DNA of 64,000 bases from Adineta ricciae (taxonomy: Eukaryota > Rotifera > Eurotatoria > Adinetida > Adinetidae). The translations under genes and the position numbers were made by a program. Below, piece after piece: positions 1 through 64,000 of this stretch. Where the stretch lies: contig CAJNOJ010000377.1 of the NCBI GenBank assembly GCA_905250025.1, forward strand, positions 23,924-87,923. The letters run 5' to 3'. Numbering within the stretch: the first letter of the stretch is position 1; each line of letters begins with the position of its first letter. The notes below the pieces were generated by a model. That model saw only the letters and a program-made list of their open reading frames with translations, did no database searches and was not told the origin of the DNA.

Positions 1-141
1 ATCACACTGAGAATTGTGGTTATAATAACTAATATTTAGATCTACTTACGATTTTTTTGTACGATTGATTTCACTAGAGATAAGTTCTCGACAAAAATCT
101 TGAAAAAGATAAATCTAACTTATTCATATACATATGCCAAT

Positions 142-206
142 ATGGCGCAATGGCCTGAGTAAGTAGACTTGCAATTGAAAGGGCTTATGTTCTAGTCCCA
201 CTCGTT
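142..206 (+). other. tRNA-like (pol III promoter-like) element
   Basis: The stretch has a good internal A-box (TGGCGCAATGG) and, about 40 bases on, a B-box-like GTTCTAGTCCC. The spacing resembles a tRNA or the head of a tRNA-derived SINE. A CTTGCAATT segment sits where the anticodon loop would be, but the anticodon stem does not pair well and no clean acceptor stem is visible. Conserved in block B at 36222. More likely a tRNA relic or SINE head than a working tRNA. Confidence 0.35.
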
Positions 207-1594
207 GAACAATTCAAACATAAGTATAAAAATCCAATGGACTTTCTATTCAGCGTGGTGAAAGAGATGACGATGAAAGCTGCTGGAGTAGGATACTTTT
301 GTGGAAAAAGAACGAAACGTGTTCGTGCGGCTGTACATAGGCCTTCGAAAGGTCAACGGTTAGCTAAAATGTCAGCTGAAAAGCAGCAGATATTCATTAA
401 GAAAAGACCAAAATATGTTGTGGATACCGTTAAAGAAATAAAAAGCGTACAACGATGAAAAGGGAAAAACATTCTTACGCGTCGGGATTTTTCCGACGTT
501 GTTTTTGCCTCTTTTATATAGGAACTTGTTGAGCAAGAATAGATTGCATTTATCATTTTTTACACAGAGAACGAGGAAAAAATTGTAGTGAAGAGAGAGA
601 ATATTTCATTTCTCAGTTTTCTCGACAAATATTATTTTTCCTCTAGAGAGTATTGTTTTTAATACGAGTTTCTAAGCAACATAGACGTCCTTCTATTCTA
701 AACTGAAAACATGAAAGATTTTTTGTTACAAATATTTCCATATGAAACCATTATTTAAAAAACCCTCAAGGCTTCACCCGAAACCTTCTGGAATACCAGA
801 TCAAATGATTTTGTGTAAGAGATTCGCCAGAAACCGCACTGCACTCTTTGAAATTCATGCATCTACATGTGTAAATAGATTAATCAACAATCATGACTTC
901 ACTCTTATCACTTGAGATCATTTCAAATTTGAGATGTCTATATAAATGTATTCGAGTAATACATTATATGTTGGACCACCGATAAAGCTCAAATGAAAGG
1001 AATGAACGGAGCTGAGCAGATTGCTTGAAAATCACTGATAGCAACTGTTGTTTGTATCGACACAAAAAATAGACAAATGTGGAATATTAACATCTTCTGG
1101 TTTAGATCATTGCAAATCGTGGTAGAGCATAAAAGAAATGAATGCTTGCTGGGGAAAACTGCATTAAATGTACGATGTGATCTTTTCAGATGTAGTTGTA
1201 CCATCATCATTGCTATACATGTGATGGAACGTATTCTCGTGTAAAATCTCTCGTTGATTGTTACTGAAATATGGAAAAGTTACAGATAGAGGCAACGCAT
1301 TTGTATAGAAAGATTTTATCGTCAGTTTCTGCTTCAAATAGAAAAAGTTATTTCAATCGAACACTCTGAGCTGCATCGATTATGCATACTTCTTATATTT
1401 AACTTGATGCTTGCTAGCAGTGATTGATATTCATCATGTGAAACACCCCGTATACCTTCTCGTGCTTTGCCATTCTGTCAGAGCTTTAATAAATCACAAT
1501 ATTATGTGAAAAAAGACAGATGACATTTTTATAGGAGAAGAGAAAAGAAATGTTATCTTTTATTCACTGATTTTTATTACACATGTCATACAGT
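207..1594. other. No confident gene; one short ORF
   Basis: A 73-codon ORF (237-458) is open in both blocks. Between the copies most differences change the residue (about 12) and few are silent (about 2), so there is no sign of constraint; I do not call it a gene. A second conserved stretch near 750-910 is frameshifted between the blocks. Block B has about 115 bp more near 37320-37440. Nothing else is recognised. Confidence 0.5.
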
Positions 1595-3932
1595 ATGATT
1601 TTCGTAAAAGTATTCATAATCAAATTTCTCTTGTTTATTCTCTCGACAAAATGTGGGTCATCAATGCTGTGGTTGCATGTTGTGCAGCCCAACTTGACGG
1701 AAGGTTTTCGTTTCTGTCTTATTACTACAGAGCATATTTTCGAATTAATCTTGTAGGTCATTACGGCTATATTGCTGATGAATACGAACGGCACGTTATA
1801 TTACGCGGTGTAAATGTTGAAACCGAACAGAGAAATATTCCAGATGATCAAGATCGACCTATTGATCCTCTGTTGTACAAAGGACAATGCCCGGTGAACA
1901 AAGTTGTCTACCAAGAACCACCGACATGCGGGATAGATTATGGCAAAGGAATGTATAATATGAGTGACGACTGGAATAGTCATAATGATTTTGCGCAAAT
2001 CAGAAAATGGGGGTTTGCTCTTTTGTTCCTGAAGACGAGAAAATTGTTTACTTTTCTCGATTTGTAATAGCTTGAACGTTATTCGATTATGTTTAAGTTG
2101 GAGTGCACTAGAACCAACACCGGGAACTTATAATGAAATGTATTTACAACGCGTTGAACAGGTATTCTATCTAAGTATCCTCAAGTAGTAAAAATGTAAG
2201 TTGTCATTTGTACGTAGATTGTTGAATGGGCAGCTGAACAACAAGTGTATGTAATACTCGACATGCACGAAGATCTCTATTCTCGTTACATCATTGGTGA
2301 CCGAGAGCATGAAATTCCACCTTACTTAACTGCATCCGACGGGCAAGATGGTGCTCCGCAATGGGCTGTAATGACGGATGACTGGCCAGCATTGGCATTG
2401 CTTGGTATTGGAAATCTGAATTTAGCAATGATGCGAGCATTTGATCACTTTTACAATAATTCTATTCCACCAAATATAACACAGGGAAATGCACCTGGTC
2501 CTGGTTTACAAGATCACTACATCGGAGCAATTGCATCGCTCGCAAAACGATTCGTTAATAACAGTGCTGTTCTCGGTTATGAAGTACGATCGATACTTCG
2601 CGTCACTTGATATTCATTTTTGTGTTTTGATTGAAGATTATGAACGAACCTCAACCTGGTACTCATTCTAATCAACATACATTTTCCAGTGATTATTTGT
2701 ATCCATTCTACAAGCGTGTGATTCAAGCGATAACAGGTGTTCGCGATAACTTACCTGATTGTCCAAAAAATGCACCAACAGGAACGAACTGTGCTTATCC
2801 GAATTTAGGAATCAACGATCAACATCATTTATTCTTCGTAGAACCAACTGCTGTACGAAATCTCTTAGATTTCTCTCCTCAGAATTCAGTGCCGTTTACA
2901 TCCTACACCAACGTTGTCTATGCACCTCATGTCTACACGCACGTGTTCACTATTGATGCAGTTCTACACTTAAATCAATCAGAATATCCACCATCATTCG
3001 AGTAGGAACATAGCGTTTTGATTTCCTTCGAAAATATACTCTCTGCTGTTTTCGAATTAGTTATGCGTATGATACGGCGTTAAACGAATCGGTTGGCTTA
3101 CGAACTGCGATTCTCGTAACTGAATTTGGCTGTGGAGCAAATGATGACGAACGTTTATTAGTTCCCACAGTCGAATCTCAAGACAGAGCAATGGTATCGG
3201 CAGCAATCTGGCCGTGGAAAAACAATTGCTTCCAAGCAGGTTGTGAGACAAGCTGGAGTTTATACGATTCAGGTATATCGAATGGAACAGTTGCAAATCA
3301 GAATGGTCCTGAACGTCCCAACCGTGTTCGAATCATCTCTCGCATACATCCACGAGGCGTCATCGGACAATTGAAGCAATATTTTTATAACACAACCACA
3401 TCGTCATTCTATATGACTGTTAACTGCATAAATCGAACATCGTTAGCATTGAGTGATGAAACGCTGGTGTACATTCCCAAACGATTGAATATATCAACTA
3501 TTAACATAACAGGAGAAGCGAAATTAAAAACTGTAATGAATAACCCCGATGGAAGCCGATTGGTCGTGATCAACCCAACGTGTAATGGACGATATGATGT
3601 TTTCGTTGCAAATAGTACAGACGAAATCAATGAATTGCATGAACACATAATCTCGAATGATTTTTCCGACGTTAAATTGATCGATCATCATGCGATAAAG
3701 TCATCAAAAATAAGAACATATGAATTGTTTCAATTTTTACATTCAACTGCTGTTAAAATCGGTCAAAGCTTCGCTGCTCTCTCTTCCAAATCTATCAATA
3801 AAGTTTGTCTATCTGTTTATTTAAATTTCAACCTCTCTACCTTTGACTTTTGTCTAGTTCAAGGCGGTTCAAAAGGCTGTGGAAATCAATACACGAGATT
3901 TTCAATTACAACTGAACCAGTTTCGTAATTAA
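1595..3932 (+). CDS. Secreted GH5 endoglycoceramidase-like hydrolase (7 exons)
   Basis: Probably cleaves the link between oligosaccharide and ceramide, or a related beta-glycoside. Exons by phase: 1595-1703, 1757-2012, 2071-2161, 2218-2583, 2637-3001, 3061-3802 and 3858-3932, giving 667 residues. The ATG at 1595 adds a hydrophobic signal peptide (MIFVKVFIIKFLLFIL) that the longer open frame starting at 1651 lacks. Seen: LRGVN near the start, an NVIRL...SWSALEPTPG stretch, the acid/base in NEP (E278) and the nucleophile in VTEFG (E417). This order is typical of endoglycoceramidase-type GH5 enzymes. The last intron differs in length between blocks, which supports it. Substrate is inferred. Foreign origin is possible, but the gene carries six local-style introns. 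Confidence 0.82.
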
Positions 3933-4624
3933 TCAGGAATTGTTTTTAACTGGACTCGAACATTTGTTTAACATATGTCTGCGTTTAGTATCAACAAATT
4001 TCAAAAGCGATATCATAGAGAATACCATCTTTGAAGTAACAACACTACTGACCGAGTTTTCAAGAATGTCAGATTTTCTGACTTTGCAAATACGCATTCA
4101 AAAAGGATGTGAATGTTAATCTGTATGAACAAACTGAAATATCTTGATATCTCAATCATCGATCAACAGTGACATCTCTATATACATTATGAAATTTTTC
4201 AAACAAAATACTCCAAGATATAGTTCAATACAACCATAAGAAAATTACAAAGTAGTACATGTCAGAAATTATTTACTCTAAGCATGTGTCAGTATAGTGG
4301 ACCGTTTCTTTAGAAACATGTATAGAGAACGTCACTACGGAATGAAGATGATTTCTAAAACTATTCGAAAATCAGATGATAGATCTCTGGTTGTGTGAAA
4401 CTAGCCGATAAGCAGTCGTATTAGAATTATCAAAGAGTTGATAAAGACAAACAAACGAAGAAAGAACACTGACACATGAGATCTTCATACACTGGGCGTT
4501 GATTGTTTGATTTTGTTTGTATAAGACTTTTTTCTGTTCTCTCTAACTACATACTGTATGACTATACATACCAAACGACACATTCTTTGTTAAAAATAAT
4601 ATAAAACATCTGGCGAGTTGAATC
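3933..4624. other. Intergenic, no gene seen
   Basis: No supported ORF. The last 60 bases before the ankyrin-ART start hold an A/T-rich ATATAAAAC box about 25-30 bases from the ATG, conserved in block B, which may be core promoter sequence. Confidence 0.5.
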
Positions 4625-5683
4625 ATGAGTACCAGTGTACTGTACGAAGCATGTCGAACTGGTGATATTCAAACTGTAGAACAGCTACTTTCTGAATTAT
4701 CAGTACATGAAGTCAATCGAGTTCAATTCAATGGCAGTACTTGTCTCCACATTGCATCTAGCTGTAATCATCCTGAAATCGTGAAACTTCTACTCGATCA
4801 TGGTGCTATGCGATCGACTCTTGACAAAGATGGGCATACTGCAGTCGATGTAGCCGCCTCGGAAGAGATTACACAGCTTTTTCCGCGTGCATCTGCTAAT
4901 ACACAAGCACGCCTTCAGGAAAACATTCCACCTGAGCAAACTTTCGAATGGATCTCCGCTGAAAATGGGCAGTACGGCTGGTGGTACAAGAGTCGCATAG
5001 CGAACGATGACGTATCTCTTGCTGTTATTCGTATCATGGAAGACGCCAGATTTTCAGATGCTACCAATAAAGTTACAATGGAATATTTCCTTAATCGAGC
5101 ACGAAAGACACAAGATCCAAAATGGTTAATACAAGCGTATACAGCTGAGACAGGATTATATCAGATAATCAACAAAGCATTCGCGCAAACAGTTTCGAAT
5201 AGAGAACATTTCGATGTGAAAAATGATTTTCGTGCATTTGCAGGTGTTTTAGCTCGTCATGGTGCTCTGAAACCATATCGATATGTAGGTAAATGTTATC
5301 GTGGCGTGAAATTGTCCATTGAAGATTTTAAAACGAATTACAAAGTTGATCGCAAACTCTTAGTTAAACCATTTATGTCAACGTCAAAATCACGTGCGAT
5401 AGCTGAACATTTTGCCACATTTACGCACGATAATATGCGACCTTTACCCGTTTTATTTATCTACACAGTTCCCAAGTATACTTTACAATTCGACGATAAT
5501 GTAGCTCTAGATGTTTCTCCAATGTCGGAATATCCGCATGAAGAAGAAGTTCTTATTTTACCGTATACTTCATTGGTCATTACTGCTATTAATCATCTTC
5601 CATCAGGATTAATTGAAGTCGAATTTGATTGGTATAGTTTCCGGCGTCGTTTCGAGCGTAGAAAGAAAACAGATAATGTTTAA
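4625..5683 (+). CDS. Ankyrin-repeat mono-ADP-ribosyltransferase
   Basis: Single-exon, 352 residues. Residues 1-85 form about two ankyrin repeats (a GSTCLHIASSCNHPEIVKLL unit is clear). The C-terminal ~200 residues are an R-S-E type ART that transfers ADP-ribose from NAD+ to protein, probably on arginine. Triad seen: R226 in CYRGV, STS at 252-254, and the ExE turn in HEEEVL (E306/E308). A GWWYKS stretch near 118-123 precedes the catalytic domain. There is no signal peptide, so it is likely intracellular, with the ankyrin repeats choosing the partner. An AATAAA at 5693 follows the stop. Block B copy (39454) is intact with all triad residues. Target unknown. Confidence 0.88.
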   Translation: MSTSVLYEACRTGDIQTVEQLLSELSVHEVNRVQFNGSTCLHIASSCNHPEIVKLLLDHGAMRSTLDKDGHTAVDVAASEEITQLFPRASANTQARLQENIPPEQTFEWISAENGQYGWWYKSRIANDDVSLAVIRIMEDARFSDATNKVTMEYFLNRARKTQDPKWLIQAYTAETGLYQIINKAFAQTVSNREHFDVKNDFRAFAGVLARHGALKPYRYVGKCYRGVKLSIEDFKTNYKVDRKLLVKPFMSTSKSRAIAEHFATFTHDNMRPLPVLFIYTVPKYTLQFDDNVALDVSPMSEYPHEEEVLILPYTSLVITAINHLPSGLIEVEFDWYSFRRRFERRKKTDNV

Positions 5684-6647
5684 TATTAACGTAATAAAAT
5701 AAACGATATATACAAGAGGTGCTCATTGATTCTCATAGCTCGATCAGACACACCTGCTAGACAGTGTGTTGGTTTTTCGAATTAAACTCATCAAAGATTT
5801 TCAACAAGTGCTGCGAATGTCTTAAGAATAGCACAATCATGAATACGAGTTTCGCGCGGTTTGTTGCATGAGAATACAATTATAGATTTGACGAGTATAA
5901 TGATCGATCCTACGATCAATGCCAAAATTGGCCAACGCCATATTCTGCAAGTAGTTGTTGAGCATCCAGTATAGGAAAAATATTTCCAAAAAAAGTAGAG
6001 TTAGAGTAATAGCGATCGATGCAGCAAATTTAAGCACTAAACTATCGGATATCTATTTGCTAGTGATAATGATTTCTACACTACAGTAAGTGTCGTATTG
6101 CGCAGTGGCTGTTTAACTCATAAGATACAGTAGCGCAAATATTTTTGGATACATTACGTTCGAAATACAATGATCACGATATTGCAATTCGATCAACAGA
6201 TATGTCTGTGGGTGTAATAATTACCATACATTCATAAACATTCTCGTTATAAAGTGCTCCGGACAATAATCGATTTGGAAATGTCATCAGAAATACAAAA
6301 GGTTCATTGTCAGTTCATGAACTTGCACTTCGTGTTTCTCCACAACGTATCGAAATTCGATATAGTTGAGATTGTAATTCAAGAGAGCGAAAATATTCAA
6401 CTTGCGATCAGAGAATTTCATTTTCCCAACCTACACGTAATACACAAGACTAGGAAACAGATCGTGGAGAACAGGAAGGAAGATCGTAAAACAAGCGTAC
6501 GTCTTGTAACATAGATAAAACGTATACGTGTAATATCATTCATAACTTTTCTAATTTCCTTCAATCGTTATTTAAATTTCGTTCCACCAAATAAAAAAGA
6601 CAAGAATTTTTTAAAGATTATATTTATTCGTTTAAATGAAAGATCTC
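5684..6647. other. Intergenic with weak minus-strand coding trace
   Basis: On the minus strand near 5790-5945 one frame reads WRWPILALIVGSIIILVKSI and on to a TGA, and is kept in block B (ALIVG becomes TLIIG) with some silent changes. It could be the last exon of a small membrane protein, but a 2-bp indel just upstream breaks the frame between blocks and no first exon is found. An 86-codon plus-strand ORF (6254-6514) is frameshifted in block B, so it is probably not coding. Confidence 0.3.
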
Positions 6648-7210
6648 TTAGCAGGGGTTGTTGAAAACAATATCCCAATGGTCTTTCTCTCGTGCATAGA
6701 CATTACCACTACCAGCTTTATACATTGCTGCTCCATCACCACGATTTCCAATGAATGGCCAACGACGAATATAATTGTCAACACACGCGTTCAAACTGAT
6801 ATCGATTTTATATCCATTCCAGTGGGTGAGACCTGCACCATTACCATGACCAGTTTCGGTTGCTGTGAAAAGAAGCACACATCTATTGAAGTTGACTGAA
6901 AATCTCAGTACAAACCTCCAGTAATAGTGACTGGACAGCCACTGCTTTGTTTAAAGACTTTAATACAATTGATAGCATTGCATGTAATCGTATCAAGTGA
7001 TGTACACATAGGATTGTTTCGATCGGAACAACCATGTGATGACCAAATTCCAATGCCAACTGATTGAACAGATGAGAGAGCTTGTGCGTGAGACATTCGA
7101 CACGCATATGCTTTATCGAAATAAAAATGACTTTATCATCCTTACCGAGTGAACTTTAACTTACCCGCATTGGCCAAAAATAACGACGCAATGATGAATC
7201 CTACGAACAT
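6648..7210 (-). CDS. Small secreted M15-like (D-Ala-D-Ala type) metallopeptidase
   Basis: Three exons on the minus strand (7210-7165, 7110-6916, 6862-6648) give 151 residues. A signal peptide is clear (MFVGFIIASLFLANAAYA). The core has the M15 zinc pattern: H94 and D101 in THWNGYKID, which matches the SxHxxGxAxD motif in spacing, and H142 in EKDHWD, preceded by E139. The GCPVTITG strand just before also fits M15 peptidases, which cut peptide links in bacterial cell walls. Six cysteines precede the core, consistent with secretion. Likely role is digestion of bacteria or defence, with a bacterial or fungal origin; both points are inference. A structure search would settle the family. Block B copy is intact. 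Confidence 0.65.
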
Positions 7211-7704
7211 TCTTTCTTTCTTTTGATGGTTCTGATTGTCCTTCGTTTTATCACCTCTTTTATAGGAGATTGTGATTCCTTGTGAGAATCGTTGCAATCG
7301 GTCTCTGATGCTTATGTGAAAAAAAACACACAAGCTACAAGCCTTATATTTTTAGAGATTCTTTCAGTGTAAAGGACAAGATTTAGCATACGTCGAAGGG
7401 ACCGAACGTCCTTGGTCGTAAACTACCAAAATGTGGGTGTAGTCTGATCGTGTATAAAATTCTGACATATGTGTTTTTCACAGCATTTAGGCTGAAAATA
7501 TGTCTATGATTAGACCAAGCAAAAAATGCGAACACATTTCATCATCATGAAACCAATCATGAATATATTTGGGATTTAGTAAAAACTTCTTTCTATGCAA
7601 CTAAGTGTAACATAGTTCATGTATAATTACGATGTAAGCTAATGCGTTTTTATCCTGTCCCCACAAGAGAAACGAGTTACGAGTAAAGAACCATCCAGTT
7701 CTCT
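7211..7704. other. Intergenic, no gene seen
   Basis: Spacer between two minus-strand genes; probably holds the promoter of the M15-like gene and the 3' end of the RING-like gene. No supported ORF. Confidence 0.4.
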
Positions 7705-8439
7705 TCATCTATCCAGTATCATCCCATTGATATCCCAATTGTTAATGTTATCTAATTCAGCTGGTTGAACACCGAGAGGAGCGTCACCATCGAAGTTATC
7801 AGCAGGTGGAGGTGGGGGTGGAGGTGGAGGCTGTGGTAAAGGTGGGGGATTAAGTACCCATCCTGTTAACGAAACTTCGCTATGGTAGGCAATAAAAATT
7901 TCTATCAGCTATCTTACCCATATCCGTGCGACAATTGGGACAGTTTTCACGTTCTCTAAGGTTCCGGCGGTTAGTTAGCCATGTGAGGAGCTCACCATAA
8001 TGAAATACTTTATAACACACCCTACAAGTAAGAATTGGTTCATTGGGTTGGACATCATTCAAACAGATTAAACATCTGAAAATGTATGTGGACTGAAAAC
8101 TTGTGTGGCTGTGACTAAAATAAAGGAACTTACGTCGGTGGGTCTTGCGGATCAGCATCCTGTGGTAAGAACTCCGGCGGATGAGGGGGAGGTAGTATGG
8201 GTGGCAGCGGTGGTGGCTGAAACAGTGAAAGAAAACAAAATGAGCATTTCACATTGTATTAGCTGTTTCAGACATTGAATTCTTACATACCTGCGCTTGA
8301 CCAGGTACTATCATAGGATCGCGAGTTAAATGAGCTATCTAAGCGATGCGATATGAAGACGCGTTTATGAGATTACCCTGAAATTTTGTGACAGCTGACT
8401 AATACCTTCAATACCTAAGATCGTCAACAAAACAAGCAT
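7705..8439 (-). CDS. Proline-rich protein with a RING-like zinc finger
   Basis: Five exons on the minus strand (8439-8377, 8338-8291, 8216-8134, 8075-7918, 7862-7705) join in phase to 169 residues. Order: a short hydrophobic N-terminus, a first proline-rich run (PPPLPPILPPPHPPE), a finger starting CLICLND, then a second run of nine prolines and an acidic tail. The finger shows C-x2-C, C-x2-C-x4-H and a final CPNCR, resembling the RING of Listerin-type ligases. Where a ligand cysteine is expected before the TWL there is a glutamate, so it may bind fewer zinc ions or be a degenerate RING. A ubiquitin ligase role is plausible but unproven. The second proline run is shorter in block B. The first intron (38 bp) is unusually short and the start is the least certain part. 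Confidence 0.62.
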
Positions 8440-8959
8440 AGAGAATACTGTACGAGACACAAAGTACTACTGTGATTTACTTTTTTTGCATCTGTAGTAT
8501 TCTGTTTCACTTCTTTTACAATGCACGAGCAAGTTGCAGATTGAGGTTGGATACACTAGTGATAACGAGACGGAATTGTCACTAACGATTACATTGATAT
8601 ATTACCTGCTTATATTCACTACCTATTTCGTTTTTTTTCGACGTATATAGTAATGTTTTTGGCGCAGTACAAGAAATGAAGTGTTGATGCACAAGAAAAA
8701 AACAGACAGAAATAAAACTTTCTCTTCTCCTTTTGTAAAGCACGAGTACGTGGTGGACTGTTTTTTCGGTTCTGCAGATATCTAGTAATTTCGATAAATA
8801 CTCTCGTCGCGTATATTTTTCTCGACTTCTTTTTCCATAGAATCACTATCAACTGTTCGAAGTATACGATACGTTGGCTTTGTTTTCCGCTTGAGAGAAA
8901 AGATATTTTTCTGTTTGGTAATAAAATCATTACATACGCAAAAGCCGACAGACTCAAAC
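8440..8959. other. Divergent intergenic region, no gene seen
   Basis: Lies between the minus-strand RING-like gene and the plus-strand TPR-E2-WWE-ART gene and probably carries both promoters. Minus-strand open frames here are not preserved in block B. The plus frame is open upstream of the chosen ATG at 8960, but differences between blocks that change residues cluster before that ATG, so I start the next gene at 8960. Confidence 0.45.
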
Positions 8960-11355
8960 ATGAATGACACTTGCAAAGCAGCAATAGCATCTACACAAAA
9001 CCATACAGACATGTTTAGCCAAGGTGATCTTTTATTTTGGCGATGCGAATATGCACAAGCCAAGCAATATTTCGAAACAATTTTAAATCAGTCATCGGCA
9101 ACTCCTATTGAATTAGCTCGATGCTATCATTCACTCGGTGCAACAAATGCCAAACTAAAGAATTATGCAGAAGCATTGAAAAATCACGAGAAAGAATTGG
9201 AGACATTATTAAAATTGGAAACATCGGATAAGATCGTGACAGATACGGTGAAATGTTACACGTCAATTGGGAAGATCCATTGTTTGACATCGAATAACGC
9301 TGAAGCCATCAATTGGTACAAACAGGCACTTGATCTTATAGCGACTATTACTCTAGATTTTGATCTTATCTCCAATATTTATAAAGATTTGGCCAATCTA
9401 TATACAAGAACACATGACTTTGAACAAGCAATGAGTTATTTCACAAAGGCACTTGACATCGATCGCGAACAACTCAGAGAGAATCATCCAAAGTTGGGGC
9501 AAACATACGCGAATATGGGAGCTATGTATTATCAGCAGCATGATTATAAAAAAGCACTAGAATACTTCTTAAAAGCTGATGATATATGGCAGAAATCTCT
9601 AGCATCAACTCACGCCTATCGTGAATCTATGGGAAAGACGATCTGCCAAGTTGAACGAAAACTAAGTATGTATATATTTTAAATACTAAGACTTAGCTGT
9701 AAAAGAGTGTAAGTTAAAACTATAGAAGCGCGTATACAGTCAAATCAGCGCATTTCTGCCGTCAAGCAAATAATTTATTAATTTTAGGTGAAGTATCTGC
9801 TCCACAGTACAAGAACAGATTAAAAGCCATTCGTACGCAATTGGTCTCATTACAAACAAGCATGGAACCGGGGTGGTCGTTAAAACATTATGATCCTGAC
9901 GAACTCAGTCCATGGGAACTTATTGTGGAAGGTCCTGCTGGTACACCATATGAAAATGGTCGTTTTCAAGTGATAGTAAGATTTCCTCTTGATTATCCAT
10001 TCGAGGTTCAGGAGATATCCTTCATTACCAAAATTCTCCATCCAAACATCGATCCTAATGGACGCATCTGTTTCGAAGTACTTATGGATGGTGGTTGGAG
10101 TCCTACACGGAGTATACGGGTTTTACTACAAAGTATTCAGAAATTACTTGCTAATCCGAATTTTGATGACTTTATCTATCCGGAAGCGGCTTTCCTTTTC
10201 AAAGAAGATCGTGACAAATTTCAGCAAAAAGCGATCGAGTGGACTAAAACGTTTGCCACTCACGATGTTCCAACGACTTCACCGCAATCATCGTCTGCGC
10301 TCGAGAAGGTATGAAAGATGTAAATAGATTTTTTAAGAATACATCTTTATATTTTTTTCAAGGCTGAAATAAATGTGAAACGAACTGAGCAATCACAGCT
10401 CAGCGCTGACGGTGCATCAATTTGGCTGTGGAAATTTATATCGCCTGAAAAAGTTCAGTGGCTTTGGTTTTGGAATATCGAGATATCGATTCTTGATCAT
10501 GCGTATTTAAATAAGCAGAAAAGCGTCGAACTAGACAGCTGCATTGTTAATTTGGACGAAGGCTACCGAGTAAACAAAGAAGATGGAACTAAGACCGAAG
10601 TTATTCGTGTTACTGACCCTCAGTACAACGCAGAGATTCGTGAGAAATGGAACGCCAAACAACAATTAGCAGAATATGCTACCTTCTACAATGATACATC
10701 AAGCGATCAAACGCCCATCCTTGACAAGTGTTTATCATTAGACGTCAACATTTCTGCCGTTGCAAATGGTATTCGTAACGAAGGCAGGTTAATTGGAAAG
10801 CCGATCGAAGCTAATTATATCGCTGAAGAATTAGAACGTGCTGCCCAAGCTGATCGTTCTTTCGTAGGTTTACAATGTATTCATCAATATACGCGCAGTT
10901 CATTTCTGTATATGAGTCTCAACGAGTTTCTATGTAATAATGACTTAAGTAAACTCGACAATCTTGGACCATATTTAAAACTACTCTTTTTGCATTTCAA
11001 AGAGTATTCTCTCACTGCAGACGCATTAACCGTCTATCGCGGTACTAATCTGTCTTCCACAGAACTGCAAGCTTATCAGCAAGCAATTGGTACGAATACG
11101 TACCGATGGTTTGGTTTTATATCGACGAGTAGAAGCAGAAAAGTGGCGGAATTTTACGATGCAAACACGTTAATGATTATTCAGTTGAAAAAACAGTATC
11201 CAAATGATGGACGAGCAGTGGATATCAGAGTTTTATCCCAATTTCCTGAAGAGGAAGAGGTACTACTCCGAGCGGGCGTACAGTTCTGCGTGGAGAAAGT
11301 CGAATTCGACGAACAGAAGAAAAAACATATAATACATATTGAGGCCTATGTTTGA
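8960..11355 (+). CDS. TPR - ubiquitin E2 - WWE - ADP-ribosyltransferase fusion
   Basis: Three exons (8960-9665, 9788-10308, 10363-11355) join in phase to 739 residues. Residues 1-235 hold several TPR repeats (for example AEALKNHEKELETLLKLE). Residues ~240-395 are an E2 ubiquitin-conjugating fold: HPN at 320-322, the likely thioester cysteine C330 in GRIC, then WSPTRSI and PNFDD. Residues ~428-500 look like a WWE domain (W430, W432, W442, W444, then a basic IRV end), a fold that binds ADP-ribose units. Residues ~560-739 are an R-S-E ART: R635 in VYRG, STS at 663-665, and EEEEVL at 705-710. No signal peptide; intracellular. It may transfer both ubiquitin and ADP-ribose, or ubiquitinate ADP-ribosylated targets. 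The fusion is seen in sequence; the activity is inferred. AATAAA at 11395. Confidence 0.88.
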
Positions 11356-11667
11356 TTTAGTTATAACCCAGCTATCCTAAGTATTCATGCTTTTAATAAA
11401 CACCCACACACGTATCTATTCTGATTGTTTTCATGAAACTCAATGTGAATGAAGTGTACTTTCTATAGTTTCTGGGATTTAACACATACGAATCGTAAGG
11501 AGAGAAAGAGCAGGTAAACGTCATAACATGAAAGAAATCGAAAAGTATTACATTTCTTTCATTCTTTCGCAAGATGCAATTTCATGTCTTTCAAAACGTG
11601 CGTGTATTTATAAAAGCGTATTCACCAATGCATTTAAAAAGTAACGAAAGCAAAAACTGTCAAAGCA

Positions 11668-13587
11668 ATGGCTCAATCACCAGTTCCTTGGGATGAAAAC
11701 GACGAAGGCAATTCGATTTCAGCAGTCAGCTCCAGTGATTTAAATGCGTATGCGAAAGAATTTGTACCAGGATTTATCCCGAAACTTTCGTCTGCTGAAC
11801 AAATCAATGCTGAAATGGAACAAAAATATGCACGATCGACAACCGCTCCAACGACTACTGCAGAAACGCTCAACGAAACAACAAAATCTAACACTTCATC
11901 CGTTTCGAAAGGCAAGAAAGCTATTGCTGTTGTTAAACGAGACATTGGGAGACAGAAGGAACCGTTGAACATTCTCTTCTGTGGCCATGTAGATGCCGGA
12001 AAGTCAACCATCGCTGGTCATTTACTGTAATTACGTCTCCTTTCCGTTTCAAGTCTGTTTTATAACTGAATTTTGCTTTAGGTTCTTGGCTGGTCAAATT
12101 GATCAACGAACTTTAGAAAAACATCAAGCAGAAGCTCGTGAGAACTCGCGGGAGTCAGGGGTGCATGCGTTTGCAACGGATACTACCGAAGAAGAACGAG
12201 CACGCGGTATAACTGTCGAAGTTGGTCGAGCTTGGTTTGAAACCGAGAGAAAACATATCGTTATTCTTGACGCACCTGGCCATCGACACTTTGTACCAAA
12301 TATGATTCTTGGAGCAGCTCAAGCAGACGTTGCCGTATTGGTAAGTTGGGTTATGCCACATGGATTTTACCTAAGTTACTATTTGGACTATCTCATAGGT
12401 CGTATCAGCACGCAGAGGTGAATTTGAAACGGGTTTTGAACGTGGTGGTCAAACTCGTGAGCATACGATGTTAGTAAAAGCAGCTGGCGTACGTCGTATG
12501 ATTGTTCTAATCAACAAAATGGATGATTCGACTGTTAACTGGGATCAAGCACGATACAATGAAATCAAAAATAAATTAATACCTTATTTGAAAAAGTGCG
12601 GTTTTAAATCGGACGAAGATATTACCTTCATCCCATGCAGCGGTATGAAAGGATCTTTTCTCAAAACGGCTCCTGAGGAGCAATGTGCTCCTTGGTACAC
12701 GTGAGTGTTTTCAAACGGTAGCTTTCAATTAGAAATGTTTTTTGCGCGTGTTTATAGTGGATCGGCATTTGCTCAGTATTTGGATAGTTTGCCACCGTTC
12801 AGTCGTAATATCGATGGTCCATTTCGTATGCCGATAGTTGAAAAGTACAAAGTAGGTCTTGTATTGAGTTGACAAAATGTAATATTTAATTTTGAAAAGG
12901 ACATGGGAATAATTGTGATGGGTAAAATTGAGTCTGGATGCTGTCGAGTTGGTGATCAATGTGTAATCATGCCCAACCGGAATCGTGTGAAAGTAACAAA
13001 TATCTATTATGAAGATATGGAAACTGATTTTTGTATTTGTGGAGAAAATGTTCGATTGAAACTGGAGAATATTGATGAAAACGTTTGTATTCCATCCATC
13101 TGTTTTAAATTGAATCGCTCATGAAATTCTCTTTTTTTTGTAGAAGATTTCATCTGGATCTGTTCTATGTAGCACGGAGAGCGAACCATGCCATGTTGGA
13201 AAACTATTTGATGCTGAGGTAAATTTCTTGATGAAACATTCACGTGATCTGAAAGTAATGTCTTTTATGATGTAGATTGTGGTTGTTGAACACAAATCAT
13301 TCATATCTCCTGGCTATTCGGCAGCTCTTCACATCTACGGGGCATCCGTCGAAGTTCAGTTGCAAAAACTAATCGTTTTAGTGGATCGGATGACAGGTGA
13401 ACGAACACAACCGAATCCACGTTATATTAAACAAGGTCATGCTGCGATTGCTCGATTTCAGTTATCTCAATCAGGAAAAGGAATCTGTATGGAATTGTTC
13501 AAAAACTTTGCTCCACTTGGTCGATTTACATTACGAGAACAAAACGGAACAGTCGCTGTGGGCCACATTCTCAAAATAATTGAATAA
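11668..13587 (+). CDS. eRF3-like translation termination GTPase (7 exons)
   Basis: Exons 11668-12026, 12082-12340, 12399-12700, 12758-12851, 12900-13082, 13144-13218 and 13276-13587 join in phase to 527 residues. It is the GTPase that helps eRF1 release finished proteins. Seen: a PAM2-like motif ([11 protein letters not shown], residues 25-35), which in eRF3 binds poly(A)-binding protein; P-loop GHVDAGKS near 106; a [14 protein letters not shown] stretch; DAPGH; NKMD; then barrel domains with MGKIESG and a C-terminus GRFTLRE...VAVG, as in eRF3. The N-terminal extension is short (~97 residues). It is closer to eRF3 than to EF-1A or HBS1 because of the PAM2 motif and the [14 protein letters not shown] stretch. 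It may be an extra, fast-evolving paralog. The block B copy is damaged. Confidence 0.88.
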
Positions 13588-13819
13588 AGAATAAGTAACG
13601 AAATGATGATTCATTAAACATTTTTTATCTAACGAAACTTTTCTATTGTAAAGTATATGTCCTTCAAATGCACTGTTAAGAAAAAAGAAATAGACACGCG
13701 TGTATTATACGTATAGTCATTTGATTTGTTCCCTTCTATTATTCTTTTCATTGTATGATTTCCTACAAAAAACGACAATAGATTTTAATACTATATAGAT
13801 TTATCCGTAGAAGCACTAT

Positions 13820-14166
13820 TTACAGCTGCTATTGCTTTAATGGCACGTGATCATGGAAGACCTTTATTAGAAGATCAATTACTTTTTTGTCTAATGCTTC
13901 GTGATCGCGATCAAGCATTTTTCTGCTCATCAATACGAAAGTATGAATATATGGGATTGAAAAGCAAATTTAGTTGGTTGGGCGGTATTACTAGGCAATC
14001 AACGAGGCAAAGTTGATGTTTCTCCATATACTGCTTCGGCGTGAGCCCACGATCTTAGTAATTTAGCTTTCGTGATGAAAGTATTGATTATACTCAACAT
14101 ATTTGGCAAGCGGATGTTATTGCTGAACTACATGTATGGCCAGGTGGCTTTCATAGTTTTCTTCCA
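13820..14166 (+). pseudogene. Alpha/beta-hydrolase (HSL/esterase-like) remnant
   Basis: Plus-strand pieces in shifting frames read AAIALMARDHG...LEDQLLFCLML, then a stop followed by AHDLSNLAF, then AELHVWPGGFHSF, the usual end of HSL-type esterases with the catalytic His. The 5' half with the oxyanion and serine regions is gone. Block B keeps about 470 bp more of it, and A lacks this between GCACTAT and TTACAG. The in-frame TGA before AHD is shared, so the gene was already dead before A and B split. Confidence 0.7.
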
Positions 14167-16273
14167 CACATTTCTCATGAACTATTTCTTTATACATTAA
14201 ATTGCATATTTATTTGGTATGCGTCATATCATAAAAGAGCTGAATAAAGAAGAAGCAATTCTTAATGCCATTTCTTTCTTATTGAGAGGTTCGATGTGAG
14301 CAAATTATTCAAGATATTTGGCTAAGGTCTTCACAGTTCCATGATAGAATGCATATGTCAATACAAATATGTTGTGTTTTGATCGGTTGATGCAAGTCCA
14401 TGTTATTAAACATAGAATAATGCAATATGGACAAAATATAAGATTTGTATTTAATTTTTTTACCTTGGAGACTTAACATAATATTTCATAGATTATTTGT
14501 TAGAATATGAATAAATGTTTCGTAGCAATCATGGAATTATATTATCGATAGAAGAAAAAAAAGATCAATATTTTGAATACTATACTGTCTTAAGATCAAA
14601 TACAAGAAGAACGAGCGAACTTCTTTTTTTTCCGTTCTATCGCATCTTGCGGAGCATATATCTTATAGCAAGAAAAAAAATCAACAGACATTTATTCATA
14701 TAACTCATACATGTGTACAGCTTATTCCAAGTGATTAGACTGAATGCAAAAGTGGCCGGCACCCAGAAGGTTAAACCAGTAATACAAATTGCCTTCTTCG
14801 TCATTTCGAATGGTAGAAAAATGATGATATATTGAATGAAAATTCATATTTTCCTCTTTGTTGTCTTCTGTCCAGTTATATTATCCATTCGAAAATGGCT
14901 CATACAGCTAAATGATCAGTAGGTAATTTCCCTTTGTTGGTGATTTGTTCTCGAAAATGGCCAGGATCTAGCCAGGGAAAATCACCACGTCATCTTGGAT
15001 TTTATGTAAGAATATTTCCATACACTTTCACGGTATTTTCCTTTCCTTCACATGCGTCAATATATATAGGCAAGTATGTGATTTGCTCTCGTGTTACTTC
15101 TACCTATTCTGTTCTCGTTCACAGCTATATTTGCTATTCTCATTTCGCTTCTCGTTCGTTTCAAGTTCTTCTTCCTTTACAAATAAACGAGAGGTTTTCC
15201 CTTACATTTCGGAAAACTTACACCCTTATTGTTACTCTTTTGAACGCTACGATTGTAAAATAAAATTTATAGACATCGGAATTAGTAATCTGCATAATTA
15301 TCAATTTTGTTCACGATCACCATACTCATTCGTATAGAAGACTTGATAATACCAAAGAATCTTTTATTATTCGACAGCAGTGTCTCTAATAGAAATTTGA
15401 AATACAATGTACAGCTACTCTCTGTTTTTTAGCACTCTGTATACATGTGTAATTTATTTTCAAGAATCAAATACGTACACAGTGTATAAGCGCAACAGGT
15501 AACCACCTGTACAAAAATAGTTTCATAAAAGAAAAAATTTTTATTTTACCCTTAGATTATTAAATACATGAAGATATAACATACGGAAAAAAATAAAGTT
15601 TTTCCATCAAAATATCCATAACCTGAATCTTTTGCCAAACACAGTCGCAACAGATACTTTCATCGATCTATATGATTGATGGAATATATGACATATAAAT
15701 ACAAATGGAATCCGATCGATAAGCACAAGAACAGTTAACCACATAAGAATCTAAGTGAAGGCGGGAACGAAAGTCGAAAAAAGACAACATTGATATATTC
15801 GGTTATCCACAATGATTTATGTTCAGTTTTGGTTTCCTCCGTATTTTAGACATAAATAGTTGAGTACCCATCGTTCACTAACACAACTTTTTTGTATATT
15901 GTTCGATAAGATATGAAAGGGGCAACGTAATCAAAATATCACTCTACAACTCTCAAGTCGTTTTTTTGCGCTACACTGCACAATAGATATTTTTTAGTAT
16001 GTGTGCTAAAACTAATGATTATGAGATGTTTGCAGTATGAGAAAAAGAACAGAACTTGGAGCTCGCGCTCATATCAAAAGAAGCAAATGAAGGAAGAGAA
16101 GAATTTTGAAGAGACCTATTTTAATTTTTCAGTATAATGAAGTACTATAAAACGGCATTTACTAGATCGTATAGCTCATGCGTTATAGCAGTTAGCACAA
16201 CTGCGCTTTCTCATTATGCTCATTAGAGACAAAGAAAGAAAAAAAAAGAAAAAGTACAGAGTGTCTAGAGAAT
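14167..16273. other. Long intergenic stretch, no gene seen
   Basis: AT-rich with many short open frames, none preserved intact in block B. It contains an A-only segment (14935-15227). Block B in turn has about 770 bp not present here, which would fall near 15967. No tRNA, rRNA or transposase is recognised. Confidence 0.5.
14935..15227. mobile_element. A-only 293-bp segment flanked by CCCTT
   Basis: Block B reads straight through TTTCCCTTATTG where A has 293 extra bases bounded by CCCTT on each side. Either a small element inserted with a 5-bp target duplication, or B lost it by recombination between the two CCCTT copies. No terminal inverted repeat or coding content is seen. Confidence 0.35.
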
Positions 16274-16541
16274 AATAAAGAGAAGTGATTCTAGAACAGT
16301 GAAAAACATTATTTATTTATATATTGAATGTCGACGTTTCGACTCAAGTAGAGTCCTTGTCAAGACAGAAAAAATGTGTGAAAGAAAGTGTTTAACTTTT
16401 TGAACGTAATTGGAGATTTCAGTACTTTCTTCTACACATTTTTTCTCTGTCTTGACAATGATTCTACTTGAGTCGAAACGTCGACATTCAATACATAAAC
16501 AAATAATGTTTTTCACTGTTGTAGAATCATTTCTCTTTATT
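16274..16541. repeat. Foldback (palindromic, MITE-like) element
   Basis: Two arms of about 115 bp (16274-16389 and about 16423-16541) are near-perfect inverted copies, sharing GAATGTCGACGTTTCGACTC, around a 33-bp loop (16390-16422). Transcribed, it would form a long hairpin. No coding capacity. In block B the same element has the inner part inverted. Confidence 0.85.
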
Positions 16542-16763
16542 ACTAAATTACTACCCGTAAATCATCGATCATATTGTCTGGAGAGTGATTTTTCAAAAAA
16601 GAACTGGACTATTTCTGTTACAGCTCGAGCAAAGGAGTCGATTTTTCTTATCAATGATGGAGGTATGTTCAAAGTTTATCTTCATAAAGATATGCACAGA
16701 GAGAATCTTTATTAAGTACTACTAAGTCAAATTGACAAATCTATACGGATTATTTATACATAG

Positions 16764-17813
16764 ATGTACAGCACAGTATCAATACTTTCACACAAACTTC
16801 CAATCGTTCTTTTCATCGTGACCTGTTGCACTATATTCTTGATTTCCAGCCAAGTATCGCGTTCTCAAAATCAAACTAAGCAATTGGCTCTTTTTGGCAG
16901 AAACGATTTTCAAACTTTAACTGTTCATTATACACAAAATGAAATTCATTTAGCTATAGTATGTGCAAATAAAAAGTTTAATAAATTAGCGCTTACTTCT
17001 ATTAAATCAATCATGTTTAATCATCGCAGATCTTACACTCTAACATTTCATATATTTACTGATGCAAGTGGAAAACAATTATTCAACACTTATTTTTCTT
17101 CTGTAAAAAACATGTGTACGAAATTTCGAATATATCCCATAGGAGATTTAATGAAAGTGGGTAATCAATTTCTGAAAAAGCATCAAGTTACTGTTTCACA
17201 TTATTCTGGTCTTTATGCTTTTTCCAAAGCTTTAATTCATGATTTATTACCAGCTGATGTACCACGAGTCATTGTGATTGATTCCGATGTTATTTTTGTT
17301 GATGATGTATATTCTATTTGGGAACAATTTCGTTTATTTAAAAGAAACCAAACTATATTAGGTTTAGCAAAATGGAATCCATCTCTACCAACTGATTACA
17401 AATACAATGGATCAAACCCTGATCCATTTCTCACTGGTATCGTCTTATTAGATTTAAATATTTGCCGACAAGTTGGTTTTACAGAATTATTAGACGAAGC
17501 TATTGATTTTGCATATATCCATCTAGGACTGAGATCATTATGGACTGCAGATCAAGTTGCATTGAGTCTATTTGCTACTTATTTTCCACATCATTTTGTG
17601 GCTTTACCGTGTTTCGTAAATGGACACACATCTCATTATATAAATAATGGATTGACATGGAAATCGATTTGCAATGGAGAATATCCTCGTACTCTTCATG
17701 TTGTGCCTTCAGACACACTATTAAATAAATCAAATTATTTCGGATATTGGTATGCAGTTTTTAATGATATGCCTCTCGAATGGCTATCTTACTGCAATAT
17801 AAAACAACGCTAA
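16764..17813 (+). CDS. GT8-family glycosyltransferase (LARGE/xylosyltransferase-like)
   Basis: Single exon, 349 residues. A short cytoplasmic end is followed by a membrane anchor (about 13-30, LPIVLFIVTCCTIFLISS), then the lumenal catalytic domain: type II topology expected in the Golgi. Seen: the start HLAIVCANKKF, HYSGLYAFSKALIHDLLP, the metal-binding DxD as DSD (173-175), NPDPFLTGIVLLDL, and a TADQVALSLF stretch. This order matches the xylosyltransferase domain of LARGE and GXYLT proteins, which use a UDP-sugar. The sugar donor and acceptor cannot be told from sequence. It is shorter than LARGE and has only one catalytic domain. Block B copy (52727) is intact. Confidence 0.85.
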   Translation: MYSTVSILSHKLPIVLFIVTCCTIFLISSQVSRSQNQTKQLALFGRNDFQTLTVHYTQNEIHLAIVCANKKFNKLALTSIKSIMFNHRRSYTLTFHIFTDASGKQLFNTYFSSVKNMCTKFRIYPIGDLMKVGNQFLKKHQVTVSHYSGLYAFSKALIHDLLPADVPRVIVIDSDVIFVDDVYSIWEQFRLFKRNQTILGLAKWNPSLPTDYKYNGSNPDPFLTGIVLLDLNICRQVGFTELLDEAIDFAYIHLGLRSLWTADQVALSLFATYFPHHFVALPCFVNGHTSHYINNGLTWKSICNGEYPRTLHVVPSDTLLNKSNYFGYWYAVFNDMPLEWLSYCNIKQR

Positions 17814-18099
17814 TAAGTCTCTCGTGTGCAATGTTTAGTACTAAGGAGTATTTTGTCACTTCAGTTATGTACGTTCTTTCAAGTATTGATTATAGAATAA
17901 AATTAATTAGTATTTTCGGTCTCAACGTGTCTGTTGACGTTGAGGACGCGGAAGATTTGATTTCAATTACAACAAGATTGAATCAATATTCTCCGCTTTA
18001 CATTCTTCGGTAAACAAAAGAGAAGTACTTTTATTTCTTCTCCTTCTTCTTCAACGAACATCTAATGCGTGATTGACGATTTGTATGTGTAACATAACC
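17814..18099. other. Short intergenic spacer
   Basis: A frame ending in LNQYSPLYILR is open in both blocks (60 codons from 17831), but most differences change the residue, so coding is doubtful. Block B has about 125 bp extra just before it. Confidence 0.3.
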
Positions 18100-18982
18100 A
18101 TGAGACAACTGTACTACATTGGATACTTTCTATTCAAATGCACTTTAGCTGTGCAGGTTGGATGCCTCCGAAATGCGTCATTTTCGGGTATTTCGACGGG
18201 TATATGGTTGAACGATTCAATCGATTGCAATAGTTGTATATGTTATATGCTGAAAACAAATTCATGTGCTTTAAATTGTTATAAAAGTATGATGAATGTC
18301 ACGAATTGTCTACTATTCAGAAATTATTCGACTGTCTCTGGCGGAGTTCAAGTGGTTGCGACGTCAAACAGCTCTTCAGCTTGTTTCATAGAATTTCCAC
18401 CAACATCGGTCGACACTACCACCTTATTACCAACTACCACGCAAGGTAAGTGTCCGAACTTACGTTGCGCATATCCATATTATCGCTCTCGAATATTCAG
18501 CAGTGACTACTGTCGGGCCAGTGTGTGCTGGGTACATCAAATCCACTGTTCTCCTACAACTTTACAATGCTGCGAATCAATCATATATTCAATATTCATA
18601 CACATATCGAGCGATAGGTGCAATAACAACGCTGATGTTTTGCTTTCAGAATCAGCAATACTTCTGGGCTTTAGATAGCGTCTCCATGAAGGATTCCCAG
18701 AATCATATGGAATTAATAAAAAATGGAGGATTTGAGACGGGTGGTTGGGATTATTGGACATATTACTGTAGTAAATATGATGGGAGCGGTATGAGTAACA
18801 GTTATCTTTCATGTTCACCAAAATCTGGAAGCTACTTTTATCTCGACATTCAATATAGCGCAGCGGATGGAATATATCAAAATGTAACTACAGTCGTCGG
18901 CAGGAATTATACGATCAGTTTTTATTTAGCCAGTCCTTTGGGTGGTAATGTGTCCGTGGCTATAGTTTCTGTTGGGCCCTAA
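18100..18982 (+). CDS. Secreted two-domain protein with jelly-roll-like C-terminus
   Basis: Two exons (18100-18445 and 18501-18982) join in phase to 275 residues. The ATG at 18100 gives a signal peptide (MRQLYYIGYFLFKCTLAVQ). Residues ~20-105 form a cysteine-rich domain, resembling PAN/apple-type or similar disulfide folds only loosely. A Thr/Pro linker (TTTLLPTTTQ) follows. The C-terminal ~160 residues have NGGFETGGWDYWTYY and a later NYTISFYL, typical of jelly-roll carbohydrate-binding domains such as CBM4/9 or DUF642. Probably binds sugars outside the cell. Both introns and both termini are kept in block B. Exact family not recognised. Confidence 0.68.
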
Positions 18983-19368
18983 TTTGTATATATTCTAACT
19001 GAAACCTTGATTTTACTCAGATCTTTCTTTTCTGTTTGATGTTGTCTTTATTCTTGTTGATTTTACTGTAACGACATTCGCCAAAATATTCACAAATATC
19101 ACAAAGAGAAAGAATGCCCGAATCGACGCATCATGATTATGCCGATTCATTGATTTTTCTAGTTTTACTTTCATCGGTGTGAAAGTAAAAAGAAATTAAA
19201 AAAAACATCAGCGTTTCCCTTGTGCTCCATTTGAAGCATTTTTCGTAATGACATTACGCGATATTTTTTGTGTAAATATACATTCATATCACGCGCACAT
19301 GCTCTATCTAACGTTATCTTTTTTGTTCGCTTCTCAGTGCATGCTACACAAAGATAAAAAAAACATTC
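18983..19368. other. Intergenic, no gene seen
   Basis: Contains the imperfect inverted pair TTTTACTTTC / GAAAGTAAAA around 19165-19195. Nothing coding. Confidence 0.4.
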
Positions 19369-20574
19369 ATGCAAATTGAAGACCTGTTTACATTGGTTTT
19401 GTTTGTTTTTGCTTGCAAATTTGATCAAATATGTTCCTTAACGAATGAAAACACTTGTACACCCACATCAGCTGGGAATAGTTCTATAGATGACGTACCT
19501 GCTATTAACAGCGCTTTGTTAACATGTGGCAACGGAGGAACGATTATCATCTCTTCAAATACAATATTCATGATTCGAAGTCCGCTTGACTTCGCTAATT
19601 GTCGACAATGCAGCTTTCAAATCGAAGGAACGCTTAAAGTATCAGATGATCTCAATTACTGGAATGGTAAAACAGCGTTTATCCTATTACAGAATATCAC
19701 TGGTGCTACCATTCAATCGTTAACTGGAATGGGAATTATTGACGGAAGCGGGCAAGTGTACTGGGACTATTTTGCCAAACATAAAACCTATAAAAGACCT
19801 CTGCTTATGTTCTTCAGCAATGCTTCAAATATTACGTTCAATAACATCAAACTGAAAGATGCCCCGATGATGTTCGTCACTGTCAAGGATAAGTCGTATA
19901 ATATTTCATTCTCTGATTTGATTTTAAGTGCTGTATCGACATCTGTCAATGATCCTAAGAACACTGACGGTTTTGACATCGGTGAATGTTCTCACGTTAC
20001 ATTAAATAACATTCACGTGACAAATGGCGACGATTGCGTGGCGTTTGAAAATGGCGCAAACTACATCACGGTCAACAATATCACTTGTGTCGGATCACAT
20101 GGTGTATCTGTCGGAAGTCTCGGTCTAGGTGCCGGGGAGACGTACGTAGTGCAAAATGTGTACGTATCTAAAATCAAGATGATTAATTGCTCCAAAGCAG
20201 CTGGTATCAAATTGTGGCCCGGAGGTTCATCTCATGGATCAGTATTTGTGACTAATGTGACATATGATGGTGTGATCGTGGACAATTGCGATTACGCTTT
20301 TCAGATAATGAACTGTTATGAATCGGAGAGTAAAACATGTGAGAAACATCCGTCGACAGCTCGACTCTCCCGAATTCATCTGATGAACTTTACGGGGAAA
20401 ACATCAAGAAAATACGAACCTCACGTTGCCAATATCGATTGTCCACCGAACGGAACTTGTGATTTAACGTTTACAGGATGGGATATTATCGCTCCGCACC
20501 GAAAATCAGTTGTTCTTTGTGCTCACTATGATCATCCTTCTGGTGTAAAATGTACACCAGGTGCTTTCGGGTGA
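19369..20574 (+). CDS. Secreted GH28 polygalacturonase-like enzyme
   Basis: Single exon, 401 residues, close to the family's normal length. A signal peptide lies near residues 1-22 (LFTLVLFVFACKF). It is a right-handed beta-helix pectin hydrolase. Catalytic motifs in order: NTDGFD (D200), NGDDC (D221, D222), SHGVSVGSLG (H244; family usually GHG), and GIKLW (279-283), where most polygalacturonases have RIK. The aspartates and histidine needed for hydrolysis are present; the Arg-to-Gly change points to an altered or exo-type substrate. Role: breaking plant or algal pectin in food. Metazoans rarely have GH28, so transfer from fungi or another source is likely (inference). No intron. Confidence 0.9.
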   Translation: MQIEDLFTLVLFVFACKFDQICSLTNENTCTPTSAGNSSIDDVPAINSALLTCGNGGTIIISSNTIFMIRSPLDFANCRQCSFQIEGTLKVSDDLNYWNGKTAFILLQNITGATIQSLTGMGIIDGSGQVYWDYFAKHKTYKRPLLMFFSNASNITFNNIKLKDAPMMFVTVKDKSYNISFSDLILSAVSTSVNDPKNTDGFDIGECSHVTLNNIHVTNGDDCVAFENGANYITVNNITCVGSHGVSVGSLGLGAGETYVVQNVYVSKIKMINCSKAAGIKLWPGGSSHGSVFVTNVTYDGVIVDNCDYAFQIMNCYESESKTCEKHPSTARLSRIHLMNFTGKTSRKYEPHVANIDCPPNGTCDLTFTGWDIIAPHRKSVVLCAHYDHPSGVKCTPGAFG

Positions 20575-20936
20575 AGTTTTCTTTCGAATAAATCTATTTT
20601 TTTCCGAGAACCAGGTATTTGTCTATAAAATTCACTCTCGTTTTTCTGTTTCCGTTTGATGATGTCTCCATTTCAGAAAAAGCAGACAGTCTGATCCGAT
20701 GAGTAGCAGCAATTCGATTATTTTTGTTCACTGCCTCAATTTTTCCTACGCAACGCGAGCCTTTGTCTAGATTTGTCATAATTTCATTATTAAATCTCAC
20801 ACAATTATCTCCTCAAGAATGTCGAGTTTATATTTATTGAGAAAGGACAAACATATACGCTCTCCACTCATTTCCAGAGTATCTTTATTCAAAATATTTT
20901 CCACAAAAATTACGACAAAGTAGCCAATTGAAGAAC
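20575..20936. other. Convergent 3' region
   Basis: Between the GH28 stop and the minus-strand U-box-Rab stop. A minus-strand 68-codon frame (20800-20594) is open here and starts the same way in block B, but its end is frameshifted there; coding status is unclear. Block B has about 195 extra bases in this region. Confidence 0.3.
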
Positions 20937-21941
20937 CTAACAACACCCAGTTTCCTTCTTTGGTTTTTTAACAGGAGGTCTCAGCTGAATTGATCCTCTT
21001 CGATTCTGACGGTCAATAGTTGTATTGCTACCATTTTTCTTTAATTGGTCTAACAAAGAACGACTAGCCAGTATACATAACACTAATTGATTAAACATTG
21101 CTTGTATATTTTTTTCAGTAACCGCCGACGTATGAAATAGAGATATATCGTTTTCCGTCGCAAATTGTTCGGCGTCTTTGAATATTTGATCTTCCGGATC
21201 TTCAGATAGATCAGTTTTATGACACAGAAGTACCGATTGGCACCCAGTAGAGTGATGTTGTTTGAATTTAGGATACCATCCATCTATTACATCTTTCAAC
21301 GTTTCCGGTTGGCTTACATCACAAACAAATATTGCACCATGACATCTATATTGATCTGTCCAAACGTTAGTGTATCTCATGTTACCTGGTAGATCGACAA
21401 CTGTGATGGAAACGGCATACCGTTCTTGGAATAAATCATCCAGATGCAGCGCTATCATATCAGGACCTATAGTAGTGCTATATTGATCTTTCCGAAACCG
21501 AGTTGGAAATTGTAAATATCGGACAATCGTTGTTTTACCTACGCTTCTATCACCCAACATACATATTTTAATCCGCAATTGAGGATATTTCTTGTCTTGG
21601 AACTCTTCTGGCAATCCTCCAGGCTTAATAACTAATTCACGTGAGAGTAATTCACAATGCTGTGCTTTTTCTTGTTTTTCGCGAAACTCTTCGATAGCGT
21701 TCTTGAGACTAATATTTAGAATAAAACCTTCGTTGATCAGAACTTTACCTGTCATGGGAGATGTATTATTAGTACTTAACCAACGTTCTATTTGACACTT
21801 TTCGTAACTACGACCATCTTCGATTAATATAACAGGCATTTCCATAACGGCAAGCGATATTGGACATAAGAAATCCCTCGGCGTTTCCATTTCTTTGCTT
21901 CGTTCGTCCGAGCTTCTAAAAATATTATTATCACCCAACAA
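20937..21941 (-). CDS. U-box - Rab-like small GTPase fusion
   Basis: Single exon, 334 residues. Residues ~20-92 are a U-box, the E2-docking fold of a class of ubiquitin ligases (FLCPISLAVMEMPVIL, SYEKCQIERWL, SPMTGKVL). Residues ~122-295 are a Ras/Rab-type GTPase: P-loop GDRSVGKT (130-137), switch I TTIG, G3 as DLPGN (usually DTAGQ), G4 as HKTD (usually NKxD), and TSA near 271. The last residues GCC form a Rab-type double-cysteine prenylation signal, so it should sit on membranes. It would couple a GTP switch to ubiquitination at a membrane. The changed G3 and G4 residues may alter hydrolysis or base recognition. The fusion is seen; the combined role is inferred. Block B copy has a stop codon. 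Confidence 0.86.
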   Translation of the reverse strand: MLGDNNIFRSSDERSKEMETPRDFLCPISLAVMEMPVILIEDGRSYEKCQIERWLSTNNTSPMTGKVLINEGFILNISLKNAIEEFREKQEKAQHCELLSRELVIKPGGLPEEFQDKKYPQLRIKICMLGDRSVGKTTIVRYLQFPTRFRKDQYSTTIGPDMIALHLDDLFQERYAVSITVVDLPGNMRYTNVWTDQYRCHGAIFVCDVSQPETLKDVIDGWYPKFKQHHSTGCQSVLLCHKTDLSEDPEDQIFKDAEQFATENDISLFHTSAVTEKNIQAMFNQLVLCILASRSLLDQLKKNGSNTTIDRQNRRGSIQLRPPVKKPKKETGCC

Positions 21942-23330
21942 CTTGTGATGTTTTCCAACGTATATTCGTCGTTACCTTATAGTTGAAGATAAAGACTTCA
22001 ACACTTCTAATCGTTCTTATCACTAATGTATTATTTGTAGACATACTTTGTCATGCTCGCATTGACTATTTCAAAGTTCACTTTTACTCTCGAAGAATTT
22101 GCCATACAAGAATGGGAATGTATCTACAACGGATTCTGATTAAGTTATAACAAAACCCAAATGCACACATATATAATACTAATGGAATATTTCCCGGAAA
22201 TAACAATTGTTACCCATAAAAAGGTGAATACTTTGTTGTTGTGTTAAGCAACCGTTACAATCTAACATGTGATCTTGCGTTACACATCTATTTTTGACAA
22301 GTGGACAACAACACCGTTTTTCCTCACTCTCATAACGTCACTCACTGAGATTTGTTTCGGTTGATTCCTATCAAGAACCTGTGTCGAGTCCAACTTATGC
22401 AAAAAATGTTGGCATACATATACAACGTACTTTTAAGTTGCATTTGTCTGCTAACAAAGCAAATGTGCATATGGTTCACACAAGTTTAATCGCACCACTT
22501 TTTTTCTGATTGGTAGTTCAGATAGACTTTATCAACAACGTTAAGCGAATACATGTGATCTAGAAGAGATGACTCTAACTTTATGATCGGCTTTTGAAAT
22601 TCGTTCGTATGGGTAAAATGATACTCTACTGCAATATCCACGATAAATATTATGAAAATTGAGATTCGAAGCGAAAACGACTGTGATAATGTTTTTCACC
22701 GGTGCCTTCTCAACGTATGCAGCGAAACTTCACGAAGTCGATTCAGATGGTAGATCAATGTGCCGACATTTGTGTTCCGCGAAAATCGTCGATTTCATGT
22801 CTGAAATACCTCAAAAGCTTGGGAAAAAGCACCTTTCCTAAGAGCACAAGACAAATATTACCGTCCCGAAAGTCTTTTATATGTCTGGGAAAGAATGAAA
22901 AGGAAAACAACGGTGTGGTTGCTTTACTTAACACCCACATTTATTCTTGATCATCATGCCATGTAAAAACCTTAATAAATCTATGTTCAAAGGTTCAACA
23001 GTACCGCGAAATCAATATCTGTATACTTTTATTTTGGTACATTCAAGGCATACTAATTCAATATTCCCGAATGTCCTATATGAACGTATGCTATAAGTAT
23101 TCAGCATAAAAGAAAGATAAATCAAAATTGTACAGGAGTTGATTTTGAATTATTTAAAATAAAAAATAGTGAACAGTTGACATTTTGAAAATTTGTTCCA
23201 ATGTCGTTCTCTTTCTTCACATGATTAAATCAAATGTTTATAAATGATTTATAAATGAAGTGCACGCAATATCATTCGTTTTACGGAATAAAGATAGAAA
23301 TAGACAATGATGGTCACAATTCATCAGAGC
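21942..23330. other. Long intergenic stretch with an unrecognised ORF trace
   Basis: Near 22810-22965 a plus frame reads WEKAPFLRAQDKYYRPESLL and on to HHAM and a stop. It is nearly unchanged in block B, where it belongs to a 70-codon ORF. Just upstream another frame (from 22659, MRFEAKTTVIMFFTGAF) is also similar, but a 7-bp indel shifts the two relative to each other. It could be two exons or a decayed gene. Family not recognised. Confidence 0.3.
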
Positions 23331-24798
23331 TCATATGTAAAGAACGAATCCGCCTCGTTTCGCTGCTGTTCGGATTCGGTCCTGACCTGCGGGCGTCAAA
23401 CTGCAATGACATAAATGCAATTGATGAAACGCGATATTGGTGGATATAGCAGAGCATATCACATCTACACTGTCGTCAGTTATCAGGCTGTTGCCGGACA
23501 AGGTTAGCATTGTTAAACCACACTGACCCGATCTAATTTTTTCGAGTAATACTCGAACTCCCCGATCGGTAATCTCATTGTTGTTTAGAAATAAGTAGAT
23601 TATGCAATGATTGATTCCGATCGCTTCAGCGAGGTATTCACAACCGGCATCCGACATTCCAACAGAATTCAGATAAAGAGTACGAAAATAGATGTTCACA
23701 TCCGATAATCCTTTGGCAACTGACTGAACACCTGCATCCAGTATGCGATTTCCATCGAGAATCAGCGACTTAAAAGTGGGATTTGCAGGAAATGCTTCCG
23801 ATAAGATAGATGCACCGACAGAAGTTATTAGATTGTCACGAAGCGATAGAATCATACATCTCTTTTCGATTAGACCTAATTTGACGACAATCTCCATATC
23901 TTGATCATTTAGATTCATCGAGTCTAAAGTCAATTTACCACGAGTTGGGGACGCTTGAATTATTTTTTCTAGCTCCGGATTACGATATTCATCTGCTACT
24001 AGAATGGTGTCTGCCATTATAAATTCATCAGGCAAACCTACCTCACGCAACTGAACTATCTGAATTCCGTCTTCACCCTTCGACGACCCAATCACTTTCA
24101 CCGTTACGCCAGGAAGAAGAACTATCTCATCGTCATTCTGAACATGCGAGTGTTCTCGAATCGACTTTCCATACTTCGTCTCGATCGAAAACACCGTCTG
24201 CACTTCTTCTCTTCCCAAATACATCGGAGACTGAAGAGCATCGAACGAAGATGTCATCGAAGTTAACGACCACCATGTCACTTCATCTCCTTCGCGAAAC
24301 TCTTCAACAACGTCCTTCGCCACACCGTGCCACAGTGTATTACATTCAGCATACCTACAACTCATTCACTCGAACCTGACTTTCTTAGAACTAAGCATTC
24401 ACTTACGGTAGTTTGAAGAGTGCTGTGTAGAATAGTTTGAGATAGTTGAGCCAAGGTTGCAGTTGATTGGGATCGAGAGAAGAAAGAGCTTGATTGAGAA
24501 GAACGTGAAGACTGTGGTGTGGCTCGTTCCATTCCATTGTGTACAAATAGATGGATGCTGATTCATCTTGTGTGAGGCCTTGTTTGGGCTGTTGGCAATT
24601 GAGATTGGCGATCGTCATGTAGAGTTGTAGTTCGGTGCCGAGAATATCGTGGAGTGGTTGACAAGCTTGTTCAAGAGGTAGGAGTGGATGCTGTTGGTAG
24701 TCATAGATAGGATGGAGAGCTTGATGGGATGGTAGAGGAGGAGGAGGAGGAGGAAGATCGGTCAAAAGTCGTGGATTGATTTCGAAGGAAAAGGACAT
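23331..24798 (-). CDS. ART-LRR protein, first paralog
   Basis: Two exons on the minus strand (24798-24407 and 24354-23331), 471 residues. A polyproline run (residues 16-21) precedes the ADP-ribosyltransferase domain (~35-225). The exon join makes KLPYAECNTLWHGV. Where R-S-E enzymes have an arginine (YRG or WRG) this protein has H140 in LWHGV. The central motif is TSMTSS (162-167). The acidic turn is DDEIVLLPG (205-213), with D replacing the first Glu of ExE. Residues ~255-471 are about six RNase-inhibitor-type leucine-rich repeats, a protein-binding arm. Intracellular. The His could make it inactive, or PARP-like in triad. Upstream lies 1.4 kb of spacer. Confidence 0.83.
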
Positions 24799-26216
24799 TG
24801 CGTCTGGTAAGAAATACTTGTTTTTGAATATTTTTATCAGATGCAATAGTCACGAGAGCACAAATGTTGATGAAGAAAAAAAGTTGGTAAAAACCAAGGT
24901 GGAAAAGAATGAGTCATGGCGCATGCAATGATTAGAAAAGGGAAAAAAGTGTACCTATAGGTGAATGAATGTCGCTTATTCACGGTAATGAATAATAGGC
25001 TGTTTTTATGGTTTTGTTCCAGTATAGTGACGCTAATACCAAAGGTGGAGAACTTTCCAAAATCTTAAACTGTGTTTTCGTCGCCGTTCACAAACTAATT
25101 TAAGTAAACGAATGTATGCATGTATGTGTAAAGAAACTGAAATAAAACATCTACATGATGAATAGAAGATTGTAGATAAATTTCAACGCAGAGCGCGTAC
25201 GTGATATGTTCAGAAGGAAAAGAGATGTGCCATTTCAAGATCACCCGCATGACAGTTTTCCAAAATTTTCCCCCCGTGCGAGCACCTATATGAAAAATTA
25301 TGTACCATTGGTGAATACGTTTGCTGCGATATAACAGGGAAAAAGATGAAAAAAACTAAATTTTAATTCGGTGTTCATTCTTAGTTGAAAATTAGCGCGA
25401 TGTAAGTTCACAGGATAGGCCCGCTTCTTCATCATGTGTTTCTCATTATCAGTGTTTGCACAATTGAAATGAGCAGGATACAAAGGATATTTTAGATTAT
25501 TTGAATGAAATGAATGCATTGATCATTGTATAAATATGAATTGGACCAAGAGATATATGGCTATATTTAATAACAAGAGCACACTATGGAACACAGGCCA
25601 TTCTGAATTCGACGACAGTAATTCAGAAGGTGGAAATAGTTCCCAGGATGCTCGAAAACTAATAGTCAGTATCACAGTTACGCAAGAATTATTAGCATCT
25701 CATGAAATCCTGTGGATAAGCTCATTCTAAGTTAAAATTCAAGAAGTTCGTCCACTACGAAAACATTTGCACCCGCAGCTATGATCACGTTGAAATAGTA
25801 TGATAATGCATACTCTAACAACGCATCAAAATAAAATAAAATATTTGCATATTAAATTTTCAGTTTTACTCTTCACCCTCACCTCTGATACTCATATGTA
25901 TATTGACGTCACCACCCACTTACTCAACAATACGAGCGCATACGAAAATAGCGATATCACGAAAAGCACTCAGGCGGTTTACTGAATAGACTGTTGACTG
26001 TTACACTACGAATTTGTATGATTTTTTTGTTTACTCAGGGATTCATGACTAGACAACGTGTTTCTAGACATCGAACACTTCCGTGGCTTTAGCATATAAA
26101 TATCTCCAGTATGCATAGATACTCTCATCATACCAACCAAAGCAATTTATCCATACGAAAAAGGTAATCTATTCGTTTTTTCGCTATATTCTTTGTTGAT
26201 ATTCCGTTCTGCGTAG
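24799..26216. other. Intergenic, weak short ORFs only
   Basis: Two short plus-strand frames (25536-25730, 64 codons; 25800-25985, 61 codons) are open in both blocks with equal length. The first differs at about 12 residues, too many to argue for constraint. No family is recognised. A small exon cannot be excluded. Confidence 0.3.
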
Positions 26217-26459
26217 ATGAAACAATTCTTGAAAGTCTTTCTCGTTTGTATATTGTTGACAAGCCAAGTATTAGGCGACTGCAGATCTGCATGTACAGCA
26301 GCTGGCTACAAGGAATCAGTCGTATTGGGTACTGGTCCGTTTTGTAATGGTCGATGTGCTGATTGCGAAGCAGGTGGTGTGTGCTTATCGAATAAATGGT
26401 CGGAAGGACGAGGATGCTGGACAGGTAGTAAAGCCTGCTGTTGCTGGGGAAAAATCTAA
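26217..26459 (+). CDS. Small secreted ten-cysteine peptide
   Basis: Single exon, 80 residues: a signal peptide (MKQFLKVFLVCILLTSQVLG) and a mature part of about 60 residues with ten cysteines, so up to five disulfides. The pattern includes CRSAC, GPFCNGRCADC and a terminal CWTGSKACCCW. The PFCNGRCxDC...CWTGSKxxCC arrangement resembles small disulfide domains in secreted proteins of nematodes and flatworms. Function could be antimicrobial, signalling or matrix; not decidable from sequence. It sits between two ART-LRR genes on the opposite strand. Only four residues differ in block B and no cysteine is lost. Confidence 0.75.
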   Translation: MKQFLKVFLVCILLTSQVLGDCRSACTAAGYKESVVLGTGPFCNGRCADCEAGGVCLSNKWSEGRGCWTGSKACCCWGKI

Positions 26460-26696
26460 ATGATAGATGCTTGGAAATGAAAACATTTGTTTTTATTTTT
26501 CTTTTTTGCATCTTTTTACAACAAGAACAGAAGTGTATTCGAATTATTTAAGATCCTTCGAAATAAATCATTATAAACTGCTAAGTGGCTTATGTTTAAT
26601 CTGTTGAAGTATGATGCATATAATGTTAACAGAGCATAGACCGGCGTCATTCTTGTTCCAAATAAAAAAAAGTACGCATATCATTTGAGTTTTGAA

Positions 26697-28155
26697 TTAC
26701 ACATAAATGGTAAAACCACGACGTTGTTGAGCTGCAAGCTGAAGTTTCTCTTTGCCCGCACTGGAAAAGCTACAGTTACGCACATGCATTTGCTGGAAAT
26801 AATGGCGTGCGAACATCGAAGAGCAGATGATGTCAACACTTGCATCAGTTATTCGTTTGTTGCCAGACAAAGTCAGAAGTGAGGTATTGCAGTCAGGAGA
26901 CATTATTGTTTCAAGCAATATGCGAACTCCTCGATCGCTAATATCATTGTCGTTTAAAGTTAGATACATGTTATAGGGATTTCTTTGTAGCATTTCGGCC
27001 AGGTATTCGCAACCAGCGTCGGACATTCCTACCGAATTCAAGTGAAGCATTTTCATAGCACCTCTATCAGTTCCCAATCCTTTAGCAAGCGACTGAACGC
27101 CTGCATCCAGTATGCGATTTTCATCTAATTTTAAACAGAAAAAATAACGTCCAGGAAGTGCCTGAGCCAAGATAGATGCACCCACAGATGTTATCCTATT
27201 GTTGCGAAGATCGATTGCCCCACAATTCTTTTCAACTAGAGCTAATTTGACGACAATCTCCATATCTTGATCATTTAGATTCATCGATTCTAAAAGTAAA
27301 TGTTCGTGCTCTCCTAACGATCGAATGATTCTTTCAAGGTTTGGATTATGGTATTCTTCTATTGGTGAACAAGAGTTCACTAAGTTACCTCCATCTAGGT
27401 CAACCTCACGCAACTGAACTATCTGAATTCCGTCTTCACCCTTCGACGACCCAATCACTTTCACCGTTACGCCAGAAAGAAGAACTATCTCATCGTCATT
27501 CTGAACATGCGAGTGCTCTCGAATCGACTTTCCATACTTCGTCTCGATCGAAAACACCGTCTGCACTTCTTCTCTTCCTAAATACATCGGAGACTGAAGA
27601 GCATCAAACGAAGATGTCATCGAAGTCAACGACCACCATGTCACTTCATCTCCTTCGCGAAACTCTTCAGCAACGTCCTTCGCCACACCATGCCACAGTG
27701 TATCACACTCAGCATACCTACAACTCATTCACTCCAACCTGACTTTCTCAGAACTAAGCATTCACTTACGGTAGTTTGAAGAGTGCTGTGTAGAATAGTT
27801 TGAGATAGTTGAGCCAAGGTTGCAGTTGATTGGGATCGAGAGAAGAAAGAGCTTGATTGAGAAGAACGTGAAGACTGTGGTGTGGCTCATTCCATTCCAT
27901 TGTGTACAAATAGATGGATGCTGATTCATCTTGTGTGAGGCCTTGTTTGGGCTGTTGGCAGTTGAGTTTGGCGATCGTCATGTAGAGTTGTAGTTCGTTG
28001 CCGAGAATATCGTGGAGGGGTTGACAAGCTTGTTCAAGAGGTAGGAGTGGATGCTGTTGGTAGTCATAGACTGAGCGGAGAGCTTGATGGGATGGTAGAG
28101 GAGGAGGAGGAAGATCGGTCAAAAGTCGTGGATTGATTTCGAAGGAAAAGGACAT
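26697..28155 (-). CDS. ART-LRR protein, second paralog
   Basis: Two exons (28155-27770 and 27717-26697), 468 residues, same architecture as the gene at 23331. The ART half and the intron are almost identical to that paralog, including LWHGV with His in place of Arg and DDEIVLL. The LRR half is clearly different (for example EMLQRNPYNMYLTLNDNDIS against EAIGINHCIIYLFLNNNEIT). This suggests one shared catalytic-type domain with a different recognition surface. The break in similarity falls near the LREV residues, around 27405. Start set at MSFSFEINPR, common to the paralogs. Activity is uncertain for the same reason as its neighbour. Confidence 0.82.
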
Positions 28156-29442
28156 TGCTCGCATATACGCACTTTGTTTTCTTTCTTTCCAACGTTATTC
28201 AAATCTGAGTATGGTGTTTTTAGTGCGTGCCGTAGACAGTGCAAATAGAGAAGAGAAAAACAAAGAACGAAAAAATTTGACGCTTATGCATGGGCTGTTA
28301 TAGAGAGGGATGACTAATAACTATCAATGTATTTCAATGTTTTTTATTTCATATTTTGGAAATTGTTAGGTTTGTGTATCTACCTTTCACTAAATATCGA
28401 TCTAAGACATTTTTCTACGGTGCAAAAGTTCCTCTTGGTATCCAGTTAAAGTAGAAAGAGAGAAAAGAATGGCATGCGAGAAAGATTCCTATCTTTCATA
28501 CTGTGATTCATCGTACGTTATATAAAGGACAGTATTTGTATTTGTTTAGCTTTTCTCCGTCTATAAAATGACAAATACGGCCAATGAAGAATTTCAATAT
28601 ATTGAATATGGCGTACTCAGCGCTTCAGTTGTAGATAATTTCTGTTAGTAAGACTTTGACCTAACTCTAATGATGAACGATTAGAAATACACGAAGCTAA
28701 AGTATTTCGTGAGAAGTCTATTAGTCAATGGTATAAAAAAGTCAAATATTGATAGAGTACTTCTTTCAATTTGGTCTGCAGCAATACTGATGCATATTTT
28801 TTATCACTATGTTTTCGATCACAATATACAACATGCGAAGTGACTTTGAAACTTGTGACTAGAATATTTTCAGACAGCGTCGCTTGACTTAAACGTCCCA
28901 CTGAAAGTGAAATCTGGAAGAAACGTTCTACTATTGAATAATTTAGAAGTGTCAGCGCTCTTTGTTGCCAATCGCTGCCTTGAAGTGTTGAAGAAAGTGA
29001 AAATTCCTCGTACAACCTTTGTTTGAAGAGTTCTATAACTGTATATACACGAATATTTTTCTTGTTAAGAAAAACAATTGCCTTGTCATGCACATTACAT
29101 ATGGTTATTCAACAAGAGAGACGACTTATGTAAAAAAAAAACGAAATAAACGTTATCTGTACTGTCTTCGTGTGATTTTTTTGCAACTGTAGAACGCCAA
29201 TGGCCACTAACATATTTATGAAGCCGATCTCGAAAAATGAATAAATCACAAACAGTAACGTTTTAAGGTACAAAGCACCCATATTCTCAACGCGCATATT
29301 CCTTTCAGAAGATGTCGATCGTGTACATTCCTCACTTGTTACGCATTCTCTTGATTTGTTCGTTCGCTCTTCTAATACTGTTGCACTTCGCAATAATTAC
29401 CAAGTTTGTCAAATAGGTACATTCACATATTTATAATTGCAA
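28156..29442. other. Start of the single-copy middle; no confident gene
   Basis: A minus-strand 122-codon frame (29093-28725) is the longest; no family is recognised and there is no second copy to test it. A plus frame from 28568 (MTNTANEEFQYIEYGVLSAS) is short, and no splice to a following exon gave an open product. Either may be real, but I cannot support them. Confidence 0.3.
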
Positions 29443-29648
29443 ATGTGCCACCAAACAACATGCTCGAAATGCAACAAGCCAACCTGGGCAGGTTGTACAC
29501 ATCAATTCGCGTGGTACAAGCAACTGTATAATCTCATTTCTATTTAGGTTGTGGTCAACATATAGAACAAGCATTGAAAAATGTTCCGATTGAGCAGCGT
29601 TGCCAATGTCCAAGATCAATTACTCAAGGGCAATGTGCAATTTTATAG
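29443..29648 (+). CDS. 49-residue conserved cysteine-rich (zinc-type) protein
   Basis: Two tiny exons (29443-29491 and 29548-29648) with a 56-bp GT-AG intron join in phase to 49 residues. The product begins MCHQTTCSKCNKPTWAGCGQ and continues with HIEQALKNVPIEQRCQC. Small proteins with this CxxC...TWAGCGxH...VP...RCxC pattern occur in fungi, plants and protists; their role is unknown, though the paired cysteines suggest zinc binding. The exact fit of the pattern across the intron is the main evidence. Its downstream neighbour is transcribed towards it. Confidence 0.72.
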
Positions 29649-29711
29649 AGCTTCGACAGTGTGCATTTTATTCTAAGATAAATAAAGCAAACAGAAAAGT
29701 ATCTACAGATA

Positions 29712-30773
29712 TTAATCATCTACGAATGACAGATCGTCGAGTTGTTCCTTCACTAGCCATTGCTTGTCTTTCATACCGACTTTTTTCTTCTCTTGAAAAG
29801 GAACTGGTTTCGTTCCACCTTGTTGAAGATCACCTGTTGCTGCACATCGATGTCCTTCTAAAGCTAACGTTGACCTAGCTCGTTGTTTCCCTGATTTTGT
29901 TTCTGTGTGTCCGTGTCTTGATGATCGTCGTCGTACTGAATCATCATTAGCTATTGTGAATGCACGTTGATGTCTCGTATCACTATCAAAATTAACTTGT
30001 TGTACAGGTACGGATCGCATTTGTGTTCGATTGAATCGAGCTCGCTGGTATTGATTCTCTTCGTGTAGTTGCTCACGTACTGATTTCTCCCATAAAGATT
30101 TCAGTTTGAGATTGACCTCAGTAATATTGACGTTGACTTTCAGCGGCTTCACTCGGATTTGTACTTTAGGATTATGTGCTAATATAAGTGCATTTGTACT
30201 GGTGAGGATTTTCAGCGCAACTTTATGTTCTTTTTGAAATTCTTTCAAGTTAGCACCTTGCTTGCCAATAAAACGACCAATAACAGCTGCTGATTTAGTA
30301 CTGAAATCCATTATGAATGGTTCCGGCTTTTTTGCTAAAAAATAGTATTAGAATAAGAACATATGTTAATTTAAATATCTTTTACCTTTTTGCTTTGGTG
30401 GTTTCGGCTTGATCTCATCAACTTGCAGTGAACTTTTCTTTACCTGATTGTGTTTGCTTTGAACATGTTCGTCTAATAAGTTTTTGCTGGTAAAGGCTTT
30501 CAGCCGTGCGCATCCTGGGATTGGACACATCAAAACACGATGTCTGATGTTGATTGCTTCATCCTCTGCTCCATCTGGACGCTGCACTATATGAAAGTCG
30601 AACAATTCACCAACAAATGTTGAACCTTCTTTGTTAACATATCGTCGTGAGTTCTTTTTCAAACTGTAAAAATGGAATTTCAAACAACGCTTATTACTTT
30701 CATCATCTGTTTGAATAAGACCGTAATTCGTTTCGGGATTGAATTCGGTGATATAACCAGACGAGGAAGTCAT
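29712..30773 (-). CDS. RNA-binding protein: cold-shock-like, C2H2 finger, KH
   Basis: Two exons (30773-30386 and 30334-29712) join in phase to 336 residues. The N-terminus (SSGYITEFNPETNYGLIQTD, then KFHFYSL) looks like a cold-shock/S1-type strand pattern. A C2H2-like finger follows near residues 95-118 (CPIPGC...HVQSKH). The second exon begins a KH domain with the GxxG loop as GKQG (IGRFIGKQGANLKEF), which grips single-stranded RNA. The C-terminal part is basic and polar, likely disordered. The frame is open 30 codons further upstream, but the cold-shock-like start at 30773 is preferred. Role: mRNA control, general. No partner copy in the window. Confidence 0.72.
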
Positions 30774-31009
30774 GCGAATTTCGACAATGACTCCGAAAGA
30801 ATGACAGGAAGTAGTGCAAATAGATCTTTTTATATCTCTTCTGATTTCTTGCACAACAAACAAGTCAGAGTTACATGTGATGCAATGTTGTTTTCTCCAA
30901 CCTCACAAATCGTGAAATTCTGAGTAGTAAATGAGTCATCCATTGTGGGAAAGAGAATCAAACAGAACGAAAGAGAAAAACATTGACATTACAGTCATAT
31001 ATATGGGAA

Positions 31010-32062
31010 TTAGTTCGTATGTTCTATTGTTTTCATAATCCAATTGTAATAGTACGATATATTGATGTAAATATCCGGCCATGTAGAATTCCATCCGCAA
31101 TCGATTGTTTTCGATGCGATACCAACTTGTTCCCAATGATAACTGTCGTTATGAAGCGAGAGAATCTTTCGCATCAATGGACCACCACTGTCGCCGTAAC
31201 AAGCGTTGTGCTTTGGTCTTCCTGCACACATTTGTCCTGGATGAAGGCCGACGATTGGCTGAAAGATTTCCGAACAGTTTGGGTGTGAAGCGGAAATGTA
31301 GGATAATTCCACTTGTTGAAGGTCATTTGCGTAAATATTGGCTCCAGGTTGAGCAGAAATGCGACCCCAACCAATAGCGATTAATTCGTCATTCGTTTGT
31401 AGAAGAGGTGACTTCGACGTTGCCAGACAAATCGGACGAAGATGTGAATCAAAACGAAATGGCTGATCAACAGTGAGAATCGCCAAATCATGCTGAAGTA
31501 AAACATTATAACGCTCGTGAATAAAAACTTGTGTAACTGGATAGCCTAACGAAGGTGAAATACTCATATTCAATTGATGTTGGCCTGGAAAAACGAAGAT
31601 AAACGGAGGCATGAATTGATGAACACAATGTGCTGCTGTTAGTATATGTCGATCAGTTATCAACGTTGCTCCACAGAATGTCAACGGTTGACGATGCAAA
31701 TCATAGATAATCAAAAGCATTTGCCAGGGCCATGAATGTTCACGTACTGTTTCGCCATTAATAATCCGCCCGGATCCTTTAGTACGATTGTCAAATACTG
31801 GTTCAATAGTTGAACATCCACACAAACAAGATTCATCGAATGGATCTGTAGAAACGTTTTTGAGATGTACAGGTGCGGAACCATTCTTCTGTAGTCCAGT
31901 CACAAAAGCTAAGATAATTGCAACACCAAGGACGGTGCCAAGAACAATAAACAATAATAATAATCCGACTATACTACACTTAGTGAACTTTTTACGAGGC
32001 AAATCTTCTACATTGTAACTTGGATTAGGACGCTCGATGTGACGAAACAAATGATGTTGCAT
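31010..32062 (-). CDS. Type II transmembrane serine protease (S1)
   Basis: Single exon, 350 residues from the ATG at 32062 (the frame is open 19 codons more). A cytoplasmic tail is followed by a membrane segment at ~29-54 (IVGLLLLFIVLGTVLGVAII). The activation site is GR-IINGE (cut after R99). The catalytic triad is complete: H145 in TAAHC, D192 in HDLAIL, S292 in GDSGGP. The S1-pocket position six before the serine, Asp in trypsin, is N286 here, so Arg/Lys preference is doubtful. Several N-glycosylation sites are present. A CLCGC stretch in the stem may link to the protease domain. Cell-surface processing enzyme; substrate unknown. Confidence 0.88.
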   Translation of the reverse strand: MQHHLFRHIERPNPSYNVEDLPRKKFTKCSIVGLLLLFIVLGTVLGVAIILAFVTGLQKNGSAPVHLKNVSTDPFDESCLCGCSTIEPVFDNRTKGSGRIINGETVREHSWPWQMLLIIYDLHRQPLTFCGATLITDRHILTAAHCVHQFMPPFIFVFPGQHQLNMSISPSLGYPVTQVFIHERYNVLLQHDLAILTVDQPFRFDSHLRPICLATSKSPLLQTNDELIAIGWGRISAQPGANIYANDLQQVELSYISASHPNCSEIFQPIVGLHPGQMCAGRPKHNACYGDSGGPLMRKILSLHNDSYHWEQVGIASKTIDCGWNSTWPDIYINISYYYNWIMKTIEHTN

Positions 32063-33071
32063 TCTGATCAGTAAAAAATGAAAATGAAAAAAATATTTCT
32101 TATACATATTCGATATCAAAGGACAGGTTGTAATCTGAGATGTTGAACAATGTCATAATCGCAGACAACAACAACAACATATAATCCTTCAGAAAAAAAA
32201 GATATTATTAGTTTAACAAAAGTATTCTTTCGCACACTTGTTCATAAAAAAAGAAATACACATGAATGATTCTGTATCGAATGACGAGAGACAGAAGTAT
32301 TGAAAATCCTTTGGGTCAATAAAGCTAAAAGTCTGCATGTAGTGGAAAGTTTGAAAAACAAATATCGTAACTTCTGCAAAAAGCACAAAATTGACTATAC
32401 ATATATGGAACTGTATAGAAATTCAAATATCTATCTTGGATCGATTTGAGCGTTGACAAGAAACAGGTCATAGTCCCGGTTTTCTGTTTCACCTAAAATC
32501 ATATTTCTACGCATTTTTTCATCATCATCATCACTAAGGTATATCAAGCCATTATTGTGATTTTTTTATGGTAAGCTTTCTTTATTTGTACGGTTTCACT
32601 TCTCGAGATTTTGAAATATTTCTCTCTGAGATGAGAATTAGTCGCTAGAAAAAATATTATTGTTTGCAATTCTAAAACGAAGACTGTTCTCCGTGCTTCA
32701 TTGTTTGCTTAGCAACATGACCATTACAGAAAAATACTTAAAGTTTGTTACAAGTTTTTCTCCACAACAAAATTGAATTTCAGTCATACTGAGTAACTGC
32801 AGGTCAATCCATCTGTTATCTGTTAATACACTCAGTTCAATATTGATACTGATATACAACCGATGGAAGCATAATGGAGTTTTCAGTGCATGTTATATAG
32901 AACACAAGTAAAATAGAATAAAGCAGCACAAAAACAAGTACAAAAGAAAAAAGTGAAAATCAGGAAGAAAAAGAAATAGACGCAATAAGAAAAATAAAAG
33001 AGAATATGTATATATCTGTGTAGTTCACAGATAATTGTTCTGTAACGATTTCAATAATAATGTTATAACTG
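32063..33071. other. Intergenic, no gene seen
   Basis: AT-rich and single-copy in this window. Probably carries the promoter of the protease gene at its left end and the 3' flank of the TSP1 gene at its right. No supported ORF. Confidence 0.45.
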
Positions 33072-33663
33072 TTAACAAGTAGGATAGAAACAAGGCCGAG
33101 TGCTATTGATTGAAGTTGACGGCTCCTCGCACCTATCGCAAGAAACACCAGTTGTGTCAATACAGTTACGCTGCCGTCTATATACGCCATTACCACATGT
33201 GACGCTGCACGGACCACTGACCCATTGTGACCATGCACAAGCTAAACGATAGATTGCTGTCGATAATACATAACAATTTATAAAAAAAGGTAATTTTTTA
33301 CATAATTTCTATTCATCTATGAGTATAGCCTTGACTCAAAGAGAATCTGTTTAGTTAAGATTCGACATGTACATCTAACTCGTGCTCCGTTTTCATCCAG
33401 CTGTGAGAATATTTAAGCTGGGATCGTCAATATTGACGAATATTACTTACGTATGGCCGTAGTTGTCGTAGTAGTGGTGGTAGTTGTTGTTGTAGCTAAA
33501 TAAAAAAATAACCAATAGAGTGTTGAACACCGGCCTTCTAGTCGGTAGAAACGGTGAAATTCTACGTACTTGATGTAGAACTCGTTGTGCTTGTTGAGGT
33601 AGTTGAACTAGTGGAGCTAGTGGAACTGGTAGAACTAGTGGAGCTAGTCGAGCTGGTAGAGCT
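33072..33663 (-). CDS. Mucin-like protein with thrombospondin type 1 repeat, partial
   Basis: Three exons on the minus strand fit in phase: 33663-33570 (broken at the N), 33495-33451 and 33241-33072. The first encodes Ser/Ser/Thr triplet repeats, the second a run of eleven Thr ending TAI, the third a TSP1 domain: WSQWVSGPCSVTCGNGVYRR and then QRNC. The last residues RPCFYPTC and a stop close the TSP1 fold. This is an extracellular, probably O-glycosylated, adhesion or matrix protein. The N-terminus lies beyond the gap at 33664. Frames that appear open on the opposite strand are mirror images of the repeats. Confidence 0.72.
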
Positions 33664-33664
33664 N
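33664..33664. other. Assembly gap (single N)
   Basis: One N separates the Ser/Thr repeat of a minus-strand gene from the middle of an unrelated plus-strand gene. Both are cut here, so the N marks a join of unknown real length. Confidence 0.9.
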
Positions 33665-34684
33665 TTTTTTACTTTTTGCTTAAAACTAAATCATAAGACA
33701 GGTGATGTAACTTTATCACATGTAGGTCCTAATGGAATTTATAATCATACAAAGATCAGTTATCAATTTGATAAACATGAATTAGATCTAACGAAAATTA
33801 ATTATATTCATGTTAGTGGCGGTCATCAAGATGTACCGATTCGTAATTTAACAATAAATCATGAACCTGTAGCAGGATTAGAAAACTTGTGTGACCTAAC
33901 GTTCAAAATTGATACTTCTGAATTATTCAAAGCTCAAGTAGCATCGCCGAGTTATATGCCATACGGTCATTATGCTGCTGATGGTGGCAACACTGAGCCT
34001 AAGAAAAACGCTCGTGATCAACGAAGAGAAAAACCATCGTCCTCAGCACCACATGAATCAAAATCAGCACCCAAAGAAAAACTGTCCTTGTTCACAAAAC
34101 TAAAACATGCCATCTTTGGCTCGTCGAAAAAATCCGAAACAGCGTCGTCACAAAGCGCATCATCAAAACTACGTCCTTGTGCAGACTCAGTTTATTGTCT
34201 AAAGCAAAATGCTAGAGATCACATCTCTGAATACAGTCATCCATGTCGCTTTAATGAATTATGTCGAAATCCAGAGAACGAACCTCATTTGACACATGCA
34301 CATCATAAAGCTTCTCTTTGTTCAGACGATAAAGATTGTACTAGAAGAACAGATCCTATACACCGAGCTAAGTATCGTCATACAAATTTACCTGATTATC
34401 TCTATCCATGTCGATATCAAGAATCATGCAGAGAACAGTCAGATGAGCATCGAATAAAATTCTTTCATGGCGAGGAATTGCCTTCAGTCAAAAGTAAAAG
34501 AGATTTGTTCATAGAGAATCGATAGAAAAGAATTTATGTTTTTTTTTCTTTAGAGAACAAGTCTCGAACAGCTGATAGAACAGCAAAATCGAAATTAACA
34601 CCATGCAGATATGGTGCTGATTGTCGAATGATGAAGAAATCAGAACACTGTGCACAATATTCGCACCCTACTAATTCATTTTAA
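33665..34684 (+). CDS. Protein with five PBZ-type (ADP-ribose-binding) fingers, 5' partial
   Basis: Two exons (33665-34493 and 34554-34684) join in phase; the 5' end is lost at the gap. The N-terminal ~100 residues are unrecognised (KLNHKTGDVTLSHVGPNGIY). A polar Lys/Ser-rich linker follows, then five fingers with the spacing C-x5-C-x6/7-H-x5-H: CADSVYC, CRFNELC, CSDDKDC, CRYQESC and, in the second exon, CRYGADC, each followed by paired histidines. This is the PBZ pattern of APLF and CHFR, which bind poly(ADP-ribose). An array of five is large; known PBZ proteins usually have one or two. Role proposed: reading ADP-ribose marks, possibly made by the ART enzymes nearby. The pattern is seen; the link is inference. 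Confidence 0.75.
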
Positions 34685-34817
34685 TTTGCTATTCATTTCT
34701 TTTTCGTTAATGTTTAAAAATATGAAGGAATTTATTTAGTACGATAAATATACAATTGAACGTAAAATCAAAATACGCACAAGAAAACTGTTTAGTGTTT
34801 ACACTATCAAAGCAGAA

Positions 34818-35205
34818 TCACATGGAGTTCGGGGCTAGAGATTCGTCGGGTTCTGAGGAACTGCAGGAGTCACGGAATTTTGAAGTATGCTTTTCCTCTC
34901 GTCTAAACTGCCCACTTGCAGCTGATGACTCTCGAGCTAAAAATAAATCAGTCTATTATGAGTTCACGTTTCAGAAACTGTAATACACATACGATAGAAA
35001 TTGTTTACTGGTGGTTTCATCCATATATGACCAGCCGCGATGCCAACTCCTACCGCGATTAGGCCGATTCCTAAACAGTAACCTATCGTTCTAGCACCAT
35101 CGCTGAGACTACTGGCACCATGGGTGATTCCATCTGCAATACTGTGTGCTGCATCTTTCACTCCCGATTCAACATGCAAAGTGTCAAGATTCACATTAAA
35201 TTTCA
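34818..35205 (-). CDS. Small single-pass membrane protein, 5' end unresolved
   Basis: Two exons on the minus strand (35205-34993 and 34936-34818) join in phase across a 56-bp GT-AG intron. The product has an amphipathic first half (DAAHSIADGITHGASSLSDG), one membrane segment (CLGIGLIAVGVGIAAGHIW) and a charged tail ending APNSM. A splice acceptor precedes 35205. If the previous exon ends in A, the codon is ATG and the protein has 110 residues; otherwise an earlier exon is missing. Family not recognised. Confidence 0.5.
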
Positions 35206-36071
35206 CTAAATAAAATCAAGATTGGTTTAATCTTGCGAGTAGAGATTAGATGTAATTTTCATATGAAAGCTTCGTATCGGAAAAGACTTTGTCTGTGAGG
35301 AATAAGAGATACTAACTCAGAACAAAAATTTGGACAAAACAGTTGTTAGTTCCAAATCTTTACGTTAGAAATGCTTTACCTCAACATCGATTATCATAAT
35401 TATAGAATTTCCATTCATTCTAAGTTTTTCATCAGATTGATTACTGTCAATATTAACAAACCTATATTTCTGTAGAATATGATTTAAAGATTTGGAATGC
35501 TTTCACATAATACCAGTACTGATATTAATATCGATGTTTGAGTATCGTTACGGATCTCTAGAAAGTATAACGAATTACTAAAGGCACTTCTTGACTCTCA
35601 CTTTTCGTTATACATCGCATGTACGGTAAGATTGTGTTATAGGAATTCTCCATTTAGTGTTGTTGGTAATACTCACTTTTTATTCAGTTCTTTCAAAAGA
35701 CGTTTTGTATGGTTTGTTATCTGATTCTGAAAGAAGACAAAAAAACATTGGTTCTTTATGTTGTTTATTCTCTCGCATTTCCACGTAACTCTGTAGCGCG
35801 TCTGAAATGAGAAAATCCTTTTCCCTCCAGGAATTATTGAAAAGCCATTTTCAATTATACTTTCTTTTAAAAAGTTCGCTCATTTACTCTAATAAATCTT
35901 ATCCATCTTTGTGTCGAAATTCTTAGGCTGTTCATTCGATACTACCGAGTTTATATGATTATAAAGATGAGAGAATATAATGATTGATCGAAAGTTTGAA
36001 CAAACTTTGTGGTGGTCACTGAGAGTCGCTCATTAAAATCATACGGAATATAAATAATAAATATGTTATTC
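35206..36071. other. Intergenic up to the start of block B
   Basis: Likely holds the first exon and promoter of the small membrane protein. No other gene is seen. Similarity to the left edge of the window begins at about 36,072. Confidence 0.4.
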
Positions 36072-36221
36072 ACTAAAACCGTACTGAGAATTGTAGTTAT
36101 AATAATTGATATTTAGATCTATTTACGATTTTTTTCTACGATTGATTTCACTGGAGATAAGTTCTGGACAAAAGTCTTCTTGAAAAAGAGAAATCTAAAC
36201 TTATTCATCGATATGCCAATA

Positions 36222-36286
36222 TGGCGCAATGGTCTGAGTAAGTAGACTTGCAATTGAAAGGTCTTATGTTCTAGTCTCACTCGTCG
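36222..36286 (+). other. tRNA-like element, block B copy
   Basis: Same A-box (TGGCGCAATGG) and B-box-like (GTTCTAGTCTC) arrangement as at 142. The B-box differs by one base from block A. Confidence 0.35.
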
Positions 36287-37786
36287 AACAGTTCAAACAT
36301 AAGTATAAAAATCAAATGGACTCTCTATTCAGCGTGGTGGAAGAGATGACGATGAAAGCTGCTGGAGTAGGATACTTTTGTGGAAAAAGAACGAAACGTG
36401 TTCGTGCGGCTATACATAGGCCTTTGAAAGACCAACGGTTGGCCAAAACGTCAGCTCGAAAGCAGCAGACATTCATTAAGAAAAGACCAAAATATGTTGT
36501 GGATACCGTTAAAGAAATACAAAGCATACAACAATGAAAAGGGAAAACCATTCTTACGTGTCGGGAATTTTCCGACGTTGTTTTTCCCTCTTTTATATAG
36601 GAATTTGTTGAGTAAGAATAGATTGCATTCATCATTTTTTACAAAGAGAACGAGGAAAAAATTGTAGTGAAGCGAGAGAATATTCTGTTTCTCAGTTTTC
36701 TCGACAAATATTATTTTTTCTTCAGAGAGTATTGTTTTTAATATGAGTTCCTAAGTAATATAGATGTGCTTCTATTCTAAACTGAAAACATAAAAGATTT
36801 TGGACAAATATTCCCATATGAAACCATTATTTAAAAAGAACTCTCAAGGCTTCACACAAAACCTTCTTGGAACATCAGATCAAATGATTTTGTATAAGAG
36901 ATTCGTCAGAAACCGCACTGAACCCTTTGAAATTCATACATCTACGTGTGTAAATAGATTAATCAACAATCATGACTTCACTTTCCTCGCTTGAGATCAT
37001 TTCAAATTTGAGATGTGTCTATAAATGAATTCGGGAATACTTTATACGTTGGACCACCGATAATGCTCAAATGAAAGAAATGGATGGAGCTGAGCAGATT
37101 GCTTGAAAATCATTGATAGCAACTGTGTCTGTATCGACACAAAAAATAGACAAATCTGGAATATTAACATATTCTGGTTTAGATCATTGCAAATCGTGGT
37201 AGAGCATAAAAGGAGTGAATGCTTGCTGGGGAAATTGCGTTAAATGTACGATGAGATCTTTTCAGATGCAGTTGTATCATCATCATTGCTATAAATGTGA
37301 TGGCATGTATTCTCGTGTATATGTGTCTCATCGAAAACTAGCAGTAAGATGAGAATCATCGTTCAATGGAAATGGATCTATTCTGAAGGCTGATATGAAA
37401 CCGAGAAAAGAAAAGATGTCGTAATTTGGCTAAATAAATCTATCATTGATTGTTATTGAAATATGGAAAAGTTACAGATAGAGGCAACGCACTTGTATAG
37501 AAAGATTTGATCGTCAATTTCTGTTTTAAATAGAAAAAGTTCTTTCAATCGAACACTCTGAGCTGCATCGATGATGCATACATCTTATATTTCACTTGAT
37601 GCTTGCTAGCAGTGATTGATATTCATCATGTGAAACAGCCCGTATACCTTCTCGCGCTCTGCCATTCTGTCAGAACTTTAATAAATCACAATATTATGTG
37701 AACAAAGACAGATGACATTTTTATAGGAGAAAAGAAAAGAAATGTTATCTTTTATTCACTGATTTTTATTACACATGTCATACAGC
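36287..37786. other. No confident gene
   Basis: Counterpart of 207-1594, with a B-only stretch near 37320-37440. The 73-codon ORF at 36316-36537 is open but shows mostly residue-changing differences from block A. Confidence 0.45.
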
Positions 37787-38760
37787 ATGATTTTCGTAAA
37801 CGTATTCATAATCAAATTTCTCTTGTTCATTCTCTCGACAAAATGTGGGTCATCAATGCTGTGGTTGCATGTTGTGCGACCCAACTTGACAGAAGGTTTC
37901 CATTTCTGTCTTATTACTACAGAGCATATTTTCGAATTAATCTTGTAGGTCATTACGGCTATATTGCTGATGAATACGAACGGCACGTTATATTACGCGG
38001 TGTAAATGTTGAAACCGAACAGAGAAATATTCCAGACGATCAAGATCGACCTATTGATCCTCTGTTGTACAAGGGGCAATGCCCGGTGAATAAAGTTGTC
38101 TACCAAGAACCACCGACATGCGGNAAATCAGAATGGTCCTGAACGTCCCAATCGTGTTCGAATCATCTCTCGCGTACATCCGCGAGGCGTCATCGGACAA
38201 TTGAAACAATATTTTTATAACACAACAACATCGTCATTCTATATGACTGTCAACTGTATAAATCGAACATCGTTAGCATTGAGTGATGAAACGCTGGTAT
38301 ACATTCCAAAACGATTGAATACATCAATTATTAACATAACAGGAGAAGCGAAATTGAAAACTGTGATGAATAACCCCGATGGAAGCCGATTGATCGTGAT
38401 TAACCCAACATGTAATGGACGATATGATGTTTTTGTTGCAAATAGTACAAACGAAATCAATGAATTATATGAACAGATCATCTCGAATGATTTTTCCAAC
38501 GTTAAATTTATCGATCATCAAGCGACAAAGTCATCAAAAATACGAACATATGAATTATTTCAATTTTTACATTCAACTGCTGTTAAAATCGGTCAAAGCT
38601 TCGCTGCTCGCTCATCCAAATCTACCAATAAAGTTTGTCTATCTGTTTATTTAAATTTTAACTTCTACCTTTGACTTTTATCTAGTTCAAGGCGCTTCAA
38701 AAGGCTGTGGAAATCAATACACGAAATTTTCAATTACAACTGAACCAGTTTCGTAATTAA
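37787..38760 (+). CDS. GH5 endoglycoceramidase-like gene, block B, broken by gap
   Basis: The signal peptide start (37787), first intron and LRGVN region match block A. At the N (38124) the sequence jumps from the codons for PPTCG to those just before NGPERPNRV, skipping what is 1932-3293 in block A (about 1.36 kb). The skipped part contains the acid/base NEP and the nucleophile EFG. The 3' part, with its last intron and stop, is complete. Because the break is exactly at an N it is most simply missing assembly, not a real deletion. If real, the gene is dead. Confidence 0.75.
38124..38124. other. Assembly gap (single N)
   Basis: The N replaces about 1.36 kb present in block A, so its true length is not one base. 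With the N at 33664 it bounds a 4.46-kb piece whose placement depends on scaffolding. Confidence 0.9.
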
Positions 38761-39453
38761 TCAGGAATTGTTTTTAACTGGACTCGAACATTTGTTTAAC
38801 ATATGTCTGCGTTTAGTATCAACAAGTTTCGAAAGCGATATCATAGAGAATACCATCTTTGAAGTAACAACACTACTGATCGAGTTTCCAAGAATGTTAG
38901 ATTTTCGGACTTTGTAAGTACGAATTCAAAAAGGATGTGAGTGTTAATCTGCACAAACAAACTGAAAATATCTTGATATCTCAATCATCGATCAACAGTG
39001 ACATCTCGAAACACATTATGAAATTTTTCAAAAAAATACTCCAAGATATAGTTCAATAACAAACCATACGAAAATGACTACAGTAGTACATATCGGAAAC
39101 TAATTACTCTAATCATGTGTCAGTATAGTGGACGGTTTCTTTAGAAACCTGCATAGAGAACGTCACTACGGGATGAAGAAGATTGCTAAAATTATTCGAA
39201 AATCAGATGATTGATCTCTGGTTGTGTGAAAGTAGCTGTGATAAGCATTCATATTGGATTTATCAGAGGGTTGATAAAAGATGAACAAACGAAGAGAGAA
39301 CACTGATACAAACGACCTTCATAGACTGGGCGTTGATTGTTTGATTTTGTTTGTATAAGACTTTTTTCTGTTCTCTCTAACTACTTATGACTATACATAC
39401 CAAACGACACATTCTTTGTTAAAAATAATATAAAACATCTGGTGAGTTGAATC
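38761..39453. other. Intergenic, no gene seen
   Basis: Counterpart of 3933-4624, with small indels. The ATATAAAAC box before the ankyrin-ART start is kept. Confidence 0.45.
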
Positions 39454-40512
39454 ATGAGTACCAGTGTACTGTACGAAGCATGTCGAACTGGTGATATTCA
39501 AACTGTAAAACAGTTACTTTCTGAATTATCAATACATGAAGTCAATCGAATTCAATTTAATGGCAGTACTTGTCTCCACATTGCATCTAGCTGTAATCAT
39601 CCTGAAATCGTGAAACTTCTACTCGATCATGGTGCTATGCGATCGACTCTTGACAAAGATGGACATACTGCAGTCGATGTAGCCGCCTCGGAAGAGATTA
39701 AACAGCTTTTTCCTCGTGCATTTTCGAATACACAAGCACGACTTCAGGAGAACATTTCACCTGAGCAAACTTTCGAATGGATCTCCGCTGAAACTGGGCA
39801 GTACGGCTGGTGGTACAAGAGTCGTATAGCGAACGATGACGTATCTCTTGCTGTTATTCGTATCATGGAAGATGCCAGATTTTCAGATGCTACCAATAAA
39901 GTTACAATGGAATATTTCCTTAATCAAGCACGAAAGACACAAGATCCGAAATGGTTAATACAAGCATATACAGCTGAGACAGGATTATATCAGATAATCA
40001 ACAAAGCATTTGCGCAAACAGTGTCGAATAGAGAATATTTCGATGCGAAAAATGATTTTCGTGCATTTGCAGGTGTGTTAGCTCGTCATGGTACTCTAAA
40101 ACCATATCGATATGTAGGCAAATGTTATCGTGGTGTGAAATTGTCCATTGAAGATTTTAAAACGAATTACAAAGTTGATCGAAAACTCTTAGTTAAACCA
40201 TTTATGTCAACGTCAAAATCACGTACGATAGCTGAACATTTTGCCACATTGACGAACGATAGCATGCGACCTTTATCCGTTTTATTTATCTACACAATTC
40301 CCAAGTATACTTTACAATTCGATGATAACGTTGCTCTAGACATTTCTCCGATATCGGAATATCCGCATGAAGAAGAAGTTCTTATTTTACCGTATACTTC
40401 GTTGGTCATTACTGCTATTAATCATCTGCCATCGGGATTAATTGAAGTCCAATTTGATTGGTATAGTTTCCGGCGTCGTTTCGAGCGCAGAAAGAAAACA
40501 GATAACGTTTAA
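39454..40512 (+). CDS. Ankyrin-repeat ADP-ribosyltransferase, block B
   Basis: 352 residues, same length as the block A copy and differing at about 21 positions. The triad is intact (YRG R226, STS 252-254, HEEEVL 305-310), and so are the ankyrin signature residues. Changes cluster in loops, for example AFSNTQ for ASANTQ near 89-94 and LTNDS for FTHDN near 266-270. Many codon changes are silent, which argues for constraint since the split. Confidence 0.88.
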   Translation: MSTSVLYEACRTGDIQTVKQLLSELSIHEVNRIQFNGSTCLHIASSCNHPEIVKLLLDHGAMRSTLDKDGHTAVDVAASEEIKQLFPRAFSNTQARLQENISPEQTFEWISAETGQYGWWYKSRIANDDVSLAVIRIMEDARFSDATNKVTMEYFLNQARKTQDPKWLIQAYTAETGLYQIINKAFAQTVSNREYFDAKNDFRAFAGVLARHGTLKPYRYVGKCYRGVKLSIEDFKTNYKVDRKLLVKPFMSTSKSRTIAEHFATLTNDSMRPLSVLFIYTIPKYTLQFDDNVALDISPISEYPHEEEVLILPYTSLVITAINHLPSGLIEVQFDWYSFRRRFERRKKTDNV

Positions 40513-41507
40513 TATTAACGTAATAAAATAAACGATATATACAAGAGATGTTCATTAATTCTCATAGCTCGGTCAGACACACCTGCTAGACAGTGTTTTG
40601 TTTTTTCGAATTAAACTCATCAAAGACTTTCAACAAGTGCTGCGAACGTCTTAAGAATAGCGCAACCATGGATACGAGTTTCGCGCGGTTTGTTGCATGA
40701 GAATACGATTATAGATTTGACGAGTATAATGATCGATCCTATGATCAATGTCAAAATCGACCAACGCCATATATTCTGCAATTAGTTGTTGAGTGTCCAG
40801 TATATGAAAAATATTTCCAAAAAAAGTAGAGTTAGAGTAATAGCGATCGATACAGCAAATTCAAGCAATAAACTATCGGATATCTATTTGCTAGTGATAA
40901 TGACTTCTACACTACAGTAAATGTCGTTGCGTAGTGGCTGTTTAGCTCATAAGAGACGGTAGCGCAAATATTTTTGGATACATTACGTTTGAAATACAAT
41001 GATCACGACACTGCAACATATCGTTCAATAACTTCTATGTAGAAGTGCAATTCGATCAACAGATATGTCTGTGGGTGTAATAATTTCCATACATTCATAA
41101 ACATTCTCGTTATAAAATGCTCTGGACAATAATCGATTCGGAGATGTCATCAGAAACACAAAAAGTTCACTGTCAGTTCATGAACTTGCACTCGTGTTTC
41201 TCCATAACGTATCGAAATTTGATATAGTTGAGGTTGTAATTCAAGAGAGCGAAAATATTCAACTTGCGATCAGAGAATTTCATTTTCCCAACCTACACAT
41301 AATACACAAGAATAGGAAATAGATCGTGGAGAACAGGAAGGAAGATCTCAAAACAAGCGTACGTCTTGTAACATAGACAAAACGTATACGTGTAATATCA
41401 TTCATACTCTTTCTAATTTCCTTCAATCATTATTTAAATTTCGTTCCACCAAATAAAAAACAAAGATTTTTTGGAAGATGATATTTATTCGTTTAATGGA
41501 AGATCTC
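40513..41507. other. Intergenic, weak traces
   Basis: Counterpart of 5684-6647. The WRW...SIIILVKSI minus-strand trace is preserved; the plus-strand 86-codon frame of block A is frameshifted here by one base. There is a 30-bp insertion near 41017-41050. Confidence 0.35.
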
Positions 41508-42070
41508 TTAGCAGGGGTTGTTGAAAACAATATCCCAATGGTCTTTTTCTCGTGCATAGACATTGCCACTACCAGCTTTATACATTGCTGCTCCATCTCC
41601 ACGATTTCCAATGAATGGCCAACGACGAATATAATTGTCAACACACGCGTTCAAACTGATATCGATTTTATATCCATTCCAGTGGGTGAGACCTGCACCA
41701 TTACCATGACCAGTTTCCGTTGCTGTGAAAAGAAGCATACATCTATTGAAGTTTATTGAAAATCTCCGTACAAACCTCCAGTGATAGTGACTGGACAGCC
41801 ACTGCTTTGTTTAAAGACTTTAATACAATTGATAGCATTGCATGTAATTGTATCAAGTGATGTACACATAGGATTGTTTCGATCGGAACAACCATGTGAT
41901 GACCAAATTCCAATGCCAACTGATTGAACAGATGAGAGAGCTTGTGCATGAGACATTCGACACGCATATGCTTTATCGAAATAAAAATGACTTTATCATC
42001 CTTACCGAGTGCACTTTAACTTACCCGCATTGGCCAAAAATAACGACGCAACGATGAATCCTACAAACAT
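41508..42070 (-). CDS. M15-like secreted metallopeptidase, block B
   Basis: Same three-exon structure with ATG at 42070. The zinc ligands in THWNGYKID and EKDHWD are unchanged, and the last exon protein is identical to block A. The second intron differs at a few bases while the flanking codons are conserved, which supports the splice model. Confidence 0.65.
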
Positions 42071-42566
42071 TCTTTTTTTTCTTTTGATGATTTTGATTGT
42101 CCTTCGTTTTATTACCTCTTTTTATAGGAGATTGTGATTGCTTGTGAGAATCGTTACAATCGGTCTCCGATGCTTATGTGAAAAAACACACGCAAGCTAC
42201 AAGCCTTATATTTTTAGAGATTCTTTCGGTGTAAAGGGCAAAATTTAGCATACTTCGAAGGGACCGAACGTCCTTGGTCGTAAACTACCAAAATGTGGGT
42301 GTAGTCTGATTATGTATAAAATTCTGACATATGTGCTTTTCACAGCATTTAGGCTGAAAATCTATCTATGATTAGACTAGGAAAAAAATGCGAACGCCTT
42401 TCATCACCTTGAAACCAATTATGAGTATATTTGAGATTTAGTAAAAACTTCTTTCGACGCAACTAAGTGTAACACAGTTCATGTATAATTACGATGTAAG
42501 CTAAAGCGATTTTATCCTGTCCCCACAAGAGAAACGAGTTACGAGTAAAGAACCATCTAGTTCTCT
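42071..42566. other. Intergenic, no gene seen
   Basis: Counterpart of 7211-7704; no supported ORF. Confidence 0.4.
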
Positions 42567-43289
42567 TCAGCCATCCAATATCAACCCATTGATATCCCAA
42601 TTGTTAATGTCATCTAATTCAGCTGGTTGTACACCGAGAGGAGCGTCACCATCGAAGTTTTCTGGAGGCGGAGGTGGAGGCTGTGGTAAAGGTGGGGGAT
42701 CAAGTACCCATCCTGTTAACGAAAATTCGCTATGGTAGACAATCAAAATTTCTATCAGCCATCTTACCCATATCCGTGCGACAATTGGGACAGCTTTGAC
42801 GTTCTCTAAGGTTCCGGCGGTTAGTTAGCCATGTGAGGAGCTCACCATAATGAAATACTTTATGACACACCCTACAAGTAAGAATTGGTTCATTGGGTTG
42901 GACATCATTCAAACAGATTGAACATCTGAAAACGTATGTGGACTGAAAACTTGTGTGATTGTGACTAAACTAGAGGAACTTACGTCGGTGGGTCTTGCGG
43001 ATCAGCATCCTGTGGTAAGAGCTCCGGCGGATGAGGGGGAGGTAGTATGGGTAGCAGCGACGGTGGCTGAAACAGTGAAAGAAAACGAAATGAGCATTTC
43101 ACATTGTATTAGCTGTTTCAGACATTGAATTCTTACTTACCTGCGCTTGACCGGGTACTATCATCGGACCGCGAGTTAAATGAGCTATCTAAGCGATGCG
43201 ATATGAAGACGCGTTTATGAGATTACCCTGAAATTTTGTGACAACTGACTAATACCTCCAATACCTAAGATTGTCAACAAAGCAAGCAT
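42567..43289 (-). CDS. Proline-rich RING-like protein, block B
   Basis: Five exons correspond to those at 7705-8439. The finger cysteines and histidine are kept (CRVCHKVFH, CPNCR), and the same Glu replaces the expected ligand. The C-terminal proline run is shorter (six against nine), from contraction of a CCT/CCA repeat. The end reads NGLILDG against NGMILDR. Confidence 0.6.
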
Positions 43290-43806
43290 AGAGAATACTG
43301 TACGAGACACAAAGTAATGCTATGATTTACTTTTTTTGCATCTGCAGTATTTTGTTTCACTTCTTTTACAATGCACGAACAAGTTGTAGATTGCAGTTAG
43401 ATGCACTACTGATAACGGGACCGACCTGTCACTAACGACCACATTGATATATTACCTACTTATATTCACTATTTATTTCGTTTTCTTTCGACGTATATAG
43501 TAATGTTCTTGGCGCAGTACAAGAAATAAAATGTTGATGCACAAGAAAGAAACAGCCAGAAAAAAATCCTCTTCTCCTTTTGTAAAGCACGAGTACGTGG
43601 TGGACTGTTTTTCCTGTTCTGCAAATATTTAGTAATTCCGATAAATACTCTCCTCGCGTATATTTTTCTCGACTTCTTTTTTCATCGAATCACTATCAAC
43701 TGTTCGAAGGACATCATACATTGGTGTTGTTTTGCGCTTGAGAGAAAAGAAATTTTTCTATTTGGTAGTAACATCATTACATGCGCAAAAAACGACAGAT
43801 TCAAAC
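43290..43806. other. Divergent intergenic region
   Basis: Counterpart of 8440-8959; probable shared promoter region; no gene seen. Confidence 0.4.
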
Positions 43807-46201
43807 ATGAACGACGTTTCCAAAGCAGCGATAGCATCTGCACAAAATCATACAGACATGTTTAGTCAAGGTGATCTTTTATTTTGGCGATGCGAATATG
43901 CACAAGCCAAACAATATTTCGAAACAATTTTAAATCAGTCATCGGCAACTCCTGTTGAATTAGCTCGATGCTATCATTCACTCGGTGCAACGAATGCCAA
44001 ACTAAAGAATTATGCAGAAGCATTGAAAAATCACGAGAAAGAATTGGAGACATTATTAAAATTGGAAACATCGGATAAGATCGTGACAGATACGGCGAAA
44101 TGTTACATGTCAATTGGGAAGATCCATTGTTTGACATTGAATAACGCTGAAGCGATCAATTGGTACAAACAGGCACTTGATCTTAGAACGATTATTACTC
44201 TAGATTTTGATCTTATCTCCAATATTTATAAAGATTTGGCCAATCTATATACAAGAACACATGACTTTGAACAAGCAATGAGTTATTTCACAAAGGCACT
44301 TGACATCGATCGCGAACAACTCAGAGAGAATCATCCGAAGTTCGGGCAAACATACGCGAATATGGGAGCTATGTATTACCAGCAGCATGACTATAAAAAA
44401 GCACTAGAGTACTTTTTAAAAGCTAATGATATATGGCAAAAATCCCTAGCATCAACTCATGCCTATTGTGAATCTATGGGAAAGACAATCCGCCAAGTTG
44501 AACGAAAACTAAGTATGTATATATTTTAAATACTAAGACTTAGCTATAAAAGAGTGTAAGTTAAAACTATAGAAACGCGTATACAGTCAAATCAGCGCAT
44601 TTCTGCCGTCAAGCAAATTATCTATTAATTTTAGGTGAAATATCTGCTCCACAGTACAAGAACAAATTAAAAGCCATTCATATTCAATTGGTCTCATTAC
44701 AAACAAGCATGGAACCAGGCTGGTCGTTAAAACACTATGATCCTGATGAACTCAATCCATGGGAACTTATTGTGGAAGGTCCTGCTGGCACACCATATGA
44801 AAATGGTCGTTTTCAAGTGACAGTACGATTTCCTTTTGAATATCCATTCAAGGCTCCGGAGATATCCTTCATTACCAAAATTCTCCATCCAAACATCCAT
44901 CCCAATGGATACATCTGTCTCGAGGTACTTATTCGTGATACTTGGAGTCCTACACGGAGTATACGGTTTTTACTAAAAAGTATTCAGAAATTACTTGCTA
45001 ATCCGAATTTTGATGACTTTATCTACCCGGAAGCGGCTTTCCTTTTCAAAGACGATCGTGACAAATTTCAGCAAAAAGCGATCGAGTGGACTAAAACGTT
45101 TGCCACTCCCGATGTTCCAACGACTTCATCGCAATCATCGTCTACGCTTGAGAACGTATGAAAGATGTAAATAGATTTTATAAGAATACATCTTTATATT
45201 TTTCCAAGGCTGAAATAAATGTGAAACGAACTGAGCAATCACAGCTCAGCGCTGAGGGTTCATCAATTTGGCTGTGGAAATTTATATCGCCTGAAAAAGT
45301 TCACTGGCTTTGGTTTTGGAATATCGAGATATTGATCCTTGATCATGCATATTTAAATAAGCAGAAAAGCGTCGAACTAGACAGCTGCATTGTTAATTTC
45401 GACGAAGGTTGTCGAGTAAACAAAGAAGATGGAACTAAAACCGAAGTTATCCGTGTTACTGACCCTCAGTACAACGCAAAGATTCGTGAGAAATGGAACG
45501 CCAAACATCAATTAGCAGAACATGTTACCTTCTACAATGATACATCAAGCGATCGAACGCCCATCCTTGACAAGTGTTTATCATTAGACGTCAACATTTC
45601 TGCCGTTGCAAATGGTATTCGTAACGAAGGCAGGTTAATTGGAAAGCCGATCGAAGCTAATTATATCGCTGAAGAATTAGAACGTGCTGCCCAAGATGAT
45701 CGTTCTTTCGTAGGTTTACAATGTATTCATCAATATACGCGCAGTTCATTTCTGTATATAAGTCTCAACGAGTTTCTATGTAATAATGATTTAAGTAAAC
45801 TCGACAATCTTGGACCATATTTAAAACTACTCTTTCTGCATTTCAAAGAGTATTCTCTCACCGCAGACGCATTAACCGTCTATCGCGGTACTAACCTGTC
45901 ATCCACAGAACTGCAAGCTTATCGGCAAGCAATTGGTCCGAATACGTACCGATGGTTTGGTTTTATATCGACGAGTAGAAGCAGAAAAGTGGCGGAATTT
46001 TACGATGCGAACACGTTAATGATTATTCAGTTGAAAAAACAGTATCCAAATGATGGACGAGCAGTGGATATCAGAGTTTTATCGCAATTTCCTGAAGAAG
46101 AAGAGGTACTACTTCGAGCGGGCGTACAGTTCTGCGTGAAGAAATTCGAACTTGATGAACAGAAGGAAAAACATATAATACATATTGAGGCCTATGTTTG
46201 A
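43807..46201 (+). CDS. TPR - ubiquitin E2 - WWE - ART fusion, block B
   Basis: Exons 43807-44512, 44635-45155 and 45209-46201 have exactly the same lengths as in block A (706, 521, 993), giving 739 residues. The E2 cysteine is kept in a changed setting (YICLEVL against RICFEVL), with WSP after it. The WWE tryptophans are kept, and the ART triad (YRG, STS, EEEEVL) is intact. Equal exon lengths with many silent changes show the four-domain fusion is held together by selection, not by a recent accident. Confidence 0.88.
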
Positions 46202-46511
46202 TGTAGTTATAACCCAGCTATCCTAAGTATTCATGCTTTTAATAAACACCCACACACGTATCTATTGTGATTGTTCTCATGAAACTCAATGTGGATGAAG
46301 TACTTTCTATAGTTTCTCGGATTTAACACATACGAATCGTAAGGAGAGAAAGAACAGGTAAACGTCATAACATGAAAGAAACGGAAAAGTATTACATTTC
46401 TTTCATTCTTTCGCAATATGCAATTACATGTCTTTCAAAACGTGCGTGTATTTATAAAAGCGTATTCACGAATGCATCTAAAAAGTAACGAAAGCAAAAA
46501 CTGTCAAAGCA
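46202..46511. other. Intergenic spacer
   Basis: Carries the AATAAA of the upstream gene and the promoter side of the eRF3-like gene. No gene seen. Confidence 0.4.
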
Positions 46512-48429
46512 ATGGCTCAACCGCCAATTCATTGGAATGCAAACGACGAAGGCAATTCGATTCCAGCAGTCAACTTCAGTGATTTAAATGTATATGCAAA
46601 AGAATTAGTACCAGCTATTATCCCGAAACTTCCGTCTGCTGAACAAATCAATACTGAAATGGAACAAAAATATGCACGATCGACAACCGCTCCAACGACT
46701 ACTGCAGAAACGCTCAACGAAACAACAAAATCTAACACTTCAGCCGTTTCGAAAGGCAAGAAAGCTATTGCTGCTGTTAAAGGAGACACTGAAAGACAGA
46801 AGGAACCGTTGAACATTCTCTTCTGTGGCCATGTGGATGCCGGAAAGTCAACCATCGCTGGTCATTTACTGTAATTACGTTTCCTTTCCGTTTCAAGTCT
46901 GTTTTATAATTGAATTTTGCTTTAGATTCTTGACCGGTCAAATTGATCAACGAACTTTAGAAAAACATCAAGTGGAAGCTCGTGAGAACTCGCGTGAGTC
47001 ATGGATGCACGCGTTTGCAATGGATACTACCAAAGAAGAACGAGCACACGGCATAACTGTCGAAGTTGGTCGCGCTTGGTTTGAAACCGAGAGAAAACAT
47101 ATCGTTATTCTTGACGCACCTGGTCATCGACACTTTGTGCCGAATATGATTGTTGGAGCAGCTCAAGCAGACGTTGCCGTACTGGTAAGTTTGGTTATGT
47201 CACATGGATTCTATCTACGCTACTATTTGGACTATCTCATAGGTCGTATCAGCACGCAGAGGTGAATTTGAAACGGGTTTTGAACGTGGTGGTCAAACCC
47301 GTGAGCACACAATGTTAGTAAAAGCAGCTGGCGTACGTCATATGATTGTTCTAATCAACAAAATGGATGATTCGACTGTTAATTGGGATCGAGATAGATA
47401 CGATGAAATCAAAAATAAATTAATACCTTATTTGAAAAAGTGCGGTTTTAAATCGGACGAAGATATTACCTTCATCCCATGTAGCGGTATGAAAGGAGCT
47501 TTTCTCAAAAAGGCTCCCGAGGAGCAATGTGCTCCTTGGTACACGTGAGTGTTTTCAAACGGTAGCTTTCATTTAGAAATCTTTTTTGCACGTGTTTGTA
47601 GTGGATCGACATTTGCTGAATATTTGGATAGTTTGCCACCGTTCAATCGTAATATCGATGGTCCATTTCGTATGCCTATAGTTGAAAAGTACAAAGTAGG
47701 TCTTGTATTGAGTTGACAAGCTGTAATATTTAATTTTGAAAAGGACATGGGAATGATAGTGATGGGTAAAATTGAGTCGGGATGCTGTCGAGTCGGTGAT
47801 CAATGTGTAATCATGCCCAATCGAAATCGTGTGAAAGTAACAAATATCTATTATGAAGATATGGAAACTGATTTTTGTATTTGTGGAGAAAATGTTCGAT
47901 TGAAATTGGCGAATATCGATGAAGACGTTTGTATTCCATCCATTCGTTTCGAATTGAATCGCTAGAATTCTCTTTTTTGTAGAAGATTTCATCTGGATCT
48001 GTTCTATGTAGCACAGAAAGCGAACCATGCCATGTTGGAAAAGTATTTGATGCTGAGATAAATGCATCTTGATGAAACATTCTCGTGATCTGAAAGTAAC
48101 GTCTATCTATGATGTAGATTGTTGTCGTCGAACACAAATCATTCATATCTCCTGGCTATTCGGCAGTTCTTCACATTTACGGGGCGTCTTTCGAAGTTCA
48201 ATTGCAAAAACTAATCGTTTTAGTAGACCGAAAAACAGGTGAACGAACACAACCGAATCCACGTTATATTAAACAAGATCATGCTGCGATCGCTCGATTT
48301 CAGTTATCTCAATCAGGAAAAGGAATTTGTATGGAATTGTTCAAAAACTTTGCTCCACTTGGTCGATTTACATTGCGAGAAGAAAACGGAACGGTCGCTG
48401 TGGGCAAAATTCTCGCAATAGTTGAATAA
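46512..48429 (+). CDS. eRF3-like GTPase, block B, splice-damaged
   Basis: The seven-exon layout matches 11668-13587 and the GTPase motifs ([17 protein letters not shown]) are intact. The donor after GATGCTGAG reads AT, not GT (48058-48059); reading through gives INAS and a stop. Fifteen bases upstream, a C-to-G change relative to block A creates GTATTT at 48043, in phase 0. If used it would delete only five residues (VFDAE). The PAM2-like motif has also changed at its key Phe (KELVPA against KEFVPG). The copy may be decaying, or rescued by the new donor. Transcript reads would decide. Confidence 0.75.
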
Positions 48430-48663
48430 AGAATATGTAACGAAATGATGACTTATTACACCTTTTTTATCTATCGAAACTTTTTTTCTATTTTAAATTA
48501 TAAGTCCTTCAAATGCACTGTTAAGAAAAAGAAATAGACACGCGTGTAATATACATATAATCATTTGATTTGTTTTCTACTATCATTCTTTTCATCATAT
48601 GATTTCCTACAAAAAAAAGACAATAAATTTTAATACTATATAGATTTATCCGTAGAAGCACTA

Positions 48664-49560
48664 TGACAAAATATCCTTTGATCCAGAACTTGCACAAGTT
48701 CTTGATACAATGCGTACATCAATGATAGCTGCGAGGCATACAGACGACTTCGTACCAAAACTCAGACAAATTATGTTTGGAATTCGACTGACTGATGAAC
48801 AGCTACGTCGAAATGAAACAATTGACATTGAAAAACGTAAAGTATCTAGTCCTCAGAATGCACCAGATAATTCTTTTTTAATATATCGTCCAAGTGCATC
48901 AACAATGCTTTTATCCAATTCATTATCACCTTATATCTATTTTCTACATGTTGATGGGATGATTGCTGGAGGTCAACGTGGTACTCTACACTTTCCACTC
49001 GTTTAGATTGTAGAATTAAATGTTGTTCTTGTACACATTGATTATCATCTTGCACTAGAACATCTTCATCCAGTTCCTGACAAAGATTGTTATGCTGCAT
49101 AGGTATCAATGCTTCTGCATGAGGAGGTCTTGCAGCTACTATTGCTTTAATGACATGTGATCATGGAGGAACTTTATTACAAGATCAGTTACTCTTTTGT
49201 TCAATGTTTGGTAATCGCGATCAAACACTTTTCCGCTCATCAATACGAAAGTATAAATTTATCGGATTGAAAAGCAAATTTAGTTGGTTGGGTGATATTA
49301 CTAGGCAACCAACGAGGCAAAGTTGATGCTTTTGCGTATACTATCTTCGACATGAGCCCACGATCCTAGTAATTTAGCTTTAACTTGTATCAATGTTGGA
49401 TCAACAGTTACATTTCGTGATGAAAGTATTGATTGCATACTCAACGTATTTGGCAAGCGGTGACTTTCATAGTTTTATCACCACAGCACCACAAGCTGTA
49501 TTATCGAAACAGGCTTAATCAAACAAGTAAAAGTTGGTACCATCGACTATTGAATTCTTA
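48664..49560 (+). pseudogene. Alpha/beta-hydrolase (HSL-like) pseudogene, longer copy
   Basis: A readable stretch (FDPELAQVLDTMRTS, LTDEQLRRNE) leads to LHVDGMIAGGQ, where the HGGG oxyanion motif should be. It is followed by VDYRLAPEH-like HIDYHLALEHLHPVPDKDCY and a broken serine region (INAS...GGLAATIALM). The TGA before AHDPSNLAL is shared with block A. The catalytic-His end (GGFHSF) of block A is missing here. So each block lost a different part of an already dead gene. Confidence 0.72.
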
Positions 49561-52156
49561 TTAAAAATAGTTTTCTTCTACAAATTTCTCATGAACTAGT
49601 ACTTTATACATTAAATTTCATACTTATTTGGTATGCGTCATATTATAAAAGAGCTGAGTAAAGAAGAAGTAAGTCTTAATGCCATTTCTTTCTTATTGAG
49701 AGGTTCGATGGGAGCAAATTATTCAAGATATTTGGCTAAGATCTTCACAGTTCCATGATAGAATGCATATGTCAATACAGATATGTTGTGTTTTGATCTG
49801 TTGATGCAAGTCTATGTTATTAAACATAGAACAATGCAATATGGACAAAATATAAGATTTGCATTTAATTTTTTCACCTTGGAAATTTAACATAATATTT
49901 CATAGATTATTTGTTAGAATATGAATAAATGTTTCGTAGGAATCATGGAATGATATTATCGATAGAAGAAAAAAAAAGATCAATATTTTGAATACTATAC
50001 TGTCTTAAGATCAAATACAAGAAGAACGAACGAATTTTTTTTTCGTTCTATCGCATCGTGGAGCATATATCTTATAGCGAGAAATAAATCAGCAGACATT
50101 TATTCATATAACTCATACATGTGTACAGCTTATTCCAAGTGATTAGACTGAATGCAAAAGTGGCCGGTATCCAGAAGGTTAAACCAGTAATACAAATTGC
50201 CTTCTTCGTCATTTCGAATGGTAGAAAAATCATGATATATTGAATGAAAATTCATATTTCCTCTTTGTTGTCTTCTGTCCAGTTATATTATCCATTCGAA
50301 AATGGCCCATACAACTAAATGATCAATAGGTAATTTCCCTTATTGTTACTCTTTTGAACATTACGATTGTAAAATAAAATGTATAGACATCGGAATTAGT
50401 AGTCTGCATGATTGTCAATTTTGTTCACGATTACGATACTCATTCGTATAGAAGACTTCGTAATACTAAAGAATCTTTTATTATTCGATAGCAGTGGCTC
50501 TAATAGAAATTTGAAATACAATGTACAGCTACTCTCTGTTTTTTTAGCACCCTGTATACATGTGTAATTTATTTTCAAGAATCAAATGTACACAGTGTAT
50601 AAGTGCAACAGGTAACCATCGATGCAAAAATAGCTTCATAAAGAAGAATTTTTATTTTACTTTCAGATTATTGAATACATGAAAGTATAACATACAGAAA
50701 AAAATCAAGTTTTTCCATCGAAATATTCATAACCTGAATCTTTTGCCAAACACAGTCGCAACAGATATTTTCATCGATCTATATGATTGATGAAATATAT
50801 CATATATAAATACAAAGGGAACCCGAGCGATAAGCACGAGAACAGTTAACCACATAAGAGTTTAAGTGAAGGCGGGAATGAAAGTCGAAAAAAGACAATA
50901 TTGATATATTCCGTTATCCATAATGATTTATGTTCAATTTTGGTTTGCTCCGTATTTTAGACACAAATAGTTGAGTGCCCATCGTTCACTAACACAACCT
51001 TTTTGTATATTGTTCGATAAGATATGAAAGGAGTAACGTAATCAAAATACCATCTCGAGAGCTCTCAAATCGTTTTTTGGAATATAGAAGCAGCTAGATG
51101 ATACGCAAATAGACTCTATACATAGGCTGTATACACATAGACATAAAACATGTTTTATTGCTTCTATCTAATATTTTATTAGGTCACAAACATCTTCGTG
51201 TTCATATATCATAGACAGATAAGTTTGTTATGCATGTAAGAGTACAAGAATCATACCAGAAAAATAATATGTGTAACGAAAACACAGAATGTACGCTTTA
51301 CACGCTATTTTTCTCAACAGCGCGTAAAATAGTGTGCATATTGAATTTTATTAGGAAATCGTACACTTTGTTCACACAGGCCTATACTCTTTTATTAGAG
51401 ACTATGATAGAAAGAACGAATGAATGAATAGATTGATGAGTAAAATGGTGTCGCCCGTATAAGAATCAACAAAAGGAAAAGAAAACAATCTTTTTGCTGA
51501 ATACTATAGAAACCGTAACTTTCTAAGGAACTATTGATTTAACAAATTGACTTAGTGGTTTTTTTCATAGTTGAAAACTGTAGGTAATTCACTATACTTT
51601 TTGAGTTTTCGATGCTTTGAACGATTATTCAAGAATTTAGTGAGAACATGTACTGATTTAGAACAGAATTCATTTTCTTTTCTTTTTGCAATCTGAACGG
51701 GGTCTATCTGGCTTAGTTAATTCTATTTGAAATGTTCGATCGATCACATTCCTTTTTTTAATTTGATTTTTTTATACCGTATTTGTGATGTGATCTTATA
51801 TTGTTAACTTAGAATAAATAGCTCATATAAAATGACAGTATTTGACTTTTCACTACACTGTACAATAGATATTTTTTAGTATGCGTGCCAAAACTAATGA
51901 TCATGAGATGTTTGCAGTATGAGAGAAAGAAAAAGAACAGAAGTTGGAGCTCGCTCATATCACAAGAAGGAAATGAAGGAAGAGAAGAATTTTGAAGAGA
52001 CCTATTTTAATTTTTTAGTATAATTGAATACTATAAAACGGAATTGACTAGATCGTATAGCTCATGTGTTATAGCAGTTAGCACAACTGCGCTTTCTCAT
52101 TATGCTCATTAGAGACAAAGAAAGAGAAAAAAAGAAAAAGTATAGAGTGTCTAGAG
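49561..52156. other. Long intergenic stretch, no gene seen
   Basis: Counterpart of 14167-16273 without the A-only 293-bp segment, and with a B-only segment (51079-51850). No preserved ORF. Confidence 0.45.
51079..51850. mobile_element. B-only ~770-bp segment
   Basis: Block A passes directly from CAAGTCGTTTTTTT to GCGCTACACTGCAC (near 15967) where B has about 770 extra AT-rich bases. No coding capacity, terminal inverted repeat or clear target duplication is seen. It could be a non-autonomous element in B or a deletion in A. Confidence 0.35.
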
Positions 52157-52429
52157 AATAAAAAAGAAAAGTAATTCTACAAAAGTGAAAAACATTATTT
52201 ATTTATATATTGAATGTCGACGTTTCGACTCAAGTAGAGTCATTGTCAAGACAGAGAAAAAATGTGTAGAAGAAAGTACTGAAATCTCCAATTACGTTCA
52301 AAAATTTAAACACTTTCTTCCACGCATTTTTTCTCTGTCTTGACAGTGACTCTACTTGAGTCGAAACGTCGACATTCAATACATGAATAAATAATGTTTT
52401 TCACTTGTGTAGAATTACTTCTCTTTATT
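52157..52429. repeat. Foldback element, block B, loop inverted
   Basis: Same arms as at 16274-16541. The 33-bp loop (52279-52311) is the reverse complement of the block A loop with one mismatch, and arm-specific differences travel with it (for example TGTGTAGAAG is on the left here, and on the right in A). Confidence 0.85.
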
Positions 52430-52726
52430 ACTAAATTACTACCCGTAAATCATCGATGATATTGTCTGGAGAGTGATTTTTCAAAAACGAACTGGAATAT
52501 TTCTGTTACAGCTCGAGCAAAGGAGTTGATTCTTTTTTATCAATGATAGAAGTATGTTCAAAGTTTATCTTCATAATGATATACGTAGAGAAAATCTTTA
52601 TTAAGTATCTACTAAGTCAAATTGCATGTAAGTATATGAAGAGTTTTCATGATTTTGAAATAGAGAATACCATTGGATTTTATTCCTTGGTTTATTTTTA
52701 AATCTGTACGGATTATTTATACATAG

Positions 52727-53776
52727 ATGTGCAGCGCAGTAACAATACTTTCACACAAACTTCCAATCGTTATTTTCATCGTAACTTGTTGCACGATATT
52801 CTTGATTTCCAGCCAATTATCTCATTTTCAAAATCAAATTACACAATTGACTCCTTTTGTTGGAAAAAATTTTCAAACTTTAACTGTTCATTATGTACAA
52901 AATGAAATTCATTTAGCTATAGTATGTGCAAATAAAAAATTCAATGAATTAGCGCTTACTTCTATCAAATCAATCATGTTTAATCATCGCAAATCTTATA
53001 CTTTAACATTTCATATATTTACTGATGTAGTTGGAAAAAAATTATTCAACACTTATTTTTCTTCTGTAAGAAACATGTGTACGAAATTTCGAATATATCC
53101 CATAAAAGATTTAATGAAAATCGGTGATCAATTTCTAAAAAAACATCAAATGACTGTTTCACACTATTCTGGTCTTTATGCTTTTTCCAAAGCTTTAATT
53201 CATGATTTATTACCAGCTGATGTACCACGAGTCATTGTGATTGATTCCGATGTTATTTTTGTTGATGATGTATATTCCATTTGGGAACAATTTCGTTTAT
53301 TTAAAAGAAATCAAACTGTATTAGGTTTAGTCAAATGGAATCCATCTCTACCAACTGATTACAAATACAATGGATCAAATCCGGATCCATTTCTCACTGG
53401 TATTGTCTTATTAGATTTAAATATTTGCCGACAAATTGGTTTTACAGAATTATTAGACGAAGCTATCGATTTTGCATATATCCATCTAGGTCTGAGATCA
53501 TTATGGACTGCAGATCAAGTTGCATTGAGTCTATTTGCTACTTATTTTCCACATAATTTTGTTGCTTTACCATGTTTTGTAAATGGACACACATTTCATT
53601 ATATAAGTAATGGATTGGCATGGAAATCGATTTGCAATGGAGAATATCCTCGTACTCTTCATGTTGTGCCTTCAGATGCACTGTTAAATAAATCAAATTA
53701 TTTCGGATATTGGTATGCAGCTTTTAATGATATGCCTCTCGAATGGCTGTCTTACTGCAATATAAAACAACGTTAA
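52727..53776 (+). CDS. GT8-family glycosyltransferase, block B
   Basis: 349 residues, same length as block A. The DSD motif, membrane anchor and TADQVALSLF are conserved. Most changes are in the stem just after the anchor (LSHFQNQITQLTPFVGKN against VSRSQNQTKQLALFGRND), as expected if only the catalytic domain is constrained. About 125 B-only bases follow the stop. Confidence 0.85.
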   Translation: MCSAVTILSHKLPIVIFIVTCCTIFLISSQLSHFQNQITQLTPFVGKNFQTLTVHYVQNEIHLAIVCANKKFNELALTSIKSIMFNHRKSYTLTFHIFTDVVGKKLFNTYFSSVRNMCTKFRIYPIKDLMKIGDQFLKKHQMTVSHYSGLYAFSKALIHDLLPADVPRVIVIDSDVIFVDDVYSIWEQFRLFKRNQTVLGLVKWNPSLPTDYKYNGSNPDPFLTGIVLLDLNICRQIGFTELLDEAIDFAYIHLGLRSLWTADQVALSLFATYFPHNFVALPCFVNGHTFHYISNGLAWKSICNGEYPRTLHVVPSDALLNKSNYFGYWYAAFNDMPLEWLSYCNIKQR

Positions 53777-54180
53777 CGGACAAATGGTACTAACATTTAC
53801 AGCTAAGGATAAGAACATAAAATATTGTTCCGAAAATGCATCATTCCATGACTTCCAATACAAATTACTTAATTACAGCGTATTTATTCATTAACAAACA
53901 GAAGTCTCTCGTGTGCAATGTTTAGTATTAAGGAGTATTTTCTAATTTCAGTTATGTACGTTTTTTCAAGTATTTATTGTAGAATAAAATTAATTAGTAT
54001 TTTCGGTCTCAACGTGTCTGTTGACTTTGAGGATGCGGAAGATTTGATTTCAATTACAGTTAGATTGAATCAATATTCTCCGCTTTACATTCTTCGGTAA
54101 ACAAAAAAGTACTGTTACTTCTTCTCTTTCTTCAACGAACATTCGATGCGTGATTGACGACTCGTATGTGAAGCATAATC

Positions 54181-55063
54181 ATGAGATACCTGTACTATAT
54201 CGGATACTTTCTACTCAAATGCACTTTTGCTGTGCAAATTGGATGCCTCCAGAATGTATCATTTTCGGGTATTTCGTCGGGTATATGGTTGAACAATTCA
54301 ATCGATTGCAATAATTGTATATGCTATATGTTGAAAACCAATTCATCAGCTTTGAATTGTTATCTAAATACGATGAATATCACGAACTGTCTATTATTCA
54401 GAAATTATTCGACTGTCTCTGGCGGAGTTCAAGTCGTTGCGACATCAAACAGCTCTTTAGCTTGTTTTACAGAATTTCCACCAACATCGGTCGACACTAC
54501 CACTTCTTTACCGACTACTACACAAGGTAGGCGTTCGAACCTGTGTTGCACGTATCCGTATCGTTTCTCTTCAATATTTAGCAGCAACTACTGTCGGGTC
54601 GGTGTGTGCTGGGTACGTAAAATCCACTGTTCTTCTACAACTTTACAATGCCGCGAATCAATCATATATTCAATATTTATACACATATCAAGCGACAAGT
54701 GCAATAACAACACTGATGTTTTGCTTTCAGAATCAGCAATACTTCTGGGCGTTAGATAGCGTCTCCATGAAGGATTTCCAGAATTCTACGGAATTAATAA
54801 GAAATGGAGGATTTGAGACAGGTGGTTGGGATTATTGGACATATTACTGTAGTAAATATGACGGAAGTGGTATGAGGAAGAGTTATCTTTCATGTTCACC
54901 AAAAGCGGGAAGCTGGTTTTATCTCGACATTCAGTATAGCGCAGGGGATGGAATATACCAAAATGTAACTACAGTCATAGGCAGGAATTATACGATCAGT
55001 TTTTATTTAGCCAATCCTTTGGGTGGTAATGTGTCCGTGGCTATAGTTTCTGTTGGGCCGTAA
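54181..55063 (+). CDS. Secreted jelly-roll-like protein, block B
   Basis: Exons 54181-54526 and 54582-55063 have the same lengths as in block A (346 and 482). The signal peptide, Thr-rich linker (TTTSLPTTTQ) and NGGFETGGWDYWTYY motif are kept. One N-terminal-domain cysteine present in A (SCALNC) is Ser here (SSALNC), so the disulfide pattern of that domain may vary. Confidence 0.68.
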
Positions 55064-55445
55064 TTTGTATATATTCTAACTGAAACCTTGTTTTTATTCA
55101 GATCTTTCTTTTCTGTTTGATGTTCTCTTTATTCTTGTTGATTTTACTGTAAGGACATTCACCAAAATATTCACAAATATAACAAAGAAAAAGAATGCCC
55201 GAATCGACGCATAATGATTATGCCGATTCATTGATTTTTCTAGTTTTACTTTTATCGGTGTGAAAGTAAAAAGTAATAAAAATACATCAGCGTTTCCCTT
55301 GTGCTCTATTTGAAGCATTTTTCATAATGACATTAAGTGATATTTTTTGTATAAATATACCTTTATATCGCGCGCACATGCTCTATCTAACTTTATCTTT
55401 TTTCTCACTTCTCAGTGCATGCTGCACAAAGATAAAAAAACATTC
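55064..55445. other. Intergenic, no gene seen
   Basis: The frame of the next gene is open 33 codons upstream of its start here but not in block A, so the shared ATG at 55446 is preferred. Confidence 0.4.
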
Positions 55446-56651
55446 ATGCAAATTGAAGACCTGTTTACATTGGTTTTGTTTGTTTTTGCTTGGAAATTTG
55501 ATCAAATCTGTTCCTTAACGAATGAAAATACTTGTACACCCGCATCGGCTGGGAATAGTTCTATAGATGACGTACCTGCTATTAACACCGCTTTGTTAAC
55601 ATGTGGCAACGGAGGAACGATTATCATCTCTTCTAACACAATATTCATGATTCGAAGTCCGCTTGACTTCATGAATTGTCGACAATGCAACTTTCAAATC
55701 GAAGGAACGCTTAAAGTATCGGATGATCTCAATTACTGGAATGGGAAAACAGCATTTATCCTATTACAAAATATCATTGGTGCAACCGTTGAATCGTTAA
55801 CTGGAACAGGAGTTATTGATGGAAGCGGACAAGCATACTGGGACTATTTTGCCAAACATAAAACCTATAAAAGGCCTCTACTGATGTTCTTCAGCAATGC
55901 TTCAAATATTACGTTCAGTAACGTCAAACTGAAAGATGCCCCGACGATGTTCGTCACCGTCAAGGATAAATCGTATAATATTTCCTTCTCCGATTTGATT
56001 TTAAGTGCTGTGTCGACTTCTACCAATGATCCTAAGAACACTGACGGCTTTGACATCGGTGAATGTTCTTATGTTATGTTAAATAATATTCACGTGACAA
56101 ACGGCGACGATTGCGTGGCGTTTGAAAATGGTGCAAACTACATCACGGTCAACAATATCACTTGTATTGGATCGCATGGTGTATCTGTCGGAAGTCTCGG
56201 TCTAGGTGCTGGAGAGACGTATGTAGTGCAAAATGTGTACGTATCTAAAATCAAGATGATTAATTGCTCCAAAGCAGCTGGTATCAAATTGTGGCCTGGA
56301 GGTTCATCTCATGGATCGGTATTCGTGTCCAATGTGATATATGATGGTGTGATCGTGGACAATTGCGATTACGCTTTTCAGATCATGAACTGTTATGAAT
56401 CGGAGAGTAAAACATGTGAGAAACATCCGTCGACAGCTCGACTCTCCCGAATTCATCTGATGAACTTTACGGGGAAAACATCAAGAAAATACGAACCTCA
56501 CGTTGCCAATATCGATTGTCCACCGAACGGAACTTGTGATTTAACGTTTACAGGATGGGATATTATCGCTCCGAACCGAAAATCAGTTGTTCTTTGTGCT
56601 CACTATGATCATCCTTCTGGTGTAAAATGTACACCAGGTGCTTTCGGGTGA
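55446..56651 (+). CDS. GH28 polygalacturonase-like enzyme, block B
   Basis: 401 residues from the ATG shared with block A. All motif residues are unchanged: NTDGFD, NGDDC, GSHGVSVGSLG and GIKLW. The C-terminal third is nearly identical at the base level to block A, while the first half shows more changes, which may reflect local gene conversion. Confidence 0.9.
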   Translation: MQIEDLFTLVLFVFAWKFDQICSLTNENTCTPASAGNSSIDDVPAINTALLTCGNGGTIIISSNTIFMIRSPLDFMNCRQCNFQIEGTLKVSDDLNYWNGKTAFILLQNIIGATVESLTGTGVIDGSGQAYWDYFAKHKTYKRPLLMFFSNASNITFSNVKLKDAPTMFVTVKDKSYNISFSDLILSAVSTSTNDPKNTDGFDIGECSYVMLNNIHVTNGDDCVAFENGANYITVNNITCIGSHGVSVGSLGLGAGETYVVQNVYVSKIKMINCSKAAGIKLWPGGSSHGSVFVSNVIYDGVIVDNCDYAFQIMNCYESESKTCEKHPSTARLSRIHLMNFTGKTSRKYEPHVANIDCPPNGTCDLTFTGWDIIAPNRKSVVLCAHYDHPSGVKCTPGAFG

Positions 56652-57206
56652 AGTTTTCTTTCGAATAAATCTATTTTTTCTGAGAACCAGGTATTTGTCT
56701 ATAAAATTCACTCTCGTTTTTCTTTTTCCGTTTGATGATGTATCCATTTCAGAAAAAGCAGACAGTCTGATCCGATGAGTAGCAGCAATTCGATTATTTT
56801 TGTTCACTGCCAAAATTTTTCCTACGCAACGCGAGCCTTTGTCTAGATTTGTCATAATTTCATTATTAAATCTCACACAATTATCTCCTCAAGAACATTA
56901 GACGTTTGGTTCACAACTTTCAACAACTGCGTCACCAGCTCGAGTAAAGATCAACGCCAGTGATAAGAGTATCGTATAAAAAGGAGAAAATTCATGATTG
57001 ACGTTGTAAGAATAGTACACTGCACTATAAATGACTATACCTTGAAGTGAAATTGCATTCTTCAAGTTGAAATGCCAATAGTATAATTATGTCGAGTTGA
57101 TATTTATTGAGAAAGAACAAACGTATACGCTCTCCACTCATTTTCAGAGTATCTTTATTCAAAATATTTTCCACAAAAATTACGACAAAGTAGGAAATTG
57201 AAGAAC
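56652..57206. other. Convergent 3' region with a B-only segment
   Basis: Contains about 195 bases (56896-57090) absent from block A. The minus-strand short frame seen in A runs on into different codons here because of a one-base change in a T run. No supported gene. Confidence 0.35.
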
Positions 57207-58211
57207 CTAACAACACCCAGTTTCCTTCTTTGGTTTTCTAACAGGGGGTCTCAGTTGAACTGATTCTCTTCGATTCTGACCGTCAGTAATTGTATTGCTA
57301 CCATTGTTCTTTAATTGGTCTAACAAAGAACGACTAGCCAGTATACATAACACTAATTGATTAAACATTGCTTGTATATTTTTTTCAGTAACCGCCGATG
57401 TATGAAATAGAGATATATCGTTTTCCATCGCAAATTGTTCGGCGTCTTTGAATATTTGATCTTCCGGATCTTCAGATAGATCAATTTTATGACACAGAAG
57501 TACCGATTGGCACCCAGTAGAGCGATGTTGTTTGAACTTAGGATACCATCCATCTATTACATCTTTCAACGTTTCCGGTTGGCTTACATCACAAACAAAT
57601 ATTGCACCATGACATCTATATTGATCTGTCCAAACGTTATTGTATCTCATGTTACCTGGTAGATCGACAACTGTGATGGAAACGGCATACCGTTCTTGGA
57701 ATAAACCATCCAGATGCAACGCTATCATATCAGGGCCTAGAGTAGTGCTATATTAATCTTTCCGAAACCGAGTTGGAAATTGTAAATATCGGACAATCGT
57801 TGTTTTACCTACGCTTCTATCACCCAACGTACATATTTTAATCCGCAATCGGGGATGTTTCTTGTCTTGGAACTCTTCTGGCAATCCTCCAGGCTTAATA
57901 ACTAATTCACGTGAGAGTAATTCACAATGCTGTGCTTTTTCTTGTTTTTCGCGAAACTCTTCGATAGCGTTCTTGAGATTAATATTTAGAATAAAACTTT
58001 TGTTGATCAGAACTTTACCTGTCATGGGAGATGTATTATTAGTACTTAACCAACGTTCTATTTGACGCTTTTCGTAACTACGACCATCTTCGATTAATAT
58101 AACAGGCATTTCCATAACGGCAAGCGATATTGGACATAAGAAATCCCTCGGCGTTTGCATTTCTTTGCTTCGTTCGTCCGAGCTTCTAAAAATATTATTA
58201 TAACCCAACAA
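57207..58211 (-). pseudogene. U-box - Rab fusion with nonsense codon, block B
   Basis: Colinear with 20937-21941 and otherwise open from MLGYNN to GCC. At codon 153 the CAA (Gln) of block A is TAA (57753-57755), a single C-to-T change. The resulting 152-residue product keeps the whole U-box and the P-loop but loses the rest of the GTPase and the prenylation cysteines. Downstream codons (MIALHLDGLF on) remain open, so the change is recent. It may be a pseudogene or a shortened U-box protein. Confidence 0.82.
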
Positions 58212-59583
58212 CTCGTGATGTTTCTCAACGTATATTCCTCGTTACCTTATAGTTGAAGATAAAGACTTCACTACTTCTAATCATTCTTATCACTAATGTA
58301 TTATTTGTAGACATACTTTGTCATGCTCGCATTGACTATTTCAAAGTTCACTTTTACTCTCGAAGAATTTGCTATACAAGAATGGGAATCTACCTAAAAC
58401 GGATTCTAATTAAGTTATAACAAAACCCAAATGCACACATATAATACTAATAGAATATTTCTCTGAAATAACAATTGTTACCGATAAGAAGGTGAATATT
58501 TTGTTGTATTATCAAGTAACCGTTACAATATAACATGTGATCTTGCGTTTCACATCTGTTTTTAACAAGTGAACAACAACATCGTTTTTCCTCACTGTCA
58601 TAACGTCACTCACTGAGATTTGTTTCGGTTAATTCCTCACAAGAACCTGTGTCGAGTCCAACTTATGCAAAAAATGTTGGCATACATATACAACGCACTT
58701 TTAAGTTGCATTTGTCTGCTAACAAAGCAAATGTACATACGGTTTACACAAGTTTAATCGCACCACTTTTTTCTGATTGGTAGTTCAGATAGTCTTTATC
58801 AGCAACGTTAAGCGAATACATGTGGTCTAGAAGAGATGACTCTAACTTTATGATTGGCTTTTAAAATTCGTTCGTATGGGTAAAATGATACCATGCTGCA
58901 ATATCCACGATAAATGTGATGAAAATTGAGATTCGAAGCAAAAACGACTGCGATAATGATTTTCACCGGTGCCTTCTCAACGTACGCAGCGAAACATCAC
59001 GAAGTAGATTCAGATGATGGATCAATTTATCGACATTGGTGTTTCGCGAAACTCGTCGATTTCATGTCCGAAATACCTCTGGGAAAAAGCACCTTTCCTA
59101 AGAGCACAAGACAAATATTACCGTTCTGAAAGTCTTTTATATGTGTGGGAAAGAATGAAAAGAAAAACAACGGTGTGGTTGCTTTACTTAACATCCACAT
59201 TTATTCTTGATCATTGCGCCATGTAAAAATCTTAATAAATCTATGCTCAAAGGTTAAACAGTACCACGAAATCAACATCTGTATACTTTTATTTTGGTAC
59301 ATTCAAGGCATACAGACTAATTCAATATTCCCGAATCTTCTATATGAACGTATGATCTAAGTATTTAGCATAAAAGAAACATAAATCAAAATTGTACAGG
59401 AGTTGATTTTGAATTATTTAAAATAAAAAATATTGAGTAGTAGACATTTTGAAAATTTGTTCCAATGTCGTTCTCTTTCTTCACATGATTAAATCAAATG
59501 TTTACAACTATAGTGCACGCAAATCCATTCGTTTTACACAGTAGAGATAAAAATAGATAATGATGATCACAATTCATCAAAAC
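58212..59583. other. Intergenic with unrecognised ORF trace
   Basis: Counterpart of 21942-23330. A 70-codon frame (59014-59226) contains WEKAPFLRAQDKYYRSESLL and ends DHCAM; family not recognised. Confidence 0.3.
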
Positions 59584-61042
59584 TCATAGGTAAAGAACGA
59601 AACTGCTTCGTTGGGCTGCTTGCCGGATCCGGTCCTGACCTGCGGGCGTCAAACTGCAATGACATAAATGCAATTGATGAAAGGTGATATTGGTGGATAT
59701 AGCAGAGCATATCACGTCTACACTGTCGTCAGTTATTAGGTTGTTGCCGGATAAGGTTAGCATTGTTAAACCACACTGACCCGATCTAATGCTTTCGAGT
59801 AATACTCGAACTCCCCGATCGGTAATCTCATTGTTGTTTAAAAATAAGTAGATTATGCAATGATTGATTCTGATCGCTTCAGCGAGGTATTCACAACCGG
59901 CATCCGACATTCCAACAGAATTCAGATAAAGAGTACGAAAATAGATGTTCTCATCTGATAATCCTTTGGCAAGTGACTGAACACCTACATCCAGTATGCG
60001 GTTTCCATCGAGAATCAACGATTTAAAAGCGGTATTTCCAAGAAATGCTTCCGATAAGATAGATGCACCGACAGAAGTTATTAGATTGTCACGAAGCGAT
60101 AGAATCATACATCTCTTTTCAATTAAACCTAACTTCACGACAATCTCCATATCTTGATCATTTAAATTCATCGAGTCTAAAGTCAATTTACCACGAGTTG
60201 GGGACGCTTGAATTATTTTTCCAAGCTCCGGATTACGATATCCATCTGCTACTGGAATGGTGTCGTCCACTATAAAATCATCAGGCAAACCTACCTCACA
60301 CAACTGAACTATTTGAATTCCGTCTTCACCTTTCGACGATCCAACCACTTTCACAGTTACGCCAGGAAGCAGAACTATCTCATCGTCATTCTGAACATGC
60401 GAGTGCTCTCGAATCGACTTTCCATACTTCGTCTCGATCGAAAACACCGTCTGCACTTCTTCTCTTCCCAAATACATTGGAGACTGAAGAGCATCGAACG
60501 AAGATGTCATCGAAGTCAACGACCACCATGTCACTTCATCTCCTTCGCGAAACTCTTCACCAACATCTTTCGCCACACCATGCCACAGTGTATCATACTC
60601 AGCATACCTACAACTCATTCACTCCAACCTGACTTTCTCAGAACTAATCATTCACTTACGGTAGTTTGAAGAGTGCTGTGTAGAATAGTTTGAGATAGTT
60701 GAGCCAAGGTTGAAGTTGATTGGGATCGAGAGAAGAAAGAGCTTGATTGAGAAGAACGTGGAGACTGTGGTGTGGTTCATTCCATTCCATTGTGTACAAA
60801 TAGATGGATGCTGATTCATCTTGTGTGAGGCCATGTTTGGGCTGTTGACAGTTGAGATTGGCGATCGTCATGTAGAGTTGTAGTTCGGTGCCGAGAATAT
60901 CGTGGAGTGGTTGACAAGCTTGTTCAAGAGGTAGAAGTGGATGCTGTTGGTAGTCATAGATTGAGTGGAGAGTTTGATGGGATGGTAGAGGAGGAGGAAG
61001 ATCGGTCAAAAGTCGTGGATTAATTTCGAAGGAAAAAGACAT
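59584..61042 (-). CDS. ART-LRR protein, first paralog, block B
   Basis: Exons 61042-60660 and 60607-59584, 468 residues. The LRR half matches the block A gene at 23331, while the ART half shares marker changes with the other block B gene (KDVGEEF, VVGSSKG). His is again in place of Arg (LWHGV). The polyproline run is three residues shorter than in 23331-24798, from loss of GGA units. Confidence 0.82.
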
Positions 61043-62463
61043 TGCGTCTGGTAAGAAATATTTGTTTTTGAATATTTTTATCAGATGCAGTAGTCAGAGA
61101 GCGCAAATATTGATGAAAAAAAGTTGGTAAAAACCAAGACGAAAAAGAATGAGTCATGGCGCATGTTATGATTAGAAAAGGGAAAAAAGTTTACGTATAG
61201 GTGAATGAATGTCGCTTATTCACGCCAATGAATAATAGCCTGTTTTTATGGTTTGCTCCAGTATAGTAACGCTAATACCAGAGTTGCAGAATCTTCCAAA
61301 ATTTTAAACTGTATTTTCTTCGCCGTTCACAAACTAATTTGAGGAAACGAATGTATGCATGTATGTGTAAAGAAACTGAAATAAAGCATCTACATGATGA
61401 ATAGAAGATTGTAGATAAATTTCAACGCAGAGTGCGTACGTGATATGTTGGGAAGGAAAAGAGATATGCTCTGTCAACATCTCCCGCGTAACAGTTTTCC
61501 AAAATTTTCCCGCCTGTTCGAGCACCCATATGAAAAGTTATGTACCATTGGTTAATACGTTTGCTGCAATATATATAACAGGGAAAAGATGAAAAAAAAA
61601 CTAAAATTTTTATTTGGTGTTCACTCTTAGTTGAAAACTAGCACGATGTAAGTTCACAGGATAGGCACGCTTCTTAATCATATGTTTCTCATCATCAGTA
61701 TTTGCACAATTGAAATGAGCGGGTTGCAAAAGATATTTTAGATTATTTGAATGAAATGAATGCATTGATCATTGTATAAATATGAATTGGACCAAGAGAT
61801 ATATGGCGATATTTAATAACAAGAGCACACTATGGAATACAGGCCATTCTGAATTCGACGACAGTGATTCAGAAGATGGAACTAGTTCCCAGGATGCTCG
61901 AAAACTAATAGTCGGTATCGCAGTTATACAAGAAGTATTAGTATCTCATGAATTCCTGTGGTTAAGTTCATCCTAAGTTAAAATTCAAGAAGTTCGTCCA
62001 CTACGAAAATAGTTGCACCTGCAGCTATGATCACGTTTGAAATAGTATGACAATGCACACTCTAACAAGGCATCAAAATAAAACGAAATGTTTACATATT
62101 GAATTTTCAGTTTTACTCTTCACCCTCACCTCTGATACTCATGTGTATATTGACGTCACCACCCACTTACTCAACAATACAAGTGCATACGAAAATAGCG
62201 ATATCACGAAAAGCACTCAGGCGGATTACTGAATAGACAGTTGACTTTTACGCTAGGAATTTGTATGATTTTTTTGTATACTCAGGGATTCGTGACTTGA
62301 TGATTTGTTTCTAGACATCGAACACTTCCGTGGCTTTTGCATATAAATATCTCCAGTATGCATAGATACTTTCATCATACCAATCAAAGCGATTTATCCA
62401 AACAAAAAAGGTAATCTATTCGTTTTTTTACTATGCTCTTTGTTGATATTCCGTTCTACGTAG
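61043..62463. other. Intergenic, weak short ORFs only
   Basis: Counterpart of 24799-26216; the 64- and 61-codon frames (61782, 62047) are open but unconstrained. Confidence 0.3.
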
Positions 62464-62706
62464 ATGAAACAATTCTTGAAAGCCTTTCTCGTCTGTATAT
62501 TGTTGACAAGCCAAGTATTGGGCGATTGCAGATCTGCATGTACAGCAGCTGGCTACAAGGAATCAGTCGTATTGGGCACTGCTCCGTTTTGTAATGGTCG
62601 ATGTGCTGATTGTGGTGCAGGTGGTGTGTGCTTATCGGATAAATGGTCGGAAGGACGAGGATGCTGGACAGGTAGTAAAGCCTGCTGTTGCTGGGGAAAA
62701 ATCTAA
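62464..62706 (+). CDS. Ten-cysteine secreted peptide, block B
   Basis: 80 residues; differs from block A at four positions (V7A, G40A, E51G, N58D by order), none a cysteine. The signal peptide and the CWTGSKACCCW end are identical. Confidence 0.75.
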   Translation: MKQFLKAFLVCILLTSQVLGDCRSACTAAGYKESVVLGTAPFCNGRCADCGAGGVCLSDKWSEGRGCWTGSKACCCWGKI

Positions 62707-62969
62707 ATGATAGATGCCTGGAAATAAAAACATTTGTTTTTATTTTTATTTTTTGCATCTTTTTACAACAAGAACAAAAGTGTATTCGAATTATTTAAGA
62801 TCCTTCGAATAAATCATTATAAACTGCTAAGTGACGTATGGTTAATCTGTTAAGGTATGATGCATATAATGTTAATAGAGCATAGACCGGTGTCCTTCTT
62901 GTTCCAAATCAAAAAAAGTACGGATATCATTTGGTTCCAGTGATTTTCTCATACCGTTTGAGTTTTGAA

Positions 62970-63990
62970 TTACACATAAATGATAAAACCACCACGTTGT
63001 TGAGCTGCAAGCTGAAGTTTCTCTTTGCCCGCACTGGAAAAGCCACAGTTACGAACATGCATCTGAAGGAAATAATGGCGTGCGAACATCGAAGAGCAGA
63101 TGATGTCAACACTTGCATCAGTTATTCGTTTGTTGCCAGACAAAGTCAGAAGTGAGGTATTGCAGTCAGGAGACATTATTGTTTCAAGCAATATGCGAAC
63201 TCCTCGATCACTAATGTCATTGTCGTTTAAAGTTAGATACATGTTATAGGGATTTCTTTGTAGCATTTCGGCCAGGTATTCGCAACCAGCGTCGGACATT
63301 CCAACCGAATTCAAGTTAAGTATTTTCACAGCACCACTATCAGTTCCCAATCCTTTAGCAAGAGACTGAACACCTGCATCCAGTATGCGATTTCCGTCTA
63401 ATTTTAAACAGAAAAAATAACGTCCAGGAAGTACCTGAGCCAAGATAGATGCACCCACAGATGTTATCATATTGTTACAAAGATCGATTGTCCCACAATT
63501 CTTTTCAATTAGACCTAATTTTACGACAATCTCCATATCTTGATCATTTAGATTCATCGATTCTAAAACTAAATGTTCGCGCTTTCCTAACGATCGAATG
63601 ATTCTTTCAAGGTTTGGATTATGGTATTCTTCTATTGGTGAACTAGAGTTCACTAAGTTACCTCCATCTGGGCCAATCTCACGCAACTGAACTATTTGAA
63701 TTCCGTCTTCACCCTTCGACGATCCAACCACTTTCACAGTTACGCCAGGAAGCAGAATGATCTCATCGTCATTCTGAACATGCGAGTGCTCTCGAATCGA
63801 CTTTCCATACTTCGTCTCAATCGAAAACACCGTCTGCGCTTCTTCTCTTCCCAAATACATTGGAGACTGAAGAGCATCAAACGAAGATGTCATCGAAGTC
63901 AACGACCACCATGTCACTTCATCTCCTTCGCGAAACTCTTCACCAACATCTTTCGCCACACCATGCCACAGTGTATCATACTCAGCATAC
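62970..63990 (-). CDS. ART-LRR protein, second paralog, block B, partial
   Basis: Only exon 2 is in the window (63990-62970); exon 1 lies beyond the right edge, and the intron begins at 63991. The LRR half matches 26697-28155 (EMLQRNPYNMYLTLNDNDIS). The ART part carries LWHGV and DDEIILLPG, with block B marker residues (KDVGEEF, VVGSSKG). Confidence 0.82.
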
Positions 63991-64000
63991 CTACAACTCA

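Follow-up and report, generated by a model that had tools for sequence, protein, structure and literature searches.

The window analysed here is a stretch of 64,000 nucleotides (C377:23924-87923) from the assembly of Adineta ricciae, a bdelloid rotifer (these are microscopic animals of fresh water), which comprises 130 Mb in 1033 contigs. Positions below are those of the window, and the two genes described first lie on its forward strand. At 8960-11355 we found a gene (copy A) with three exons of 706, 521 and 993 nt that join in one frame of 739 codons plus a stop, which is the structure that the initial annotation had predicted. Exon 1 (8960..9665) encodes TPR repeats (residues 1-235), exon 2 (9788..10308) a ubiquitin E2 domain and a linker, and exon 3 (10363..11355) a WWE-like stretch and an ADP-ribosyltransferase (ART), giving the domain order TPR repeats, UBE2D-like E2, WWE-like stretch, R-S-E ART. 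Both introns, intron 1 at 9666..9787 (GTATGT...TTTTAG) and the phase-0 intron 2 at 10309..10362 (GTATGA...TTCAAG), begin with GT and end with AG. Among the 21 Pfam families listed for copy A are UQ_con (2.6e-34), TPR_12 (1.1e-26, in exon 1), ADPrib_exo_Tox (5.6e-11) and ART (3.9e-10), and the TPR, E2 and ART matches are far beyond chance.

A second gene, copy B (43807-46201), has exon lengths identical to those of copy A, as had been claimed for it: exon 1 at 43807..44512, exon 2 with the E2 (UQ_con 1.8e-36) at 44635..45155, and exon 3 with the WWE-like stretch and the ART (4.9e-10) at 45209..46201. The coding sequences of the two copies are 95.2% identical, the proteins differ at 58 amino acids in total, and dN/dS over the whole gene is 0.037/0.100. 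In both copies one frame, including that across intron 1, runs over two canonical introns, which bears out the proposal of a single fused gene. The copy B protein is identical at 739 of 739 residues to a public A. ricciae protein (P0001), whose record names it a 'UBC core domain-containing protein' and lists Pfam entries for TPR, E2 and ART; the pairing was therefore already visible to machine annotation, and in the open literature we found no paper on the E2-ART pairing of P0001.

The E2 domain of copy A (residues 251-387; 9832..10242) belongs to the ubiquitin E2 family (PF00179): it is a UBC domain in which both the HPN motif (residues 320-322; 10039..10047) and the active-site Cys (C330; 10069..10071), located by alignment to solved Ubc4, are present. 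These residues, like R635, STS 663-665 and EEEE 705-708 of the ART, stand at the positions claimed for them. The closest sequence matches are the Ubc4/UBE2D enzymes (PDB chains, best 6.6e-33), with which copy A shares HPN, the Cys, WSP and DD; those are stand-alone enzymes, whereas the E2 of the window lies inside a chain of 739 residues. HPN and the Cys are kept in all seven family proteins that hold this part, namely copies A and B, A. steineri P0003, two genes on contig C114, one gene on C281 and R. sordida P0012; P0002 lacks that part. Copies A, B and P0003 also keep a W-S-P motif, which we take to be the E3-side motif.

An AlphaFold model of copy B made from 14 alignment rows had a mean pLDDT of 74.2 and, in blocks of ten residues, values of 74-97 over the TPR part, 76-92 over the WWE, 71-94 over the ART and 39-69 over the E2. 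The VIA-align rows mostly span the TPR part (residues 4-240) and hold little information on E2, WWE and ART; an earlier model from 4 rows was weak over E2 and ART. The TPR part is modelled as helix pairs at residues 21-240, in which the high block means quoted above were obtained, and its closest structural matches are the TPR folds of LGN and KLC. Foldseek searches with the copy B model returned UBE2D2 (5.8e-07, probability 1.00), C3-type ADP-ribosyltransferases (from 1.2e-06) and TPR chains. Structure prediction had been proposed as a check on the E2 and the WWE: the WWE fold did appear, in the order strand, strand, helix, four strands, whereas the E2 gave the UBE2D2 match at low pLDDT. Since that part of the model is weak, the E2 assignment rests on sequence.

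The WWE-like stretch (residues 430-491; 10423..10608) falls under the cut-off of Pfam WWE (PF02825) in copy A (0.027; 15.3 bits vs 21.1), as it does in copy B and P0002 (16.1 bits each), in P0003 (20.9) and in the two C114 genes (19.1 and 16.9). When hhalign compared nine family rows with ten stretches taken from the WWE of WWE-ART relatives, the profiles matched with 98.7% probability (E 1.7e-16). The nine rows were copies A and B, P0002, P0003 and the C114 pair, in all of which an E2 was seen, and the fragments P0009, P0010 and P0013; P0011 (start cut) was excluded, as was P0014, which has no WWE. Searched against the PDB, the relatives' profile matches the WWE chains of RNF146, TRIP12, DTX and HUWE1; the family's own profile returned zero WWE chains there and one chance match (E 0.2). 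Descent of residues 430-491 from a WWE domain is thus supported by the profile comparison.

In solved WWE domains a Gln holds the adenine, and a Tyr and an Arg hold the phosphate, according to the available part of one report (PMC11269756); the available part of another names Gln153 and Arg163 of the RNF146 pocket (PMC10877565). The Tyr, the Gln and the Arg in the A488 column of the WWE-ART relatives align, respectively, with the RNF146 Tyr that precedes Gln153 by nine residues, with Gln153 itself and with the Arg that follows Gln153 by ten. The ten relatives have the Tyr in 10, the Gln in 8 and the Arg in 8, whereas the nine family rows have Cys in place of the Tyr in every case, keep the Gln in two and the Arg at A488 in none; the terminal Arg, R491, is present in all nine. 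This table, made from sequence alignment only, suggests that the family WWE has probably lost ordinary ADP-ribose reading. Of the 'WWE-like ADP-ribose reader' in the initial annotation, the WWE therefore stands by its descent, but the reader is doubtful, the pocket Tyr, Gln and Arg being largely replaced.

The ART domain (residues 580-737; 10873..11346) is a member of the R-S-E ART family (PF01129; 39.9 bits against a cut-off of 22.3), with R635 (11038..11040), STS (663-665; 11122..11130) and E706-x-E708, inside EEEE 705-708 (11248..11259), all present. R635, S663, T664 and E706-E708 are nearly invariant in 14 rows, S665 being outside that list, and the R, STS and E-x-E residues are kept in seven of eight family proteins, the exception being P0003, which is without the ART core. 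By its E-x-E motif the ART of copy A is of the arginine type. A sequence search of the PDB with the ART part gave three weak names only (best 0.00036). Bdelloid WWE-ART frames (A. ricciae C854, C294, C929 and others; P0015 and P0016) are kin of exon 3, having the R-S-E residues and, within a single open frame, WWE and ART in the same order; they differ from the window gene in that no E2 was seen in them and in that their WWE pocket residues are mostly kept.

With the WWE-ART part as query, the A. ricciae genome gave 127 matches, of which the best beyond the window copies were two on C114 (40% and 39%). Both C114 loci have an E2 exon directly upstream, and a phase-0 intron at the position equivalent to that of intron 2 in copy A; Pfam found an E2 (7.7e-33 and 2.9e-32) and an ART in each, and tblastn (E 1e-3) found no TPR upstream in the 7 kb pieces. 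The two C114 genes (L001, L002) are tandem duplicates lying about 12 kb from each other, and a neighbouring gene on the opposite strand was duplicated with them. On C281, E2, linker and ART exons join through canonical splice sites into 721 residues (E2 9.8e-43, ART 1.2e-12), with no Pfam WWE match at E 0.1. The E2-ART loci of this genome number at least five, in three layouts. Hits on C458, C218, C367, C199, C265 and others were also considered as E2-ART genes and were rejected by eye, lying far apart or on opposite strands. These counts come from scoring 150 of 553 ART candidates, which gave at least 150 ART places counted exon by exon, and 150 of 154 E2 candidates, which gave 137 matches. 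Several of the ART places have a single open frame, about 340-380 residues long, that covers both WWE and ART; among open-literature titles and abstract starts we found no dedicated paper on the large ART family of A. ricciae.

Among the named proteins that the protein searches returned, four are related to the joined form: A. ricciae P0001, A. steineri P0003, Rotaria sp. Silwood2 P0002 and R. sordida P0012. The genera Adineta and Rotaria are placed in separate bdelloid orders. A search of other rotifers had been suggested in the initial annotation. R. sordida P0012 carries an E2 (1.2e-41) and an ART (3.9e-11), with no Pfam WWE match, and P0002 carries the end of an E2, a WWE and an ART, whereas A. 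steineri P0003 has TPR, E2 and WWE but, at the place of the ART core, other sequence followed by leucine-rich repeats. P0012 is colinear with the C281 gene, with an identity of 48% over E2 and linker and 50% over the ART. The replacement of the ART core in P0003 is either a new fusion or a gene-model error. Among the matches listed, which were relatives sharing five-residue words, there was no named non-bdelloid protein with E2 and ART.

In an ART tree of 25 rows, C377 copies A and B, the C114 pair, C281, P0002, P0012 and P0009 fall into a single clade (98/97); P0009 is a 312-residue fragment from a 1.4 kb contig, in which no E2 is seen. The 17 loci L004-L020 were reduced to 12 for this tree, L009 and L017 being omitted as near copies of L007 and L016 and C301, C226 and C181 dropped by the motif filter; P0010, P0011, P0013, P0014 and P0021-P0023 were not entered. 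An E2 tree of 29 rows, including 20 other E2 places of the genome chosen among the best-scoring of the 137 matches, grouped the C377, C114 and A. steineri E2s weakly (80/41) and C281 with P0012 well (96/96). The joined E2s are not one clade in it, and a constraint holding all seven together was not rejected (p-AU 0.371). Because the E2-joined ARTs fall in one clade, the fusion is probably older than the split of the two bdelloid orders. The simplest reading would be one fusion before that split, with the TPR part gained or lost later and the WWE lost in the C281 type.

The differences between copies A and B are concentrated in the E2, where one stretch of 51 residues holds 14 of the 58 amino-acid differences (scan p 0.0016). 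At residues 298-350, 15 codon differences change the residue and 3 are silent, against 43 and 38 elsewhere (Fisher p 0.019, for a region picked after seeing the data); dN/dS at 300-350 is 0.159/0.093, and dN is 0.071 over the E2 and 0.021 over the ART. After YPF, copy A has EVQ and copy B KAP; most other aligned E2s end in PP. With P0003 used to polarise the 22 differences at 237-395, copy A keeps 4, copy B keeps 5 and 13 match neither, and P0003 was set aside for this purpose as it does not tell which copy changed. By these comparisons the E2 of copy A is changing unusually fast near its active site, and it may be decaying or adapting. The C114 E2s are without the second acidic residue past the active site, reading LYH and LDY where copy A reads FDD; the C281 and P0012 E2s keep the usual motifs. 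From the alignment, we take the residue missing on C114 to be the equivalent of Asp117 of UBCH5. A role of this Asp117 in lysine transfer is described in the accessible part of a published report (PMC7615817).

The statement that no described eukaryotic enzyme joins E2 and ART was too strong, since fungal, moss and algal PARP6/8 proteins with a UBCc are in print. As far as the available portions of the two reports go, fungal Clade 6A PARPs (PARP6/8-type) have a C-terminal UBCc with an active Cys (Citarelli 2010, PMC2964712), and a UBCc occurs in PARP6/8 homologues of Ascomycota, Basidiomycota, Physcomitrella and Chlamydomonas (Perina 2014, PMC4245714). Because these proteins have been described, the E2-ART pairing as an idea is not new. 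For an E2 joined to an R-S-E ART, we found no description in open-literature titles and abstract starts, and the R-S-E version in an animal is apparently a new variant, independent of the PARP-UBCc proteins. On the published excerpts, the Clade 6A proteins are like the bdelloid gene in having an ADP-ribosyltransferase and a UBC in one protein, but their transferase is a PARP catalytic domain, whereas the bdelloid gene has an R-S-E ART and no PARP among its 21 listed Pfam families. The fungal E2 is C-terminal, whereas that of the bdelloid gene is N-terminal to the ART, with the TPR in front; and the PARP6/8-UBCc hosts are fungi, a moss and a green alga, the bdelloid gene being that of an animal.

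The Legionella SidE group, which the initial annotation had named as the nearest parallel, resembles the bdelloid gene, in the source text available, as a mono-ADP-ribosyltransferase in ubiquitin biology. The parallel is one of idea only: the bacterial SidE proteins, which we take to combine an mART with a phosphodiesterase and to have no E2 domain, differ from copy A, for which no phosphodiesterase family is present among the 21 Pfam families listed. SidE works independently of E1 and E2. The RNF146 and DTX E3s that work with PARPs tie ADP-ribosylation to ubiquitin through a WWE or a DTC, in the portions of the literature at hand; they are, however, separate proteins and E3 rather than E2, and the window gene has no DTC or RING among its Pfam hits. 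In the accessible part of a 2025 review of both marks, the WWE is a known bridge between ADP-ribosylation and ubiquitin marks, and the words 'fusion' and 'UBC' are absent from the main text (PMC12687431).

ADP-ribosylation and ubiquitination meet in several pathways, mostly via separate proteins, and an animal enzyme that is conserved and has its two catalytic centres in one chain would allow a clean test of whether one mark directs the other. The gene structure, the domains and both sets of catalytic residues are observed here, as is their upkeep across paralogs and species; an E2-ART protein probably lets one molecule place two different marks. The reading that we prefer, and to which we give an even chance, is that of a bdelloid enzyme family with a UBE2D-like E2 and an R-S-E ART in one chain, putting two marks on one complex. 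The TPR part would hold a client or partner complex, E1 would load ubiquitin on C330, and a RING-type E3 would draw the ubiquitin to the TPR-held client; the ART, with NAD+ as donor, would attach ADP-ribose to an arginine, either on that client or on a partner from the ubiquitin pathway. The two marks would in this way be placed on one complex, and the WWE-like stretch would then be mainly a structural spacer. We count in favour of this account the phase-0 intron common to C377 and C114 between the E2 and the WWE-ART part, the single frame in both copies, the upkeep of the active sites, the ART clade, the colinearity of P0012 with C281 and the kept W-S-P. We count against it the weak model of the E2, the acidic residue lost on C114, the changes in the copy A E2, the absence of the ART core from P0003 and the E2 tree without a single joined clade.

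Several of these points also bear on other accounts. The E2 could be a docking module that delivers the ART to ubiquitin, to E1 or to E3s, the ART then modifying ubiquitin-pathway proteins, SidE-like in idea, and the E2's own transfer of ubiquitin being beside the point. The missing acidic residue of the C114 E2s (taken as the UBCH5 Asp117 equivalent), the rapid divergence of the E2 core from copy A to copy B and an ART steadier than the E2 are in keeping with such docking, which would not, however, require HPN and the Cys to be kept in seven of seven proteins, nor the usual motifs in the C281 and P0012 E2s; we regard it as rather unlikely. We think it improbable that a client is first marked by the ART, its ADP-ribose then read by the WWE and the client ubiquitinated by the E2, in the manner of RNF146/DTX but within one protein. 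The pocket residues mostly kept in the relatives are largely gone from the family WWE, and C281 and P0012 carry E2 and ART with no WWE match, against which can be set the support for WWE descent and fold and the role of the WWE as a known bridge of both marks, as the available part of the review has it (PMC12687431).

A fusion without function, in which one of many rotifer ART genes gained an E2 exon and now drifts, would suit the very large ART family of the genome (at least 150 places), the fast E2 change between the copies and the P0003 protein without its ART core. It is hard to reconcile with the upkeep of both catalytic sets from Adineta to Rotaria and at five loci within a single genome, or with the overall dN/dS between copies A and B, and we hold it to be quite unlikely. 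That separate TPR, E2 and ART genes have been read as one is very improbable indeed: the frame is kept over both canonical introns in both copies, and gene models of other species join the E2 with the ART (R. sordida) or with TPR and WWE (A. steineri). The occurrence of the E2-transferase pairing in fungi, a moss and an alga, there with a transferase of another class, suggests that the pairing itself is useful. A bolder version, which we consider a long shot, would have the E2 and a transferase fused at least twice (with a PARP in fungi, moss and alga; with an R-S-E ART in bdelloids) and the bdelloid enzyme making a hybrid mark in cis, its E2 passing ubiquitin straight onto ADP-ribose freshly placed by its own ART, or its ART marking the ubiquitin carried by its own E2.

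Elsewhere in the genome, two loci, L041 on C99 and L042 on C368, hold uninterrupted frames of 1111 and 979 residues that end in an E2 with HPN changed to HVN/HCN. Pfam finds the E2 of the C368 locus at 2.4e-35, with a ubiquitin-like N-terminal match under the cut-off (0.0067). The middle part is vWA-like by eye only. In the window, the gene downstream of copy A (11671-13587) has a translation-factor-like GTPase start (G-H-V-D-A-G-K-S-T) and by eye is probably eRF3/HBS1-like. The right end of the window, contig position 87,923, equals the length listed for the contig of P0001. A published report, in its available part, puts the median difference between homologous copies of A. ricciae at 4.55% and counts no more than two tandem cases for an older assembly (PMC5916493). 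Positions 1-28000 and 36000-64000 of the window form two collinear tandem blocks whose pairs are 92-98% alike (20 of 36 repeat families shown), an arrangement that reflects either two homologous copies truly in tandem or a join made in assembly.
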